Translations under genes and position numbers: made by a program
Part shown: positions 1 through 64,000 of the stretch, one piece after another
Numbering within the stretch: the first letter of the stretch is position 1
How the letters are laid out: each line of letters opens with the position of its first letter
From: Cyanobacterium sp. T60_A2020_053
GTDB lineage: Bacteria > Cyanobacteriota > Cyanobacteriia > Cyanobacteriales > Cyanobacteriaceae
DNA length: 64,000 nt
Assembly: GCA_015272165.1 (NCBI GenBank)
Contig: JACYMF010000088.1
Location: forward strand, 1-64,000
Direction: 5' to 3'
Notes under the pieces: model-generated
Told to the model about the DNA's origin: nothing
What the model saw: only the letters and a program-made list of their open reading frames with translations
The model's database searches: none

Positions 1-149
1 CGATTTTTTTGTTGGTTCGTTTACATCCCCCGTTGATTTCAGTGGGTATTTTTTTTGTTGAGAAATTCAACGGGGGTCTTTCACTCACATTTCAAGATAA
101 CTTGTATGAGTTTTGCCGATACCAAATGGCCCATTTATCCAAATTATCA

Positions 150-313
150 TAATTTTTTCCAAATTAGTGTGAGTAATAAATCTTTGTTCACCATAATTGA
201 ATCGATTATCTTCTATCGTAACCGTGTCATAATCAAATATCCTTTGAGCGTCTATAAAATCTATCCTATGTTTTGCAATATTTATTGAATGTTTATTCTC
301 ATCCCAGTGAACG
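150..313 (-). pseudogene. brnT toxin fragment (decayed)
   Basis: Read on the minus strand, this stretch encodes about 46 residues starting WDENKHSINIAKHRIDF and reaching FNYGEQRF. It is very close to the intact BrnT at 1199-1480, but it has no start codon, and after the RF the match is lost. It is therefore a truncated, non-coding copy of a BrnT toxin, the ribonuclease half of a BrnTA module. It lies downstream of hicB and is the outermost recognisable part of the island. Confidence 0.75.
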
Positions 314-321
314 ATGATCGA

Positions 322-546
322 TCACTGTTGAAAAGATGAAGCTACAGGAATTGTCTCCCCATGTTTAAGATAACTTTCCTTCACTCCTTGCCACGCAATT
401 TCTAATTCATGGATGGCAATATAGGGAGTATCACCAAAAGCAGAAACATTGGGCATTTCTACAAAATAAGCCACCCAATCGCCCTCCTCATCTTGAAAAA
501 GGGTAATGGTAAAACGATCAAAATCATTTTTTTTTGCTTGTGACAT
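322..546 (-). CDS. hicB: HicB-type antitoxin
   Basis: A 74-residue protein with the HicB fold pattern: an N-terminal beta hairpin (FTITLFQDEEGDWVAYFVEM) followed by a helix with AIHELEIAWQGVKESYLK. HicB neutralises HicA and usually represses the operon. It starts one base after hicA ends (548-784), on the same strand, so the two are co-transcribed. No C-terminal DNA-binding domain is visible, so autoregulation may be weak. The order hicA then hicB is the common one. The pair sits at the outer end of the metH island. Confidence 0.8.
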   Translation of the reverse strand: MSQAKKNDFDRFTITLFQDEEGDWVAYFVEMPNVSAFGDTPYIAIHELEIAWQGVKESYLKHGETIPVASSFQQ

Positions 547-547
547 C

Positions 548-784
548 TTACTTTTCCTCCGATTCTAAATTGAGAAACTGTTTTACTTGATAGGCTTTTG
601 CTTTGCCATTTTTAGCTGGTTGAATAGATAAACGTGCTTTTTTGGTAGAATACCAAATGCGATGACTTCCTGTTTGATGATCAAAGATCCAATCATATAG
701 GCTTAATAAGGTTTCAAATTCATCAAAACTTAACCCTTTAGGATTATTTTTGGCTTTGTCTAATAATTTTTGTTTTCTACTCAT
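548..784 (-). CDS. hicA: HicA-type mRNA interferase toxin
   Basis: A 78-residue protein matching the HicA/YcfA double-stranded-RNA-binding-like fold. The key histidine lies in HQTGSHRIWY, where the GSH motif carries the catalytic His of the family, and a basic C-terminus follows (KNGKAKAYQVKQFL). HicA cleaves mRNA when free of HicB. It is the first gene of a two-gene unit with hicB directly behind. Length and motif look intact, so it is probably functional. A decayed metH-tail copy lies just upstream at 902-964. Confidence 0.8.
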   Translation of the reverse strand: MSRKQKLLDKAKNNPKGLSFDEFETLLSLYDWIFDHQTGSHRIWYSTKKARLSIQPAKNGKAKAYQVKQFLNLESEEK

Positions 785-901
785 AAATAATATCAGGTTC
801 GCTTAAACAGTTACAATTAAATGTTTGCCAAAAACTTTAAATACAAACTTTCTTTTATAAGTGATTATCCGAACTTGATATAATACTAAATTTTTCAGGT
901 C

Positions 902-964
902 AGCAAAGCGCCCACCACCATCAATTAAGCACTAAAATACTTCGCCACGGGATGATAACAGACG
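902..964. repeat. metH 3'-end copy 1
   Basis: About 60 bp that align with the 3' end of metH plus its downstream flank (6019-6078). Read on the minus strand it encodes [11 protein letters not shown] and a stop, against [11 protein letters not shown] in MetH. The flanking block GCCCACCACC is shared as well. It contains no start codon and is not itself a gene. It marks the boundary between the hicAB and brnTA modules. Confidence 0.8.
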
Positions 965-966
965 GG

Positions 967-1236
967 TTAATTATTTTTAATATATTCCTTTAATACCTTA
1001 TTAATTTCAGTTTGATGATCAACTTCATTTTGTTTATACCAATTCACAATTTCAGCATCAAGAAAAAGAGTTAAAGACTGTTTTTTAGAGAATTTTAAAC
1101 CACGCCTAACGACAGCATTTTTCGCCATTTCTGGGGTAATTTCAGGGCAATCAGAAAAATCAATATCCTCATCAGTCATCGATTCTAGTTTTTTCCAATC
1201 AGTCATAGATTTCATTGAAGTAAATTTGTTGCTCAT
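967..1236 (-). CDS. brnA: BrnA-type antitoxin
   Basis: An 89-residue BrnA antitoxin. The C-terminal ribbon-helix-helix part (SKKQSLTLFLDAEIVNWYK) would bind the operator and the N-terminal half would bind BrnT. It overlaps the end of brnT (1199-1480) by 38 bases; internal ATG codons at about 1215 and 1206 could shorten this. The C-terminal 45 residues are almost identical to those of the second antitoxin (1567-1755), while the N-terminal part is quite different. Family and operon order are clear. Confidence 0.8.
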   Translation of the reverse strand: MSNKFTSMKSMTDWKKLESMTDEDIDFSDCPEITPEMAKNAVVRRGLKFSKKQSLTLFLDAEIVNWYKQNEVDHQTEINKVLKEYIKNN

Positions 1237-1480
1237 TTTTAGTTGCCTTTCGTGCTGATATAATTCTAATTTTATTACTTATCTCTGTGTAAACAACCAC
1301 AATGGTTTTACCATTTAATAAGCCAATGGCAATAAATCTTTGTTCACCATAATTAAATCGATCGTCTTCTATTGTAACCGTATCATAATCAAATATTTTT
1401 TGAGCATCGATAAAATCTATACCATGTTTACTAATATTTGTTTGACGTTTATTTTCATCCCATTCAAATTTCATCTTCAA
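1199..1480 (-). CDS. brnT: BrnT-type ribonuclease toxin
   Basis: A 93-residue BrnT (DUF497) toxin. It has the typical opening FEWDENKRQTNISKHGIDF, the central DRFNYGEQRFIAIG strand and the ending RIISARKATKNEQQIY, which holds the conserved Arg of the family. BrnT is a ribonuclease of RelE-like fold that arrests translation and is neutralised by BrnA. It is first in the operon and overlaps brnA. A near-identical decayed copy lies at 150-313, so the module has been duplicated locally. Confidence 0.85.
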   Translation of the reverse strand: MKMKFEWDENKRQTNISKHGIDFIDAQKIFDYDTVTIEDDRFNYGEQRFIAIGLLNGKTIVVVYTEISNKIRIISARKATKNEQQIYFNEIYD

Positions 1481-1497
1481 TTATATTTATTTTTGAT

Positions 1498-1563
1498 GTA
1501 GGGTGGGCATTGCCCACCAAAATTCTACGCACTAAAATACTTCGCTAGAGGATGATAACAGAG
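1498..1563. repeat. GTAGGGTGGGCA repeat plus metH 3'-end copy 2
   Basis: Positions 1498-1521 carry the inverted repeat GGTGGGCATTGCCCACC. It is followed by a second decayed metH tail (about 1527-1563), which would encode CYHPLAKYFSA and a stop on the minus strand. It shares the codons TTCGC with copy 1 rather than the TTAGC of the resident metH, so copies 1 and 2 are closer to each other than to the local gene. Confidence 0.75.
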
Positions 1564-1566
1564 GCA

Positions 1567-1755
1567 TTAATGATTTTTAATATATTCTCTCAATAAATGA
1601 TTAATTTCTGTTTGATGATCAACCTCATTTTGTTTGTACCAATTGACAATTTCATCATCAAGACAAAGGGTTAAGGATTGTTTTTTTGATCTTTTTTTAA
1701 GACGATCGAAATAAGGATTTTTAACTCCTTGAGAAAAATCATAATTATCTCTCAT
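1567..1755 (-). CDS. brnA: BrnA-type antitoxin, short
   Basis: A 62-residue antitoxin, shorter than the one at 967-1236. The ribbon-helix-helix section KKQSLTLCLDDEIVNWYK and the tail EYIKN match that neighbour nearly residue for residue. The first 20 residues (MRDNYDFSQGVKNPYFDRLK) do not match it, but they resemble the start of the antitoxin at 10016-10219 (YDFSNAEQGKFY). It lies two bases behind its toxin (1758-2057). It is probably functional, with toxin specificity set by the different N-terminus. Confidence 0.8.
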   Translation of the reverse strand: MRDNYDFSQGVKNPYFDRLKKRSKKQSLTLCLDDEIVNWYKQNEVDHQTEINHLLREYIKNH

Positions 1756-1757
1756 AA

Positions 1758-2057
1758 TTAATACCTTCTATATTGTTTTTGTTCTAATTTATTGGCTTTT
1801 CTAGCAGAAATAATACGAATAATTGTGTCATTTTCACGATAGCAGTGACAGACTATTAAAAGACGGGAATAATCACTAACTCCTAACAAAATAAACCTAT
1901 CTTCTTGTTGTGAATGATCAGGATCATAAATGACGATCGCACTCTCATCATAAAAAGCTGATTTAGCTTCCTCAAAAGAAACTCCATGTTTTTTGATATT
2001 AGTTTGAGCTTTCATCTCATCCCAAGTAAATTCTAACTCATCCATTTTTGTTATCAA
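1758..2057 (-). CDS. brnT: BrnT-type ribonuclease toxin
   Basis: A 99-residue BrnT-family toxin with the opening FTWDEMKAQTNIKKHGVSF, the middle HSQQEDRFILLGVSD and the ending IRIISARKANKLEQKQY. It diverges clearly from the toxin at 1199-1480 (roughly half of residues), so this is a second system rather than a recent copy. It is first in the operon, with its antitoxin two bases behind. A start four codons downstream (MDEL) is possible. It lies between metH-tail copies 2 and 3. Confidence 0.85.
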   Translation of the reverse strand: MITKMDELEFTWDEMKAQTNIKKHGVSFEEAKSAFYDESAIVIYDPDHSQQEDRFILLGVSDYSRLLIVCHCYRENDTIIRIISARKANKLEQKQYRRY

Positions 2058-2080
2058 TAAGTAACTTTACTATAAATTAT

Positions 2081-2160
2081 TGTAGGGTGGGCAATGCCCA
2101 CCAAAAACGAATCTAAGCACTAAAATATTTAGCTACAGGATGATAACAGACGATCGCACT
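2081..2160. repeat. GTAGGGTGGGCA repeat plus metH 3'-end copy 3
   Basis: A copy of the inverted repeat GGTGGGCAATGCCCACC (2085-2101) is followed by a third metH tail (2112-2160). On the minus strand this encodes [15 protein letters not shown] and a stop. It retains the codons TTAGC found in the resident gene. It directly truncates the methylase fragment 2159-2344. Confidence 0.8.
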
Positions 2161-2344
2161 ATCTTTCGTGATCTTTAAGGGTAAAAGAGCAGTTATATAA
2201 TTTATCTTGAGCGCCATTAAAATAAGGAGGATCGACAAATATTAAATTGATCGATTCATCTTCGATATATTCATTTAATACTGTGATAGCATCTCCTAAA
2301 ATAATTTTTGTTTTTTCATTTTGAAATGTGGATGTTAAATTCAT
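2159..2344 (-). pseudogene. DNA methyltransferase N-terminal fragment
   Basis: Sixty-one residues opening MNLTSTFQNEKTKIILGDA and reaching the catalytic motif FVDPPYFNG, typical of beta-class amino-methyltransferases (N6-adenine or N4-cytosine). A complete enzyme would continue for about 200 residues and include an FxGxG motif. Here the frame ends exactly where metH-tail copy 3 begins, so the gene has been cut by the recombination that placed that tail. It lies 18 bases behind the specificity gene. It is almost certainly inactive. Confidence 0.75.
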
Positions 2345-2362
2345 AATAAATTAACTTTTTTG

Positions 2363-3862
2363 CTAAAAATTTATTCTGACTTCTTTATCATTAGCAATAT
2401 CATCTATGGCTTGATTTAAAATATTTTTTAATTGCTTTGCTGTTTTATCTAATTCGTAAATTCCTGCTTCATTATTATAAAAATTATCTTTTTCCAAAAA
2501 ATTCTCTAAATTAAAATTTTCAGTATCATAATCAATTAAAGAATTATGATAAAGTTTGGTGATTTCTTTTTGTTTTTCTACAGGAAAATTAGGAAATGGT
2601 ATTATATCCCAATATTTCTGAGCTAAACTACCTCCATTTCCACCAACAGCATATAAATCAATTAGACCTTTATTTCTTAAATAATCTAAAAAGCATTTTA
2701 TAAATATTCCTTTATTAATATCATGTACTTTTTGTTGAATAGTTATTCCATGAATATTCGTAATAGTCCTCTCTTTTTCTTCAATAATGACGATCGAACG
2801 TCCTTTTTCAAATCCTTCAGCACCAAATATTAAATCGCCTTTTTGTAAAGTTTTTAACGAGTTAGGATTTCCTAAATATTCTATTTTTTCTACCGTACCA
2901 TACTTTGATAAAAATTTTGGCAACATTAATGTATAAAAATTGAAATATTTTTGTGATGAATAGATACTTTCACCAATATTAGAAATCTGTAAATTTTGTC
3001 CTCTGGAAAGGGTAAAACCTAAGCTATAAATATTTTGAAAACCATGTTGATAATTTTCAATATTAAAAACTACCGATTTAAAATATTCTCCATATAATTT
3101 AGTATCTAATCTACCAACTTTTTGTAATTTTTCAATCGTGAGTAATTCAAACTCAAATATATTAGATTTTTGATTTTCCATTAATTCTTTTTCTATAAAT
3201 TTTAAAATAGTTTCATGCCTTTTTTTTATCAATTTCTCTTTATTGATAATAGCTTGAACTAATATTTCTATAAATAAAATAGTATTTTCTACATTAGTGT
3301 TAGGCAAAGGAATTTTACAATCTAAAAATATTGTTTTAGCATGACGAATTGTTACACCTTTTGGCACTATAAAATCTAATTGTTCTTTAAATATTTTATG
3401 TTTTAAAAAAGCAAATAAATAAAACTTATGTTCTTTGATGGGAAGTCTGTAGATAGCACTCGAAATCATAAAGTTTGGATAATCCTCATCTAAAATGACA
3501 GTTTCTCCGATATTACTATCTTTAGAAATTAGTAAATCTCCTGCTTTTAAATTCATATTTACAAATACGTTAGGCATTATTGGCAATGCTGTTTCATTAT
3601 TTATATCAGGAACAAAAGAATTTGCCTGTAAAGCCTTTGTTCTTATGAAATAATGAGTTGATTGACTAATATAATTTAACGAACCAATTTCAAAGCCTAA
3701 ATCTTTTCTTTGTAATTCTCTACATAAAAAATCTTTAACAAATAAACAGTTTTGATTGGGAATTACTAACTGCATATATTGAGAACAAGATAAGGTATAG
3801 TTTTTTTTGACTATATCTTCAAATGATATTGATTCTGGAATTTTTATATAAGTATTATTCAT
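2363..3862 (-). CDS. Restriction-modification specificity subunit (HsdS-like)
   Basis: A 499-residue protein with two unrelated target-recognition halves (about residues 1-200 and 240-440), each followed by a helical spacer. The spacers are rich in Lys/Glu (EILVQAIINKEKLIKKRHET and FPVEKQKEITKLYHNSLIDY), the usual HsdS layout. It would select the DNA sequence for the partner enzyme at 3866-5983, whose stop is three bases upstream. Each half likely reads one part of a bipartite site; the site cannot be predicted here. The AT-rich coding and lack of GGGCGCT motifs fit acquisition by transfer. Confidence 0.8.
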   Translation of the reverse strand: MNNTYIKIPESISFEDIVKKNYTLSCSQYMQLVIPNQNCLFVKDFLCRELQRKDLGFEIGSLNYISQSTHYFIRTKALQANSFVPDINNETALPIMPNVFVNMNLKAGDLLISKDSNIGETVILDEDYPNFMISSAIYRLPIKEHKFYLFAFLKHKIFKEQLDFIVPKGVTIRHAKTIFLDCKIPLPNTNVENTILFIEILVQAIINKEKLIKKRHETILKFIEKELMENQKSNIFEFELLTIEKLQKVGRLDTKLYGEYFKSVVFNIENYQHGFQNIYSLGFTLSRGQNLQISNIGESIYSSQKYFNFYTLMLPKFLSKYGTVEKIEYLGNPNSLKTLQKGDLIFGAEGFEKGRSIVIIEEKERTITNIHGITIQQKVHDINKGIFIKCFLDYLRNKGLIDLYAVGGNGGSLAQKYWDIIPFPNFPVEKQKEITKLYHNSLIDYDTENFNLENFLEKDNFYNNEAGIYELDKTAKQLKNILNQAIDDIANDKEVRINF

Positions 3863-3865
3863 AGT

Positions 3866-5983
3866 TTATTTTGTTTGTGTAAAAATATCTTGTAAGGTTT
3901 TTTCTTGAGTTATACACCATTTCTTAAAATAAGTGATTGTCAAGCTGAAATCTTCATCTAATAAGGCTCTACCATCTTTATCAATTTCTATTTCAAAATT
4001 GTCATAATTGACTCTATAAATAGGAGAAAAAAACTTAACTCTCTTACTGGTTTTAACTTCATACCCTACTTTTTCAATACTCTTAAAAAATATTTGGTAG
4101 TTTTGTTGTTTAAGTTTGGTTAATTCTTTTTCTGAAGGTTTATAAGCAACAATGACAGTCGTATTTACACCAGTTTCAGCAAAAACATTCGCAGGTAAAT
4201 CGAAAATAGCAACGATACGCATTTTTTTCATTAACCATTCACGAGCAATTTTATGACTATCAATACTAGCAATAGAATTAGAAAGCACGATTCCTAATCT
4301 GCCATTTTCCTTAAGAATACGATAGGCATTTTCCAGAAAAATTACTCCCAAATCAATTTTTCCTTTACCACCATATAAATTCCAGAGTTCATAACATTGG
4401 ATCATTTCTAAATCTTTATCATCTTTTGGAGTAAAAGCTCGATCGTCTCCAAAAGGAGGATTTGTTAAAACAACATCAAATTTCTTCAGACAATTATCAT
4501 CTGGTCTTTGTTCCCAATTTCCTTCTTGATTCATGCTAGGAACTAAATCTAATAAATCACCTTTTTGGTCAAATTTAGTAAGTAATGAACCGTAACCTGC
4601 TTTTGCTTTGATTTTAGCGTTTCCATCACCGTTTAACAGCATATTAAGAGTAGCTAACATCACCATTTGATCATCAATATCCATTCCAAAAATATTGTTA
4701 TCATCCAATTTACTATTGGAATTTACATAAGCTACTGACAAAAAATCAGCAATACCAACAGTGGGATCAATAACAGTTTCCCCGTTACGAGGATTAACAA
4801 TGTTAACAAGAAAATCAATTAAAGGTAAAGGAGTTACAAACTGAGCATTTTGATCTTTTGAAAAAGGAGTTGCAAACTTGTAAAAAACCAATTGATAAAG
4901 ATCTGTTTTGTGAGAACGAACAAAAGAATAATCTTGAAATTGAGAAACAACTTCGATTAAAACTTTAATATGATTTTCATTTTTAATATTAAGAGGATTT
5001 TCTTGTAAAATTCTATAGTATTCTCCTTTGGCATCATCTCTTAAATTAGTTATTCTTTTAATAAATTCTTGTAATTTTTTATCTGCTAAAGAATTAAAAT
5101 TTTTTTCTTCATCTGTAATATAAAAATCTAAAAAATGGTTGGGATTTTTTTCATTTCGTTTTTCATCATAAATTTTTAAAGAAAGAATTTGAATCAAAAT
5201 TTCAAAACCTTTTTGATTCACCATACCAACTTTATCCATTGTTCGTAATATGGTTGACATAGTGTTATTGATTTGAATAGAATGTACTCCTGAAATAGTA
5301 TCTAAATCAATAATTCCTCTTTGAGAACGATCAATTGTTGTTGGTTGTGTCCATTCTAAAACCTCAGCAAAATTAGGAAGATTTATATAAGGATCAGGTA
5401 AATGTAACGCTAAATCTTTTGTACCACTTTTTTCCCCTTTACTATTAAATTCCTCACTATACCTTAAAAATTTACTATTATGTTTTCTAAAAAGATATAA
5501 TCTTTCGGTATCGTATAAAATACCTAAACAAAAATCTCTCTCACTTTCCTTCAAATAGGCTTTTAGCTGTTTATCCCAAACTTCCGCAATATTTTTATTA
5601 TCTTCTTTTTTAAATTCAATGGTTACAATTAAATGTTTTCTCAACCATTCTAAGCTATCTTTATCGCCCTTCACATGATAATCTTCGTATTTTTCAAACC
5701 AAGTCACATCATCAAAAATAGCTGCATCGATTTTTAATGGAGCAGAATTTTTATTCCCTTTTGGAAATTGAATTTCAGTTCCTATAAAATCTTTATTATA
5801 CAAACCAGAATGAACAAGAGAAAATAAAAATTGCCATTTATAATACTCCTCATTTTTATCTCCATTTTTTTTACGAAAATTCGTTTCCTTGTGATAAGTT
5901 AGATGTATAGGTAAGAAACACTTAAAAAGTGTTACGTTACCATATTTTTGATCAAATTCTAGTTTTTTTTCTGTAAAATTCAT
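3866..5983 (-). CDS. Fused nuclease and N6-adenine DNA methyltransferase (BcgI-A-like)
   Basis: 705 residues. The N-terminal part resembles a PD-(D/E)XK nuclease: a Lys-Ile-Asp strand near residue 86 and VTIEFKKED near residue 124. A helical linker follows, then an HsdM-type methyltransferase domain with motif I DPTVGIADFL near residue 406 and catalytic NPPFGDD near 509. Such a fusion, with a separate specificity gene directly behind and no hsdR in view, resembles type IIB/IIG enzymes such as BcgI. Motif I is atypical (most relatives have a Cys-Gly or Ala-Cys-Gly pattern), so methylation activity is not certain. The gene begins 58 bases beyond the metH stop. Confidence 0.75.
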   Translation of the reverse strand: MNFTEKKLEFDQKYGNVTLFKCFLPIHLTYHKETNFRKKNGDKNEEYYKWQFLFSLVHSGLYNKDFIGTEIQFPKGNKNSAPLKIDAAIFDDVTWFEKYEDYHVKGDKDSLEWLRKHLIVTIEFKKEDNKNIAEVWDKQLKAYLKESERDFCLGILYDTERLYLFRKHNSKFLRYSEEFNSKGEKSGTKDLALHLPDPYINLPNFAEVLEWTQPTTIDRSQRGIIDLDTISGVHSIQINNTMSTILRTMDKVGMVNQKGFEILIQILSLKIYDEKRNEKNPNHFLDFYITDEEKNFNSLADKKLQEFIKRITNLRDDAKGEYYRILQENPLNIKNENHIKVLIEVVSQFQDYSFVRSHKTDLYQLVFYKFATPFSKDQNAQFVTPLPLIDFLVNIVNPRNGETVIDPTVGIADFLSVAYVNSNSKLDDNNIFGMDIDDQMVMLATLNMLLNGDGNAKIKAKAGYGSLLTKFDQKGDLLDLVPSMNQEGNWEQRPDDNCLKKFDVVLTNPPFGDDRAFTPKDDKDLEMIQCYELWNLYGGKGKIDLGVIFLENAYRILKENGRLGIVLSNSIASIDSHKIAREWLMKKMRIVAIFDLPANVFAETGVNTTVIVAYKPSEKELTKLKQQNYQIFFKSIEKVGYEVKTSKRVKFFSPIYRVNYDNFEIEIDKDGRALLDEDFSLTITYFKKWCITQEKTLQDIFTQTK

Positions 5984-6041
5984 AGTTATTTTTTATATTA
6001 AAGAAGTGGAAAAAGTGAGCAAAAAGCCCACCACCGTCAAC

Positions 6042-9000
6042 CTAAGTGCTAAAATATTTAGCCACAGGATGATAACAAATCAGCGCACTTGTGGACTGTT
6101 CGGGGTATATTTGTTCTGATTCATCCATAAACATCCCAATGCGTTTCGTATCCAATAAATCCAACTGCACATATTGATCTAACATATTGGGACAAGCTGG
6201 ATAACCAAAACTATACCGTGAGCCTTGATAGTGTTGCTTAAACATATCTCTGATATTATCAGGTTCTAAATCTCCAAAACCCAACTCACGGCGAATCCTT
6301 CCATGACACCATTCGGCGAGCGCCTCTGCCGTTTGCACTGCCATGCCGTGATAATACAAATAATTGGTATAGTCATCACTAGCAAAGAGTTTTTGGGCGT
6401 ATTCCGTGGCAATTTCTCCCACTGTTACCGCTTGGAGAGGGAAAACATCGATTATGCCTGACTCTTTAGAGGCGAAAAAGTCGGCAATACATAACCTTTT
6501 ACCAGACTTTTGGCGCGGAAATTCAAATTTGGCAATTTCTTCTTTTGCTTCGGGATTTTCTGGGTTGTAAATATATAAAGTATTACCTTCCGATTGGCAG
6601 GGAAAATAACCATAAATTACGGTAGGATGTAATAAATTTTCTGCTTTAACTTTCGTTTTCCATTGCTCTAAAACAGGATAAACTTTTTCTTGCAAAAATT
6701 GATCATATTCTTCCCTTGGTTGCCCTTGTGGTTTACGGAATTGCCATTGCCCTGCAAACAATGCTTGTAAGTCTAAATACCAAAAAATTTCATCTAAATC
6801 AAATTGATCTGCATTGATAATTTTTGTTCCCCAAAATGGCGGAGTTGGACGAGCAATATTAGGGTCAACTGCTTCACTTCTTTTGGTATCAATTACTGTA
6901 ATTTCTGGTTGAGACTTATCCTGTTTTTCTTCTTTTTGAACTTCTCCCGATTCATCAAAATTACGTCCTTTAAATAACTGATTTTCTTCGCTAAATTCTC
7001 CTAAAAATCCCTCTAAATTATCCCACTGATGACTATTTTTAGAAGGCATTAATTTATCCATAAAATGCAAATCAGCAAAGGCATCTTTACCATAAACTAC
7101 TTTCCCTTTATAGGTTTTTTGACAGTCTTCATAAACAAATTTGGGCGTTAAAGCAGCGCCCCCCAAAATAACCGGCACCGTTATGCCTTCTTCATTAAAA
7201 GTCTGTAAATTATCTTTCATAAAGGCAGTGGATTTCACTAACAAACCACTCATGGCAATACAATCAGCGTTACATTCTCGGTAGGCTTTAATAATGTTTT
7301 CTACGGGTTGTTTAATACCAATATTAACCACTTTATAGCCATTATTAGACAGAATAATATCTACTAAATTTTTACCAATATCGTGAACATCTCCTTTCAC
7401 CGTAGCGATTAAAAATGTGCCTTTGCCATTACTATTTGTATCTGCTTTATCCATGAATGGTTCAAGAAAAGCAACTGCTGATTTCATAGTTTGAGCAGAT
7501 TGCAATACAAAGGGTAATTGCATTTGCCCATTGCCAAATAATTCTCCCACAACTTTCATGCCGTCTAGTAAATAAACGTTGATAATATCTAAAGGAGGAT
7601 ATTTTTGTAAAGCCAAATTTAAAGCATCTTCTAAGCCGATTCTTTCCCCTTCGATAATATGTTGTTTCAGTCTTTCTTCAATGGGTAAATCTGCGACATT
7701 TTTCTTATTACTTTTGGTGGTTTTACCTTCAAATAAAGTGGTTAATTTTCCTAAAGGATCATAGGTGCAAATATCCCCATCAAATTCTCTTTTATCGTAA
7801 ATTAAATCAGTACAAATTTTTATGGCTTCTTCATCAATTTTTGCCAATGGTAAAATTTTACTAGCGGAAACGATAGCGCCATCCATCCCAACCTGCATCG
7901 CTTCATGGAGAAACACCGAGTTTAACACTTGGCGCGCGGCGGGATTTAAACCAAAGGAAATGTTAGAAACCCCCAACATAAAATGACAGTAGGGCAATTC
8001 TTCCCTAATTCTTTTAATAGATTCGATGGTGGCTTTGCCGTTTTCCCTGTCTTCTTCGATACCTGTGGAAATGGGTAAGGCGAGGGTATCAAAAAAGATT
8101 TCGGGCGCTGGAATACCAAATTTAATGGCATCTTTGTAGGCGCGTAAAGCAATTTCGACTTTTTTATCGGCGGTGCGCGCCATGCCTTCTTCATCGATTG
8201 TACCAATTACTACCCCAGCGCCGTATTGTTTCGCTAATTCCAATACTTTGAAAAATCTTTCTTCCCCGTCTTCGTAGTTGGTGGAGTTGAGGATACATTT
8301 ACCCCCAGCGACTTTTAACCCGGCTTCCATTTTTTGCCATTCGGTGGAGTCTAACATCAAGGGTAAGGTAGTGTTATTGACTAAACGGGAAGCCAATTCG
8401 TGCATATCTTTTTCGCCGTCGCGCCCGACATAATCCACGTTAACATCGAGAATGTGGGCGCCCTCCTTCACTTGCTCTTTTGCTAAGGAGATTAAACCAT
8501 CCCAGTCTTCAGCATTCAGCAGATCACGGCATTTTTTCGAGCCACTGGCATTTAATCTTTCTCCAACAATTAGGAATGAATTATCTTGTTGATAGGGTTG
8601 GGTGGTGTAAATAGAAGCGGCGCAAGGTTCATAATGATATTGTCTTTCTTTTGGTTGTAATGTACTAGCAATTTCTGCAAGAGCTTTGATGTGATCGTAA
8701 CGGGTTCCACAACACCCGCCGATAATTTGTACTCCTAAGTCTTCGATAAAGTGCATTAATGCCATGCGCAATTCAATGGGTGTTAGGCGGTAGTGCGCTT
8801 GTCCACCTACGTTTTCGGGTAGTCCTGCGTTGGGAATACAGGAAACTACAAAGGGGGAGTTTTCGCTCAAATATTTGATGTGGGGTTTCATCAAATCTGG
8901 TCCAGTGGCGCAGTTTAAGCCCATAATATCGATAGGGTAGCGCTCTAGGATGGCAAGGGCAGCGTTAATTTCTGTGCCCACTAACATTGTTCCCATGGTC

Positions 9001-9593
9001 TCCATGGTAATTGATACCATAAGGGGAAGTCGATCTCCTTTTTCGGTGAATACTTCTTCAATGGCGTTTAAAACGGCTTTGATTTGCAAAACGTCTTGAC
9101 AGGTTTCTACTAAGAGTAAGTCAACGCCACCATCGTATAAGCCTTGTATTTGGGTGATGTAGGCGTTTTTTAGGCTATCATAATCAATATGTCCTAATGT
9201 TGGTAATTTTGTACCCGGTCCTATACTTCCTGCGACAAAACGGGGTTTTTCGGGAGTAGAATATTCGTCTGCTAATCTTTTCGCCAGTTGGGCGGCGGTT
9301 TTGTTGAGGTAATAGGATTGCTCGGCGAGGTCATATTCTGCTAAAACTAGGGGAGTGCCTCCAAAAGTGTCGGTTTCGATAACATCTGCCCCTGCTTCTA
9401 AAAAGCCTCTGTGTACTGTTTCTACGGCTTCTGGTTTTGTATGTACTAAATATTCGTTACATCCTTCGTATTCTGCACCGCCAAAGTCGTCTGCGGTTAA
9501 ATTCTGTACTTGCAAGTTTGTACCCATAGCACCATCAAATACTAGCACGGGGCGGAGGGCGCTGTGGAGTCTTTCTAAAAATCGGCTTTTCAT
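6042..9593 (-). CDS. metH: Cobalamin-dependent methionine synthase
   Basis: 1183 residues, full length. Transfers a methyl group from methyltetrahydrofolate to homocysteine via cobalamin. Homocysteine domain: residues about 1-320 with zinc ligands in GLNCATGP (near 228) and [10 protein letters not shown] (near 295). Folate domain: from [12 protein letters not shown] (near 345) to about 610. Cobalamin domain: DVHDIGKN near 736, the His being the lower axial ligand, and SGLLVKS. C-terminal reactivation domain: YFPCQSEGN and RRELGFGD. It is transcribed alone; no cobalamin riboswitch was recognised in the 126 bases upstream. Its last 13 codons and 3' flank recur at 902, 1527 and 2112, and 26 bp from codons 11-19 (9537-9562) recur at 11095 and 11617. 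Confidence 0.97.
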
Positions 9594-9719
9594 AGATAAT
9601 TGAGATTATGAGAAGTTCTATAAGTTATGTATATTAACTACTTTAGCTTATTTGAGAGCGATGATAGGTTAAAATGACTATTTGTTATCCCTTTAATTTT
9701 TAAATACTTTGACAAAAAA

Positions 9720-10019
9720 TTGAAATATAATTTCGACTGGAATCCCGATAAAGAAAAACAAAATATACGCAAACACGGTATGAATTTTCGTAAAGCCTCC
9801 AGTATTTTTCAAGATTCTTCCCAATTATCAATTTATGATGAAGAACATAGCGATTATGAAGATCGATGGATTACCATAGGATTAGATGATAGTGGTGTTT
9901 TACGAGTCGTAGTTCATACTTTTGAACAGGTGGACAAGTTAAACTGTAATATTCGGATTATTTCAGCTCGAAAAGCAACAAATCACGAAAGAAAACAATA
10001 TCAAAATAGGATTTTATGA
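9720..10019 (+). CDS. brnT: BrnT-type ribonuclease toxin
   Basis: A 99-residue BrnT-family toxin with FDWNPDKEKQNIRKHGMNF at the start, DYEDRWITIGLDD in the middle and RIISARKATNHERKQYQ at the end. It is the third BrnT in the window and the only one on the plus strand, divergent from metH with 126 bases between. The start codon lies at the edge of the frame and TTG or ATG assignment is uncertain. The stop overlaps the antitoxin start (ATGA), so the two are translationally coupled. Confidence 0.85.
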   Translation: MKYNFDWNPDKEKQNIRKHGMNFRKASSIFQDSSQLSIYDEEHSDYEDRWITIGLDDSGVLRVVVHTFEQVDKLNCNIRIISARKATNHERKQYQNRIL

Positions 10020-10219
10020 AACAAGAATATGATTTTTCTAATGCAGAACAAGGTAAATTTTATCACTCTAATAGTAAGTTTAATTTACCCATTTATTTAG
10101 ATTCTGATGTGGAAGAATTTATCACTAATTTAGCTGATAAAAAAAATCTGGATATTTCTGTGTTAGTCAATGAATGGTTAAGAAATAATATCAGCTTTGT
10201 CAAAACCATTGATATTTGA
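10016..10219 (+). CDS. brnA: BrnA/CopG-type antitoxin
   Basis: A 67-residue partner of the toxin at 9720-10019, sharing the four-base ATGA overlap. The N-terminus YDFSNAEQGKFY resembles that of the antitoxin at 1567-1755. The C-terminal half (NLPIYLDSDVEEFITNLADK) has the ribbon-helix-helix pattern but differs in sequence from the other two BrnA proteins. It therefore forms a separate system with its own operator specificity. No metH-tail copy borders this pair. Confidence 0.75.
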   Translation: MKQEYDFSNAEQGKFYHSNSKFNLPIYLDSDVEEFITNLADKKNLDISVLVNEWLRNNISFVKTIDI

Positions 10220-10294
10220 AAGTTTATAAATGTCTTTGATCAACAACATTTATTTTACTACTAGTTTTTTACTTAAAACTTCACAGAACTTAAC

Positions 10295-10453
10295 ATGAAT
10301 TATAAAATAAATAATTTGCTAATTTCTCAGGAGGAGTTATCTTATTCATCTGGAATACAAACAGAAGATATTTACTTAATCATAAAAAGATTATCTCCCC
10401 TCAAAGTAATAATATCCAATAAAACTGTAAAAAATTTTGAAAAAAAATATTAA
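10295..10453 (+). CDS. Small ORF, possible N-terminal part of the next gene
   Basis: A 52-codon ORF (MNYKINNLLISQEELSYSSG to NFEKKY) of unknown family. It starts at an ordinary ATG and ends inside an A-rich run (10440-10447). The membrane protein reading frame that continues at 10489 is open from 10441, so a one-base slip in the A run would fuse the two into a protein of about 240 residues. It may be the true start of that gene with a frameshift, or a separate short peptide. Confidence 0.35.
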   Translation: MNYKINNLLISQEELSYSSGIQTEDIYLIIKRLSPLKVIISNKTVKNFEKKY

Positions 10454-10488
10454 TCATAAAAGTTATTTTTCCATTATTCTGGATAGCT

Positions 10489-11013
10489 TTGTTGTTTATT
10501 TTTGTTCCGATATTATTGCAAGAATATTCTCATCCACTTGTTTGGCTAATAGGCTGCATTTTTTTATTATTATTATTTCCAGTTAGTACTGTTTATATTT
10601 ATGGTAGTAAAAGTCTTTTGGATAATTTAAAAATTACAATAAAAACAATATCTAAATATCAACACTTTTATAAACTCTATATTCAAGTACAAAATTTTAA
10701 TACTTTAGTTGACACCATTAATGCTATCAATATATCTGAGGATTCAGGAGGTTCTAACAAATTACAAGATAAAGATAAAGTTTATTCAATCTTAAAAACT
10801 CTCAGGGCAGATTTAATCCTAGCCTTAAATATTGAAAGGAACTTTAGTAATAATCCGCATTTCAGTTTCAATGAGTTTGAAATAAACAACCTTGAAACAT
10901 CTTTATTTAATATACAAGAAGAATGTAATAAGTATGGAAAAACATTGAGTCAAGCCATACAAATATCTATCAATGTTGCTGAGGAAATGCAAAAATTAAA
11001 TAGCTACAAGTAA
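10489..11013 (+). CDS. Unknown membrane protein, two N-terminal transmembrane segments
   Basis: 174 residues when started at a TTG codon. The frame is open upstream to 10441 without an ATG, so the true start is uncertain (a rare ATT, or fusion with the ORF at 10295). Two hydrophobic segments lie at the start (LFIFVPILL and LVWLIGCIFLLLLFPVSTVY). They are followed by a soluble helical domain of about 130 residues with no recognised motif. AT-rich, in the accessory zone between toxin-antitoxin modules. It could belong to a phage or defence system, but nothing in the sequence shows this. Confidence 0.5.
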   Translation: MLFIFVPILLQEYSHPLVWLIGCIFLLLLFPVSTVYIYGSKSLLDNLKITIKTISKYQHFYKLYIQVQNFNTLVDTINAINISEDSGGSNKLQDKDKVYSILKTLRADLILALNIERNFSNNPHFSFNEFEINNLETSLFNIQEECNKYGKTLSQAIQISINVAEEMQKLNSYK

Positions 11014-11094
11014 TAATTAAAAGTAAGTTATGATCAAAGTAAATATTTAAGGAAGGATAAATTTATGCTCCCAATTAATTTTTGTCCTGTCAGT

Positions 11095-11136
11095 AAATAC
11101 TAGCACGGGGCAGAGGGCGCCCTCCACCGTTTTTTA
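11095..11136. repeat. Direct repeat left of hicBA (matches metH 5' coding region)
   Basis: Begins AAATACTAGCACGGGGC and continues through the 14-bp palindrome GGAGGGCGCCCTCC (here with one mismatch) to ACCGTTTTT. The first 26 bases equal metH 9537-9562 except for one base. The second copy is at 11617-11656, so the two flank the hicBA pair. Confidence 0.8.
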
Positions 11137-11148
11137 TATACTAAAAAA

Positions 11149-11376
11149 TTATGACTCAAACTCTTTTCTTGGTATCTGAGATTGACGAATAATAGATTGA
11201 AGTGTGCCTATTTTAATGGTGTCATGATTGGGTATTGGTACGGTAATAGTACCATTTTCTATCATTTTCTGCATAATAATATGACTGCCTTTCTGACGTA
11301 TTTGCTGAAATTCATGTTTTGCTAAAATTTGACAAACTTCCTTCCTTGAAAGTATCCGCAATTTACCCAACAGCAA
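11149..11376 (-). CDS. hicA: HicA/YcfA-type mRNA interferase toxin
   Basis: A 75-residue HicA-family protein: LSRKEVCQILAKHEFQQIRQ, then the active-site segment KGSHIIMQ with the family histidine, then VPIPNHDTIKIGTLQSIIRQ. It binds and cleaves mRNA when not held by HicB. It is the second gene, overlapping hicB by 14 bases. It is clearly different from the HicA at 548-784, so this is an independent system. The order hicB-hicA is the less common but well known arrangement. Confidence 0.9.
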   Translation of the reverse strand: MLLGKLRILSRKEVCQILAKHEFQQIRQKGSHIIMQKMIENGTITVPIPNHDTIKIGTLQSIIRQSQIPRKEFES

Positions 11377-11593
11377 CCTCCAAACTGGTTATATACACTT
11401 CATTATGTCGTCTTTTTTCTATTTCTTGAGCCGATGCAGTTTCAAAGAATAATTCCAGCGCTTCTTTTAGATTATTTCTGGCTTCTTCAATAGTATCACC
11501 TTGACTAGCAATATCCAATTCAGGGCAAAGGGAGACATATCCATCCCCCTCTTTTTCGATAATTGCTGTTAGTTGTTGATATTTTATTGTCAT
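11363..11593 (-). CDS. hicB: HicB-type antitoxin
   Basis: A 76-residue HicB protein with the partially degraded RNase H-like fold: YQQLTAIIEKEGDGYVSLCP, then ELDIASQGDTIEEARNNLKE, then helix EALELFFETA. It neutralises the HicA encoded directly behind with a 14-base overlap. It lacks an added DNA-binding domain. Both genes lie between two 40-bp direct repeats (11095-11136 and 11617-11656), as expected of a cassette that was inserted or duplicated as a unit. Confidence 0.9.
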   Translation of the reverse strand: MTIKYQQLTAIIEKEGDGYVSLCPELDIASQGDTIEEARNNLKEALELFFETASAQEIEKRRHNEVYITSLEVAVG

Positions 11594-11616
11594 TTCAGTA
11601 ATCGGATATTTTTATT

Positions 11617-11656
11617 AAATACTAGCACGGGGCGGAGGGCGCCCTCCACCGTTTTT
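11617..11656. repeat. Direct repeat right of hicBA (matches metH 5' coding region)
   Basis: Same unit as 11095-11136. The first 26 bases (AAATACTAGCACGGGGCGGA and six more) are identical to metH 9537-9562. They are followed by the perfect palindrome GGAGGGCGCCCTCC and ACCGTTTTTG. Confidence 0.8.
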
Positions 11657-11741
11657 GATAGTTAGCGTTAATTAATGGTTGCCATAGCTGATAAAAGATT
11701 TCTCATTTACAATTAGATTGGGGTTACATAGTAGATGAAAA

Positions 11742-11972
11742 ATGAACGCAACTCAAATTCGTGGTAAATTAAAAGAATATATAGATAAATTATCTCCAGA
11801 AAAATTAACAATAGTAGCGGATTTTTTCCAAAATTTAGATAGTCAAGAAGCTGTTGATGCCACTGAAGAATTAATAAATATTCCCGACTTTAAATCTACT
11901 TTTGAAAAGGCAAATCAAGAAATAAAAGAGGGTAAAGTTAAAAATTGGTGTCATATTAGGAATGATGTATAA
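11742..11972 (+). CDS. Probable antitoxin of a degraded toxin-antitoxin pair
   Basis: A 76-residue protein (QIRGKLKEYIDKLSPEKLTI at the start, DFKSTFEKANQEIKEG near the end) of the kind found in cyanobacteria in front of RelE/ParE-family toxins. The 17-codon remnant of such a toxin overlaps its stop by a few bases (11965-12015). With the toxin lost, the antitoxin is an orphan. The family assignment rests on pattern and context only. Confidence 0.6.
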   Translation: MNATQIRGKLKEYIDKLSPEKLTIVADFFQNLDSQEAVDATEELINIPDFKSTFEKANQEIKEGKVKNWCHIRNDV

Positions 11973-12015
11973 GGTTCAATTATCTTTCACTGCTGAAAAG
12001 TTTTATGTAAATTAA
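11965..12015 (+). pseudogene. RelE/ParE-family toxin, N-terminal remnant
   Basis: Starts ATG with MYKVQLSFTAEKFYVN and then stops. Cyanobacterial RelE-like toxins commonly open with a similar strand-helix (MYxVxLSxxAxKFY) and run to about 90 residues. Only the first 17 codons are present. The start overlaps the end of the antitoxin gene, as expected in an operon. Confidence 0.6.
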
Positions 12016-12125
12016 ATGAGTCTTAGCTTAGAATGAATTGCCCCAATGTTTGGCAGTCGATTTATAATCTTAGACATCAAAATTGGTTCTGGTTTTTGGG
12101 GAAGCTATTGAAATAACTATATCCA

Positions 12126-13343
12126 TTATCCATTGTTATGAAGTAAATCCAGCGCCCTCCGGTATTGCAAATCATCATCGGTGGCAATCTGAAAAAAGGT
12201 GAGGGGCGCTGAAGGGGATACCACAACATCAGGAGTAATACCCAATTTATTAATATCTTTGTGGTTAGGAGTTTCATATTTAGCCACTGTTACCGCCAAT
12301 CCAGCGCCGTCAGGGAGTTTAAACAGAGATTGAATTAAACCCTTACCGTAGGTTTTTTCTCCTACCAATAAAGCGCGCCCATTATCTTGCAAAGCGCCCG
12401 CCAAAATTTCACTAGCGCTAGCTGTGCCACCATTAACTAAAACAACCAAAGGCTTATCTGTTAAAGGCTGTCCGAAGGCATCGTAACTACCCATTGTGCC
12501 TTGACGATTGACAGTATATACAATGGTACTAGGTTTTAACCACAACCGAGCGATTTCTACCCCTGCTTGTAGTAATCCTCCCGGATTGTTACGCAAATCT
12601 AAAATATAACCCTTTACCCCGTCTCTTTCCATCAAGGCGATACTATGCGCAATATCTTGGGTAGCATTACCGCTAAATTGATTTAAACGGAGATAACCTA
12701 CCAAAAAATTAGGGTCTGTGTTATCTAATTTAGCAATTACTGAACTTAATGACAAACGATCTCTTTTTAAACGATATTCTTTAATCTTTTGCTCATTTTG
12801 GGGCTTAATTATTAATAATACTTCTGTACCAATTTCTCCTCGAATTAAATTAGCGGCTTCATCTAAACTTAAACCATCGGTTTGAATGCCATCGATACTG
12901 ACTACCTCATCACGGGGGGCAATTCCGGCGGTTTCGGCGGGGGAATTGGGTAGAGGGGTGACGACTTGGATATGTTTAGTTTCAGGATTGATACTAATTT
13001 GTAAACCTACCCCTGATAATTCCCCAGATGTGGTAATTTGTAGATCATGATAGCGATCTGGTGGTAATAAACGGGTATAAGGATCATCTAAAGTTGCTAA
13101 CATTTCCCTGATAGCTGTGTAGGTTTCTTCTCGATTGTGTAATGGTTGCCGTAAAAATTTTTGTCTTAAATTCCACCAATTTTGACCATTAAAAGTGCTA
13201 TCTACATAAGATTCATTAACTAAGCGCCAACATTGCAAAATTAATTTTTCTTCTTCGCTAAAGGCATAAGCGCCCTCCACCCCTAGCCATCCCCACGATA
13301 GGATATAGATAATTAAAATTAGGCTGGTAATAATTTTTTTCAT
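12126..13343 (-). CDS. ctpA: Carboxyl-terminal processing protease
   Basis: 405 residues, family S41. A signal peptide (MKKIITSLILIIYILSWGW) sends it to the thylakoid lumen or periplasm. In cyanobacteria CtpA removes the C-terminal extension of the photosystem II D1 precursor. A PDZ domain occupies about residues 100-185 (GELSGVGLQI, SIDGIQTDG). The catalytic Ser is in GTASASEILAG (near 311) and the Lys in TYGKGLIQS (near 333). Length is normal. The last residues HNNG and the stop come from an AATGGAT heptamer repeat. Other Ctp paralogues are usual in these genomes, so CtpA versus CtpB/C is less certain. Confidence 0.88.
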   Translation of the reverse strand: MKKIITSLILIIYILSWGWLGVEGAYAFSEEEKLILQCWRLVNESYVDSTFNGQNWWNLRQKFLRQPLHNREETYTAIREMLATLDDPYTRLLPPDRYHDLQITTSGELSGVGLQISINPETKHIQVVTPLPNSPAETAGIAPRDEVVSIDGIQTDGLSLDEAANLIRGEIGTEVLLIIKPQNEQKIKEYRLKRDRLSLSSVIAKLDNTDPNFLVGYLRLNQFSGNATQDIAHSIALMERDGVKGYILDLRNNPGGLLQAGVEIARLWLKPSTIVYTVNRQGTMGSYDAFGQPLTDKPLVVLVNGGTASASEILAGALQDNGRALLVGEKTYGKGLIQSLFKLPDGAGLAVTVAKYETPNHKDINKLGITPDVVVSPSAPLTFFQIATDDDLQYRRALDLLHNNG

Positions 13344-13469
13344 AATTATGATTCAATAGTCTTTGATTGAACGAGCAAAAATTTATCGGTGTTGACTTTT
13401 TTAGCATATCGCAATTATTGACTCTCTTACTTTGAGTATGATAAATTGTTGGTTGAGATAGGGAAAAGG

Positions 13470-13572
13470 GAAGAGGGAAGAAAGGGAGGCAGAGGAGGAA
13501 AAGGAAGCAGAGGGAGAAAGGGAAGCAGAGGGAGAAGGGGCGAAAATTAATTATTCATTATTCATTATTCAT
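13470..13572. repeat. Purine-rich and ATTATTC heptamer repeat
   Basis: Positions 13470-13540 are a low-complexity run of GGAAGCAGAGGGAGAAAGG units. From 13550 to 13572 the heptamer ATTATTC is repeated. The stop codon of the antiporter gene (13565) falls inside the heptamer run. Confidence 0.7.
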
Positions 13573-15124
13573 CTCGTAGGGAAAGTAATTTTTCATCAAG
13601 TTGTTGTAAATAGTCGAGGGCGCTATCTTCTGTTAATATCCCCTTGCGTAAAGCATCGGTAATAGCACTTTTTTCCGCTATGTATAAACGGCGCAATAAA
13701 CCGTCTAAATATAAATTTTCTAGGGTGCTATTCTGGTGTGACGGGCGCTGGTTATAATATTCTCTTAATTTATTTTCCGCATCGGCAATTTTTACTTGAT
13801 AACCAGAAAAAATTTCTTCATAAAGAGATTTAGATAAGCTACCCGAATCTAGTAAATTTTTCAATTCTTTTTGGGCAGATTTGGCAGTAATTAAGTTTAG
13901 TTGTAGTTGTTCTATTTTTTGTTTAATTATGGAAGGAGTAGATATTTTTAACTTTTTCACAAACCAAGATAAACTTAGACCTTGACCAAGTAACGATAAT
14001 AAAACAGTGCTAAAAACAATAGTAACTAATTCATTTTTTAGGGGTAATGTAGAGGGAAGACTGATGGCTAATGCCATTGATAATGAGCCTTTCACGTTAC
14101 CCCAAATTAGTATATGTTGCCACTTTAAGGGTAAGGGGCGGTCAAAAAATTTGAGTAAATAACTAAGAGGATAAATAGCAAAAACTCTACCTATTTGATA
14201 AGCAATAATTGCTAAAATTGCGAGAGGAAAAGTTTGAATTACTGTACTTAAATCAATACTGATTCCTAATACTAAAAAAAGAAAAGTATTAACCCCAAAT
14301 CCTGCATATTCCCAAAAATTTAACAGAGTTACTCTAGTACCAGCGGAAGTTTTACTAAAACCCAAATTACCCACCACTAAACCAGTAATCACTACAGAAA
14401 TAGCGCCCGACACCTCTAATAATTGCCCGATTTGAAATGAACCCAAAGAGACGGCAACGGTTAATAATATGCTACTGAGGGCATCATCTAACTGCTGAAA
14501 TAAACCCACACAAAGATACCCTAACCCTAAACCCAGCGCCCCTCCCCCCACAAATGCCACGAAGGTTTGCATCAGCGCCCCTCCCCACGAAAATGAACCT
14601 TCTAGTAATATGGTTGTAATAATATTGATTAAAACAAGGGCAACACCATCATTAAATAAACTCTCATTTTCCACGATATTAGCCAAGGGAGAAGGCACTA
14701 CCACGCTTTTAAAAGCGGCAATTACTGACACGGTATCGGTAATGCTTAAAATTACACTAATAGCCGCCGCCGTTAACCAAGGAAAATCAAAAAAATTCCG
14801 TAAGAGTAGAGTGGTGATGAGGGCGCTGATTAATACTCCGGGCCCAGCTAATAAAGCGATGGGTTTAACGGTATCGCGCAAACGACTAATTTCGGTGTTG
14901 ATAGCTGCTTCAAAAATCAGAATTGGCAAAAACAGATTGAGAATGACATCAGCATTGAGAGAAATGGAACGAGGTAAGGTTTCAGGGGTGATGAATAACC
15001 CAGCTACTACTAAGCCGATGACATAGGGAATTTTTAATTTGCGAGTAACTAAAGCGACAACGGTTGCCACCAATAGCAATAATATTAGACTGCTGACAAG
15101 GTTTGTAAAGTTATCACTATTCAC
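13565..15124 (-). CDS. Na+/H+ antiporter, NhaP/CPA1 type
   Basis: 519 residues with about 12 hydrophobic segments in the first 390, followed by a hydrophilic tail of about 125 residues (KIEQLQLNLITAKSAQKELK). The ion-binding pair is seen in ESLFNDGVALVL (near residue 160) and the GNVKGSLSMALAIS segment is conserved in the family. It exchanges sodium for protons across the plasma membrane for salt and pH balance. The gene ends inside a TGAATAA heptamer repeat that supplies its stop. It stands alone, divergent from chlG. Confidence 0.9.
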   Translation of the reverse strand: MNSDNFTNLVSSLILLLLVATVVALVTRKLKIPYVIGLVVAGLFITPETLPRSISLNADVILNLFLPILIFEAAINTEISRLRDTVKPIALLAGPGVLISALITTLLLRNFFDFPWLTAAAISVILSITDTVSVIAAFKSVVVPSPLANIVENESLFNDGVALVLINIITTILLEGSFSWGGALMQTFVAFVGGGALGLGLGYLCVGLFQQLDDALSSILLTVAVSLGSFQIGQLLEVSGAISVVITGLVVGNLGFSKTSAGTRVTLLNFWEYAGFGVNTFLFLVLGISIDLSTVIQTFPLAILAIIAYQIGRVFAIYPLSYLLKFFDRPLPLKWQHILIWGNVKGSLSMALAISLPSTLPLKNELVTIVFSTVLLSLLGQGLSLSWFVKKLKISTPSIIKQKIEQLQLNLITAKSAQKELKNLLDSGSLSKSLYEEIFSGYQVKIADAENKLREYYNQRPSHQNSTLENLYLDGLLRRLYIAEKSAITDALRKGILTEDSALDYLQQLDEKLLSLRDE

Positions 15125-15129
15125 GGCAA

Positions 15130-15270
15130 TTAATTTGAAAAGGGCAAAGTTAAAAGGGCAAAGGGCAAAGGTTTTAAAAGGGCAGAGGGAGAAAGGGAGA
15201 CAGGAAGAAAAGTTAGAATTTAGAATTTAGAAAACAAATACTTCTACATTGTTCATTATTAATTATTCAT
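15130..15270. repeat. AAAGGGC and TTCATTA short tandem repeats
   Basis: Heptamer-like runs of AAAGGGC (about 15137-15185), a purine tract, and TTAATTATTCATTAATTAAT (about 15250-15270) fill the gap between the antiporter and chlG start regions. Any promoter for chlG must lie within or after these repeats; none stands out. Confidence 0.6.
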
Positions 15271-15317
15271 TAATTAATGGCTAAACTAGATGATTAAGAA
15301 ATAATATAAATAAAATT

Positions 15318-16310
15318 ATGACTGATTCTGAATCAAAAGATTATTCTCAAGTTAATTTGGATCGAGATGATAAAGGCGCAAAAGCTAGACAAATGCTGGG
15401 GATGAAGGGCGCTGGAAAGGCTAGTAATATTTGGCAAATTCGTCTTCAGTTGATGAAACCCATTACTTGGATTCCCTTGATTTGGGGCGTGGTATGTGGC
15501 GCTGCTTCTTCTGGGGGATACGTCTGGGGAGTGGAAGATTTCCTCATGGCGTTAACCTGTATGTTGATGTCTGGTCCTCTTTTAGCTGGTTATACTCAAA
15601 CCATTAATGATTTTTATGATCGAGACATTGACGCTATTAATGAGCCTTATCGCCCTATTCCTTCGGGCGCTATTACTATTCCCCAAGTTGTTACCCAAAT
15701 TCTGGTGCTATTACTTTTAGGAATTGGTGTTGCCTACGGTTTGGATGTGTGGGCTGGTCATGATTTCCCTATTTTAACTTGTTTGGCTCTGGGTGGTTCA
15801 TTTGTATCATACATTTATTCAGCGCCCCCCCTCAAGTTGAAAAAAAATGGTTGGTTAGGCAATTACGCTCTTGGTTCTAGTTATATCGCATTACCTTGGT
15901 GGGCTGGTCATGCTTTATTTGGGGAGTTAAATTGGACTATCGTAGTCTTAACCCTCATTTACAGTATGGCTGGATTAGGTATCGCTGTGGTTAATGACTT
16001 CAAAAGTGTGGAAGGAGATGCAAAATTAGGTTTAAATTCCTTACCTGTTATGTTTGGGGTGACGGGCGCTGCTTGGATTTGTGTCATCATGATTGATGTC
16101 TTTCAAGCCGGAATGGGTTTATATTTGGTTAGCATCCATAAAAATCTTTACGCTACCATTTTATTCCTCTTGATTATCCCTCAAATTACTTTCCAAGATA
16201 TGTATTTTTTGCGCAATCCCCTTGAGAATGATGTTAAATATCAAGCCAGTGCGCAACCTTTCCTTGTGTTAGGAATGTTAGTTTTGGGTTTAGCCATCGG
16301 TAATTCTTAA
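15318..16310 (+). CDS. chlG: Chlorophyll synthase
   Basis: 330 residues, a UbiA-family prenyltransferase with about nine membrane segments. It attaches the geranylgeranyl or phytyl chain to chlorophyllide a in the thylakoid membrane. The two Asp-rich, Mg-binding prenyl diphosphate motifs are present: NDFYDRDIDAINEP (near residue 95) and VVNDFKSVEGD (near 225). The N-terminal 40 residues are hydrophilic (GAKARQMLGMKGAG), as in other cyanobacterial ChlG. Transcribed alone. Four GGGCGCT motifs lie inside the coding region. Confidence 0.96.
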   Translation: MTDSESKDYSQVNLDRDDKGAKARQMLGMKGAGKASNIWQIRLQLMKPITWIPLIWGVVCGAASSGGYVWGVEDFLMALTCMLMSGPLLAGYTQTINDFYDRDIDAINEPYRPIPSGAITIPQVVTQILVLLLLGIGVAYGLDVWAGHDFPILTCLALGGSFVSYIYSAPPLKLKKNGWLGNYALGSSYIALPWWAGHALFGELNWTIVVLTLIYSMAGLGIAVVNDFKSVEGDAKLGLNSLPVMFGVTGAAWICVIMIDVFQAGMGLYLVSIHKNLYATILFLLIIPQITFQDMYFLRNPLENDVKYQASAQPFLVLGMLVLGLAIGNS

Positions 16311-16713
16311 CCTCGAAAAAAGGGAAAAGGGCAAGGGGCAAAGGTTTAAAGGTGAGTAGGTTTCAGGCTTCAGGTTGCAGGTTTCAGGTGTAATTTTCAA
16401 ACAGCTTCTAATCAGTAGGTAAGCAAAATTAATTGTGATTTTTATTTTTCTCAAAGCTGATAACAAGAGGTTTAAACCCCTTGCCTATATACAATTAATT
16501 TTGCATGAGAACTTACCCGATACCTGACACCTCCCTTAACGTAACATTTGAATCAGTGCGTAACGTCAGTTATTGAACGTGATTCCGTTGGTTCCGTGTA
16601 ATTCATTACACGGTGGGTAAATTACGAAGATATAATCTTGCATAACAGATTACCCGAACATGATATTACTCCCCTCTCCTGTGGGCGAGGGGTTGGGGTG
16701 AGGGCAAACCAGC
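16311..16713. other. Repeat-filled gap between chlG and an ABC ATPase
   Basis: No gene seen. In order: AAAGGGC-type run (16318-16345); TTTCAGG heptamers (16358-16392), repeated at 48207-48240; the palindrome AAGAGGTTTAAACCCCTT (16465-16482), repeated at 42439; the reverse-oriented two-hairpin element (16556-16668); and a hairpin repeat CCCCTCTCCTGTGGGCGAGG (16671-16706). Two other copies of the latter carry MITE insertions (30302 and 41244). Confidence 0.7.
16556..16668 (-). repeat. Two-hairpin dispersed repeat, copy 1
   Basis: Contains CCGTGTAATTCATTACACGG (16594-16613), a 20-bp inverted repeat with a two-base centre, and ends AGATTACCCGAACATGATAT. The second hairpin (GTTCAATAAATTGAAC in other copies) is decayed here. 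Other copies are at 36838, 42735, 45677, 48362 and 60824. Confidence 0.8.
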
Positions 16714-17655
16714 TTATTCTTCATTAGTAGTCAGTTGTAAAAATACATCCTCTAAAGAAGGTTTGAGGCGCTTCATTTCGTATATCTCTAAACCTTCATT
16801 CACCAACAAACGGGCAATATCCTTAGCGCTATCGTCATTATGGGTAAGTTGTATGGTCAATAATTGACGGTTTTCTTGATTCGTCAAGGGTTGCACATTG
16901 TGAGATTGAATATCTTTAATTTGGTCTAGTTGCGGTAAAAGATGGTTGATTTCTCCCACTAATTCGATTTCATAATGGCATTCACCCTGCAAATGTTGCA
17001 AAAGTTTTTCGGGGGTATCTGTGGCGACGATTTTCCCTTGATTAATAATAGTTACTAAGTCACAAGTCATACTAACTTCAGGCAAAATATGACTAGACAG
17101 AATAATGGTTCTTTCTCCTGCTAAACTTCTAATTAAACGGCGCACTTCAATGATTTGACGAGGGTCTAAACCTACCGTAGGTTCATCTAAGATAATAACA
17201 GGTGGATCATGGACAATGGCTTGGGCAATTCCTACCCTTTGACGATAACCTTTGGATAGCTTACGGATGATAACTTGGGCTTTATCCTCTATTTGGCAAC
17301 ACTCTAGGGCTTTTTGTACCTGTGACGGGCGCTGTTTTTTGGCTACTCCTTTGATTTTAGCTACAAACAACAAAAAATCTTTTACCGTCATTTCAGGGTA
17401 AAGGGGAGGATTTTCGGGTAGATAACCAATATTTTTTCTCACCGCCATGGGTTGACTATGCACTTCATAACCGGCGATGGTGGCTTTTCCTGCGGTGGCA
17501 GGAAGATAACCGCTTAAAATTCTCATGGTAGTGGTTTTTCCAGCACCGTTAGGTCCTAAAAACCCTAAAATTGTTCCTTTTTCCACTCGAAAAGAAACAT
17601 CTTTAATGGCTTGATTTGTGCCGTAATTTTTACTTAATCCTTCGACTTCAATCAT
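16714..17655 (-). CDS. ABC transporter ATP-binding protein (GldA/NatA-like)
   Basis: 313 residues. Walker A GPNGAGKTT (near residue 36), Q-loop YLPENPPLYPEMTV, signature KLSKGYRQRVGIAQ, and Walker B VIILDEPTVGLDP. The C-terminal 90 residues form the extra domain seen in ATPases paired with ABC-2 type exporters of the GldA/NosF group. The permease partner is not beside it on this strand, so the substrate is unknown. The small gene at 17684-18010 lies 28 bases upstream and is probably co-transcribed. Confidence 0.85.
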   Translation of the reverse strand: MIEVEGLSKNYGTNQAIKDVSFRVEKGTILGFLGPNGAGKTTTMRILSGYLPATAGKATIAGYEVHSQPMAVRKNIGYLPENPPLYPEMTVKDFLLFVAKIKGVAKKQRPSQVQKALECCQIEDKAQVIIRKLSKGYRQRVGIAQAIVHDPPVIILDEPTVGLDPRQIIEVRRLIRSLAGERTIILSSHILPEVSMTCDLVTIINQGKIVATDTPEKLLQHLQGECHYEIELVGEINHLLPQLDQIKDIQSHNVQPLTNQENRQLLTIQLTHNDDSAKDIARLLVNEGLEIYEMKRLKPSLEDVFLQLTTNEE

Positions 17656-17683
17656 GGTTAATATTACTGACTATATCAGGTTT

Positions 17684-18010
17684 TTATATTTCTTGAATTA
17701 AAGAAAAAATTTGTTGTAAACTTTGTAAATTTTGTAAAATGGTGTCGTGCGCTTTTTCTACTTCTTGAAAGTGAAGATTGTTAATTTCTTGATGATGACG
17801 ATGGTTAAGAATATTTTGGTCTAATTCATGTTCAATCTCATTATTAAGTAAATCAATTACACTTCTAATTTGAGGATCAGAATTAGAATTATCACCATCA
17901 GTAATACTGGTAATAATTTCTATTTTCAGCGCCCCTCCCAAAACCAGCGCCCGTGCCTGTTCAATTTCACCGGCGGTAATTAATGCTTTAACCTCGTCAA
18001 TTTTGCTCAT
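17684..18010 (-). CDS. Conserved hypothetical protein, helical
   Basis: 108 residues with no recognised domain. The first part (MSKIDEVKALITAGEIEQAR) and the C-terminal section (ELDQNILNHRHHQEINNLHF) look helical, and a poorly conserved Asp/Ser loop separates them. It is probably cytoplasmic. It lies between maf and the ABC ATPase on the same strand with 28-54 base gaps, so the three could form one transcript. No function can be given. Confidence 0.6.
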   Translation of the reverse strand: MSKIDEVKALITAGEIEQARALVLGGALKIEIITSITDGDNSNSDPQIRSVIDLLNNEIEHELDQNILNHRHHQEINNLHFQEVEKAHDTILQNLQSLQQIFSLIQEI

Positions 18011-18064
18011 AGAAATTTTAAAAAATTATATCCTCAAATAGCTTAACTCAAAGACAGGAAAAAA

Positions 18065-18679
18065 TTACCAAAAATCCGTGACCCGATAATTTAATTCTCC
18101 TAACATAGTGCGTAATAGGGGTAAACTCAAACCGATAACGTTGCTATGACAACCGATAATTTTATCTATTAAAAATCCTCCCCTTCCTTCTAAGGCGAAA
18201 CTTCCAGCACACTTCAACGGCTCACCAGTGGCTACATAAGCCTTAATTGTCTCATCGTCCACATTGGCAAAATATACTTCAGTAATACCACAACGAGTAA
18301 TTATTTGATTAGACTTAACCTCAATTAAAGCATGACCCGTATAAAGTTTGCCCACCTGAGAACTCATTTGGCGCCAACGCTGGATGGCATCGGCAGGAGT
18401 TTCTGGTTTGCCATAAATTTCGCCGTTTACCGCTAACACGGAATCACACCCTAAGATTAATCCTTCTCGATGATTTTTGGCAACGGTTTGGGCTTTATTT
18501 TGGGCTAAAGTATTAACCAAATTTTGCGGATTCAATAAATTAACCAGAGATTCATCATAGTTACTTACTTCCACGAGGGGATTAATCCCAATCATTTGTA
18601 ATAGTTTGAGGCGCGCTGGGGATGCTGAAGCTAAAATAAATTTGGTCATATTGAAAACTGTATTTTCCTTTACACTCAA
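18065..18679 (-). CDS. Maf-like nucleoside triphosphate pyrophosphatase
   Basis: 204 residues. Maf proteins hydrolyse non-canonical or pyrimidine nucleoside triphosphates to monophosphates. The signature [14 protein letters not shown] lies close to the start, followed by [17 protein letters not shown] and the loop [21 protein letters not shown]. An ATG ten codons in (MTKFILASA, about 18649) fits the family start better than the annotated one at 18679. Length from that start is about 194, normal for the family. Substrate class (Maf versus YhdE) cannot be told from sequence alone. Confidence 0.9.
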
Positions 18680-18740
18680 GCCATAACGGCTTAAACTAAG
18701 TAATAAATGGTTTATTTTTATGGTAATTATTAATTAGTTT

Positions 18741-19064
18741 ATGAGTAAAGTTATCGAATTGCAAGATGCACAATTTACCACTGAGGTAATGGAATATCAG
18801 GATACAGTTCTAGCATACTTTTGGGCTTCTTGGTGTGGTCCATGTCGTTTAGTTTCCCCTTCCATTACTTGGATAGCTGACAACTATCAAGATCGTCTCA
18901 AAGTGGTAAAGTTAGAAATTGATGCTAGTCCTGAAAGTGTTGCAAATTGTCAGGTTGAGGGAGTTCCAGCTTTAAGAGTATTTCGCAACGGAGAAATTAT
19001 TGCTAGTTTGGAGGGCGCTGTCGGCAAACAAAAATTACAAGAATTTGTCGAAGCGGTTATTTAA
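18741..19064 (+). CDS. trxA: Thioredoxin
   Basis: 107 residues with the thioredoxin fold and the active site WCGPC at residues 31-35, followed by the cis-Pro in VEGVPALRVF. It reduces protein disulfides in the cytoplasm, and in cyanobacteria links ferredoxin or NADPH reducing power to enzyme regulation. The active-site context FWASWCGPCRLVSPS resembles the m/x-type group; the exact subtype is not assigned. Transcribed divergently from maf, with a hairpin terminator behind it. Confidence 0.92.
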   Translation: MSKVIELQDAQFTTEVMEYQDTVLAYFWASWCGPCRLVSPSITWIADNYQDRLKVVKLEIDASPESVANCQVEGVPALRVFRNGEIIASLEGAVGKQKLQEFVEAVI

Positions 19065-19082
19065 AATTGTATTCATAATGAG

Positions 19083-19135
19083 TAATTGGGGGTAAGAAAT
19101 CAAACCCAAAAATTTCACTCTAATTCCCCCAATTA
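19083..19135 (+). terminator. Inverted repeat behind trxA
   Basis: TAATTGGGGG (19083-19092) pairs with CCCCCAATTA (19126-19135) across a 33-base loop. It lies 19 bases after the trxA stop. It lacks a long T run, so it may act as a weak terminator or mRNA-stabilising hairpin. Confidence 0.5.
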
Positions 19136-19148
19136 TGCTAAAAATTAA

Positions 19149-19955
19149 GTGCTGACCAAACTAATGAATATCACAACTGCAGAAACAAAAGTTTGTTTTA
19201 CCCATAAAAATATATCCTTAATTCAAGGTAGTAGTCTTGACGAAAATTTATTTTCTGAAGAATTTATCGATTTAATCGTTACTTCCCCTCCCTATAACGT
19301 TGGCATCGAATACAATTCCAACAATGATGAATTATCCTATCAAGATTACTTAGAATTTTCTGAAAAATGGATGTCGAATTGCTATCGATGGAGTCATCCA
19401 GAAGCAAGATTTTTGCTTAATATACCACTAGACAAAAATAAAGGCGGACATCGTAGTGTTGGTGCAGACTTAACGACTATAGCTCAAAAAGTGGGTTGGT
19501 TATACCACTCTACTATTATTTGGAATGAAGGAAATATATCACGAAGAACCGCTTGGGGATCGTGGCAATCGGCCTCCGCACCTTATGTAATAGCACCTGT
19601 TGAATTAATTGTAGTTTTATATAAAAATAAATGGAAAAAAACAAAAGGTACAAAAAAAAGTGATATTAGCAAAGAAGAATTTATGCAATGGACTAATGGA
19701 TTATGGGTTTTCAATGGCGAAAGTAAAAAAAGGATTGGACATCCAGCGCCCTTCCCCAAACAATTACCCTATCGTGCCATAAAATTATTTAGTTATCAAG
19801 ATGATCTAGTTTTTGACCCTTTTACCGGTAGTGGCACAACGTTAATTGTTGCAGAAAATACCAAAAGGAAAAGCGTTGGAGTAGAAATAGATACTCATTA
19901 CTATGAGTTAGCCAAAGAAAGAATTTTAAGAGAAGTCGGTTCATTGCCAATATAA
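19149..19955 (+). CDS. Site-specific DNA methyltransferase, N4-cytosine type
   Basis: 268 residues from a GTG start; an ATG at 19164 is a good alternative. Catalytic motif VTSPPYNVGIEYN (near residue 47) is the S-P-P-Y form typical of N4-cytosine enzymes. The motif I segment LVFDPFTGSGTTLIVAEN lies near residue 225, after the catalytic motif, giving the beta-class order. The HNH nuclease gene starts 12 bases behind, so the pair looks like a type II restriction-modification system. One GGGCGCT motif lies within the gene. The recognition site is unknown. Confidence 0.88.
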   Translation: MLTKLMNITTAETKVCFTHKNISLIQGSSLDENLFSEEFIDLIVTSPPYNVGIEYNSNNDELSYQDYLEFSEKWMSNCYRWSHPEARFLLNIPLDKNKGGHRSVGADLTTIAQKVGWLYHSTIIWNEGNISRRTAWGSWQSASAPYVIAPVELIVVLYKNKWKKTKGTKKSDISKEEFMQWTNGLWVFNGESKKRIGHPAPFPKQLPYRAIKLFSYQDDLVFDPFTGSGTTLIVAENTKRKSVGVEIDTHYYELAKERILREVGSLPI

Positions 19956-19967
19956 CAATATTAAATT

Positions 19968-20549
19968 ATGTCCAAAGATACACAAGCTGATATTGTCATG
20001 GAATATTTTACCAATCATCCTCAAAAAGATATTCCTCATCCCGAAGTGGTTGATTGGGCAGTTCAACAATACGAAAAAAGAACCGGCAAAAAATTTAGAG
20101 ACCCAGATCGCCAAATCAGAAAATTTCATCAAGAAGGGTTATTAATCAAGGTCAAAAAAGGTGTTTATCGTTATGATCCTGATCTCGTCAAAATAAGAGA
20201 ATTAGAAGATTTTAGCGAATCGCAAAAACAGGCAATTTTGCAGAGAGACAATTATCGCTGTGTCATTTGTGGTAAAGGTAAAAATGAAGGAATAGAGTTG
20301 CACGTTGATCATATTAAACCAAAAGATAACGGCGGAAGAGCTACCATCGAAAATGGTCAAACTTTGTGTTCAGTACATAACTTTAGAAAGAAAAATTATC
20401 AGCAAACAGAAACAGGGAAAAAAATGTTTATACGATTATACGATCTTGCTCAATCTATTGAAGACAGAGAAACCATGAATTTTTGTGAGGAAATTCTCGA
20501 AGTCTTTGAGAAAAATAATATTAATGGTCATATAGAATGGAAGAAATGA
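19968..20549 (+). CDS. HNH endonuclease, likely restriction enzyme
   Basis: 193 residues. The C-terminal half carries an HNH fold: zinc-binding CVICGKG, then LHVDHIKPKDNGG and NGQTLCSVHNFRKKN, which supplies the two further zinc cysteine/histidine ligands and the HNH catalytic residues. The N-terminal 85 residues look like a winged-helix DNA-binding part (IRKFHQEGLLIKVKKGVYRY). It directly follows the m4C methyltransferase, so it most likely cuts the site that the methylase protects. No control (C) protein gene is present. Confidence 0.82.
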   Translation: MSKDTQADIVMEYFTNHPQKDIPHPEVVDWAVQQYEKRTGKKFRDPDRQIRKFHQEGLLIKVKKGVYRYDPDLVKIRELEDFSESQKQAILQRDNYRCVICGKGKNEGIELHVDHIKPKDNGGRATIENGQTLCSVHNFRKKNYQQTETGKKMFIRLYDLAQSIEDRETMNFCEEILEVFEKNNINGHIEWKK

Positions 20550-20677
20550 TAAAATTTTTAAGTAAATAATACTAATTTCCAGTTTTTGCATAAATCAATG
20601 CAAAAATTAAGATTGTATAAGTTATTGACTTTAAAAATTTCTGTTGCCTTTTCGCTTTTTCAACACTAAAATGAATT

Positions 20678-20926
20678 ATGAAACATCAAGAGTTATTTAA
20701 AAGAATATCCATAAATCCTCAATTTTGTTTTGGAAAACCGTGCATTAAAGGACATCGTATTTGGGTTTCTTTGATTTTAGATTTTTTAGCAACCGGGATG
20801 ACTGTTAATGACATATTGCTGGAATATCCCCAATTAGAATTAGAGGATATAATGGCTTGTTTGGCTTATGGTGCAGAAATGGCGAGAGAAAGATATGTAG
20901 AAATTGAATTTGATTCTGTGGCATGA
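20678..20926 (+). CDS. DUF433 antitoxin
   Basis: 82 residues with the DUF433 pattern RISINPQFCFGKPCIKGHRI followed by a helix-turn-helix (TVNDILLEYPQLELEDIMAC). DUF433 proteins are VapB-like antitoxins found beside DUF5615 nucleases. The stop overlaps the next start by four bases (ATGA), giving translational coupling. Complete in length. Together with the restriction pair in front it makes a small defence pocket between trxA and an aminotransferase. Confidence 0.85.
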   Translation: MKHQELFKRISINPQFCFGKPCIKGHRIWVSLILDFLATGMTVNDILLEYPQLELEDIMACLAYGAEMARERYVEIEFDSVA

Positions 20927-21291
20927 AATTTAAATTAGATGAAAATATCGGCACAAGAGGGCGACAGTTATTTATCAGGGCTGGTTTAGATGTGGCTACA
21001 GTAGTAGAACAAAATTTAGCTGGTAGTGATGATGATACTTTAATTGATATTTGTCGTCAGGAAGAAAGATGTATTGTAACTTTGGATTTAGATTTTAGTA
21101 ATCCGATTCGTTATCAACCTTCAAAATATTGTGGAATAGCAGTTTTGAGACTGCCAAAACAAACAAGTCATCAAGATTTATTAGATGCCATTTCAACTTT
21201 GATTCAAGCCTTAAATAACAATGTTATTATTGGTAAATTATGGATTATTCAAAAAGGTAAATTGCGTATCTATCAAGAAGATGATTATTGA
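20923..21291 (+). CDS. DUF5615 PIN-like toxin
   Basis: 122 residues of the DUF5615/Mut7-C PIN-like family: KFKLDENIGTRGRQLFIRAG at the start with the acidic Asp-Glu pair, TLIDICRQEERCIVTLDLDF in the middle with the second acidic cluster, and GIAVLRLPKQ. PIN-fold nucleases of this kind act on RNA and are held by the DUF433 partner encoded directly upstream. All acidic residues expected for metal binding are visible, so it is likely active. Confidence 0.85.
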   Translation: MKFKLDENIGTRGRQLFIRAGLDVATVVEQNLAGSDDDTLIDICRQEERCIVTLDLDFSNPIRYQPSKYCGIAVLRLPKQTSHQDLLDAISTLIQALNNNVIIGKLWIIQKGKLRIYQEDDY

Positions 21292-21401
21292 CTTCTTCAA
21301 GAAATAATATTCTGTTACAATATTTCGGGCTTTTAGCTCGATTTTTAGAGAGAAGGTCTAATTAACATAATTTTAAAATACTATAAAATTAACTACAATT
21401 A

Positions 21402-22574
21402 ATGCAATTATCAAACCGTATTAAACCTTTACAAAGTAATGTTTTTGCTGATATGGATCGCGCTAAAAGTGAAGGGATTAAGCAAGGAAAAACCTTAATT
21501 GACTTGTCATTAGGTTCGGCAGATTTACCTACGCCCCCTCATATTCTTAAAACCATAGCAGAAAGTTTAGAAAACAGCGCCCTCCACGGCTACTTATTAC
21601 ATCGGGGTACAAAAGAATTTCGAGAAACCGTAGCGCAATGGTATGAGCAAAGATTTGCCATCCCCGTGGATGCAGAAACGGAGGTTTTACCCCTCATTGG
21701 CTCACAAGAAGGCACGGCGCACCTCCCCCTAGCAGTATTGAATCAAGGAGATTACGCGCTGGTTTTAGACCCCGGTTATCCTTCCCACATTGGGGGAGTG
21801 TATCTAGCAGGAGGGCAAATTTACCCTATGGCATTGAGAGAAGAAAATAATTTTTTACCACAGTTTGAGGAGATTCCTAAATCTATCTTAACTCAGGCAA
21901 AAATGATGATTCTTAGCTATCCTCACAATCCAACCAGCGCCCTCGCTCCTCAACATTTCTGGGAAAAAGCAGTTAAATTTTGTATTGATAATAATTTAAT
22001 CTTGGTTCATGATTTTCCTTATATGGATATTGTTTTTAAAGATAATAAACCATTTTCTGTATTTCAATTTGATAAAGAAAAACAAATTTCTATAGAATTT
22101 TATACTTTTTCTAAATCTTATAATATGGGAGGATTTAGATTAGGTTTTGCCATAGGGAATCAAGAATTAATTCAAGCATTAAAGCAAGTTAAATCAGTGA
22201 TTGATTTTAACCAATATAAAGGAATTTTACAAGCGGGAATGGTAGCTTTAACCTCATCTCAAGAATGTGTAAAAAATACAGTAAATATTTATCAAGAAAG
22301 ACGAGATTTTATGGTTAATGCGTTAAATAACATTGGTTGGCAAGTCAATTCACCCCAAGCTACCCTTTATTTATGGTTAAAATTACCGCCCCATGGTCAA
22401 CAAAATTCTATGCAATTTTGCGTTGATTTGGTACAACAGACGGGAGTGGCATTGTCGCCGGGCGCTGGTTTTGGCACACAAGGGGAAGGTTATGTACGCC
22501 TTGCCTTGGTGCAAGATTTAGCCACTTTGCAAGAAGCTGTTAATCGCATTCAAGGTTTTATTAGCAAGGTGTAA
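21402..22574 (+). CDS. PLP-dependent aminotransferase, class I/II
   Basis: 390 residues, fold type I. The lysine that binds pyridoxal phosphate lies in YTFSKSYNMGGFRLGFAIG (near residue 237), the Asn/Asp pair in YPHNPTSA and VHDFPYMDI. The family is closest to diaminopimelate aminotransferase/DapC-like or AlaC-like enzymes by its start (IKPLQSNVFADMDRAKSEGI) and the GLPTPPHI-like LPTPPHILK motif, so an amino-acid biosynthetic role is likely; substrate not certain. Four GGGCGCT motifs are in or at the gene. No obvious operon partner. Confidence 0.85.
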   Translation: MQLSNRIKPLQSNVFADMDRAKSEGIKQGKTLIDLSLGSADLPTPPHILKTIAESLENSALHGYLLHRGTKEFRETVAQWYEQRFAIPVDAETEVLPLIGSQEGTAHLPLAVLNQGDYALVLDPGYPSHIGGVYLAGGQIYPMALREENNFLPQFEEIPKSILTQAKMMILSYPHNPTSALAPQHFWEKAVKFCIDNNLILVHDFPYMDIVFKDNKPFSVFQFDKEKQISIEFYTFSKSYNMGGFRLGFAIGNQELIQALKQVKSVIDFNQYKGILQAGMVALTSSQECVKNTVNIYQERRDFMVNALNNIGWQVNSPQATLYLWLKLPPHGQQNSMQFCVDLVQQTGVALSPGAGFGTQGEGYVRLALVQDLATLQEAVNRIQGFISKV

Positions 22575-22652
22575 AAGGGCAAATTGATAATTGACAATGG
22601 ATAATGGATAATTAATTCTTCACCCAGCTATTAATTCATAATTCATAATTTA
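22575..22652. repeat. AATTGAC/AATGGAT heptamer repeat
   Basis: Seven-base units AATTGAC, AATGGAT and AATTCAT run from about 22583 to 22650. They separate the convergent aminotransferase and coiled-coil genes. Confidence 0.65.
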
Positions 22653-23123
22653 TTAAAAAGTATTGCCGTATTCTTCTAAAAAAGCAATAACGTTAATTAA
22701 CTCTTGTCGGTTGGCTTCATTGGGTTCGAGTTGATAGCGGATTTGCGCAAGACGGCATCTAGTTTCAATTCTAATTCGGCGAGACGCACGTTCTCGGCTT
22801 TCAAGCTCTCGATTTCTGTCTGCTGCCTCTTGAGCCACTCTTCGTGACTCTTCTTCAACTCTTCGTTGCTTTTCCTCAACTCGGCGTTGTACTTCTTGAG
22901 CCAAGCGATTTGTTTCTCGGTTTCTACGGTACCACTCAACGCCGAAATTAGCCATTGTAGCCACGATGGCTGCCACAGTGAATCGGTTGCTCCAGATTCT
23001 TGGTTCTGTGATAATGCCGAGGATTTGGAAGTCGGTTTGGTCATAAAATCTTAAAAATGCGATGGTTATTAGTAAAACTGTTACCAATGTCGATGGTAAC
23101 AATGATAAAAAATTAATCCACAT
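22653..23123 (-). CDS. Membrane-anchored coiled-coil protein
   Basis: 156 residues. Two hydrophobic segments (LLPSTLVTVLLITIAFL and FTVAAIVATMANFG) are followed by a long, strongly charged helix of Arg/Glu heptads (AQEVQRRVEEKQRRVEEESR) and a C-terminal domain ending LINVIAFLEEYGN. Unknown function; small proteins of this shape occur in cyanobacteria. A 115-codon ORF in another frame of the same strand (22697-23044) also reads as a coiled coil; I prefer this frame for its natural start and membrane segments. The locus is visibly richer in G+C than its surroundings. Confidence 0.6.
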   Translation of the reverse strand: MWINFLSLLPSTLVTVLLITIAFLRFYDQTDFQILGIITEPRIWSNRFTVAAIVATMANFGVEWYRRNRETNRLAQEVQRRVEEKQRRVEEESRRVAQEAADRNRELESRERASRRIRIETRCRLAQIRYQLEPNEANRQELINVIAFLEEYGNTF

Positions 23124-23390
23124 TCACAAAGGTATATTTTCCTTGATTATAGCAATTTTGCACTGAGTGGAGGGCGCTGTCAATTTTGGTTACAAATAAG
23201 GGAGAGTCAGATTTTAACCATGATTTTCAAAATGTTCTAATTCTTGCCTTTTTTTCTTTGCCATAAAGAAATATTAAGGACTATAGAAAGGTTAAATTTG
23301 TTTTGATTACACTAAATTGTACACAGTAAAAATATTATCTTAACCGTGGAATGATTAATTTCATCTCAAAACAGAAAAAGAGTAATTATT

Positions 23391-24617
23391 ATGAGTAAAA
23401 ATAAATCTTGGCAAGTGTTAATAATTGGGGGGGGCGCTGCTGGTATTACCGTAGCATCTCAACTTAAAAATAAATATGATAACCTCAATATAGGAATTAT
23501 TGAACCATCAGAAAACCATTACTATCAACCAGCATGGTCATTAGTTGGTGGTGGTGAGTATCAATTTGAAGATACCGTAAAACATGAACAAAATTTGATC
23601 CCTCGTGGTGTTACTTGGATCAAGGATTTTGCTACAAATATTGATCCCGAACAAAATCAAGTTACCGTTAAAAGTGGTACAGTGCATCAATATGATTATT
23701 TGGTAGTATGCCCCGGCATTATCATTGATTGGGATAAAATTACAGGATTTAAAGAAGCCATCGGCAAAAATGACGTTACCTCCAACTACGTTAAAGAATT
23801 TGTCTCTTATACATGGGAAAGTCTGCAAAACTTCAAAGGTGGTACGGCTATATTTACATTTCCTGCTGGAGCGATTAAATGTCCCGGCGCCCCCCAAAAA
23901 ATCATGTACATGGCTGATGAGTATTTTCGTAAACAGGGCATTAGGGAAAAAACCACCATTATTTATGCCAATGCTGGAGCGAAAATGTTTGGTGTGCCTA
24001 CCTATTGCAAACCCTTAGAAGAAATTGTCGAGCGTAAAGGTATTGACGTAAAATACGGTTATAATTTGATCGAATTGAAACCTGACACCAAAGAAGCGGT
24101 GTTTGCAGTCAATGGTGGAGAAAATGTTACCATCAAATATGACATGATTCATGTGTCACCCGGCATGAAACCCTTTGATTTTATCAAAGATAGTCCTATC
24201 AGTAATGAGCAAGGTTGGGTAAATGTCGATCAATACACTTGCCAACATCCCCACTATAAAAACGTTTTTGGTTTAGGTGATGCTTCTTCTTTACCCACAT
24301 CAAAAACTGCAGCCGCCATTCGCAAAGAAGCGCCCACCGTCGTCGCCAATATAGGGGCGCTGATGGCTCAACAGCAACCCCAAGAGAGATATAATGGTTA
24401 TGCTTGTTGTCCATTGATTACGGGTTATGGCAAGGTAATTATGGCAGAATTTGACTATGATAAGCAACCCATGCCCAGTTTTCCTCTTGATCCTACCAAA
24501 GAAAGGGCTAGTATGTGGTTTGTGAAAAAGTATGTATTACCTTGGCTATATTGGAATCGGATGTTAAAAGGGAAGCCTTTAGAAGCCGATAGTTGGCGCT
24601 TTTTGTTACCAAGATAA
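23391..24617 (+). CDS. sqr: Sulfide:quinone oxidoreductase, type II-like
   Basis: 408 residues of the FAD-dependent disulfide reductase superfamily. FAD-binding GGGAAGITVASQ lies near the start and GDASSLPTSKTAAA near residue 300. Redox cysteines lie at AIKCPGAPQ (near 164) and YACCPLITGYG (near 340). The segment EPSENHYYQPAWSLVGGG is characteristic of type II SQR, related to the mitochondrial enzyme. It oxidises sulfide at the membrane and passes electrons to quinone; the C-terminal WFVKKYVLPWLYWNRM helix is the expected membrane anchor. Stands alone, so its role may be sulfide detoxification. Confidence 0.92.
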   Translation: MSKNKSWQVLIIGGGAAGITVASQLKNKYDNLNIGIIEPSENHYYQPAWSLVGGGEYQFEDTVKHEQNLIPRGVTWIKDFATNIDPEQNQVTVKSGTVHQYDYLVVCPGIIIDWDKITGFKEAIGKNDVTSNYVKEFVSYTWESLQNFKGGTAIFTFPAGAIKCPGAPQKIMYMADEYFRKQGIREKTTIIYANAGAKMFGVPTYCKPLEEIVERKGIDVKYGYNLIELKPDTKEAVFAVNGGENVTIKYDMIHVSPGMKPFDFIKDSPISNEQGWVNVDQYTCQHPHYKNVFGLGDASSLPTSKTAAAIRKEAPTVVANIGALMAQQQPQERYNGYACCPLITGYGKVIMAEFDYDKQPMPSFPLDPTKERASMWFVKKYVLPWLYWNRMLKGKPLEADSWRFLLPR

Positions 24618-24698
24618 AAAAAGTCTTGTAAATGAAGCGCCCTTCACCTCAGTAATACCTTTACTGAATTAGCTGAAAATAGTTAAATGGGTGATGGT

Positions 24699-24836
24699 AT
24701 GAAAGTTCCTGATATTATCATCCTTGACGATGCTTTAGGAGATAATAGTTTAACGGTGATGGGCTCTGGATTGAAAATTAATAAAAAATTAAGTCTAATA
24801 ATTCATTCTAATCAAGTAGAGGTTTCCCACTCATAG
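24699..24836 (+). pseudogene. Possible relic of a repeat-containing surface protein
   Basis: A 45-codon frame with PDIIILDDALGDNSLTVMGS, resembling the DDALGxNxLxLxG segment of cadherin-like repeats in large cyanobacterial surface proteins. It ends at a stop after LIIHSNQVEVSHS. The following bases (24850-24935) still read YRIELGDNFIELLGVADF in another frame. Both pieces look like debris of one gene. Low confidence. Confidence 0.3.
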
Positions 24837-24925
24837 CTTTAAAAACCAATACAGGATAGAATTAGGTGACAATTTTATTGAACTTTTAGGGGTTGCTGAC
24901 TTTGAGTATGATTCATATTTAGAGT

Positions 24926-25090
24926 TTGCTGAATAACTCAGAAACCTAATTAAACAAATACTTTAAGCATAATTTACTTTAAAAAAAGTGCAAAAAATAA
25001 CGTTTTTTCTTCAAAAATACTGTATTTCTTAGTTATGAATCAAAAATAATTGATACAAATGAGCAGTTTATGAAAAATAAATTATTAACA
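24926..25090 (+). repeat. Solitary insertion-sequence-like end, copy A
   Basis: Begins AGTTTGCTGAATAACTC and continues through TTAAGCATAATTTACTTT to GATACAAATGAGCAGTTTATG. The same order of blocks occurs at 49940-50112 and, reversed, at about 36700-36830. No transposase is linked to any copy. The gap 24618-25208 otherwise contains only the relic at 24699 and short repeats. Confidence 0.55.
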
Positions 25091-25208
25091 ACCCTAGCGC
25101 CCACCCCCTTATGCAGGGCTTTTAATATCTCCCCATTAAGTTACTTCTCCATCAAAGCCGAATAGTATTGTAAACTGTTGAGTGTTAATTATTGATGACT
25201 GAATCTGG

Positions 25209-26324
25209 ATGCACATTGCTTGGCTTGGGAAAAAATCACCTTTTTGCGGTAACGTCACCTATAGCAGGGAAATTACCAGCGCTTTGTTAGCAAGAGGTTA
25301 TAAGGTTAGTTTTCTCCATTTTAGTCAAGAAGGGGAAGATTCTTCTTTTGATGTTTATAATGCTGAGGTAAATTTACCTTTTATTTATAAATCACAAATC
25401 TATACTATCCCAGCGCCCAACTCCTCACAAATACTCTTAAAATCTTTACAAGAGTTAAAACCTGATTTGGTTCATGCTTCTTTGACATTATCACCTCTTG
25501 ATTTTAAATTACCCGAAATTTGCCAGCAGTTAAACCTTCCTTTAGTCGCTACATTTCATCCTCCTTTTGACAGTCATTGGCGCAATTTTAAATCTAGCAC
25601 TCAATATTTAACCTATCAACTCTATGCGCCCTCCCTCGCTCGTTATGATTGTACGATTATTTTTTCCCAACTACAACGGGATTTATTATTAAAATTGGGA
25701 GTGCCAAAAGAAAAATTAGCAATCATCCCCAACGGAGTTGATACGGAAAAATATCAACCGGGTAAGTCATATTTCAAACAAAATTTTTCCCATCATCGTT
25801 TATTTATTTATCAAGGGCGGGTGGCAGTAGAAAAAAATTTAGAATCTTTGTTAAAAGCCTGGAAATATTTAGCCATGAAAAGGCACTCTCGTTTACTAAT
25901 TGTTGGTGATGGACATTTAACCCCTACTCTTAAACCTAATTATGGGGAGGAAGATGGGATTATTTGGTTAGGGGTGATAAGTGATGAAGCTAAACGAATT
26001 GATATTTTGAGGGGCGCTGATGTGTTTATTTTACCTTCTTTAGTAGAAGGGCTATCTCTTTCTTTATTAGAAGGAATGGCTTGTGGTTTAGCTTGTGTGG
26101 CTACGGATGCGGGCGCTGATGGTGAAGCACTCACAGAAGCAGGGATTATTCTTTCTACTCAAGGAGTCACTACTCAATTAAAAACCATTTTACCTTTATT
26201 TCAACATCACCCCGAATTAGTACAATTACTAGGGAAAAAAGCCAGAGAAAAAGTTTTAGCCAAATATACTCTTAGTGATAATGTCACTAAATTAGAAAAA
26301 TTATATAAAACTTTTTTTACATAA
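25209..26324 (+). CDS. Glycosyltransferase, GT4 type
   Basis: 371 residues with the two-domain GT-B fold. N-terminal acceptor half: AWLGKKSPFCGNVTYSREI. C-terminal donor half: IIPNGVDTEKYQPG (near residue 178), YQGRVAVEKN, and the E-x7-E motif EGLSLSLLEGMACGLACVAT (near 285). It transfers a sugar from a nucleotide donor; the acceptor is unknown, and no wza/wzx-type cluster is nearby. The start at 25209 lies just after a possible earlier start at 25194 in a different frame, so the start is not in doubt. Followed by tRNA-Leu. Confidence 0.85.
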   Translation: MHIAWLGKKSPFCGNVTYSREITSALLARGYKVSFLHFSQEGEDSSFDVYNAEVNLPFIYKSQIYTIPAPNSSQILLKSLQELKPDLVHASLTLSPLDFKLPEICQQLNLPLVATFHPPFDSHWRNFKSSTQYLTYQLYAPSLARYDCTIIFSQLQRDLLLKLGVPKEKLAIIPNGVDTEKYQPGKSYFKQNFSHHRLFIYQGRVAVEKNLESLLKAWKYLAMKRHSRLLIVGDGHLTPTLKPNYGEEDGIIWLGVISDEAKRIDILRGADVFILPSLVEGLSLSLLEGMACGLACVATDAGADGEALTEAGIILSTQGVTTQLKTILPLFQHHPELVQLLGKKAREKVLAKYTLSDNVTKLEKLYKTFFT

Positions 26325-26405
26325 AAAGTACTTAAATTCTCACTAATATAAATTTAAACTTGCTAGATAACATAAAATTCGCTACAATATATCGTGTTTA
26401 CCCAA

Positions 26406-26487
26406 GGGCGGATGGCGAAATTGGTAGACGCACCACACTCAAAATGTGGCGGCTTCGGTCGTGCGAGTTCGAGTCTCGCTCTGCCCA
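26406..26487 (+). tRNA. tRNA-Leu (anticodon CAA)
   Basis: 82 nt without CCA. Acceptor GGGCGGA pairs with TCTGCCC (one G-T pair); D-loop GGTAGACG; anticodon stem CCACA/TGTGG with loop CTCAAAA, anticodon CAA reading UUG; a long variable arm (CGGCTTCGGTCG) typical of class II tRNA; T-arm GAGTTCGAGTCTC. No intron. Confidence 0.96.
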
Positions 26488-26614
26488 TTGTCTAGTTTTT
26501 CTAACTATTTTTAGCTTCTTCGGCTCTGTTGCCCCACACTGTATTTTTCAACAAAAACACCCACAAAATCAGTGTGGGATGAATTGCCGTCCAGATTTAT
26601 GATATAATTCTATT

Positions 26615-26905
26615 AATCGGTGCTAGAGAGATGTAGCCGTAGTCGGCGAACTCCCCGTTGTAGAAAGGCTAGAGACTACCTATCAATTAATTAATTGATA
26701 GCCCCAATGCTTCACTGTTCCTCTTGTAAGCAATAAGCGTAAATGAACAAAGGCGGGTGAAAAACTAAAAAATTAAAAGACCTTCGGAACGAGGGATAAA
26801 GCCTACCGCCTGAAAGTAAGACTCGTTACTTCTCGGAGTAAAAAGCATTTCTTTGGGTAGGAAGCCTACACCATAATCTTTGATTTGGTGTATGGTAGTT
26901 CACCT
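26615..26905 (+). mobile_element. Right-end remnant of an IS200/IS605-family element
   Basis: At 26627-26698 one frame reads RDVAVVGELPVVERLETTY and a stop, which looks like the last residues of a TnpB protein; no upstream part of tnpB remains. Behind it comes about 200 bases of structured sequence and near the end the perfect hairpin TACACCA-t-AATC-ttt-GATT-TGGTGTA (26867-26892), followed by GGTAGTTCAC. Subterminal hairpins mark the right ends of IS200/IS605 elements, and in TnpB elements this zone encodes the guide (omega/re) RNA. Neither tnpA nor an intact tnpB is present. Lies 128 bases past tRNA-Leu. Confidence 0.6.
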
Positions 26906-27001
26906 CAATTGTCATAAATAGGGTATTGACAGAATAAGAAAAAGATCATATAATCGCAATCAAAGATTAATGTAGCGGATATAACATTTTAACCGTACAG
27001 C

Positions 27002-27008
27002 AAGGAGG
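27002..27008 (+). promoter_or_regulatory. Strong Shine-Dalgarno sequence for a TTG start
   Basis: AAGGAGG lies 8 bases before the TTG at 27017 and decides that start. The next ATG in the frame is far inside the protein. Confidence 0.7.
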
Positions 27009-27016
27009 AAGTCAGC

Positions 27017-27340
27017 TTGGCCAGAAAAAGAAAACGCAAAAGTCGTCGCCGCTTAGAGGGAAGAAAAATTTTAGAATTAGTACCTCATCACTACATCGAA
27101 AGTGGCGATGATAAACCCGTGACTGCAGCACGGAAACATATTCGAGCTGAAGGTATTACCCCCCCAGCAGTTTTAGTAGTAAAGCGCAATGAGCATACCA
27201 CAGATCGCTATTTTTGGGCGGAAAAAGGTTTGTTTGGTGCTCAATATGTGGAAGAAAACCATTTTCTTTTCCCCAGTTTAAAAACTATTAAGCCTCAAGT
27301 CAAAGCGCCCTCCGGCACTCCAGCCTTATCCTCTCACTAG
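27017..27340 (+). CDS. DUF3155 protein
   Basis: 107 residues starting at TTG. The basic opening MARKRKRKSRRRLEGRKI is followed by a compact domain (DKPVTAARKHIRAEGITPPA and YFWAEKGLFGAQYVEENHFL). This is the cyanobacterial family DUF3155; function unknown. The basic N-terminus suggests nucleic-acid binding, which is inference. The IS remnant lies upstream, so the promoter may have been partly replaced. Complete in length. Confidence 0.85.
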   Translation: MARKRKRKSRRRLEGRKILELVPHHYIESGDDKPVTAARKHIRAEGITPPAVLVVKRNEHTTDRYFWAEKGLFGAQYVEENHFLFPSLKTIKPQVKAPSGTPALSSH

Positions 27341-27364
27341 GCTAAAATAGTCTTTGCGGATAAT

Positions 27365-27420
27365 CTGGGTAAAATTACCCAGGTTGTGGCGATTAAATAG
27401 GGTAATTTACCCCTATCCAT
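27365..27420 (+). terminator. Two adjacent hairpins behind DUF3155
   Basis: CTGGGTAAAATTACCCAG (27365-27382) is a perfect inverted repeat. It is followed by GGGTAATTTACCCC (about 27399-27412), a second one. There is no clear T run, so terminator or leader element for the next gene both remain possible. Confidence 0.4.
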
Positions 27421-27474
27421 TGTTCCCTTTAATCTGTAAATATAAAGAAAAGGTTAAGAAAAGGGGATAAGGAG

Positions 27475-27864
27475 ATGGAATACATTTATGTGGTGGATAG
27501 TGCCAGTTTGGTGCTAAAGATGATTAATTATTGTGTAGTCAATCCCCACGTCAAAGACACAGAAATTACGGTAATTCACCAAATAAATGGTTGGATTATT
27601 CGCTTAAAGTCACCATATTTACTTACCGCCCAACAATATGGAGATGCCAAGGCTTTCTTCTCTGAATTAGGGTTTACTTATCGTCCCAATGTGCAAATCA
27701 ATTTGGTTTTTTGTAGTTTGGATATGGGAGAGTCAGTAGTTACAGTGATGGAAGATTATAACGTAGCTATTATTTCTCATGGTAGTGCAGACATCACAGA
27801 AATGGAGGCTTTTCGCCTACAATTTTCTCGAGGCTTAGGCTATCGTCCTGAAACTCTCGCTTAA
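27475..27864 (+). CDS. Conserved hypothetical protein
   Basis: 129 residues, soluble, no recognised motif. It starts at ATG with AAGGAG eight bases before. Alternating hydrophobic strands (EITVIHQINGWIIRLKSPYL; VQINLVFCSLDMGESVVTV) suggest an alpha/beta fold. It lies 56 bases in front of the YeeE/YedE-type membrane gene on the same strand and may be co-transcribed with it. No function can be assigned. Confidence 0.6.
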   Translation: MEYIYVVDSASLVLKMINYCVVNPHVKDTEITVIHQINGWIIRLKSPYLLTAQQYGDAKAFFSELGFTYRPNVQINLVFCSLDMGESVVTVMEDYNVAIISHGSADITEMEAFRLQFSRGLGYRPETLA

Positions 27865-27920
27865 TTAGCTTATATACTATATAATCAAGTAGTAATAAGC
27901 TGATAACGAGATCAAAAGTA

Positions 27921-28325
27921 ATGGTGGAGTTTAATTGGATTACGAGTTTAAGTGGTGGTATTCTTATTGGGATTAGTGCATCGTTACTCTTACTGTTCAA
28001 TGGGCGCATTGCTGGGATTAGTGGTATGATTAATGGAGCGCTAGATTGGCAAAATAGAGAATACTGGCGCTGGTATTTTTTAGTAGGGATGATAATAGGG
28101 GGTATTATTTACGAATACCTATCTCCTTTCCCTCCAACACCTGCTGCTAATTTTGACTTCCTTACCATGATAATTGGTGGCTTGTGTGTGGGTTGGGGAA
28201 CTCCCATGGGGAATGGATGTACCAGTGGTCATGGAGTGTGCGGTTTAGGGCGTTTTTCTGGGCGTTCACTGGTAGCGGTAATTACTTTCATGGTTACTGC
28301 GATGATAACCGTTTTTATTTTTTGA
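27921..28325 (+). CDS. YeeE/YedE-family sulfur transport half-protein
   Basis: 134 residues with about four hydrophobic segments. The family motif is GNGCTSGHGVCGLGRFSGRS (near residue 93), whose two cysteines form the thiosulfate or sulfur path in YeeE. Many bacteria encode YeeE as two adjacent half genes; the second half (DUF6691) would be expected directly behind, but 28326-28578 contains no such frame. It may therefore act alone or with a partner elsewhere. A link to the sulfide:quinone oxidoreductase 3 kb upstream is plausible but not shown. Confidence 0.8.
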   Translation: MVEFNWITSLSGGILIGISASLLLLFNGRIAGISGMINGALDWQNREYWRWYFLVGMIIGGIIYEYLSPFPPTPAANFDFLTMIIGGLCVGWGTPMGNGCTSGHGVCGLGRFSGRSLVAVITFMVTAMITVFIF

Positions 28326-28578
28326 TGTTTGACTGGATTCGAGTTAGAAGTCCGAAATGCCTGAAGAAAGGTTATTTTTTGGGCGATTTATAAGCTAAGT
28401 TACATTTAACTTAAGGCTGTGATAAAGTCTTAAAAATTACTCAAACGTTTAACTGTTAACTTTTGCAGACCTTCCCTGAAAGACTTAAATGCACACTACC
28501 TTATTGCATTTCCAATAGCTTTAGATCGAACTCAGGTACAATGTAGTTTAGACTCTAACCTCATCATTAGTTTAAACT

Positions 28579-29085
28579 ATGAATTATTTAATCGCTGTAT
28601 TATCCGACCGTATTCAAGCTGAAGAAGCCTACACAGCATTAGAAAAAGCCAATATTCCCCTTCAACAAATTTCCATATTAGGTAGGGGTTATAAAAATGC
28701 TGATGAGTTTGGCTTTATTAATCCCAATGACGTAGGTAAAAAAAATGCTATTAGAATGGCTTATTGGTTGATTCCTTTTGGTTTTTTTGGGGGCTATACT
28801 TTTGATGCTATTACTGGTTTAGATACTTTTGCTTGGGCTGGTGAGCCTTTTAATCACATTATTGGTGGTTTTTTGGGTGCTATTGGTGGGGCGATGGGTA
28901 GTTTTTTTGTGGGGGGGGGCGCTGGTTTGGTAGAAGGTAGTGGCGATGCTTTACCCTATCGTAATCGTCTTAATGCTGGAAAATATCTGGTTATTGTACA
29001 GGGTAATGATGGCACAAAACAATTAGCTACTAAAATTTTACAAGGTTTTAATCCCGAAAATTTACAAGGATATGTTATTGAATAA
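28579..29085 (+). CDS. Conserved cyanobacterial membrane-associated protein
   Basis: 168 residues. The N-terminal 40 residues form an alpha/beta unit (MNYLIAVLSDRIQAEEAYTA and IPLQQISILGRGY) as in small general-stress proteins. A glycine-rich hydrophobic middle follows (FGFFGGYTFDAI, IIGGFLGAIGGAMGSFFVGG), able to cross the membrane as a hairpin. A C-terminal strand (AGKYLVIVQGNDGTKQLATK) repeats the ACT-like start. Family known in cyanobacteria; function unknown. Start by ATG; upstream DNA has no clear regulatory site. Confidence 0.7.
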   Translation: MNYLIAVLSDRIQAEEAYTALEKANIPLQQISILGRGYKNADEFGFINPNDVGKKNAIRMAYWLIPFGFFGGYTFDAITGLDTFAWAGEPFNHIIGGFLGAIGGAMGSFFVGGGAGLVEGSGDALPYRNRLNAGKYLVIVQGNDGTKQLATKILQGFNPENLQGYVIE

Positions 29086-29099
29086 AATTATAAAGTGCT

Positions 29100-29300
29100 G
29101 TCGAGATGGCAAATTGACAATTGACAATGGATAATTGACAATTATGAGGTTTTACGATCTTCGTGTGGTATTATATTTAATTTGCTGTATTTTTTGATGC
29201 TTCTAGTCTGTCTTAACCCTTATTAATCAGCATTTCTGAGTTATTCAGAAGAGTCTAATTAATTCATAATTCATAATTCATAATTCATAATTCATAATTT
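29100..29300. repeat. Heptamer arrays AATTGAC/AATGGAT and AATTCAT
   Basis: AATTGAC, AATTGAC, AATGGAT, AATTGAC run head to tail at about 29110-29145. At 29258-29297 AATTCAT is repeated five or more times. The two arrays lie between convergent genes and end at the MscS stop codon. Confidence 0.75.
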
Positions 29301-29307
29301 ATTATCC

Positions 29308-30198
29308 TCACGATTCCACTTTTTCATCAACACTCATTTGATATTCATTAAACTTCTCTTGGTCATAAAAATAGACACTCCGAATAGGATAAGGAATACT
29401 AATCCCCGCCTCGTCAAACACATTTTTGATCGCCATAATTGCTGTAGTTTGTACTTTTCTAACAATTTTTTGTTGCGGTAAAGTCCAATAGCGCACGACA
29501 AAATCAATGGAACTATCACCGAAGTTAACAAGGTCAATTTCGGGCGCTGGTTGTACTAAAACACCATCAACACCCGTGACAATTTTGAGTAAAAGTTCTT
29601 TAGTTTGAGGTAATGGGGTATTGTAATCCACACCCACAGCTAAATCGGTTCTACGTTTATCATATCCCGTTCTGACCTGAACAGAATTAGTAAAAATAGT
29701 GGCGTTTGGAATTAAGACTTTTTCTCCTTGATAAGTGCGAATAATTGTAGTTCTAATATCAATATGTTCTATCAAACCTTGATAACCTTCCACAATAATT
29801 TCATCACCAATTCTAAAAGGTTCTTGTAAGAGAATTAAGATACCAGCGAGAAAATTTTTAAATATATCTTGAAAAGCAAAACCAATGGCAATGGAACTTA
29901 AACCCAGCGCCCCAAAAATTGTGCCTAAATTCAAGCCGGGAAAAGCCAAAACACAGGCTAAGAAGAAACCAACTACCCAAATACCAACACTTATCCCTTG
30001 AATAAATAATATTTCTAAGGATTTATTTTTGATTACTTTTTGAGCCATTGAAAGGGAAAAGTTTTTGCCCCAATTAGCAAAATATCTAGTTAGAAAAAGA
30101 ATGATTACACCAGAAATTATGCCGGGTAAAATTTTGATAAAATCTCCCACCAATTCCATAAGGCTTTCGCTAATTGTATTGAGTAATTTTTGCATCAT
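29308..30198 (-). CDS. mscS: Small-conductance mechanosensitive channel (MscS family)
   Basis: 296 residues. Three N-terminal membrane segments, the last being the pore helix with GLSSIAIGFAFQDIFKNFLAG (near residue 98). The beta domain IGDEIIVEGYQGLIEHIDIR follows, then the cytoplasmic alpha/beta domain ending ISIPYPIRSVYFYD. It opens under membrane tension to release solutes during osmotic downshock. Length matches E. coli MscS. It is transcribed alone, towards the convergent gene 28579-29085. Several MscS paralogues are usual in cyanobacteria. Confidence 0.93.
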   Translation of the reverse strand: MMQKLLNTISESLMELVGDFIKILPGIISGVIILFLTRYFANWGKNFSLSMAQKVIKNKSLEILFIQGISVGIWVVGFFLACVLAFPGLNLGTIFGALGLSSIAIGFAFQDIFKNFLAGILILLQEPFRIGDEIIVEGYQGLIEHIDIRTTIIRTYQGEKVLIPNATIFTNSVQVRTGYDKRRTDLAVGVDYNTPLPQTKELLLKIVTGVDGVLVQPAPEIDLVNFGDSSIDFVVRYWTLPQQKIVRKVQTTAIMAIKNVFDEAGISIPYPIRSVYFYDQEKFNEYQMSVDEKVES

Positions 30199-30301
30199 AT
30201 TTGTAATTAAATAATTTTAATTACAACTTAACATCATCAGCAAGGTTTTTGCAAAGTCTGCCTCAAAATGCTTTGCCCTCACCCCCAACCCCTCTCCCAT
30301 A

Positions 30302-30478
30302 GCAGGGCGTTTTCAAAGTCAGGATCAAAATTGATTTGTTTTTGACAAGAAGACAGGTTGACAGGGAGACAGGAGGATTTTTTACTATTAATTGATTTAT
30401 TGGTAGTTAAAAACCTCTGAATTTCAGATTATTGGCTAGTTTGAGAAACTAACATTTTTGAGAATGAAAACGCCCTGC
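30302..30478 (-). mobile_element. 177-bp MITE, copy 1
   Basis: Terminal inverted repeats GCAGGGCGTTTTCA, flanked by the 7-bp target duplication TCCCATA (30295-30301 and 30479-30485). It has no ORF. It differs from the copy inside ureC (31212-31388) at about two positions only. It interrupts a CCTCTCC-type hairpin repeat. The gap 30199-30740 otherwise shows the remains of that repeat and an AT-rich leader of ureC. Confidence 0.9.
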
Positions 30479-30740
30479 TCCCATAGGAGAGGGGAGAAAT
30501 ATTTGATAATAATTGATTAGTTATTAGTTAAAAACTTCTAAGTTTCAGACTATTGGATAGTTTGAGAAGCTGAGATTTTTGAGAATGAAAAAGCCATGAT
30601 TTCATCTGAATTTTTTATAACTACTGTAAAAGAGCCACAAAAATTTGTCAACCAATAACATTTCAAGGTAGTTTTTTTTGGACAATCTAGGTAAGGTTAA
30701 ACTAAAGTTAAGTAAAATATCGAGTTAAAGGAAAAATATT

Positions 30741-32628
30741 ATGCCTTACTTTATGCATAAGCGCGCCTACGCTGACACTTTTGGACCAACTACGGGGGAT
30801 AAAATTCGCCTCGCTGATACGGAGTTAATTATTGAAGTTGAAAGGGATTATACGGTTTACGGTGATGAGGTAAAATTTGGTGGCGGTAAGGTGATTCGGG
30901 ATGGTATGGGGCAATCGGGCTTTTCTAGGGCGGAGGGCGCTGTGGATACTGTCATAACTAATGCGTTAATCCTCGATTGGTGAGGTATTGTTAAGGCAGA
31001 TATTGGTATTAAAGACGGCAAAATTTTTAAAATTGGTAAGGCAGGAAACCCTGAGATACAGCCTAATGTGGATATAATTATCGGACCTAGTACGGAAGCC
31101 ATTGCTGGAGAAGGAATGATTTTAACGGCTGGAGGCATTGATAGTCATATCCATTTTATTTGCCCTCAACAGATTAAAACTGCCCTTGCTTCGGGCATAA
31201 CCACTATGCTAGCAGGGCGTTTTCATTCTCAAAAATGTTAGTTTCTCAAACTAGCCAATAATCTGAAATTCAGAGGTTTTTAACTACTAATAAATCAATT
31301 AATAGTAAAAAATCCTCCTGTCTCCCTGTCAACCTGTCTTCTTGTCAAAAACAAATCAATTTTGATCCTGACTTTGAAAACACCCTGCTATGCTAGGGGG
31401 GGGTACAGGTCCAGCCACTGGTACTAATGCGACTACTTGCACCCCCGGAGAGTGGCACATGGCGCGAATGTTGGAATCGGCTGATGCTTTCCCGATGAAT
31501 TTGGGTTTTTTAGGTAAGGGTAATAGTAGTCAACCGGAGGGATTGGTTGAACAGGTTGAGGCGGGCGCTATGGGTTTAAAACTCCATGAGGATTGGGGGA
31601 CAAATCCTTGGACTATTGACACTTGTTTAAATGTGGCGGATCAATATGATGTACAGGTGGCGATTCATACTGATACTCTTAATGAGGCTGGTTTTGTGGA
31701 AGAAACTATTAATGCTTTTCAAAATCGAGTCATACATACTTATCATACGGAGGGCGCTGGAGGGGGACACGCGCCGGATATTATTCGGGTGTGTGGAGAA
31801 ATGAATGTGTTGCCGTCTTCGACTAATCCCACCAGACCTTATACTGTTAATACTTTGGATGAGCATTTGGATATGTTGATGGTGTGCCATCATTTAGATA
31901 AAAATATTCCTGAAGATGTGGCTTTTGCTGAGTCACGCATTCGCCGAGAAACCATTGCTGCTGAGGATATTTTGCATGATTTGGGCGCTTTTAGTATGAT
32001 TGCTTCTGATTCTCAGGCAATGGGAAGGGTAGGGGAAACTATTTTGCGCACTTGGCAGACTGCGCACAAAATGAAGGTACAAAGGGGAGTTTTAGGGGAA
32101 GGTAAGGCGGATAATTTTCGGGCAAAAAGATATATTGCTAAATATACGATTAATCCTGCCATTACTCACGGTATTAGTGATTATGTGGGATCGATTGAAG
32201 AGGGTAAGTTGGCTGATTTGGTGTTGTGGAAACCAGCTTTTTTTGGGGTTAAGCCTGAGTTGGTATTGAAGGGGGGCGCTATTGCTTTGGCACAAATGGG
32301 AGATGCTAATGCGAGTATTCCTACTCCTCAACCGATTTTACCTCGTGGGATGTTTGCTAGTTTTGGAGGGGCGCTGGCTTCTACTTCTTTGACTTTTGTA
32401 TCGGGGAGGGCGCTGGATTTAGATATTAAGGGTAAGTTGGGTTTGAAAAAAGCCACTGTAGCGGTTAGTAATACTCGTAATTTGAGTAAAAGGGATATGA
32501 AGTTAAATGATTATACTCCTACTATGGAAGTTGATCCAGAAACCTATGAGGTGCGCGCTGATGGCGTATTATTAACCTGTGAACCAGCAACGGTTTTACC
32601 TATGGCGCAACGATATTTCTTGTTTTAA
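30741..32628 (+). pseudogene. ureC: Urease alpha subunit, disrupted
   Basis: The two parts together cover the whole urease alpha chain: [16 protein letters not shown] at the start, [16 protein letters not shown] (nickel-binding His pair), [13 protein letters not shown] (the carboxylated Lys), [16 protein letters not shown] and [17 protein letters not shown]. Two lesions are seen. A TGA at 30981-30983 stands where homologues have Trp (ILDW-stop-GIVKAD). A 177-bp MITE at 31212-31388, with duplicated TATGCTA, splits the TTML/GGGTG segment. Removing the element and one duplication restores the frame exactly. No other ure genes are adjacent. Urease cannot be made from this locus. Confidence 0.93.
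31212..31388 (+). mobile_element. 177-bp MITE, copy 2 (inside ureC)
   Basis: Ends GCAGGGCGTTTTCA and TGAAAACACCCTGC; 7-bp target duplication TATGCTA at 31205-31211 and 31389-31395. No coding capacity. Orientation is opposite to copy 1, only 734 bp away, with almost identical sequence, so the insertions are recent. Confidence 0.95.
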
Positions 32629-32654
32629 AAAAACAGGCTCTTCCACGTTAGTAT

Positions 32655-32835
32655 GATAAATTATGTCTAAAAAAAGGTGTCAGGTATTAGGTGTCAGGTG
32701 AAATGCAAACCATAAATTTATAAAAATCTCTAGTTATGCTAAAGTCTTTGATTTATAAGCATTGAAACCTTTGCCCCTTGCCCTTTGCCCTTTGCCCGTC
32801 ACCTCACGATTGTACTTTTTCAGCAACTCCTATAT
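32655..32835. repeat. GTGTCAGG and TTTGCCC short tandem repeats
   Basis: GGTGTCAGGTATTAGGTGTC (about 32675-32697), a block shared with 45820 and 48500 (AAAGTCTTTGATTTATAAGC, about 32740), and CCTTTGC heptamers (32766-32805). No gene between ureC and arsA. Confidence 0.6.
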
Positions 32836-32905
32836 ATAAGGAAAACGTTACAAAACGTTATACTAAACAAGGAATAGCAATAATTTTATCTTTGGTTATT
32901 TAACA

Positions 32906-34081
32906 ATGCGTGTAATTTTAATGACAGGAAAAGGGGGAGTTGGGAAAACTTCCGTGGCGGCGGCTACCGGGTTGAGGTGCGCTGAGTTGGGATATAAAAC
33001 CCTTGTCCTCAGTACCGATCCCGCCCATTCCCTCGCTGATAGTTTTGATATAGAATTGGGTCATGAACCGAAAAAGGTGAAGGAAAATCTCTGGGGTGCT
33101 GAATTAGATGCCCTCATGGAATTGGAAGGTAACTGGGGCGCTGTTAAAAAATATATTACTGAAGTATTACAAGCTAGGGGACTAGATGGTGTACAAGCTG
33201 AAGAGTTAGCCATTTTACCCGGGATGGATGAAATTTTTGGTTTAGTGAGGATGAAACGTCACTATGACGAAAAAGATTATGATGTTTTAATCATTGATTC
33301 AGCGCCCACCGGCACAGCTTTAAGATTATTGAGTCTTCCTGAAGTGGGGGGATGGTATATGCGCCGTTTTTATAAGCCTTTACAAACCATGTCGGCGGCG
33401 CTACGCCCGTTAGTTCAACCATTTTTTAAACCCATCGCTGGTTTTTCTTTACCTAGTAATGAGGTAATGGATGCACCCTATGAATTTTATCAACAAATTG
33501 AAGCATTGGAAAAAGTTTTAACGGATAATAACCAAACTTCCGTGCGCTTGGTGACGAATCCTGAAAAAATGGTTATTAAAGAGTCTTTGCGAGCCCATGC
33601 CTACCTCAGTCTTTATAATGTGGCAACGGATTTAGTCATCGCTAACCGTATTATCCCTGATCAAGTGGATGATCCTTTTTTCCAACGGTGGAAAGAAAAT
33701 CAAGCGGTTTATAAGCAGGAAATTCATGATAATTTCCATCCCTTACCCGTCAAAGAAGTTCCCCTATTTTCTGAGGAAATGTGTGGGTTGAGGGCGCTGG
33801 AGCGTCTTAAAGATACATTATACAAGGATGAAGACCCTAGCCAAGTATATTACGCAGAGAATACGATTAGAATTATTCAAGAAGAAAATAACTATAGCTT
33901 GGAATTATACCTCCCCGGCATTGCCAAAGATCAAATTCAGCTTAATAAAACAGGAGACGAGTTAAACGTGCGTATCGGTAATCATCGCCGTAATTTAGTG
34001 TTGCCTCAAGCCCTAGCTGCCTTAAAACCGGCGGGCGCTAAAATGGAAGACGATTATCTAAAAATCAAATTTGCCAGTTAA
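32906..34081 (+). CDS. ArsA/GET3-type ATPase with C-terminal Hsp20-like domain
   Basis: 391 residues. The P-loop [17 protein letters not shown] is at the start, followed by [13 protein letters not shown] (switch I) and [17 protein letters not shown] (switch II). The first 300 residues are an ArsA/Get3 fold; only one ATPase half is present, as in Get3. The last 65 residues ([19 protein letters not shown] to DDYLKIKFA) form the alpha-crystallin-like ArsA_HSP20 domain common in cyanobacterial relatives. The Cys ligands of arsenite pumps are not evident and no arsB or arsC is near, so a chaperone role is more likely than arsenic export. Alone in its operon. Confidence 0.88.
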
Positions 34082-34090
34082 AAACTGTAG

Positions 34091-34117
34091 GTTGGGTTAG
34101 CGGTAGCGTAACCCAAC
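34091..34117 (+). terminator. Hairpin behind the ArsA-like gene
   Basis: GTTGGGTTA (34091-34099) pairs with TAACCCAAC (34109-34117) around a nine-base loop, ten bases after the stop. This is a repeat of a kind often found in cyanobacteria; it may act as a terminator though the T run is missing. Confidence 0.5.
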
Positions 34118-34195
34118 AAAACATAACTAATTTACCGAACTTAATATGAATCATCACTTCACCAAAATAGTAGATACTGCGGTGAGATAATAAAC

Positions 34196-34245
34196 CTCAT
34201 AATTATCAATTGTCCATTATCCATTGTCAATTGTCCATTATCCAT
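34196..34245. repeat. CAATTGT/CCATTAT heptamer array
   Basis: Units TTGTCCATTATCCA repeat at about 34207-34245. The array reaches into the 3' end of txlA and supplies its last Gly codon and stop. Confidence 0.75.
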
Positions 34246-34795
34246 GATCTCTTGGTTGGTCATCATTACCAGAAGGAGTTAAAATAGCCCCATTCAGTTG
34301 AGAAGTCATCCCCTGAGAATTAGCGAAAGGTAAAGTTTGATGATTAATTAAAGCCTGTAAATTACCTTGAAAAATAGAAAGAGGTTGCTCACCAATAGTT
34401 GAACCCAGCGCCCTTCCCCCCTCATCTAAAAAGATAAAATGGGGAATACCATCCACCTCATAACGTAAAACTTCAGGAAGCCACTTAGTATTATCCACAT
34501 TAAGCATCACAAAATTAACCTCATTGCCATAAATTCCCTTCAGTTGTGCCAAATCCCCAGCCATTGCCTGACAACTGGTACACCAATTAGCATAAAATTC
34601 TACCAAACTAGGCTTACCGTTGACGAGCGCTATCTCTAACGGGGTAGAATTTTGAGCTTGAGCTTCCAGCGATTCCGAATTAGCTGTATTTTGTAAACTA
34701 AAAACTAACGTAACACTAAGGATAATTGCCACTAAAGCAATGACCACATTGCGCCACTTGTTAATATTTGAAGTATTAGGCATATTTGCAGACAT
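34238..34795 (-). CDS. txlA: Membrane-anchored thioredoxin-like protein (TxlA/HCF164 type)
   Basis: 185 residues. A single N-terminal membrane anchor (VVIALVAIILSVTLVFSL) puts the thioredoxin domain in the thylakoid lumen or periplasm. Active site YANWCTSCQAMAGDL (near residue 70), with WCTSC as in HCF164, and the cis-Pro in VDGIPHFIFLD. HCF164 homologues feed reducing power to cytochrome c/b6f assembly. The C-terminus ends DQPRDHG in a heptamer repeat, so the natural tail may have been altered. Divergent from the ferredoxin at 34847, with 51 bases between. Confidence 0.9.
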   Translation of the reverse strand: MSANMPNTSNINKWRNVVIALVAIILSVTLVFSLQNTANSESLEAQAQNSTPLEIALVNGKPSLVEFYANWCTSCQAMAGDLAQLKGIYGNEVNFVMLNVDNTKWLPEVLRYEVDGIPHFIFLDEGGRALGSTIGEQPLSIFQGNLQALINHQTLPFANSQGMTSQLNGAILTPSGNDDQPRDHG

Positions 34796-34846
34796 AGTGA
34801 TAACTTCTACGATAAAATTGCTGTTAACTCACATCGTACCCTAAAT

Positions 34847-35251
34847 ATGAAGAAAAGATTAACTCTCACCTTCCCCCGCACCGTAGTACAAATGCCCGTT
34901 ACCTACAGACTGGCAAAAGAATTTAACATCGCCGCCAACATCATACGAGCCCAAGTAACACCCAATCAAGTGGGAAAATTAGTCGTAGAATTGTCAGGGG
35001 ATATTGATCAATTAGAAGCCTCCATTGACTGGATGAAATCTCAAGACATTCAAGTCTCTCTCACCACTGCTGAAATCATTATTGATGAGGATACTTGTGT
35101 ACATTGTGGCTTATGCACAGGAGTTTGTCCCACAGAATCACTAACCCTAAATCCTACCACTTATAAATTACAGTTTCGTCAGCAAACCTGCATCGTTTGT
35201 GAACAGTGTATCCCCACTTGTCCCGTACAAGCTATCTCCACTAACTTATAA
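34847..35251 (+). CDS. NIL-domain 2[4Fe-4S] ferredoxin
   Basis: 134 residues. An N-terminal NIL domain of about 75 residues (QMPVTYRLAKEFNIAANIIR), as found in methionine-ABC proteins, is followed by a bacterial ferredoxin domain with two cluster motifs: CVHCGLCTGVCP (near 83) and CIVCEQCIPTCP (near 115). The eight cysteines are complete. The domain pairing suggests a sulfur-related redox protein (homologues take part in homocysteine synthesis in some archaea), but no function is proven for cyanobacteria. A strong terminator follows. Confidence 0.9.
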   Translation: MKKRLTLTFPRTVVQMPVTYRLAKEFNIAANIIRAQVTPNQVGKLVVELSGDIDQLEASIDWMKSQDIQVSLTTAEIIIDEDTCVHCGLCTGVCPTESLTLNPTTYKLQFRQQTCIVCEQCIPTCPVQAISTNL

Positions 35252-35310
35252 TAAGTTGTCGTACAAAATCTATTGTATATGGGTATGAGTAAGGGAGTTT
35301 ACAAGAGAAG

Positions 35311-35333
35311 ACAAGGGGATGTGCGCCCCTTGT
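35311..35333 (+). terminator. Rho-independent terminator behind the ferredoxin
   Basis: ACAAGGGG (35311-35318) pairs with CCCCTTGT (35326-35333) around ATGTGCG, then TGTCATATTATATTTTT. It lies 60 bases after the stop. Confidence 0.75.
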
Positions 35334-35471
35334 TGTCATATTATATTTTTGGTTCAATTTTTATTTATAATTCTTGGTTTGTTGCAACTTCTTAATAAAA
35401 AAGTATAGAATTTAACTGAAAGTTTTTTTATTTTGTGAATATCAAAACATCTAGCAATCATTTGATTTATT

Positions 35472-35714
35472 ATGAATACCCAAATCTATTCCAGTGCCTC
35501 ACCTTACCGTTATAGCTTCGATTTTATCAAAGACGAAATAAGAGCATTAGTAGAAAGAGGTATTATTAGTCGTCATCAACCTATTTACAGTGTTGCACAA
35601 TTTATTCCGGCTCGGGAATGGTTGGGAGTAGAAAAAAATCTCGAAGCGAGAGATTTTCTGTTACGAGATCGTATTTGTGATTTATTAGGGTCTGAACAAT
35701 GGGATAATGATTAA
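35472..35714 (+). CDS. DUF4327 protein
   Basis: 80 residues, soluble. The conserved core is FIKDEIRALVERGIISRHQP followed by REWLGVEKNLEARDFLLRDR. This is the small cyanobacterial family DUF4327, of unknown role. Length is usual for the family. Transcribed alone, convergent with the small gene at 35790-36011. Confidence 0.85.
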   Translation: MNTQIYSSASPYRYSFDFIKDEIRALVERGIISRHQPIYSVAQFIPAREWLGVEKNLEARDFLLRDRICDLLGSEQWDND

Positions 35715-35789
35715 ATAAAAATCAACTTAATTAAATTCGTAACCAATGCAAAACTTAATTTTGTTGGGTTTTGTCACCTTAACCAACTT

Positions 35790-36011
35790 CTAATGGTCAT
35801 TAATTTTAAACGAGATAATTTCTAATACTTTACCAATCATGGCTAAAGTCATTATATCTTCTCTAATTTTTCCTTCCACCTCTACGGATAAATTTTCATG
35901 GCGTAAATCCGCAGGAGGTTGATATAACTCATATACTTTTCCGTCGTCAGCGCCCAGTACCCATGTCCCTATGCCAATACTTTTGTACTGAATTTTTCCA
36001 CTAATTTTCAT
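35790..36011 (-). CDS. Small conserved protein, OB-like (DUF5818-like)
   Basis: 73 residues, all beta by pattern: MKISGKIQYKSIGIGTWVLG, then DGKVYELYQPPADL, then LSVEVEGKIREDIMTLAMIG. The spacing fits a small OB-type barrel as in DUF5818-like proteins. Function unknown. The upstream side faces the structured stretch at 36030-36178, which may hold its leader or a separate RNA. Confidence 0.6.
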   Translation of the reverse strand: MKISGKIQYKSIGIGTWVLGADDGKVYELYQPPADLRHENLSVEVEGKIREDIMTLAMIGKVLEIISFKINDH

Positions 36012-36029
36012 AATAAATATTTAAAACAC

Positions 36030-36178
36030 AAAATAACAGTAGCCCTAGATCGACTCGCTCAATCAATTCCTATTCTAGTTGAGACTACTTGAAGTTGCAC
36101 TATTGTTAGTAGTTCCCTTTCTTCCTGCATGACTACATTTTAGGAAATCAGAGCTTGAGTACCAGCTACTGTTATTTT
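36030..36178. ncRNA. Candidate structured RNA, rod-like
   Basis: AAAATAACAGTAGC (36030-36043) is perfectly complementary to GCTACTGTTATTTT (36165-36178). Inside, GCTC (36057) can pair with GAGC (36151), and TTCC (36067) with GGAA (36143), giving a rod of about 149 nt with internal loops. That is near the size and shape of 6S RNA, but no conserved 6S sequence was recognised and the strand is not known. It could equally be a decayed inverted-repeat element. Confidence 0.35.
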
Positions 36179-36837
36179 CTTGTTGAACCGTGAAAATGTA
36201 AGCTACCGTAAACAGTGTATTTAACCTCCTTTAATTGATTTGCTTTCTTATTCTGACTATTCCCTACCACTGGAGTTTGATTTCTTAGAGTTATACTGAC
36301 AAACAGTTTCTTGACTCTCTTTTATATCAGTTTAGGAAACTTGAAACAGAAAACAACTGCTTCGGTAATCGAAAGACGGATAAAACGTATCTTATTCAGC
36401 TAATTTACCTCCGTTTATTCAAAACATCGTTTAAATTTTGCTCATCTAACGGGGAAAGGTTTTCTTGATTTGTTTAGGTTGTATTTACTTTCCATATATA
36501 TATAATAGCTATTCTTTTTTGTAAAAGGGTAGCAAACTTTACAAATGTTAATATTTTACTTATGTTTTAAACTGAGTATTTTTACTCGATTAATTAGGGT
36601 TTGATAAAAAAGTATTTTGATGAGGATAGGTATCAGGCATCAGGTTAAAGAATGAAAAATCAAGGTTTTGAAGGGTTATATTTTTAACAAAAACACAAGT
36701 ATATTGTGAATAATTAGATTTGAAATGCTCAGTTTTTAAGTAAAAATTGCTAAAAATGTGCACTTTTTGTAAATATAGTGTGTCTAAACCTTTGATTTTA
36801 ATAGCTTTCTGATTTATTCAGCACACGCTAATTAGTT
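36179..36837. other. Gene-free gap with insertion-sequence-like end, copy C
   Basis: No ORF with coding character. 36200-36480 is unassigned. 36600-36660 has a GTATCAGGCATCAGG repeat. About 36700-36830, read on the minus strand, gives TGCTGAATAAATCAGAAAGC then AAAGTGCACATTTTTAGC, matching the order of blocks in the solitary ends at 24926 and 49940. Confidence 0.5.
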
Positions 36838-36945
36838 ATTAAAAGATTGTATCTTCGCAATTTCCCCACCGTGTAATGAATTATACGGAACCAATGGTAT
36901 CTCGTTCAATAAATTGAACTAAGATTATTTTTAAATAGCTGTTTT
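36838..36945 (+). repeat. Two-hairpin dispersed repeat, copy 2
   Basis: TATCTTCGCAATTTCC, then CCGTGTAATGAATTATACGG (36870-36889), then GTTCAATAAATTGAAC (about 36904-36919), then TAAGATTATTTTT. Both hairpins are intact apart from one base. Confidence 0.85.
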
Positions 36946-36959
36946 ACGGTGCAAAAATT

Positions 36960-37724
36960 CTAACTGTTGGAGAAATTTAATAAAAATTGCTTAAAAGTTT
37001 CTAGTAAATTAACCTGTTTTTCCACTAAGCAACAATGCCCACTATTATTAAAAATACTTAAAAAACTATTAGGAAAAATCTCTTTTAAACGATAACCTTC
37101 TTCTACGGAAGGTAATAAATTATCTTGAGCAGAAGCGATTATTAACACAGGTGCAGAAAATTTACTAATTTTATCTATATCTAATGAAAATTCATTTAAT
37201 AAATTAATACGATTAGCCACAGTTTGCGGTGCAATAGTTTGTAAAATATCAACAATAAAAAATCGCTGGGATAATTCAATTACATCTAAGTTAACTAAAA
37301 AAGGCAACAACAAATAAGTAGCGCCCGAATAAATTAATTGAGGCATAATTTTAGCTACATAACTACCGATATTTAACCAGTTACGACGATAGAAACTGGA
37401 AGCAGAGTTGATGAGAATAACTGTATCAAATAAATCAGGATATTCTGCTATTAATTTTAGGGCTAAACAACCACCAAATGATTCGGCTAAGAGATAAATC
37501 TTTTGATATTTTTCTCTTTTAATAGTTTGTTTAAAAATCTCAATAAATTGAGTAATTAAACTCTCCCAATCTTTAATAATTTCATTCCCTACATAAAAAG
37601 TGCGTATCTCGAAATATTCTTTTAGATTATCTTGATATTGCAAAAATGCTCCACTGCCATCCATGCCGGGTAGGTAAATCAATAAGTTGTCATGGTGAAG
37701 GGCGCTGTAGGAGAGAAATTTCAT
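36960..37724 (-). CDS. Alpha/beta hydrolase
   Basis: 254 residues. The nucleophile elbow is LLAESFGGCLALKL (Ser near residue 83), the oxyanion-hole segment LIYLPGMDGSGAFL, the acid in SAQDNLLPSVEEG and the His in NNSGHCCLVEKQ. Complete catalytic triad, so an active esterase, lipase or acyl-transferase; substrate unknown. It lies downstream of sqdX on the same strand, separated by a purine-rich repeat. Confidence 0.85.
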   Translation of the reverse strand: MKFLSYSALHHDNLLIYLPGMDGSGAFLQYQDNLKEYFEIRTFYVGNEIIKDWESLITQFIEIFKQTIKREKYQKIYLLAESFGGCLALKLIAEYPDLFDTVILINSASSFYRRNWLNIGSYVAKIMPQLIYSGATYLLLPFLVNLDVIELSQRFFIVDILQTIAPQTVANRINLLNEFSLDIDKISKFSAPVLIIASAQDNLLPSVEEGYRLKEIFPNSFLSIFNNSGHCCLVEKQVNLLETFKQFLLNFSNS

Positions 37725-37731
37725 GTTTTAG

Positions 37732-37815
37732 AAAAAAAGAGAGGCAGAGGAAGCCGGGGAGAAAGGGAAGCAGAGGAGAAAGGGAAGCCGGGGAGATAAT
37801 TAATTGTCCATTATT
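37732..37815. repeat. Purine-rich low-complexity repeat
   Basis: Runs of GGGAGAAAGGGAAGC and GGAAGCCGGGGAGA between 37738 and 37795, like those at 13470-13540, followed by an ATTGTCCATTATT unit. Confidence 0.6.
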
Positions 37816-37817
37816 CT

Positions 37818-38951
37818 CTAAGCGACAAAAGGTAAAGATTGAGGGGATACCACCCCTTGATAAAAGTTGCGTAATTGAGCGGTAGCAGCGCCCCAGCCCC
37901 ATTTTTCAGCCTCTAAACGAGCATTTTGTCTTAATTGTTCTCTTTCTTCTGTCATGGATAATAAATGTTGGGTAGCGTTAATCGCTCCACTGGCATCACT
38001 AGGATCAAACATATAACCATTAACGCCATCGGTGACAATATCAGGAATACCACCCCGGCGCGCGGCTATCACTGGGCAACCGGCTGCCATCGCTTCTAAC
38101 AATACTAAACCAAGGGTTTCGGTAGAAGAAGGGAAAATAAACGCATCGGCGGAGGCATAAGCCGCACCTAATTCTTCCCCGTGCAAATAGCCGACAAAAT
38201 TGGTATTTGTATCGGCGAACAGTTGTTCTAATTCGCTTCGGGCAGGTCCATTACCCACGATGGCGAGGCGCGCGCCGGGGATGCTTTCTAACACTGGTTT
38301 AATTTTATCAATTTCTTTTTCTGCTGATACTCGACCGACATATAATAATAGCGGATCATCTGGATTACCTTGAGATAATTTTTCACGCACGGCACGGGAA
38401 GCCAAACTGGGGTGAAATTTGTCGGTATCAACTCCTTTTTGCCATAAATCCACCCTTTCGATACCGTGATTTTCCAATTCATTCACCATAGCAGTGGAAG
38501 TGCAGAGGTTTAATGAAGCCTGATTGTGAGCGAGTTTTAGCAATTCCCAGATTAAACCTTCCAGCGCCCCTAAGTTGTAATGATGCAAATATTGAGGTAA
38601 ATGGGTATGGTAGGAAGCCACGAGGGGAATGTTTAATTTTTTGGCGTAATATATGCCTCCAACTCCCAACACAGCGGGGTTAACCACATGGATTAAGTCG
38701 GGTTTGAATCTTTGTAGGGCAAAACGAATGGAAGGGTTAGGAATGGCTAGTTTTAACTCTGGGTATAGGGGCAGGGGAATGCCTTTGATACCGTTAATTT
38801 TTGCGCCTTTATACTCTTTCATTCCGCCTTCAGGACAAAATATTAATACTTCGTCTCCTTGTTTTTGTAGTTGTTCTACTGTATGTTTCAATCGGGTGAC
38901 AATACCATCTACTTTGGGCAAAAATGTTTCGGTAAAAAGGGCAATACGCAT
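37818..38951 (-). CDS. sqdX: Sulfoquinovosyltransferase
   Basis: About 377 residues from the ATG at 38951 (MRIALFTETFLPKVDGI); an upstream in-frame ATG at 38984 would add eleven residues without homology to the family opening. GT4 fold: PKVDGIVTRLKHTVEQL and SYHTHLPQYLHHYNLGALEG in the first half, then LLYVGRVSAEKEIDKI and FPSSTETLGLVLLEAMAAGC with the E-x7-E motif. SqdX joins sulfoquinovose from UDP-sulfoquinovose to diacylglycerol, making the thylakoid lipid SQDG. sqdB is not adjacent here. mtnC is directly upstream on the same strand. Confidence 0.9.
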   Translation of the reverse strand: MRIALFTETFLPKVDGIVTRLKHTVEQLQKQGDEVLIFCPEGGMKEYKGAKINGIKGIPLPLYPELKLAIPNPSIRFALQRFKPDLIHVVNPAVLGVGGIYYAKKLNIPLVASYHTHLPQYLHHYNLGALEGLIWELLKLAHNQASLNLCTSTAMVNELENHGIERVDLWQKGVDTDKFHPSLASRAVREKLSQGNPDDPLLLYVGRVSAEKEIDKIKPVLESIPGARLAIVGNGPARSELEQLFADTNTNFVGYLHGEELGAAYASADAFIFPSSTETLGLVLLEAMAAGCPVIAARRGGIPDIVTDGVNGYMFDPSDASGAINATQHLLSMTEEREQLRQNARLEAEKWGWGAATAQLRNFYQGVVSPQSLPFVA

Positions 38952-38986
38952 AAAAAGTAATTTCTTCCTCGTGGGTAAATTCAACT

Positions 38987-39688
38987 TTAAACTATATCAC
39001 TGTTGCTGATTTTTAGGTCAATTTCGGTAAAACTTTTTACTATGGGGTGGTGATGGCTATTTTTAATTTGATTTTCTCTATCTACTAATATTGTCTTCAT
39101 GCCTATTTCTTGTGCTGAGTTTAATTCTGCTTCTATATCTGATAAAAATATGATGGAGGGCGCTGGAATAGCAATTTTTTCTATTATTTTTTGATAAGAT
39201 TGAGATTCTTTTTTATTCCCTATTTTTGTATCAAAAAAATCTCTAAAAAAATGTAAAATATTTCCGTAGTTAGTATGGGCAAAAAAGAGTTTTTGTGCAT
39301 AAACAGAGCCAGAAGAATACACATAAAGAGGGATGTTTTTTTGATGCCAATATAATAGTTTTTCGTAAGCATCTTCGTAAATATGAGCAGTAAAATCACC
39401 ATTGCTATAACCATTTTCCCAAATTAGACCTTGTAAATCTTTGAGGGGCGCTATTTTACGATCTTCGTTAATCCATTGTCTTAATGTGCTAATAATTAAT
39501 TCTATATTATTGGGGTTGATGTGAGCTTCTTCCGCTACTTGAATGATAATATTTTTTACTATTTTATTCTCAATATTTACTTTAATAAAATCTGCCATTT
39601 TTTCATAAGCATAGGGAAATAAGGTATCTTTAACAAAAGAAATAGAACTGGTTGTGCCTTCAATATCTGTAATTATTGCTTTAATCAT
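38987..39688 (-). CDS. mtnC: Enolase-phosphatase E1 (acireductone synthase)
   Basis: 233 residues, a HAD-superfamily enzyme of methionine salvage. It enolises and dephosphorylates diketo-5-methylthiopentyl 1-phosphate to acireductone. The opening is IKAIITDIEGTTSSISFVKD with the nucleophilic Asp, the SSGSVYAQKLFFAH segment holds motif II, and FLSDIEAELNSAQEIGM motif IV. Length is normal. No other mtn genes are beside it in the window. It ends 36 bases before the sqdX start and may be co-transcribed with it. Confidence 0.93.
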   Translation of the reverse strand: MIKAIITDIEGTTSSISFVKDTLFPYAYEKMADFIKVNIENKIVKNIIIQVAEEAHINPNNIELIISTLRQWINEDRKIAPLKDLQGLIWENGYSNGDFTAHIYEDAYEKLLYWHQKNIPLYVYSSGSVYAQKLFFAHTNYGNILHFFRDFFDTKIGNKKESQSYQKIIEKIAIPAPSIIFLSDIEAELNSAQEIGMKTILVDRENQIKNSHHHPIVKSFTEIDLKISNSDIV

Positions 39689-39806
39689 TTGTTTACGAAT
39701 AATTAATTGTAGTCTTATTTGTTTAAAGAAGTAAGTATAACAATCCTAAGAACCTGTTTGAAAAGTCTCGATGTAGAATATTCGGGGAGACAAAACAAGA
39801 AAAAAT

Positions 39807-39982
39807 AATGACAAAGCCATCATAGGATACATAACTTACCGATGTCCAGTGGGAATATTTAGAACCATTAATAATAATTCAAACCAGTAGAAGAAATCGG
39901 ACTTTACAGATGGGAAATGTACTAAACGTTATTTTTTAGTTTCTTGCCAATGGTATCAAGTGGAGGGCAATACCTCAGCTAT
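39807..39982 (+). pseudogene. IS5-family transposase N-terminal remnant
   Basis: Reads MTKPS-stop-DT-stop-LTDVQWEYLEPLI, then RRNRTLQMGNVLNVIF and NGIKWRAIPQLS, the well-known N-terminal order of IS5-type transposases (LTDxQWxxLEPLI, RxVLNAIFYLLRTGCxWRxLP). It has at least three in-frame stops and no C-terminal part. It ends at the stop codon of the convergent FAD monooxygenase. Confidence 0.85.
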
Positions 39983-41172
39983 CTTAAAATCTTAGTAATA
40001 TCATAATCATAAATCCAAGCTGTTTTCAGATTAATTAAACTAGGATTAATCTTACTAACAGTGTTTAATGCTAAATTACGAGCCATCGCTTTTAAGCCCG
40101 AAGCGTGAAATATCTCAGCATTTTTTCTCGAAGTTTGTTGAACTTTTGTTGCTCTTTCTTGTCTTAATTGTTGATATTTACAAAACGCAATTTCTATATT
40201 TTTTTCCTCACTGATAAAATGAGCTAAACAGTAAGCATCTTCTATAGCCATTCCAGCGCCCTGCGCCTGAAACGGTAACATCGGATGAGAAGCGTCACCC
40301 AATAGAGTTATTTTACCTTTTGACCAAAATGGCAACGGTTGATGGGTAAATAAACCCCATTTGTAGCATTTTTCGGAAGTATTGAGCAAATCCGTCAGAA
40401 TGTCATCTAATAAAGCCGATTTATTGCCAAAACGGGCGATTATCTCCTGCTTATCAGCTTCCAGCGCCCATCCCTCCTCTTGCCATCTTTCCTCTTTCAC
40501 CACCAACACCAAATTTAACCAACATTGCCCCAACTGCTGATTATCATTAGGATATGCCACCACATGATGATTTTCTCCCATCCATACCGTAGCTTTGCCC
40601 CATAAAGAGCGATATTTCTCGGTAAATGGCAAAATTGACCTAAATGCAAAATAACCAGCATAGATGGGCTTATAATCAGGGAATAGAGACATTCTTAGGG
40701 TGGAGTGCGCTCCATCCGCACCGATGAGAGCCTGAGCCGGATATTTTTCAGGATTATTAGCAAGAGAAAAAGATAAATTTTCTCCCTTTTGCTCATATTC
40801 TGCTAATTTTTGGGAGAAATGAATACGACTTTTATCTTCAATGGAATTAAACAATAACTCATGTAAATCAGCGCGGCGACATTGATAATAAGGAGTATCT
40901 TGATTTAACTGCCAAGATGCGATATTGTTATCCCCAGAAAAAGAACGTAATTGAAATCCAAAACAACGGTGAGATATAGCTTTTAACTGTTTTTCTAAAT
41001 CCAACTGTTGCAAAACTCTGACCACATTAGGGCTAACCTGTATCCCATAACCCAGCGCTTCAAAAGAATTAGCTTGTTCATAAATTTGAAAACCAATTCC
41101 TTTTGATTGTAAGGCGCGCGCCAAAGTCAAACCGGCAATTCCTGCCCCGATAATAATAATTTCCTTAGTCAT
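39979..41172 (-). CDS. FAD-dependent monooxygenase
   Basis: 397 residues, PHBH fold. FAD dinucleotide motif IIIGAGIAGLTLARAL at the start, the DG motif LIGADGAHSTLRMS (near residue 148) and the second FAD motif ITLLGDASHPMLPFQAQGAG (near 285). Closest in type to salicylate or 3-hydroxybenzoate hydroxylases and zeaxanthin-epoxidase-like enzymes; substrate unknown. The end abuts the IS5 remnant (39807-39982), overlapping by a few bases, so the last residues could have been changed by the insertion. Confidence 0.85.
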   Translation of the reverse strand: MTKEIIIIGAGIAGLTLARALQSKGIGFQIYEQANSFEALGYGIQVSPNVVRVLQQLDLEKQLKAISHRCFGFQLRSFSGDNNIASWQLNQDTPYYQCRRADLHELLFNSIEDKSRIHFSQKLAEYEQKGENLSFSLANNPEKYPAQALIGADGAHSTLRMSLFPDYKPIYAGYFAFRSILPFTEKYRSLWGKATVWMGENHHVVAYPNDNQQLGQCWLNLVLVVKEERWQEEGWALEADKQEIIARFGNKSALLDDILTDLLNTSEKCYKWGLFTHQPLPFWSKGKITLLGDASHPMLPFQAQGAGMAIEDAYCLAHFISEEKNIEIAFCKYQQLRQERATKVQQTSRKNAEIFHASGLKAMARNLALNTVSKINPSLINLKTAWIYDYDITKILR

Positions 41173-41243
41173 AAATATTGTAAAATCGCAATATTTCCAT
41201 GTTAGTCAATTATTAGAAAAGATTACTCCCCTCTCCTGTGGGA

Positions 41244-41460
41244 GCAGGGCGTTTTCATTCTCAAAAATGTTAGTTTCTCAAACTAGCCAATAATCTGAAA
41301 TTCAGAGGTTTTTAACTACTAATAAATCAATTAATAGTAAAAAATCCTCCTGTCTCCCTGAATCTCCCCCCTTTTTAAGGGGGGTTGGGGGGGATCATCC
41401 TTATATTGTCTTCTTGTCAAAAACAAATCAATTTTGATCCTGACTTTGAAAACACCCTGC
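41244..41460 (+). mobile_element. MITE copy 3, with nested insertion
   Basis: Same ends as copies 1 and 2, with 7-bp target duplication TGTGGGA (41237-41243 and 41461-41467). It is 217 bp long because about 45 bp (AATCTCCCCCCTTTTTAAGG onward, to about 41407) replace a few bases of the middle. It sits in a CCTCTCCTGTGGGAGAGG hairpin repeat. The gap 41173-41554 holds only this element and its target repeat. Confidence 0.9.
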
Positions 41461-41554
41461 TGTGGGAGAGGGGGTGGGGGTGAGGGCAATGCCTATAGCC
41501 ATAGCGCTATACTGACAATAAATAACGCAATGATAAAAAACTCAGAATATCCCC

Positions 41555-42376
41555 ATGGAATGGCAAGAAAAAAACGGTAACTGGTTGTTAATCCCCACCC
41601 AACCAATAGGAATCATCCACTTTTTAGGCGGTGCATTTGTTGCTACAGCGCCCCAACTCACCTATCGATGGTTACTGGAAAAACTCGCATCTCAGGGTTA
41701 TGTTATTATTGCCACTCCATTTATTAATACCTTAGATCATAAATCTATTGCCCTGAGTGTATTAAACAAATTTGAAAATATCATGCAAACCTTAGGGGGA
41801 AACACTGGCATAGATGTCAATTACTTACCAATCTATGGTATCGGTCATAGTATGGGATGTAAACTTCACCTACTTATTAATAGCCTATTTGGACTAGAAC
41901 GAGCCGGAAATATTTTGATTTCTTTTAATAACTATCCCCTACAAAAAGCAATTCCTTTCATGGATCAAATTTTGCCATCATTAACGAATAATTTAAAAAA
42001 TAATTGGCAAATCGATCCTAACTTACAATTTGAATTTACCCCTTCTCCCGAAGAAACCACCACCCTAGTTAAAGAAAATTATTCAACTCGGCGCAATTTG
42101 CTAGTTAAATTTGATAACGATAACATTGACCAAACTTTGATATTAGAACCAATATTACAACAACTTTCTCCCAATTTAACTACCATATTAAAGCTAAAGG
42201 GAAATCATCTTACCCCTTTAGGTCAAGATATAGATTGGCAAGTAGGGGAAGTTTTTACTCCCTTCGATGCAGTCGGGCAATGGGTAAAACAAAATTTATC
42301 GAAAGATTTATATACTTTAGAAAAGGAAATTTCTCGTTGGTTAAATCCGGTTGCTTCGTTTAACACTTACTCTTGA
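41555..42376 (+). CDS. DUF1350 alpha/beta-hydrolase-like protein
   Basis: 273 residues. The DUF1350 opening WLLIPTQPIGIIHFLGGAFV is followed by TYRWLLEKLASQGYVIIATP and by IYGIGHSMGCKLHLLI, whose GHSMG resembles a hydrolase nucleophile elbow. The family is found in cyanobacteria and plastids; function unknown. Length is typical. Confidence 0.88.
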   Translation: MEWQEKNGNWLLIPTQPIGIIHFLGGAFVATAPQLTYRWLLEKLASQGYVIIATPFINTLDHKSIALSVLNKFENIMQTLGGNTGIDVNYLPIYGIGHSMGCKLHLLINSLFGLERAGNILISFNNYPLQKAIPFMDQILPSLTNNLKNNWQIDPNLQFEFTPSPEETTTLVKENYSTRRNLLVKFDNDNIDQTLILEPILQQLSPNLTTILKLKGNHLTPLGQDIDWQVGEVFTPFDAVGQWVKQNLSKDLYTLEKEISRWLNPVASFNTYS

Positions 42377-42438
42377 TTTACGAAAAATAATATTTTGTTA
42401 CAGTGTATTGAACTAAAACCCTAGAATATGATAATAAC

Positions 42439-42456
42439 AAGGGGTTTAAACCCCTT
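42439..42456. repeat. Palindrome repeat
   Basis: AAGGGGTTTAAACCCCTT, a perfect 18-bp palindrome between DUF1350 and hicB. A one-base variant is at 16465-16482. The flanks (GATAATAACA before, TTACCTACAAATAATTAATT after) are also shared. Confidence 0.7.
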
Positions 42457-42496
42457 ACCTACAAATAATTAATTTCCTACGAAAACTTATTATTTT

Positions 42497-42694
42497 ATGA
42501 AATACAAATACACAGCAAAATATACCAAAATTCCGTCAGGATATATGGCACAAATTATGGAATGGCAAGAAGTCATCACGGAGGGCAAAAGTCTTACTGA
42601 ATGTCGTTTTTTACTTGAAGATGCCTTGAAGGAAATGATTTTAGCTTATCAACAACTAGGGAAACCCATTCCTTTAAGTGACACAGTATTTTAG
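42497..42694 (+). CDS. Orphan HicB-like protein
   Basis: 65 residues with the HicB pattern: KYTAKYTKIPSGYMAQIMEW, then GKSLTECRFLLEDALKEMIL. No HicA gene lies on either side (42377-42496 and 42695-42960 lack one). It may be the remains of a pair, an anti-addiction copy or a regulator. It has a normal length for the antitoxin core. Confidence 0.7.
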   Translation: MKYKYTAKYTKIPSGYMAQIMEWQEVITEGKSLTECRFLLEDALKEMILAYQQLGKPIPLSDTVF

Positions 42695-42734
42695 GCTTCT
42701 AGCCCGATTTTTGGAGAAGTCTAATCAATAATAT

Positions 42735-42847
42735 TAAGTAATTTTCCCACCGTGTAATGAATTACACGGCTAACGAGTTATCGTTCAATAAATTGAACTA
42801 AGATTATTTTTAATTGATTTATCTGTGATTAAACGAACTTGATATAA
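42735..42847 (+). repeat. Two-hairpin dispersed repeat, copy 3
   Basis: CCGTGTAATGAATTACACGG (42750-42769) and GTTCAATAAATTGAAC (42783-42798), then TAAGATTATTTTTAATTG and the end GTGATTAAACGAACTTGATA. Preceded by a decayed left part. Confidence 0.85.
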
Positions 42848-42877
42848 AGTATTAGCTTTTAAATGCCATGACTCATT

Positions 42878-42922
42878 ATCCATTGTCAATTGTCCATTAT
42901 CAATTGTCCATTATCAATTACC
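42878..42922. repeat. CAATTGT/CCATTAT heptamer array
   Basis: CATTATCCATTGTCAATTGT continues as 7-base units to CATTATCAATTACC, just before the LptC-like gene. Confidence 0.7.
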
Positions 42923-42960
42923 CTCACGAGTTTACTTTTTCATCAAGCCTTAATTAGTAT

Positions 42961-44076
42961 ATGTATAAAAAAATATTTTTTTTAGTATTTCTTGTTTTAA
43001 TAACAGCTTGTCAAAACAATTCTTCCCCTCCTATCACGCAACCAGAAAATAATAATCAAGAAGTATCCCAAGGAATTTCCCTCGATAATGCTACCCTTGA
43101 ACAATCTAATAACGATGGTGCAAATTTTTGGCGTTTGAGAGTAGGAAAAGTTACTTATTCTGAAGATAATAAAATTGCTAATATTGAAAATATTACAGGT
43201 AATTTATTTCAAGATGGAGAAATTATTTTAAAGTTTCAAGCTAATGAAGGTAGTGTAATTAATGACGGCGAGAAAATCATTTTAAATGGTGATATTTTAG
43301 CTATTGATACCCGTAATCAAATAGAAATAACAGGAGATAATTTAACATGGCAACCTAATGAAAAATTTTTTGTTTTAGATCAAAATGTTGAGATTAATCG
43401 TCAGGATATTAGACTAAAATCACAACAGGTCAAATATTACACGGAAGTAGAAATAATAGAAGTTAATCAAGATATAATTGCCCAATATTCAGAGCCAAAA
43501 TTAACTTTAAAAACGGAAAATTTAATTTGGCAAATTAAAGAAGAAATAGTTAATATAACTACTTTTTTAACATTAAATAGACTGGAAAAGGATAACGTTA
43601 TTGAATATTTAACAGCTGAGGAAGGTAAGATTAATTTACAGGATAAACAAGTATTTTTAATTGATAATGTAGCTTATAAATCTATTGTTCCGCCTTTAGA
43701 GGCTTCATCTCCAGCTATGACTTGGGATTATGGGCAAAGAATTATTAGCACTGATCAAAAAATTAGATTAGTTGACACAGAAAGGAAAATTATCGCCATG
43801 GGAAATCAAGGTAAAGTTAATCTCACTGATAACGAAGTATTTTTAACTAATAATGTTTATGGTGAGTCTGATGAAAACCAAGCCAAAATCTATGCTGATA
43901 ATTTGACTTGGAATATCGATAATGGCAAAATAGTTGCCGATGGCAATGTGATTTATGAACAACTTAACCCAGAATTGACATTTAGGGGGGCGCGCGCCGA
44001 AGGTTCACTGTCTGATAAAAATATAGTAGTTATCAGCGAATCTAATCAAAAAGTAGTTACTACTATTGTGCCATAG
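42961..44076 (+). CDS. LptC-like lipoprotein, OstA-type repeats
   Basis: 371 residues. Lipoprotein signal with lipobox LITAC (Cys at residue 17). An LptC-like domain follows (FWRLRVGKVTYSEDNKIANI, about 55-190), then repeats of beta strands (RKIIAMGNQGKVNLTDNEVF; IYADNLTWNIDNGKIVADGN) as in LptA/OstA. It likely bridges inner and outer membranes for lipopolysaccharide export. The length, about twice E. coli LptC, is usual in cyanobacteria. No GGGCGCT motif is found from here to 45940. Confidence 0.85.
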   Translation: MYKKIFFLVFLVLITACQNNSSPPITQPENNNQEVSQGISLDNATLEQSNNDGANFWRLRVGKVTYSEDNKIANIENITGNLFQDGEIILKFQANEGSVINDGEKIILNGDILAIDTRNQIEITGDNLTWQPNEKFFVLDQNVEINRQDIRLKSQQVKYYTEVEIIEVNQDIIAQYSEPKLTLKTENLIWQIKEEIVNITTFLTLNRLEKDNVIEYLTAEEGKINLQDKQVFLIDNVAYKSIVPPLEASSPAMTWDYGQRIISTDQKIRLVDTERKIIAMGNQGKVNLTDNEVFLTNNVYGESDENQAKIYADNLTWNIDNGKIVADGNVIYEQLNPELTFRGARAEGSLSDKNIVVISESNQKVVTTIVP

Positions 44077-44093
44077 ATTAAAGTATCACTATT

Positions 44094-44498
44094 TTATTTG
44101 TCTTTAAAGAAAATAGGACGTAAATTGGGATCAACTTTATAAGTATTTTGTTTCATAACTTTTTGGCTTAATTGTGGATCAAAGGTAGCTCCAAAACTTT
44201 CTTCTAAACGCTCTACTCTAGGTCTAATTTTGGCTATTTCACCATCAATTTCCGCTAGTTTTGCCTGTTGAACACTATGATATGGTAATAATTCTTTAAC
44301 TGAAAAAATTGCTAATGCTGAAATACTGATATTAACAGTTAATCTTAAAGTTGTCTCTACCGTCTGTTGAAAAATCTTTTTTTTAACTTTCTTTTGTTGT
44401 CTTTTTTCAGCCCTACTATTTAAAACACTTCTAATATGTTCTTGCTCAATATTTTCTTGTACAAATGAAGTTTTAGAAAATGGTTTAATATTATTCAC
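44094..44498 (-). CDS. Conserved cyanobacterial membrane protein
   Basis: 134 residues. A basic N-terminal region (SRAEKRQQKKVKKKIFQQ) leads into one membrane segment (LTVNISISALAIFSV), followed by a short coiled coil (LAEIDGEIAKIRPRVERLEE) and a conserved tail. Such single-span proteins occur in cyanobacteria; no function known. Convergent with the LptC-like gene. Confidence 0.65.
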   Translation of the reverse strand: MNNIKPFSKTSFVQENIEQEHIRSVLNSRAEKRQQKKVKKKIFQQTVETTLRLTVNISISALAIFSVKELLPYHSVQQAKLAEIDGEIAKIRPRVERLEESFGATFDPQLSQKVMKQNTYKVDPNLRPIFFKDK

Positions 44499-44622
44499 AG
44501 TTTCATTCCCTGTCTGGTGTTTGTAACAAATTATAACAACTATTTTTTATTCTCTTAACATATCTTTTTTGATATATCAAAAGCATATCAGAGCAAGTAT
44601 TTGAAAATGTATCAAAAACGAC

Positions 44623-45402
44623 TTATTCAAATTCACTCGGTTCGATCATACTTCTCATTTTACTAATGCCTTTCTTGATGCGACGGGAAACAGTGATAAC
44701 ACTAACCCCCAAAAGTTCGGCGGTTTGCTTTTGAGTTAAATCTTGTAAAAAAACAAACTCTAGCACTTTACGGGTAGTCTCTTCTAATTGTCCTAAAGCA
44801 CCTTGTAACCTAATTTTGTCTTCTTCCGCTAATTGAAAACTACGATATTGGTTGTCGGGGAGAGTATCTAAAAGCGCACTCCGCTCGTCTTCTTCTTGAT
44901 TGGTTTTAGCATCTAAGCTCAAAGGTTCTCGATTACGGTGGGCTAATTTTACTTCTTGCCATTCCCCAAGAGAAACACCTAATTTCCTGGCAATCTCATA
45001 ATCAGTGGGTTGACGATTTAACTCACTACGCAATTCTCTAACTACTCGATTGGCTTGGGTTTTTAGCTCTAAACAACGACGAGGGATGCGGATGGTATAG
45101 CCTTTATCCCTCAGATAGTGTTGTATTTCACCTCTCACATAGGGAATAGCAAAGGAACTAAAAGCATAGCCTTTTTCTAAATCATATCTTTCAATAGCTC
45201 TAATTAAACCTAAACAACCTACTTGTAACAAATCATCGTAATTTTCTTGACATTGTCTTGACCAGTGAGATGCCTCTTTTTTTGCCAAGCCAATATTCAA
45301 TTCAAGAATATGATTACGAATTCCCAAGTTTTGGTTAGATTTGTACTGCGCGAATAGATGCTCATTACTGGCTTTATACTCGGTGATGGATTTGCTAGGC
45401 AT
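44623..45402 (-). CDS. sigF: Group 3 RNA polymerase sigma factor, SigF type
   Basis: 259 residues. Region 2: DDLLQVGCLGLIRAIERYDL and FSSFAIPYVRGEIQHYLRDK. Region 3: RQPTDYEIARKLGVSLGEWQ. Region 4 with helix-turn-helix: LTQKQTAELLGVSVITVSRR. It is close to SigF of Synechocystis, which controls type IV pili and phototaxis genes. There is no anti-sigma gene next to it in the window. It lies 125 bases from the small gene downstream and is probably transcribed alone. Confidence 0.93.
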   Translation of the reverse strand: MPSKSITEYKASNEHLFAQYKSNQNLGIRNHILELNIGLAKKEASHWSRQCQENYDDLLQVGCLGLIRAIERYDLEKGYAFSSFAIPYVRGEIQHYLRDKGYTIRIPRRCLELKTQANRVVRELRSELNRQPTDYEIARKLGVSLGEWQEVKLAHRNREPLSLDAKTNQEEDERSALLDTLPDNQYRSFQLAEEDKIRLQGALGQLEETTRKVLEFVFLQDLTQKQTAELLGVSVITVSRRIKKGISKMRSMIEPSEFE

Positions 45403-45870
45403 AACTTCTCACTACCAATTCACTACTTGATTACAAAACGTTTATATATAACTGTTTTACAATCAGATTGATTATGGTTCAATGTTAGAAATTAATTGAG
45501 ATTTTGACAACAGGAGATTTACGGTATTTTTAGCTAGATAGTACAAATTTTCTCCATAATTATACTGAGGGTATAGGGAAATTATGAATTATGAAATAAT
45601 AATTTCGCTTCTTCTACAATAGTTAAGAGTTGCTGAAAAAGTATTTTGCTGAGGGGAGGAGGAAAAGTAAGAAGTAACTCAAGTTCGGATAATTAGTTAC
45701 AAATAGATTATCTCTTCGCACTTTACCCACCGTGTAATGAATTACACGGCTAATAATATCTCGTTCAATAAATTGAACTAAGATTATTTTGAATTAGGAT
45801 TTGCTGAATAAATCAATATTTAGCTAAAGTCTTTAATTTATAAGCATTAAAACCTTTTGACTTTGCCCTT
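45403..45870. repeat. Repeat-filled gap with two-hairpin element, copy 4
   Basis: 45677-45790 holds the element: TCAAGTTCGGATAATTAG at the left end, CCGTGTAATGAATTACACGG (45730-45749), GTTCAATAAATTGAAC (45764-45779), TAAGATTATTTTGAATTAGG. Then comes GATTTGCTGAATAAATC (45792-45808) and a block shared with 48480-48540. 45403-45670 is the sigF upstream region with no recognisable promoter. Confidence 0.75.
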
Positions 45871-46695
45871 TTAATTTTGATTCATGGTGACTTGATCGAG
45901 GGTAGCGTCTTCAAAATTAGTATTATTAATTTGGGCATCGGTAAGGTCAGCGCCCGTCAAATTAGCCCTAGTAAAATTAGACCAAGACAGTTTAGCTCCG
46001 TTAAAATTACTGTGGGAAAAGTCAGCACTACGCATACTAACCCACGTTACCATGGAGTCACTTAAATTAGCATGGTTGAAAAAACCACTGGCAAAATTGC
46101 CTCCGCTTAAACTGGCATTACTAAAATTAGCATAACGGGCATTGACACCCACGGCGTTAACGCTGTTAAGTTGGGCTAGAGATAGATTAGCGCCCTCCAA
46201 ATTAGTATTGAGTAGAAGGGCATTAGTAAGGTTAGAGCCTTGTAGATTAGCGCCCGTCAAATCTGCACCACTGAGATTGGCACGACTTAACAAACAGTTG
46301 ACCATGTGCGCATTGGTTAGGTTCGCTTCTTTGAGGATAGTATCATGGAGGAGGGAGCAGACTAATTTGGCATAACTGAGGTTACATTCCGTCAGATTAG
46401 CAGAGCGCAAACTGGCATCGGTGAGATTACTGTAGGAAAGGTTAGCTTTAATCAATGTGGCTCTAATGAGGTTAACCCCTGCTAAATCGCCCTTGATATT
46501 ACTTTCAGTGAGATCAGCACCTTTGAGGTTAGTTTCAATCATGGCACAATCCACTAAACTAACACCAGCAAGGTTAGCTTCTTTGAGGTTAGCTCGACTG
46601 AGGTTAATATTGCCTAAAACTTGACCATGAAGATCAATTTTCTCAAAGTTGGTTTCTCCTTGGTCGTATCTTTCTAGCAATTCCTGAATATCCAT
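45871..46695 (-). CDS. Pentapeptide repeat protein
   Basis: 274 residues; after a 20-residue start (MDIQELLERYDQGETNFEKI) it consists almost entirely of A(N/D)Lxx pentapeptides, for example ANLKEANLAGVSLVDCAM and GADLTGANLQGSNLTNALLL. This forms a right-handed quadrilateral beta helix. Cyanobacteria have many such proteins, mostly without known role. No signal peptide, so cytoplasmic. It ends 5 bases before the LpxB-like gene end and shares its strand, downstream of it, so it is probably co-transcribed. Confidence 0.92.
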   Translation of the reverse strand: MDIQELLERYDQGETNFEKIDLHGQVLGNINLSRANLKEANLAGVSLVDCAMIETNLKGADLTESNIKGDLAGVNLIRATLIKANLSYSNLTDASLRSANLTECNLSYAKLVCSLLHDTILKEANLTNAHMVNCLLSRANLSGADLTGANLQGSNLTNALLLNTNLEGANLSLAQLNSVNAVGVNARYANFSNASLSGGNFASGFFNHANLSDSMVTWVSMRSADFSHSNFNGAKLSWSNFTRANLTGADLTDAQINNTNFEDATLDQVTMNQN

Positions 46696-46700
46696 ATCAA

Positions 46701-47924
46701 TTAGTCTCTTAATAGTGTCTGGGTAAGATGGTGGGCTATTTTTAATGATGCCCCAGATTTGCCCATTCTTCGGCGCCCGTCGTCGGCAATTTCTTGCTCT
46801 TGGGGAGAGTTTTGTGTTATTTGTTGTAACTTAATAGTAATATCGTTAGGGGCTTCTAATAATTGTACTGATTTTCCGAGCAGTTTAGTTTGATTTTCAG
46901 CAAATTGGCGATTATATTGTGGTCCTTCGCCAATTATACCCAGCGCCCGTCGCCCTAAACCGACAAATTGTTCTGTAGCTGTTCCTGCCATGGCAATAGC
47001 TACCTGACTATAATGTAAACAATCAGCGTAAGCGTTTTGACTCAAAATTAATTGATGATTACCGTTACCATAGCTTTGTAATCCTTGATCTCGCAGGGGC
47101 AGATTAACCGTTGACGGTTGCCATGAGGACGATAAAACTTGGCTAAATTCTGTCACGGGTAAACTGGGGGCAAGGGCGCTGATAAAAACATAAGATTGGG
47201 CATTTTCTTGGATTAAATAATCCACAGCTTGAAGTATTTTTTGCCAGTTACTCAAGGCTTCTGGCATTCTTGACCCCGGAAGTAGTAAAATTTTGAGATG
47301 ATGGGGAAATTGATCTTGAAATGGTGGTAAAACGTGATCGGCAATGCCGTCCATCATTGGGTTTGCTCCGATAGCATAAATTTGATACTTTGTCAAGGTA
47401 TTGACCGTAATTTGATCACGGACAAAAACGGCTCGACAGCGCCCGTCACCCATTAACCAACGCTCCCAAGGGTAGTAATAAGAACCAAAAAAACGGTCAA
47501 GGGCGCTGGTATTTTCTAGCCAACCTTGCTCATTGCGGAGGTAATATTCTGATTTAGCAGTACCCACAAAGGCATATTCAGCGCCCGTCACCCAAGCCAA
47601 GAACAGGGGTAATATGTCACCTACCGCTAAAATTTTGCCTCCTTCCCTTGCCCATTGGCGCACTTCTCCATATTGTTTCATGGTTAAATCGATTAATCCA
47701 GCTTGGACATCTTGCCACCATCCCTGTTTGATAAAACCACCCGATGGCATGGCACGGTGAGGGGCGCTGAGGAGAATTTGAGCCTGTGTAAAAGCAAAAC
47801 CTTTTCCCACCATAGGCAGAGCCACAATGACTCTTGAAGGCTCAATTAACTGCAATTCTTTAATGATTTTAACGGCGATGGTATCCTCTCCATGACCATT
47901 ACTAATTACCATTAATTTATTCAT
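46701..47924 (-). CDS. LpxB-related glycosyltransferase-like protein
   Basis: 407 residues. The opening MVISNGHGEDTIAVKIIKEL and MVGKGFAFTQAQILL, then AVGDILPLFLAWVTG and LLLPGSRMPEALSNWQKIL, match the cyanobacterial family related to lipid-A-disaccharide synthase. The GxGxxAxxGxG-type donor region is IAMAGTATEQFVGLGRRALG. Substrate not known; the family is distinct from true LpxB. Eight or so GGGCGCT motifs in and next to this gene, the densest cluster of the window. Confidence 0.82.
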   Translation of the reverse strand: MNKLMVISNGHGEDTIAVKIIKELQLIEPSRVIVALPMVGKGFAFTQAQILLSAPHRAMPSGGFIKQGWWQDVQAGLIDLTMKQYGEVRQWAREGGKILAVGDILPLFLAWVTGAEYAFVGTAKSEYYLRNEQGWLENTSALDRFFGSYYYPWERWLMGDGRCRAVFVRDQITVNTLTKYQIYAIGANPMMDGIADHVLPPFQDQFPHHLKILLLPGSRMPEALSNWQKILQAVDYLIQENAQSYVFISALAPSLPVTEFSQVLSSSWQPSTVNLPLRDQGLQSYGNGNHQLILSQNAYADCLHYSQVAIAMAGTATEQFVGLGRRALGIIGEGPQYNRQFAENQTKLLGKSVQLLEAPNDITIKLQQITQNSPQEQEIADDGRRRMGKSGASLKIAHHLTQTLLRD

Positions 47925-48579
47925 AATTGGAGTGCGCTGAAAATGTATTTTAGTGAGGAGTCAGGAGTTAGGAGAAATACTTATAAATTAAAGAGTTTAA
48001 TTTATTAAACGGCGTCACGGTAGCCGTGAAATTTATTGCACGGCGGTGAAGAGCGTTAATCTTACGATTATAAGAAGCTAAGACGCATTTAAATTGCCGT
48101 TTTGATTAACAAGGTAAGATTATAAACTAAATTAGTTTGTATCTAATACTATGTCTGGGAATCTGTTATGATCTCAGTTCGATGCAAGAATGCCTAATAA
48201 GGGTAGGTTTCAGGTTGCAGGTTTCAGGTGTAATTTTCAGACGATGATATAATTCGAGCAAAAAATTGAACGGAAACAATCAATTAAGATATGTTTTTTA
48301 TCAATTATTTCACCTAATACCTAACACCTGATACCCGACACCTTTACACCACCGAAAATTTTATCTCGAACTCAGGTTGTTATGAAAGATCATATCTTCG
48401 TAATTAACCCACCGTGTAATGAATTACACGGAACCAACGTGATTACGTTCAATAAATTGAACTAAGATTATTTTGAATTAGGGTTTGTTGAATAAATCAA
48501 TATTTAGCTAAAGTCTTAAATTTATAAGCATTGAAACCTGTGCATCGTTGCCCTTTTCCCTTCATCTCACCATCAAGCG
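47925..48579. repeat. Repeat-filled gap with two-hairpin element, copy 5
   Basis: 48003-48090 may be a decayed copy of the element. 48207-48240 repeats the TTTCAGG heptamers of 16358. 48310-48345 has CCTAATACCTAACACCTGAT-type repeats. 48362-48490 is the element: CCGTGTAATGAATTACACGG (48412-48431) and GTTCAATAAATTGAAC (48447-48462), followed by GGGTTTGTTGAATAAATC and the block AGCTAAAGTCTTAAATTTAT. No gene. Confidence 0.75.
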
Positions 48580-49866
48580 CTAATTAACGCCATGGACTTC
48601 ACAAATAGCATAATATTCGGGGGATAGATAACGACAGGCATAATTTTTAATATCTTCCCTCGTTAAACCCAATACCAATTCAGGATAATCCAGCGCCCAT
48701 CGCGCATCAACTAAAAGTTGGTAATAGCCATATAAACTGGCTAATTGTTCTGGTGTTTCGGTAGAGAAAATGTAATCATGAAGTAGTGAACGCTGATAAG
48801 TTTGTAATTCTGTTTCAGTGATAAGCTGATGTTGTAAAGTATAGATTTCCTGTTGAATTTGATTTTCTATGGCGCAGAGGGAGGGCGCTGGAAAACAAGC
48901 GGAGATAGTTAATAAGCTAGAATGTTTTTGCAGAGAAAAATCACATTGAATCGATTGCACTAACTGTCTTTCTTCCCTTAAATTACGCACCAAACGAGAA
49001 TTACGACTTCCAGCCAAAATCAAGGAAATAATATCTAAGGCAATAGCGCCCCTAAAATCTTCTATACTAGGACCTAACCACCCCATAATTAAGCGAGATT
49101 GTTCCAAACGGGGTAGAAACAACTGTTGACGATGAGTGGCAACCATGGGCGCTATACTATCGTAATCTACCGCAGGACATTCCGAGCGCACTTCAAAACC
49201 AGCGAAACACTCACTACTGAGTGATAAAGCCTGATCTAAATTGATATTTCCCACCATTACCACCGACATTCTTTCTGGTTGATAATGGGTTTTGTGAAAA
49301 CAGCGCATTTGATTCGCCGTAGTAGCCAATAAAAGGGATTCTTTCCCTAAAATTTCACGACCATAGGGATGATTTTGATACATTAATTGACAAAGTTGCT
49401 GATAGGCTATGTAATCATGATCATCCAAAGCGCACCTCATCTCCTCTAACACCACATCTCTTTCTAAATAAAACTCCTCCTCTTCAATTTCCGCATGAAG
49501 TAACATCTCACTTAGATAAGGCAAGGTAGAAGCAAAATACTCTTCAGCCGTGGCAATGAAAAAATGGGCATAATCATGACTGGTGGCCGCATTACTATAA
49601 CCGCCATGATTTTCCACCATATAATCAAATTCACCGGGTAAAACATTTTTGGTGCCTTTAAAGATCATGTGTTCTAAAAAATGAGCCATTCCAGACCAAG
49701 AATGAGGCTCACAAGTTACCCCAGCATCAATCCACACATCCCCTATAATCACGGGGCTAGTTTTTATTTCTCGATGGACTAAAGTGACACCACTAGGAAG
49801 TTTAATAATATTTAGTTCTGTCTTTTTTAATGCAGAAGTAACCAGTTTTTTAGTTGATAAGACCAT
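48580..49866 (-). CDS. M16-family zinc metallopeptidase
   Basis: 428 residues. The inverted zinc motif HFLEHMIFKGT (HxxEH, near residue 64), with the third ligand Glu in YLERDVVLEEMRCALDDHD. The family includes pitrilysin and processing peptidases; here probably a cytoplasmic or periplasmic oligopeptidase, since no signal peptide is seen. Cyanobacteria often carry two M16 genes in tandem; no second one is beside it. Alone on the minus strand. Confidence 0.9.
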   Translation of the reverse strand: MVLSTKKLVTSALKKTELNIIKLPSGVTLVHREIKTSPVIIGDVWIDAGVTCEPHSWSGMAHFLEHMIFKGTKNVLPGEFDYMVENHGGYSNAATSHDYAHFFIATAEEYFASTLPYLSEMLLHAEIEEEEFYLERDVVLEEMRCALDDHDYIAYQQLCQLMYQNHPYGREILGKESLLLATTANQMRCFHKTHYQPERMSVVMVGNINLDQALSLSSECFAGFEVRSECPAVDYDSIAPMVATHRQQLFLPRLEQSRLIMGWLGPSIEDFRGAIALDIISLILAGSRNSRLVRNLREERQLVQSIQCDFSLQKHSSLLTISACFPAPSLCAIENQIQQEIYTLQHQLITETELQTYQRSLLHDYIFSTETPEQLASLYGYYQLLVDARWALDYPELVLGLTREDIKNYACRYLSPEYYAICEVHGVN

Positions 49867-49939
49867 GAAAACAGTTTGTTTTACCTTTTCTTAATCTTAC
49901 CTTCTTTGTCAGTTCTTGAGAAAAAATATTTTGCTTTTG

Positions 49940-50112
49940 TTATTTAGGGTTTGCTGAATAAATTAAAACCCTTTTAAACAAAGGTTTTAAGCATAATCAA
50001 ACTCTAAAAAAGTGCTAAAAATAATCTTTTTCGCCAAAAAATCTGTATTTCTGCTCCACTAATCAAAAATAATTGAGACAAATGAGCAATTTATGAAAAA
50101 TAACTATTAGAT
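49940..50112 (+). repeat. Solitary insertion-sequence-like end, copy B
   Basis: Starts AGGGTTTGCTGAATAAATT and runs through AAAAAAGTGCTAAAAATAATC to GAGACAAATGAGCAATTTAT. Same block order as 24926-25090. No coding sequence attached. The remaining gap to 50196 holds an AT-rich leader with one AGCGCCC motif. Confidence 0.55.
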
Positions 50113-50196
50113 ATTTTATTATTTCTATATGGCTTAAGTGATTACACGCCCTAAATTGGTTAAGTTAATTTATATATAAAAAAGCGCCCTCCGCCA

Positions 50197-51288
50197 TTGC
50201 TAAAATCAATCAGTTATATCCATAAAATTATGAATAAATCCAACATTAGAGAATATTTTTTAGCGGAATTTTGGCGGGGACAATTAGAAGAATATATCAG
50301 CACCCTTCACTGGTCAAAACAAGGCTCATTAGTAGCTACCAGTGCAGAAGGAATGGTTATTTACTATGAAATGGGAAAACAGCCCAAAATTTTATTAACA
50401 CCGCCAGAGACGAATTATCAAGGAATACAGAGTGCTGATTTTTCTGTGGATGGAGATTATTTAGCCGTGGGTGCGCAGGATGGCAAAGTAAGAATTTGGC
50501 AATTAAAGCCTGAAATAGAATTAATTACCACCCTAGAATATCCCAAAAAGTGGATTGAGCATTTAGCATGGCATCCCCAGCAACCTTTACTAGCTTTTAG
50601 TTTTGGCTATTATGTGCAGGTGTGGGATTTGCTTACAAAAGCAGTGATGACAACTTTAAGCCTTGGAGATGCTTCCGTGTTGAGTTTACAATGGCATCCC
50701 ATTGGGGCATATTTGGCGGTGGGCGCTAATGGTGGTATTTGTATTTGGCAGAGCGATGATTGGGATGAAGACCCTTTTTGGGCAGAAGTGGCGGGCGCTT
50801 GTCAGCAAATTGCTTGGTCTCCTGATGGATTATATTTAGCAGGAAATAGTCTTGATAATAGTGTTTGGATTTGGAATTGGGAAAACCTCGAAACATGGCA
50901 TTTAAGCGGTTTTAGCTCAAAAATTCGGGATTTAAGTTGGTCCACTTTACAAGGAGATTTTGCTCCTCTTCTTATCATCTGTTGTCTTGATACTATTATC
51001 ATGTGGCATAAAGCCCCCTCCGATGATGATGGTTGGTATTCGTTGCCCCTTCAAGAACATGATGATATAGTTAATACATTAGCTTTTCATCCCCAAAACT
51101 TTTCTTTTGTTTCCCTAGATGAGCAAGGAATGTTGATTTTTTGGTCCCAAAATCATCAGGTTCTGGAAAAATTGACTATCTTTCAGGAAGGGGGAGGGGC
51201 GCTGGTAGCATGGCACCCTACGGGAGAATATCTCGCCGTTGGTAGTAAAACGGGAGAAGTTGCCGTTATTGGTTGGGTTAAAAAATGA
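50197..51288 (+). CDS. WD40 repeat protein
   Basis: 363 residues forming about seven WD40 blades, for example LHWSKQGSLVATSAEGMVIY, GDYLAVGAQDGKVRIWQLK, GLYLAGNSLDNSVWIWNWEN and GEYLAVGSKTGEVAVIGW. It should fold as a single beta propeller used as a protein-binding platform. No added domain or signal peptide. An internal ATG at residue 12 (MNKSNIREYFLAEFWRGQ, about 50230) is also a reasonable start. Partner unknown. Confidence 0.85.
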   Translation: MLKSISYIHKIMNKSNIREYFLAEFWRGQLEEYISTLHWSKQGSLVATSAEGMVIYYEMGKQPKILLTPPETNYQGIQSADFSVDGDYLAVGAQDGKVRIWQLKPEIELITTLEYPKKWIEHLAWHPQQPLLAFSFGYYVQVWDLLTKAVMTTLSLGDASVLSLQWHPIGAYLAVGANGGICIWQSDDWDEDPFWAEVAGACQQIAWSPDGLYLAGNSLDNSVWIWNWENLETWHLSGFSSKIRDLSWSTLQGDFAPLLIICCLDTIIMWHKAPSDDDGWYSLPLQEHDDIVNTLAFHPQNFSFVSLDEQGMLIFWSQNHQVLEKLTIFQEGGGALVAWHPTGEYLAVGSKTGEVAVIGWVKK

Positions 51289-51363
51289 AAAAGGGAAGAT
51301 AGCTAAAACAAGCACATCCCCATGTTAAAATTCATACCAAAATCAGTCAACACAAAAAATAAT

Positions 51364-51386
51364 CCTTCTCCCGATGAAGGAGAAGG
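51364..51386 (-). terminator. Terminator of the str operon
   Basis: CCTTCTCC (51364-51371) pairs with GGAGAAGG (51379-51386); on the minus strand it is followed by ATTATTTTTTG. It lies just behind the rpsJ stop codon. Confidence 0.8.
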
Positions 51387-51400
51387 AACAGAAAGAATAT

Positions 51401-51718
51401 TTATAACTTCACTTCAATGTCAACCCCTGCTGGTAAATCCAACTTCATTAACGCATCGATAGTTTTAGAAGAAGGCTGATAAATGTCAATCACTCGGCGA
51501 TGGGTACGAGTTTCAAAATGTTCACGGGAATCCTTATCAACGTGAGGAGAACGAAGCACACAATAGATTTTACGCTTAGTTGGTAAAGGTATTGGTCCCA
51601 CTGGTTTAGCATTGGTACGATTAGCCGTTTCCACAATCTTAGTACAAGATGTATCTAATAAACGACGATCAAAAGCTTTTAGACGAATCCGAATTTTTTG
51701 TTGTTGTAAAGTTGCCAT
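51401..51718 (-). CDS. rpsJ: 30S ribosomal protein S10
   Basis: 105 residues, complete. Matches S10 with [20 protein letters not shown] at the start and the conserved loop [20 protein letters not shown], which also binds NusB in antitermination. It is the last gene of the str operon (rpsL-rpsG-fusA-tuf-rpsJ), the order usual for cyanobacteria. A hairpin lies between tuf and rpsJ, and a clear terminator follows. Confidence 0.98.
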
Positions 51719-51763
51719 AATTGTTAATTAATTTTCAAGGTTCAGTTAATATCGACAAAATTA

Positions 51764-51796
51764 GGGCGTACAAAGAAAGTAATTTCTCATACGCCC
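51764..51796 (-). terminator. Hairpin between tuf and rpsJ
   Basis: GGGCGTA (51764-51770) pairs with TACGCCC (51790-51796). On the minus strand it is followed by TAATTTTG. It could be a partial terminator or processing site that sets the tuf to rpsJ ratio. Confidence 0.5.
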
Positions 51797-51816
51797 CAAC
51801 TATTATTTAATTCTTC

Positions 51817-53046
51817 CTACTTCAAAATTTTCGCTACAGCACCCGCACCAATGGTACGACCACCTTCACGAATTGCAAAGCGCATACCTTGCTCAATAGC
51901 AATAGGGTTAATTAATTCTACTGTCATTTTGATACGATCGCCCGGCATAACCATTTCAGCTGCACTACCATCATCCGCCGTAAAATCGCTGATACTTCCA
52001 GTTACGTCAGTGGTACGCACATAGAACTGAGGACGATAACCGGGGAAGAAAGGAGTATGACGACCACCTTCTTCTTTTTTCAATACATAAACCTCAGCCT
52101 CAAAAGTAGTATGAGGAGTGATAGAACCGGGTTTGGATAACACCATACCACGCTCGATGTCTTCTTTTTGAACACCACGAAGTAATAAACCGACGTTATC
52201 ACCAGCCATACCTTCGTCTAAAGTTTTTTGGAACATTTCCACACCAGTTACGGTGGTGGAGCGAGTATCACGAATACCGACTAACTCAACAGTTTCACCG
52301 ACCTTAACTTTACCACGTTCGATACGACCGGTAGCTACAGTACCACGACCAGTGATGGAGAATACATCTTCTACCGCCATTAAGAAAGGCTTGTCGATGT
52401 CACGCTCAGGGGTAGGGATATAACTGTCAACTTCAGTCATCAAAGCGTGAATTTTATCAGTCCACTCATTTTCACCGGGCTGAGTTTTAGGATTAGCTGT
52501 CATTTGTTCTACAGCTTTTAATGCAGAACCAGCCACGATGGGAATATTATCTCCATCAAAATCATAGCTAGAAAGTAATTCACGAACTTCTAACTCAACC
52601 AATTCTAATAACTCTTCGTCATCTACTTGGTCTTCCTTATTCAAGAATACAACCAAGTTAGGTACACCAACCTGTTTAGCTAAAAGAATATGCTCACGAG
52701 TTTGAGGCATAGGACCATCAGCCGCAGATACTACTAAGATTGCTCCGTCCATTTGAGCCGCACCAGTGATCATGTTTTTAACATAGTCAGCGTGACCAGG
52801 ACAGTCAACGTGAGCATAGTGACGATCTGGGGTTTCGTATTCAACGTGAGCAGTGTTGATGGTGATACCACGAGCTTTTTCTTCAGGAGCCGCATCAATA
52901 TCTTCATACTTACGACCTTTTGCTTGTCCTAAAGCTGATAAAGTTAAGGTAATTGCCGCCGTTAAAGTGGTTTTGCCATGGTCAACGTGACCGATAGTAC
53001 CAATGTTAACGTGGGGTTTATTTCTTTCAAATTTTTCCCGTGCCAT
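51817..53046 (-). CDS. tuf: Elongation factor Tu
   Basis: 409 residues. GTPase motifs [25 protein letters not shown] and NKEDQVDD; domain II and III as usual ([20 protein letters not shown]; the C-terminal [16 protein letters not shown]). It delivers aminoacyl-tRNA to the ribosome. The ten-residue extension after residue 180 ([14 protein letters not shown]) is typical of cyanobacterial and plastid EF-Tu. Third-last in the str operon, 32 bases behind fusA. No GGGCGCT motif in the gene. Confidence 0.99.
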
Positions 53047-53078
53047 TTTTTGTTCTTTTTCCTATTTAATTAATAAAT

Positions 53079-55154
53079 TTATCCGATTCCTGTATTTTTG
53101 GTAATAATACCTTGAGCTACATTATTAGGAACTTCAGCGTAATTACTAAATTCCATGCTAAATATACCACGTCCTTGGGTTTTAGAGCGAATATCGGTGG
53201 CATAACCGAACATCGATTCCAGAGGAACTTTTGCGTTCACCTTTGCCAAAGAGTTTTCTGCATTCATTCCCTCAATGATACCTCGACGGGAGTTGAGATC
53301 ACCGATAATATCTCCGACATAGTTATCAGGTACTTCTACCTCTACTTTCATCAGTGGTTCTAATAGAACTGGATTTGCTTTTTTGACAGCGTCTCTGATA
53401 GCTATAGAACCAGCAATCTTGAACGCCATTTCAGAAGAATCCACATCGTGATAAGAACCGTCAATGAGAGCGACTTTAACATCGATTAAAGGATAACCGG
53501 CAATAATTCCTGACTCACAGGCTTCTTTAATGCCTTGTTCCACCGAAGAAATATACTCTTTGGGAATAGCTCCTCCGGTAATTTTGGAGACAAAATTAAA
53601 ACCGCTTCCTTCTTCTCCCGGCTCAACCTCAATGACGACATGACCGTATTGACCTTTTCCCCCACTTTGACGAATAAATTTTCCTTCCATTTCTACAGCT
53701 TTGCGGATGGTTTCTCGATAGGCAACTTGAGGTTGTCCTACGTTTGCCCCCACTTTGAACTCCCTTAACATCCGATCTACTAAGATTTCGAGGTGCAATT
53801 CTCCCATCCCAGCGATGACGGTTTGATTGGTTTCAGGGTTGATGCTTACTTTGAAGGTTGGGTCTTCGTCTGATAAAGATTGCAGGGCTTTGGATAATTT
53901 TTCCATATCCTGCTGGGTTTTCGGTTCTACAGCCACCGAAATAACTGGTTCGGGTACATAAAGGGATTCGAGTATTATGGGGTCACTATCATCACATAGT
54001 GTATCACCTGTGGTGGTATTTTTCAAGCCTATGGTAGCGCCCAAGTCCCCTGCTCTCAATTCTTCTACTTCAATCCTTTCGTTAGATTTTAGGATGATTA
54101 ACCGTGAGATTCTTTCCTTAATGTTTTTGGTGGAATTATAGACATAGCTACCTTTTTTCAATACCCCTGAGTAAATCCTCAAGAAGGTTAATCTACCAAA
54201 AGGGTCTGAGGCTATTTTAAAGGCAAGGGCGCTGAATGGTTCTTCATCCCCTGAATGTCTTTCTCCTTCTTCTCCGTTGGGTAAAATTCCTTTAATTGCT
54301 GGAACTTCCACGGGCGCTGGTAGATAATCTACCACTGCATCTAAAAGAAGTTGAATACCTTTATTTTTGAAGGCTGAACCGCACAGCATAGGCATTAATG
54401 TGCCTTTTACTGTACCTTCTCGAATGGCTTTCTTTATTTCAGCTTCGCTGATTTCCTCTTCTGCTAGATATTTCTCTAAGAGACTTTCATCGGATTCTGC
54501 CACGGCTTCTAAAAGATAACCACGATATTCTTGGGCTAACTCTGCCACATCTTCAGGGATGGGGATTTCTTTAACATTTTGTCCTAAGTCATCCTCATAA
54601 ATTCTGGCAGTCATTTTTACTAAGTCAACAATGCCGACAAAGTTTTCTTCACTACCGATGGGAATTTGGATGGGGATGGCGGGCGCTTGTAAACGCTCCT
54701 TAACTTGTTCATAAACCTTAAAAAAGTTAGCTCCTGTGCGATCCATTTTATTAACAAAGGCAATGCGAGGCACATGATAACGATTTGCTTGGCGCCAGAC
54801 AGTTTCTGATTGGGGTTGTACTCCACCTACAGAACAAAATACCGCTATTACTCCATCTAAAACACGCATGGATCTTTCTACTTCGATGGTAAAATCAACG
54901 TGTCCGGGGGTATCAATAATATTGATGCGGTGATCTCGCCAACTGGTACTGATGGCGGCAGCAGTGATGGTAATGCCTCTTTCTCGCTCCTGTTCCATCC
55001 AGTCTGTTACTGCATTACCATCATGAACTTCTCCGATCTTATGAACAAGACCAGAGTAGAATAATATTCTTTCGGTAGTGGTAGTTTTTCCTGCGTCAAT
55101 ATGGGCAGCGATGCCGATATTACGCACTTTTTCGAGGGGAATGGAACGAGTCAC
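53079..55154 (-). CDS. fusA: Elongation factor G
   Basis: 691 residues. G1 [20 protein letters not shown]3 [17 protein letters not shown]4 [12 protein letters not shown], followed by domains II to V ([40 protein letters not shown]). It drives translocation of tRNA and mRNA by GTP hydrolysis. Third gene of the str operon, 97 bases behind rpsG. Four GGGCGCT motifs occur inside, unlike in tuf. Confidence 0.99.
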
Positions 55155-55251
55155 GATTACCTCCTAATCTGGAAATCTGCGATTTGTTACTTGATATTTT
55201 ACAATTTTACACTGTTTGTTAACAAAACTTATTGTTTTCAAAAACAAAAGA

Positions 55252-55722
55252 TTAGTAACGATAGTGGGCAAAGGCTTTGTTGGCTTCTGCCATTTTGTGG
55301 GTTTCTTCTCTTTTTTTGATAGCGCCCCCCGTCTCATTAGCTGCATCCATGATTTCATTGGCAAGTTTCATGGACATGGTGCGTCCACTTCTTTTGCGAG
55401 AAAATTGGATTAACCAACGTAGGGCTAAACTACTGCCACGGGAAGGGCGCACTTCCATGGGTACTTGATAGGTAGCGCCCCCCACCCTTCTAGCTTTCAC
55501 TTCCACGAGGGGAGTTAAGTTTTTGATAGCTTTCTCAAAAGTTTCCATGGGTTCAGCACCAGTGCGCTCAGCGATAATGGCTAAGGCATCATAGAGAAGA
55601 CGAGACGCTAAGGATTTTTTACCATCCTTCATGATACGTCTAATGGTCATACTTACTAAACGACTGTTATAGACTGCATCGGGTGGAACTTCCACCACTT
55701 TAGCTTTACTTCTACGAGACAT
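55252..55722 (-). CDS. rpsG: 30S ribosomal protein S7
   Basis: 156 residues, complete. [20 protein letters not shown] at the start and the RNA-binding section [20 protein letters not shown], ending [12 protein letters not shown]. It organises the head of the small subunit. Second gene of the str operon, 32 bases behind rpsL. Two AGCGCCC motifs. Confidence 0.98.
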
Positions 55723-55754
55723 GATTTGATCTTAAAAATAGCGTTTACAGTTAA

Positions 55755-56129
55755 TTATGCTTTGGGTCTTTTCGCTCCATATTTAGAGCGCCCTTGTTTT
55801 CTATCTTTCACTCCAGTAGCATCAAGAGTGCCACGCACGATGTGGTATCTGACTCCGGGTAAATCTTTTACCCTGCCACCTCTGATTAACACTACGGAAT
55901 GTTCTTGTAGATTGTGACCTACACCGGGTATATAAGCAGTTACTTCAAAACCAGATGTCAAACGCACCCTAGCTACTTTTCTAAGGGCGGAGTTAGGTTT
56001 TTTCGGAGTAGTAGTATATACTCTTGTACAAACTCCACGACGCTGAGGACATTCCTTCAACGCTGGGGATTTGGTCTTTTTCTGAATTGATGATCTTTCG
56101 GCTCGAATTAATTGTTGAATAGTTGGCAT
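55755..56129 (-). CDS. rpsL: 30S ribosomal protein S12
   Basis: 124 residues, complete. The conserved [18 protein letters not shown] holds Lys-43, where streptomycin-resistance changes occur in other bacteria; it is the usual Lys here. Also [20 protein letters not shown]. First gene of the str operon, so the promoter should lie in 56130-56300. Confidence 0.98.
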
Positions 56130-56466
56130 GAGATCTGCTTTTTATACACCATTTTCTGTATATATAAATATAGTTATCCCTAGTTTAATTTCTAGTGACA
56201 ATCTCTAATCATACCCTATTTTTGAGGTGCTTGTCAATTAACCGAAAAGATTAGGATAAAGCATTTTCGCTAAACCGCCCAGTAACACTATGATAATTCG
56301 GATGGGTGCACTCCTAATAATAGAATCTTTTTATGTTCTTTTCAAGAATAAACAACTTCAGTTAAAATTTGTTTACCAATATGAAGTTTTCAGCCTTTTG
56401 GAATGAAATACTATTGGTTTCCTGTAATTCATTATATGGCAGGTAAATTATTTTCTTTACTAATTC
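56130..56466. other. Upstream region of the str operon
   Basis: No gene. The part next to rpsL (to about 56250) should hold its promoter on the minus strand, but no confident box was recognised. At 56400-56455 a decayed reverse copy of the two-hairpin element is visible (TTTCCTGTAATTCATTATAT). Confidence 0.5.
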
Positions 56467-57072
56467 CTAACAAAGATAAATAGAATAAATATCGACAGGT
56501 AAATAATTAATAATTTGGTGATGGGCACCCTCATAACAGTGCATTATATCATCATGATTAATAAATTGATTTTTACCTTGAAAATAACTAATAATTTGCT
56601 TATCTTCCCAATCAAATTTATCTTTTAATACTATAATTAAACGTTGTTTGTCATCTAGTAAAGATAACGCTTTTTCTGTATAAAAATATAAGGGAAAAAA
56701 TCTTAAATCAAGATTACCTGAATTACCCACAGAAATAGTTAATTCTCCTGTACTTAGAGTATCAATGGTATAATCTAATAACCAAACATGAAGAGAATTA
56801 ACCTCTTTGGCAAGATTAGTTATTTCAAAATTGAATAGTAAATGAGCAATTTTTTCCCAAAGTTGAAGAGCAATAATAATTATATCTTCTTGACTATAAA
56901 AATCCGTCAATAAATCAATGATTTTATGATGATAACGACAAAAAATAGTTACCAAATATTTACCCTTTTGCGGTTGACTTTGTAACAATTCCACTAAGGT
57001 AGAGTCATCTAGTTGTAAAAGAGGTTGAATGAAAGGATGATTAACTTCAGGAAAATCAACAGAATAAACCAT
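56467..57072 (-). CDS. Hypothetical protein, possibly sigma-factor-like
   Basis: 201 residues of mostly helical pattern. The segment LLDDKQRLIIVLKDKFDWED with KQIISYFQGKNQ resembles region 4 of ECF-type sigma factors (an order seen in sigma-like proteins before the helix-turn-helix), and ATLQ-like LLTDFYSQEDIIIIALQLWE resembles region 2. No clear DNA-binding helix is present, so this is weak. It lies 9 bases behind cysH on the same strand and is probably co-transcribed. Confidence 0.45.
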   Translation of the reverse strand: MVYSVDFPEVNHPFIQPLLQLDDSTLVELLQSQPQKGKYLVTIFCRYHHKIIDLLTDFYSQEDIIIIALQLWEKIAHLLFNFEITNLAKEVNSLHVWLLDYTIDTLSTGELTISVGNSGNLDLRFFPLYFYTEKALSLLDDKQRLIIVLKDKFDWEDKQIISYFQGKNQFINHDDIMHCYEGAHHQIINYLPVDIYSIYLC

Positions 57073-57081
57073 AATAAGCCA

Positions 57082-57846
57082 TCAAAGTTGACTGGAGTTT
57101 AAACTATCTGCTTCATCTTGATTAAGGGGTAAATGCAAACCGCATTCCTGCTTGACACCGTGAAAGCGAGTATCCCTTTCATCTTCATCGGAAGCGCTGA
57201 GAGGGCGGCTGGAATGCCAATCCCCCACAGAAACGTAACCTTGATCGAAATAGGGATGATAAGGTAAATTATACTTGGTTAAGTATTCATAAATATCCCT
57301 CGAATGCCATGTTAAAATTGGTAAGATTTTGTAATGCTCACCTTGTTTATTGACATACTGTAATTGTTGACGAAATTGGGTTTGATTTTGTCTTAATCCC
57401 GCTAACCATGCTTGGGCTTGTAATTCCTTCAGCGCCCGTTGCATTGGTTCTACCTTCCTGATACGATCATAAAGATTAAGGGATTCCACATCTTTATTTT
57501 GCCAAATTTTACCATAGAGCGCTTCCATGCGCGCCGGGCTTAACTCCGCCTGATACACTTTCAGATTAAGATTAAGACGCTTCGTTAACTCATCAGCAAA
57601 AACATAAGTTTCTTTGGGTAAATAACCAGTATCAATCCAAATAATGGGAATATTTGGCACTACCTGAGTAACTAAATGTAACATCACTGCCGACTGAATA
57701 CCAAAACTGGTACTCATGACTAAATACTTTCCAAACTGCTCAGAAGACCACTGCACAAGGCGAGGGGCGCTATAATCAGTCAGTTGACGGTTAACATGGT
57801 CTAAATCAAGTAAATCTTGGTCGGTAGATAATTGATACACAGGCAA
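57082..57846 (-). CDS. cysH: Phosphoadenylyl-sulfate reductase
   Basis: 254 residues. It reduces PAPS to sulfite with thioredoxin as electron donor in assimilatory sulfate reduction. The substrate-binding [15 protein letters not shown] lies near residue 47, [20 protein letters not shown] near 87, and the C-terminal catalytic Cys in KQECGLHLP near 237. The extra Cys pairs that bind an iron-sulfur cluster in APS reductases are absent, so PAPS is the substrate. First gene of a two-gene unit with the hypothetical gene at 56467. Confidence 0.93.
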
Positions 57847-57961
57847 TGGTAAGTAATTTTACGATAGTTTGCGGTGAAAATTTTAATCATTATAACGTTA
57901 ATTCACCGATATTTAAAGTTGCCGTTGTTCAATGTCATGGACAAGATACCAACATCGGGAT

Positions 57962-58139
57962 GCAGGGCATTTTCATTCTCAAAATTGTTAATTTCTCAAA
58001 GTAACTAATAATCAGAAATTCAGGAGTTTTTAACTACTAATAGATCAATTAGTAGAAAAAATCTTCCCTTTCTCCCTTGCTTCCTCTGCCTCCCCTGCTA
58101 AACAAATCAATTTCGTACCTGACTTTGAAAACACCTTGA
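57962..58139 (+). mobile_element. MITE copy 4, older, at the tRNA-Pro 3' end
   Basis: GCAGGGCATTTTCA at the left end and a decayed right end TGAAAACACCTTGA. Middle blocks such as GAGTTTTTAACTACTAATAG match the other copies. The 7-bp target duplication TCGGGAT is at 57955-57961 and 58140-58146. The latter is the last seven bases of tRNA-Pro. It diverges more from the other copies than they do from each other. Confidence 0.85.
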
Positions 58140-58213
58140 TCGGGATGACAGGATTCGAACCTGCGGCCTCTTCGTCCCGAACGAAGCACGCTACCAAGCT
58201 GCGCCACATCCCG
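58140..58213 (-). tRNA. tRNA-Pro (anticodon CGG)
   Basis: 74 nt without CCA. Acceptor CGGGATG pairs with CATCCCG, discriminator A; D-arm GCGCAGCTTGGTAGCGC; anticodon stem CTTCG/CGAAG with loop TTCGGGA, anticodon CGG; T-arm CAGGTTCGAATCCTG. The 3' end is formed by the 7-bp target duplication of the adjacent MITE and remains intact. Confidence 0.96.
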
Positions 58214-58250
58214 TTTTATTATTCAATATAACACTTTTAGTGGCATTTTG

Positions 58251-58403
58251 CTAGGAATTAATATCCACATCAATGACGGTTTCTATGGGCGCTGGTTGTG
58301 CCAAATCGGTTTCCATGAAACTACGGGCGCTGACGGCTACTAGGGCAAAGAGGGCAATTAAAATGGTGACGAGGGGAACAATTTGTTGGCGGATAAACTG
58401 CAT
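58251..58403 (-). CDS. Small single-span membrane protein
   Basis: 50 residues from an [23 protein letters not shown] continues LVAVSARSF, one clear membrane helix, and then a short acidic tail ([14 protein letters not shown]). No family was recognised, but size and shape are like small photosystem or membrane-complex subunits of cyanobacteria. No strong Shine-Dalgarno is seen. It lies behind tRNA-Pro on the opposite reading direction from the MITE. Confidence 0.5.
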
Positions 58404-58439
58404 AATGATCTGGGGTGGAGGGCGCTGGTGAAAGATTAA

Positions 58440-58560
58440 CCGTTGTACCGTTTTACTTCAGTTTATGACCTGGAAAACCAGGGGGAAGCCAACGTTTCTG
58501 TTTCTGTTTCCGAGTACGCGCTCGGTTTACTACCACTAGAAATCTATCGGTATCCGAATC
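58440..58560. ncRNA. Candidate small RNA or leader with two hairpins
   Basis: CCTGGAAAACCAGG (58469-58482) and CCGAGTACGCGCTCGG (58510-58525) are two perfect short hairpins separated by a GTTTCTGTTTCTGTTTC tract, in a gene-free gap (58404-58674) with otherwise AT-rich sequence. Function and strand not known. Confidence 0.3.
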
Positions 58561-58674
58561 AATCAAGTTATAGATCAAAAAACTTGATAAGCAGTCACCA
58601 ATACAATAGCTAATCTATTTATATATAATAGTCAAATTTTTCCATAATCTCAACCTCAGCACTAAATTTTCGGG

Positions 58675-59118
58675 CTATATTGTGCCTCTAATTTCTTCGA
58701 TTACCCCATCCCGTAAAACCACTTCCACATTTAATTTATCCACAAGGTTATCTCCTTGTTTGACTTCAAAAAAGCTCTCCATCTGTGCCTGTACAACTTC
58801 TTGACCTAATTCTAACATTTGTACCTGTTGCATTTGTTGCAACATTTGGTTTTTATTCTGTAAAAATTCATTTTTCTTTTGGTTAACCTGCATCTGGATA
58901 TTTTCAATTTGTTGGTTAGCCTGAAGACTGCCTTGTTTTTGAATTTCAGAAATTGCCCTATTGCCCTGTTGTTCTAATTGTAACAACTGTTGATCTAGTT
59001 GATTAATTTGATTTTGTAATTGTCTTTGTGCTTCTTCCTGCCATGGTGGAGTAACAATTACTTTAACATTGACCGGTCGCTTTAACACTAATCCAGAAGT
59101 ATTTAAGTTTAATTCCAT
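58675..59118 (-). CDS. YlqD-like coiled-coil protein
   Basis: 147 residues. The YlqD pattern: a beta-strand start (LKRPVNVKVIVTPPWQEEA), a long Gln-rich coiled coil (QRQLQNQINQLDQQLLQLEQ to about residue 105) and a C-terminal beta domain (VKQGDNLVDKLNVEVVLRDG). The family occurs in Bacillus and cyanobacteria; function unknown. Complete in length and transcribed alone. Confidence 0.8.
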   Translation of the reverse strand: MELNLNTSGLVLKRPVNVKVIVTPPWQEEAQRQLQNQINQLDQQLLQLEQQGNRAISEIQKQGSLQANQQIENIQMQVNQKKNEFLQNKNQMLQQMQQVQMLELGQEVVQAQMESFFEVKQGDNLVDKLNVEVVLRDGVIEEIRGTI

Positions 59119-59474
59119 GTGATTATATCCCTTTAAACATTGTCTTGATCATATCCTGATAATGTCCTAATACTTGATTTTACAGCGCTTTTCTAATGAA
59201 TAAACCACATTTTTTATGTCTCGCAAAGGCGCAAAGACGCAAAGATAATATTTGTAATAATCCAAAGTGTGGTTTAACGAAATGAAAACTGCTGTAAAGC
59301 AAAATTATTAGATGGGGGTTGCACTCATTAGTGGTGTCGTTGAGGTAGAGAAAAGGGAAGAGGAGAAAGGGAAAAGTCCCAAATACTTATCAATCAGAGA
59401 CTTTAGCAAAGTGGTTAGTTTTCATAAATTGCTATTTTACATCAATCATTTTTGATCAGGGAAGAAGTGTTAAT
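59119..59474. other. Gene-free gap between minE and ylqD-like genes
   Basis: Contains ACAGCGCTTTTCTAATGAAT (59183) and its reversed partner at about 59282 (AAAACTGCTGTAAAG), a short repeat CGCAAAGGCGCAAAGACGCA (59222-59241), and a purine tract at 59345-59375. No gene or terminator was recognised. Confidence 0.4.
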
Positions 59475-59756
59475 CTAAGAATTATCTCTACTTCTTTTGA
59501 TTTTTTTTATGGGCAAATTGGCAGTTAAAGAAGTGGTGCGCTCACTACTTTGCACGGAAAACTCCATTTCTTCCATGTCAATATCGAGATAACGGTTAAC
59601 TACTTCCAAAATTTCCTGTTTCATTTTCGTCATCAATTCGGGATTGACTCCGGCTCGATCGTGCGCTAAAACTAACTGGAGACGATTTTTAGCATTGCGA
59701 CGACTTTTTTTAGTATTACCCCAAGAGGTGAGGTTGCTGAAAAAATCTTGAATCAT
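59475..59756 (-). CDS. minE: Cell division topological factor MinE
   Basis: 93 residues. The MinD-binding start (SRRNAKNRLQLVLAHDRAGV) with the conserved LxLVLAHDR motif and the dimerisation part (LMTKMKQEILEVVNRYLDID). It stimulates the MinD ATPase and drives pole-to-pole oscillation. Directly behind minD (36 bases). Confidence 0.95.
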   Translation of the reverse strand: MIQDFFSNLTSWGNTKKSRRNAKNRLQLVLAHDRAGVNPELMTKMKQEILEVVNRYLDIDMEEMEFSVQSSERTTSLTANLPIKKIKRSRDNS

Positions 59757-59792
59757 ATCATTAACAGTGAATAATTAAGGGGTAAAGGACGA

Positions 59793-60614
59793 TTATTTTT
59801 GAGAGGAAAAACCAAAAAACTTTTTGAATCGATTAAAAAAGTTATCGGGGGGCGCCATTAAATCCTGAAAAGGTATATCAAGCCCTTCTAATCTCTTAGC
59901 GATATTTTTTATGGCTGTGCTGGTGGAAGATTCTTCTTTATTTAACACCAATGGTTCACCACGATTAGAAGAAGTGATAACTTGTTTATCATCGGGGACA
60001 ATGCCAATTAAAGGAATCACTAATAAATCTAGTATATCTTCTACGCTTAACATTTCTTCCATTTGCACCATTTCTGGACGCAGACGGTTCACAATTAAAC
60101 GAATACTTTGCATATTTTCACTTTCTAATAAACCTACCACACGATCTGCATCTCGAACGGCTGCCACTTCGGGGGTGGTGACGATTAAAGCCTCATCGGC
60201 GGCGGCGATGGCATTTCTAAAACCCATTTCTATGCCGGCGGGGCAATCTACAATGATGTAGTCAAAATTACTTTTGAGTTGTTCGACAACCTCTTTCATT
60301 TGTTCGGGATTGATGGCATCTTTGGTGCGGTTTTGGGCGGCTGGTAGGAGGTGTAAGCCTTCGGTGCGTTTATCTTTGACGATGGCTTTTTCGATGGTGC
60401 ATTCTCCGGCTAAGGCATCCATGATAGTATAAACGACTCTTTGTTCTAAACCGAGTAATAAATCGAGGTTTCTTAACCCAAAATCAGCGTCAATTAAACA
60501 GACTTTTTTTCCTAATTGAGCTACCGCAGTGCCTAAATTGGATGTAATAGTTGTTTTTCCGACTCCACCTTTTCCAGAGGTAACGACAATAACTCGACAA
60601 TTCATATATGACAA
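59793..60614 (-). CDS. minD: Septum site-determining ATPase MinD
   Basis: 273 residues. Deviant Walker [18 protein letters not shown], switch I DADFGLRNLDLLLGLE, switch II VDCPAGIEMGFRNAI, and a C-terminal amphipathic membrane-targeting helix (FFNRFKKFFGFSS). It recruits MinC to block septum formation away from midcell. minE follows directly. minC, usually in front of minD, is not found in 60615-64000, so it must lie elsewhere or be missing. Confidence 0.97.
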   Translation of the reverse strand: MSYMNCRVIVVTSGKGGVGKTTITSNLGTAVAQLGKKVCLIDADFGLRNLDLLLGLEQRVVYTIMDALAGECTIEKAIVKDKRTEGLHLLPAAQNRTKDAINPEQMKEVVEQLKSNFDYIIVDCPAGIEMGFRNAIAAADEALIVTTPEVAAVRDADRVVGLLESENMQSIRLIVNRLRPEMVQMEEMLSVEDILDLLVIPLIGIVPDDKQVITSSNRGEPLVLNKEESSTSTAIKNIAKRLEGLDIPFQDLMAPPDNFFNRFKKFFGFSSQK

Positions 60615-60823
60615 TTAAAATAACTTTTAATAATCAATAGTTTATAGCTATTTTGTCGAAAAAACACTTTATTTAATTGATAATGGACAATTAATAATTA
60701 GGGTTCACTAAATAAACTCAGAAGTATTGATTCACAAAGGTGAAAACATACATACTACAAGTATCAAAAGATAGACAAAATAATGCTTTTTTTTATGGAA
60801 ATGTAGTTAAAACACTGGATTAA

Positions 60824-60970
60824 ATCATGTTCGGGTAATCTGTTACAAAGGACTATATCTTCGTAATTTCCCCACCGTGTAATGAATTACACGGCTAACA
60901 GTATCTCGTTCAATAAATTGAACTCAGATTCTTTTGAATTTATTTATAAGTGATTAAACGGACTTGATAT
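60824..60970 (+). repeat. Two-hairpin dispersed repeat, copy 6 (most complete)
   Basis: About 147 bp. Left end ATCATGTTCGGGTAATCTGT and right end GTGATTAAACGGACTTGATAT form an imperfect inverted repeat. Inside are CCGTGTAATGAATTACACGG (60875-60894) and GTTCAATAAATTGAAC (60908-60923). It is the copy that best shows the borders. The gap 60615-61019 contains nothing else except an AATTGACAAT-type unit at both edges. Confidence 0.85.
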
Positions 60971-61019
60971 TACAGATACCACACGGGGATATTAAAACTT
61001 CATAATTGTCCATTGTCCA

Positions 61020-61634
61020 TTACTTTATTTCCATTTCTTTTGGCACGGTGACAGGGGATAATCTAGCAATACTGCGTAAATTTTGACAGCGCACGATTTC
61101 GCCAAAATCCAGCGCCCTCCGTCTTTCGAGATTCGGTAAGGCTTCCAATGCTTCTAAAAGATGGCGCGCGGATTCGGTTTCGGTATAACCACGCCGAATG
61201 GCAACTTTAATCCCGGCTTCATCCGCTTCTATTTCCTTACTAAGATGACGATTTTTTTGCCAAATTTGTCGTAAAGCCACCGCCGTTAAACTTCCTGCCA
61301 CCAAAATACCCACAACATCGGTTTGAGCGACTTCCACCGCCAAACCTACAACCCCTGCTAAAGCCAATCCCTGTAACGGTTGGATGGTAAACCATTTCAC
61401 CCCTAACACACTGCTAACGGTGCGTAAAAACATTAAATCCCGTTGGGGGCGAGATAAACCGCGCCAAAGGTCAAAATTGATATAAATGGGGCGACTTCCT
61501 CGCTTCCATGGGGGGGTGAAGGGCGCTAGAATCGCCCGTGATTGCTGAGGCTTACTGATAATACGACAAAACATCCGCCCGGAGGCGGGCATCAAATCTT
61601 GCAACCGACTAATTTCCTGCTCGAAACTCATCAT
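61020..61634 (-). CDS. DUF3318 membrane protein
   Basis: 204 residues. A soluble start (EISRLQDLMPASGRMFCRII; PIYINFDLWRGLSRPQRDLM) is followed by two hydrophobic segments (GLALAGVVGLAVEVA and VVGILVAGSLTAVALRQIW) and a soluble tail (EADEAGIKVAIRRGYTETES). This is the cyanobacterial family DUF3318, function unknown. The start overlaps the small upstream ORF (61609-61818) by 26 bases. Confidence 0.85.
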   Translation of the reverse strand: MMSFEQEISRLQDLMPASGRMFCRIISKPQQSRAILAPFTPPWKRGSRPIYINFDLWRGLSRPQRDLMFLRTVSSVLGVKWFTIQPLQGLALAGVVGLAVEVAQTDVVGILVAGSLTAVALRQIWQKNRHLSKEIEADEAGIKVAIRRGYTETESARHLLEALEALPNLERRRALDFGEIVRCQNLRSIARLSPVTVPKEMEIK

Positions 61635-61818
61635 GTCCTATACTTTTATCTGTACTCATATAATACTCCCTCAGCCAACAGGCTTCTAAGAATTTTATCT
61701 TATATAAGTACCAAAAACGACTTGGTTTCCAAACGGAATCCTCTGCTTCTATACAACATAACGGCTGATTGAGATATTCCCACATTGCACAAGTCATGTT
61801 TCTGAGACGATAAAGCAT
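61609..61818 (-). CDS. Small conserved-looking protein
   Basis: 69 residues, rich in aromatic residues and Cys: MLYRLRNMTCAMWEYLNQPL and KPSRFWYLYKIKFLEACWLR. It is not a shadow of another gene except for a 26-base overlap with the DUF3318 start, on the same strand, and so could be the first gene of that operon. Family not recognised with certainty. Confidence 0.45.
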   Translation of the reverse strand: MLYRLRNMTCAMWEYLNQPLCCIEAEDSVWKPSRFWYLYKIKFLEACWLREYYMSTDKSIGHDEFRAGN

Positions 61819-62130
61819 AAAAACCTCCCCTGTTATCTATTTTCCTTTGCTACGGCTATGACTCAAAATATTTTTAGCTTTCACTAAAACCATACTTCAC
61901 CATCCTAACTGACAGTTTTTGCGGTGACACAGTTTCGCTTAATTATTTAGCTTAATTTAATATTTCGTACATTTATAATTTGACCGATTTTCACTATAAA
62001 TGTATCACCGTTAAAAATAGAGCTAGAGGGCGAAAAATAGCGAAAAACTCTTATTTTTGCCCTAAAATCCCCAAAATTACCCTTTAAAAATTGTAGTAAT
62101 ATTTGATAATTCAGTTAATTTTTGCAAAAG
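61819..62130. other. Gene-free, AT-rich gap
   Basis: No ORF, hairpin or known repeat was recognised. It should hold the promoter for the 61609/DUF3318 unit on the minus strand. Confidence 0.4.
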
Positions 62131-62487
62131 CTATTGACTTCTGGTGATGTCTATGGTAATTTGACCATCAAAATCAGGGATGGGGGGCGCTGGTTTTGAT
62201 AATTTTACCCTTACTTTTGTCACTAAATCTAGTTGTAGTATATCTTGGGCAATTACTTCCGCTAATTTTTCCACTAGGGCAAACTTGGCGTTTTGAATAA
62301 CCTGTTTCGTGATATTAATTGCCTGACGGTAATCAACACTATGGGTTAAATCGTCACTATTACCTGATTTTTGCAAGTCAACCCATAAGGTTAAATCCAC
62401 AATAAACCATTGCCCTAAAACTCTTTCTTCGGCAATAAATCCTGTGTAGCCGTAGGCTTTGATATTACTTACTTTGATACAATCCAT
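62131..62487 (-). CDS. folB: Dihydroneopterin aldolase
   Basis: 118 residues. Converts dihydroneopterin to hydroxymethyl-dihydropterin and glycolaldehyde in folate synthesis. The start DCIKVSNIKAYGYTGFIAEE, the middle DLTHSVDYRQAINITKQVIQ and the catalytic-side FALVEKLAEVIAQDIL, with the Lys in RVKLSKPAPPIPDF. Length is normal. Alone, behind the potassium channel gene. Confidence 0.93.
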   Translation of the reverse strand: MDCIKVSNIKAYGYTGFIAEERVLGQWFIVDLTLWVDLQKSGNSDDLTHSVDYRQAINITKQVIQNAKFALVEKLAEVIAQDILQLDLVTKVRVKLSKPAPPIPDFDGQITIDITRSQ

Positions 62488-62568
62488 TTTTTAATCAATT
62501 TATGGTGATGAGAAGTTTTTAATACTTAATTCTTAGTGCGTAAATCCTAAATTATCCACTGTCAATTG

Positions 62569-64000
62569 TCAATTGTTAATCTCTGCTTCGACTCGATTTT
62601 TTTTCAAGGTTTGTTGTAGTCGCATGGCTTGATGGGGATAAAGCAAAAAAGGTAATTTTTGGGGTAAATTTTCCAGCGCCCTCCGTGCCACATCTAAGTT
62701 ACAACCTGAAATACGAGAAATAGCATTAGCGCCCTCAAAAGTAGCGGTATCATCAGAAGCATGATGAATAGTTAAATTACAGTGGGGGGAGATTAATTCC
62801 CCTTTTTCGATGCGTTTTAAACTGTCAATGGTTGCTAAGACAATCAGTTTATCACCGACGGATAAACGTAAATCGTCAGAAGGTAAATAAATGACATCTT
62901 TTGTCGCGCCATTTTGATAAAAAATGGGTACGACACTGTAACCGTAAGCAATTTGTGCTAAAAGTAAATGATGGAGGGTGTCATTTCCTTCGATATTATA
63001 TTCCGTTACCAGTATGGTTTCATCTTCTACCCGACAAATATTGAGGATATTTTCTCCAAATGCTGCCCCAGTAAAGGCTTCTGCCGCTACTTCATAAGCC
63101 CCAATCACATTGGCGGTGGGTAATAATTGGCTCAAATTTTCTGTTAAACCATCTCCATTGGTGCGAATTACTAAACGAGTTTGAGGATTGATATTTTTTA
63201 CCATTAAGGCTAATTCAAGGTTTAAAATATCATCATCAGTACAGATTACCACGCTTTTGGCATGGGCGAGGGGCGCTGATTTTAAACTAGCTGGTAATTC
63301 TCCGTAAATAATCGGTAAATCAAAATTCTCTATTTCATTTGATGTGTTAGCAGTTAATACTAATACCGATTCTTTAAAATCTTGTAATACTTGGGCAACT
63401 TTTTGCCCGACTCTACCAAAACCAACAATCACAATATGATTTTCTTGGGGCGGTGAAGGGCGCTTTTTTGCTAGTTGAAATTTTGATGATAATAAGGCTT
63501 CTGTTAATAACGCATATAATACCCCGACAAATGCAGTTCCAGCTACAGTAAGGGTTAAAGCAAATAATTGTAACCATTCTGGCACTTCTTGTCTGGGTAT
63601 AAATTCACCAAATAAATCGGCATAGCCTCCTAAAAGTAAAATGGCAGTAACAGAAAAAGCTGAAAAAATACTGGTTTCAGGATAATAAATTTTAAATAAT
63701 ACTGTACCTATTATTACTAAAATTATTACAATAAAAGCAGAAAAAAAAGCAACTCTTTTAATTTGTTGTTTAAAGTTTAAAGACAAAAAATTACTAATAT
63801 ATTTAATTATATTATCTTTTAACTTTGATAAATTTAACTTAGATTGTCTGCTAGGTAGAGGGGCGCTTTGATGATTGTTTAACTTAAAATTTTCTTCAGT
63901 TTCTACATAGATAATAGTATCTTTTGGTAAAACCTCTAAACTATTTTCCCATTGAAAAAACATCTCCTTTTCTTCATTTCTTCCTGCCATCAAAGCATGA
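62569..64000 (-). CDS. RCK/TrkA-N domain potassium channel-like protein (partial at window edge)
   Basis: At least 474 residues; the frame is open to the window end, so the true start lies outside. Two membrane segments (VAFFSAFIVIILVIIGTVLF; LFALTLTVAGTAFVGVLYAL) flank a possible pore loop without a clear GYG filter. Two RCK domains follow: the NAD-binding IVIVGFGRVGQKVAQVLQDF (near residue 187) and a second Rossmann-like unit with TrkA-C parts (DLRLSVGDKLIVLATID). It resembles CASTOR/POLLUX-type ion channels of plants and bacteria. The stop falls in an AATTGAC heptamer repeat. Confidence 0.8.
   Translation of the reverse strand, partial: HALMAGRNEEKEMFFQWENSLEVLPKDTIIYVETEENFKLNNHQSAPLPSRQSKLNLSKLKDNIIKYISNFLSLNFKQQIKRVAFFSAFIVIILVIIGTVLFKIYYPETSIFSAFSVTAILLLGGYADLFGEFIPRQEVPEWLQLFALTLTVAGTAFVGVLYALLTEALLSSKFQLAKKRPSPPQENHIVIVGFGRVGQKVAQVLQDFKESVLVLTANTSNEIENFDLPIIYGELPASLKSAPLAHAKSVVICTDDDILNLELALMVKNINPQTRLVIRTNGDGLTENLSQLLPTANVIGAYEVAAEAFTGAAFGENILNICRVEDETILVTEYNIEGNDTLHHLLLAQIAYGYSVVPIFYQNGATKDVIYLPSDDLRLSVGDKLIVLATIDSLKRIEKGELISPHCNLTIHHASDDTATFEGANAISRISGCNLDVARRALENLPQKLPFLLYPHQAMRLQQTLKKNRVEAEINN

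Follow-up and report, generated by a model that had tools for sequence, protein, structure and literature searches.

The window analysed here, a stretch of 64,000 nucleotides corresponding to contig C88 of the source genome (G000), contains a zone of structured DNA between a tRNA-Leu gene (26406-26487) and a gene encoding a DUF3155 protein. As a rule, a TnpB guide RNA is released from the transcript of tnpB. The original prediction, drawn at 26615-26905, had described it as the orphan right end of a TnpB element beside tRNA-Leu, a remnant retaining the last TnpB codons, a perfect subterminal hairpin, and possibly a guide RNA served in trans.

Borders and copies of the element

The comparison within G000 revealed that positions 26510-26903 are identical in three places, namely in the window (copy 1) and on contigs C92 and C20, and on either side the identity breaks off at almost the same position. 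Copy 2 interrupts an open reading frame; deleting 389 bp and leaving one TTTAG reopens the frame across the joint, and paralogues of the host gene continue directly beyond the TTTAG position. This empty joint is crossed uninterrupted by homologous genes in G000 (paralogues), G184, G117, G083, G133, G041, and G064. The reopened frame and the uninterrupted homologues therefore define an element spanning 26515-26903, inserted 3′ of TTTAG without duplication of the target. For copy 1, no empty site could be demonstrated; tRNA-Leu and the DUF3155 gene are adjacent in no compared genome except G000. The features of the element and its borders are as follows.

26510-26514, + strand: TTTAG insertion target, by analogy also the TAM, 5′ of the element; a single TTTAG is kept in all three copies
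26515-26903, + strand: complete non-autonomous element of 389 bp, in three identical copies whose borders are sharp; copy 2 has an exact empty site
26533-26578, + strand: left-end subterminal hairpin CCCACACTG ... CAGTGTGGG, read from the sequence
26865-26895, + strand: right-end subterminal hairpin (26865-26873 with 26886-26895), equivalent to stem 4 of the RNA; 8 of 9 pairs changed on both sides
26926-26954: perfect consensus promoter TTGACA-17-TATAAT between the element and the DUF3155 gene, from a promoter scan

No protein gene fits inside the 389 bp, and Rfam contained no known family for the element, either at the gathering threshold or at E values up to 1. Subterminal hairpins at both ends and insertion 3′ of a fixed short target without duplication characterize it, near certainly, as a mobile, non-autonomous element of the IS605 type (IS200/IS605). 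The subterminal hairpin reported earlier is real and belongs to the right end; the element is complete, and its left end was missed by the coordinates first proposed, which begin inside the element. Additionally, a 55-bp piece at the end of contig C69 (L012), which diverges from the element sequence soon after the middle palindrome, is likely a fourth, broken copy.

It had also been proposed that the zone could have been domesticated as a leader of the DUF3155 gene, and the element does end 113 bp upstream of the start of that gene. This role is the least probable of those considered, since the DUF3155 gene has its own perfect promoter, located between the element and the gene, the tRNA-Leu/DUF3155 arrangement is confined to G000 among the compared genomes, and the other copies of the element lie at unrelated places.

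Kinship with tnpB-carrying elements

No tnpB was found within 2 kb upstream of the window element. In the related genome G064, a TnpB frame of 418 open codons (408 aa from the ATG) is intact in three copies, and its flanks are homologous to both ends of the element, covering positions 1-79 on the left and 271-394 on the right, both at approximately 70% identity. The encoded protein (P0002) matches ISDra2 TnpB (8bf8) over nearly its full length with an E value of 3.4e-74 and contains two Pfam domains, OrfB_IS605 and Cas12f1-like_TNB. The full tnpB element L064, an IS1341-type (tnpB-only) element of the same cyanobacterial family, has a left end matched by positions 1-79 of the window element; L064 resembles the window element in its left end, in the TTTAG ahead of it, and in its right-end scaffold, and differs in having tnpB, a longer central stem, and no 5′ module; the homologous RNA in L064 does overlap or follow tnpB in cis. 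Full-length relatives with the same end, on which the earlier interpretation depended, are thus present in G064, and these homologous ends indicate that the window element is a tnpB-less, IS605-type derivative resembling the palindrome-associated transposable elements (PATEs).

The last TnpB codons were recognized correctly at the outset: positions 26780-26860 are still open in the tnpB frame as TFGTRDKAYRLKVRLVTSRSKKHFFG followed by a stop, corresponding to the real TnpB tail ending in SGTGDKAYCPDVRRGRGGRKKSTTPLSVG and a stop. Read-through of this frame as a product was considered and rejected, the frame being broken in relatives such as L040, which has an early in-frame stop. The readable tail is what a decayed remnant of a tnpB element would leave, and yet such decay is very improbable, being contradicted by the complete, identical, multiple copies and by diverged full-length or near-full-length relatives (78-89% identity) in G117, G184, G159, and G064. 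Such diverged tnpB-less copies in other genomes also indicate that the tnpB-less form is too old to stem from a single deletion in this strain. The feature is therefore an intact tnpB-less mobile element and not a remnant. An order-wide DNA search, in which the best three candidates per genome were scored, gave matches in at least 88 of 195 genomes, many of them to the right end only, an end common to tnpB elements.

An omegaRNA-type scaffold with a pseudoknot

The right part of the element was modelled as an RNA (model R1, 26780-26903) using 21 sequences, of which 20 lack tnpB. The resulting fold comprises a hairpin, H1, the long-range helices H2 and H2b enclosing H3, and a terminal hairpin in last place, with the following landmarks.

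26780-26903, + strand: omegaRNA-type scaffold, 124 nt (H1, H2, H2b, H3, terminal hairpin, pseudoknot), from covariation in 21 sequences and the ISDra2 order of parts
26786-26790, + strand: H1 loop GGAAC, whose last four bases are the 5′ pseudoknot strand GAAC (26787-26790), pairing with GTTC at 26898-26901
26898-26901, + strand: GTTC, the 3′ pseudoknot strand just ahead of the guide, from pairing and covariation

With the pseudoknot included, the model has 36 pairs, 91.6% of cells paired, and 19 of the 36 pairs changed on both sides, counts that kinship among the sequences inflates; the covariation score was 0.424, compared with 0.201 for shuffled and at most 0.113 for slid alignments. H2b was recovered independently by RNAalifold, and H3, with 67.5% paired, is the weak point of the scaffold. 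Structure had been expected between 26700 and 26905, and this part of the expectation is borne out by covariation, while the folding energy, as weak evidence, adds little: single-sequence z values were -1.9 (26700-26905), -2.4 (26765-26903), and +0.6 (26616-26760). The energies are only mildly unusual; the real evidence for an RNA is the covariation.

The pseudoknot could be examined across families. Among 44 tnpB-less RNAs (35 R1 matches and nine from other scaffold families, all with a parsable H1 loop; ten further tnpB-less matches with an unparsable loop were excluded, and L013, L113, L134, and L135 were grouped as tnpB-linked though no tnpB was found upstream of them), 175 of 176 pseudoknot pairs are formable, compared with a shuffled mean of 150, and 0 of 2000 shuffles reach 175. 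The combinations occurring are GAAC/GTTC, GGAC/GTTC, GAAT/GTTC, GAAG/CTTC, GACA/TGTC, and GGCG/CGTC, and the sole failing RNA, L070 (GAAC/GCTC), misses one pair. Such pairing would serve no apparent purpose in DNA excision.

The omegaRNA (reRNA) of ISDra2 TnpB from Deinococcus radiodurans has the same arrangement: stems 1 to 4 follow one another and lead into the guide, and a pseudoknot joins bases between the two strands of stem 1 to the final bases ahead of the guide, -6G to -2A (PMC10097598). The cryo-EM study of ISDra2 describes this pseudoknot as conserved among Cas12 guide RNAs (PMC10097598). In the window element, GTTC is followed by A, C, and the flank, so that the guide would begin at 26904. 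Stem order and the pseudoknot ahead of the guide thus agree with a TnpB omegaRNA, as the first reading of this zone had supposed, and the pattern of sequence change makes it likely that selection maintains the RNA as a guide of the TnpB type. In contrast to ISDra2, the window element has no tnpB in cis, bears its own -10 motif, and carries a conserved 5′ module replacing the tnpB coding sequence.

A presumed promoter motif and exchangeable 5′ modules

Two features precede the scaffold within the element.

26600-26608, + strand: extended -10 motif TGATATAAT, the presumed promoter of the RNA; a TATAAT-like hexamer stands at the equivalent place in 9 of 9 type-A elements
26622-26703, + strand: type-A 5′ RNA module (model R2), with a helix (26639-26644/26674-26679), a hairpin (26680-26701), and a possible TAG/CTA pseudoknot

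The -10 hexamer is exactly TATAAT in seven of the nine type-A elements, the others having TACGAT and TATGAT; a promoter scan found no -35 partner for TGATATAAT. The type-A helix is changed on both sides (GTAGTC/GACTAC, GTGGTG/CACCAC, GTGGCA/TGTCAC), and the covariation of the whole structure was 0.318, compared with 0.157 after shuffling. In the TAGCC/GGCTA pseudoknot candidate of the module, TAG/CTA is invariant, and the outer two pairs fail in 3/13 and 4/13 sequences.

The 78 R1 matches in 85 fetched sources were classified, leaving out L051, L137, and L138. A TnpB match lies upstream of 26 of the 75 classified matches, and none was found for 49 within 2 kb or up to the edge of the fetched DNA, a ratio that is not a census because some of the sources had been collected using a query that lacks tnpB. 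A 5′ module was present in 36 of the 49 tnpB-less matches: nine of type A, as in the window element, 23 of type B, which is a GGCGAAAACCAAGCC-type hairpin, and four of type C; the remaining 13 had no recognised module. A class-wide search with R2 gave matches in at least 7 of 291 genomes under strict filters, with the best 15 candidates per genome scored. R2 found the type-A module in none of 18 TnpB loci searched; a short letter pattern for the module matched 3 of 26 tnpB-linked loci, where R2 finds no module.

L073 (type B) and L076 (type A) have the left end and promoter region in common and differ in the module, and in L046, L182-L185, L191-L193, and L196, genomes of another order included, type A precedes different scaffolds whose ends differ as well. 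This swap and these other scaffolds indicate that modules are exchanged as units. In a related type-A family, L190 and L197 have internal deletions that retain the ends and have lost most of the scaffold.

These observations bear on a simpler explanation, that of a plain PATE in which the DNA hairpins alone matter, for recognition by TnpA, and the interior is a passenger. The ends are typical, and gene-less PATEs are described as common in Haloquadratum (PMC3119063), but H1, H2b, and the 5′ module covary away from the ends, G-U pairs included, and the pseudoknot covaries across several end types; we consider this explanation unlikely. A comparably doubtful possibility, and a slightly fainter one, is a decoy or regulator RNA that titrates or represses TnpB instead of guiding it, with the 5′ module as its regulatory part. 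RNA located 5′ of the scaffold is reported to be dispensable for cutting by ISDra2 (PMC10097598), so that the conserved 5′ modules go beyond what ISDra2-type cutting needs, as a regulator might; in one ortholog, a region of the TnpB mRNA is reported to inhibit cleavage (PMC10278001). Against this, the pre-guide pseudoknot and the scaffold are retained as in active guides. In the main interpretation, set out below, the module has a probable role in protecting, processing, or regulating a transcript that is now without a preceding ORF.

A probable guide RNA for TnpB in trans

The interpretation that accounts best for the element, and which we hold to be probable from comparative sequence data, is that a non-autonomous IS200/IS605-type (PATE-like) element encodes a free-standing guide RNA that serves TnpB supplied in trans; service by TnpB proteins elsewhere, part of the original prediction, is accordingly the favoured, though predicted, reading. 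The RNA plausibly works in trans with TnpB. The element would have lost tnpB and retained the guide-RNA gene, its internal -10 motif would drive transcription, a TnpB of the ISDra2-like clade would load the RNA, and the flank beyond the right end would act as the guide.

26904-26919, + strand: presumed guide, in flanking DNA outside the element; position by analogy with the ISDra2 reRNA (PMC8612924)

In copy 1 this presumed guide begins CTCAATTGTC at 26904. In the ISDra2 model, the donor joint created by excision consists of target and flank, reRNA-loaded TnpB cuts it, and an intact copy serves as template for repair (PMC8612924), a scheme from which an RNA-only element could gain the same benefit using TnpB made elsewhere. 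Here, excision would leave a joint of TTTAG plus guide, TnpB would cut that joint (predicted target TTTAG+CTCAATTGTCATAAAT), and repair from the sister copy would restore the element, with mobility supplied in trans by a Y1 TnpA. The genome of origin itself contains no perfect TAM-plus-guide match for copy 1; for copy 2, a paralogue on contig C8 (L174) has TTTAG followed by a 14/16 match to the guide.

Regarding the helpers, tnpB-less RNAs occur together with long open tnpB frames with homologous scaffolds in G064, G117, G159, G184, and G195, frames in which simple patterns left some catalytic motifs unmatched. In G000, no intact TnpB of the P0002 clade was found, only a fossil tnpB-type right end on contig C30. 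P0001, a G000 TnpB with a long open frame, is 57% identical to P0002, and its own right end is unmatched by R1; the L022 TnpB frame of G000 is also long and open. No canonical Y1 TnpA was found in G000, where two weak matches were obtained; strong matches (E below 1e-20) occur in 10 of 15 genomes of the family and 0 in G000. That the three copies are identical suggests a recent presence of helpers. The fossil right end (C30:41430-41559, L013) lies behind a tnpB-like tail and directly behind another coding frame, and over its final 50 bp it does not differ from the window element, which suggests a helper element in G000 recently.

On a broader scale, we see about an even chance that cyanobacteria host widespread nuclease-less transposons whose sole product is a promoter-driven guide RNA with exchangeable 5′ modules, type A being common to scaffolds of several TnpB types in two orders, and that these hijack the TnpB of other elements to defend their insertion sites. 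If true, RNA-only elements would represent an intermediate stage linking cis-encoded omegaRNAs to separate Cas12 guide RNAs, and would be natural parasites on an RNA-guided nuclease. Such elements would provide free-standing natural TnpB guides, making TnpB action in trans for other elements directly testable.

Related systems and other observations

Trans-acting omegaRNAs are reportedly mentioned by Altae-Tran in 2021, and omegaRNA-bearing PATEs are said to appear in Meers 2023; both have a guide RNA separate from the nuclease gene, as in this element, and we know of no modular 5′ domains in either. A search of titles and abstract openings in the open literature gave no paper on tnpB-less omegaRNA-encoding elements in cyanobacteria. 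The PATEs of Haloquadratum are, like the window element, IS605-derived, with near-terminal palindromes and no target duplication, and too short for a transposase; the window element differs in its conserved guide-RNA gene, of which the available portion of that account describes none (PMC3119063).

A GC-rich small repeat (GACGGGGC ... GCCCC) is inserted in or beside palindromic ends at L032:1454-1500, at the left end of L073, and in L064 close to the 3′ end of tnpB. It resembles the SMR-A repeats of Haloquadratum, which have PATE palindromes as their targets (PMC3119063). Another short repeat family of G000 is present in three copies (L023, L024, and L025, at C113:75840, C58:117744, and C56:43520), and its sole open frame is a TnpB zinc-finger tail. 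Elsewhere in the window, Rfam identified two further RNAs.

30897-31182, - strand: 5_ureB_sRNA, antisense in the urease gene region
58433-58615, - strand: 6S RNA
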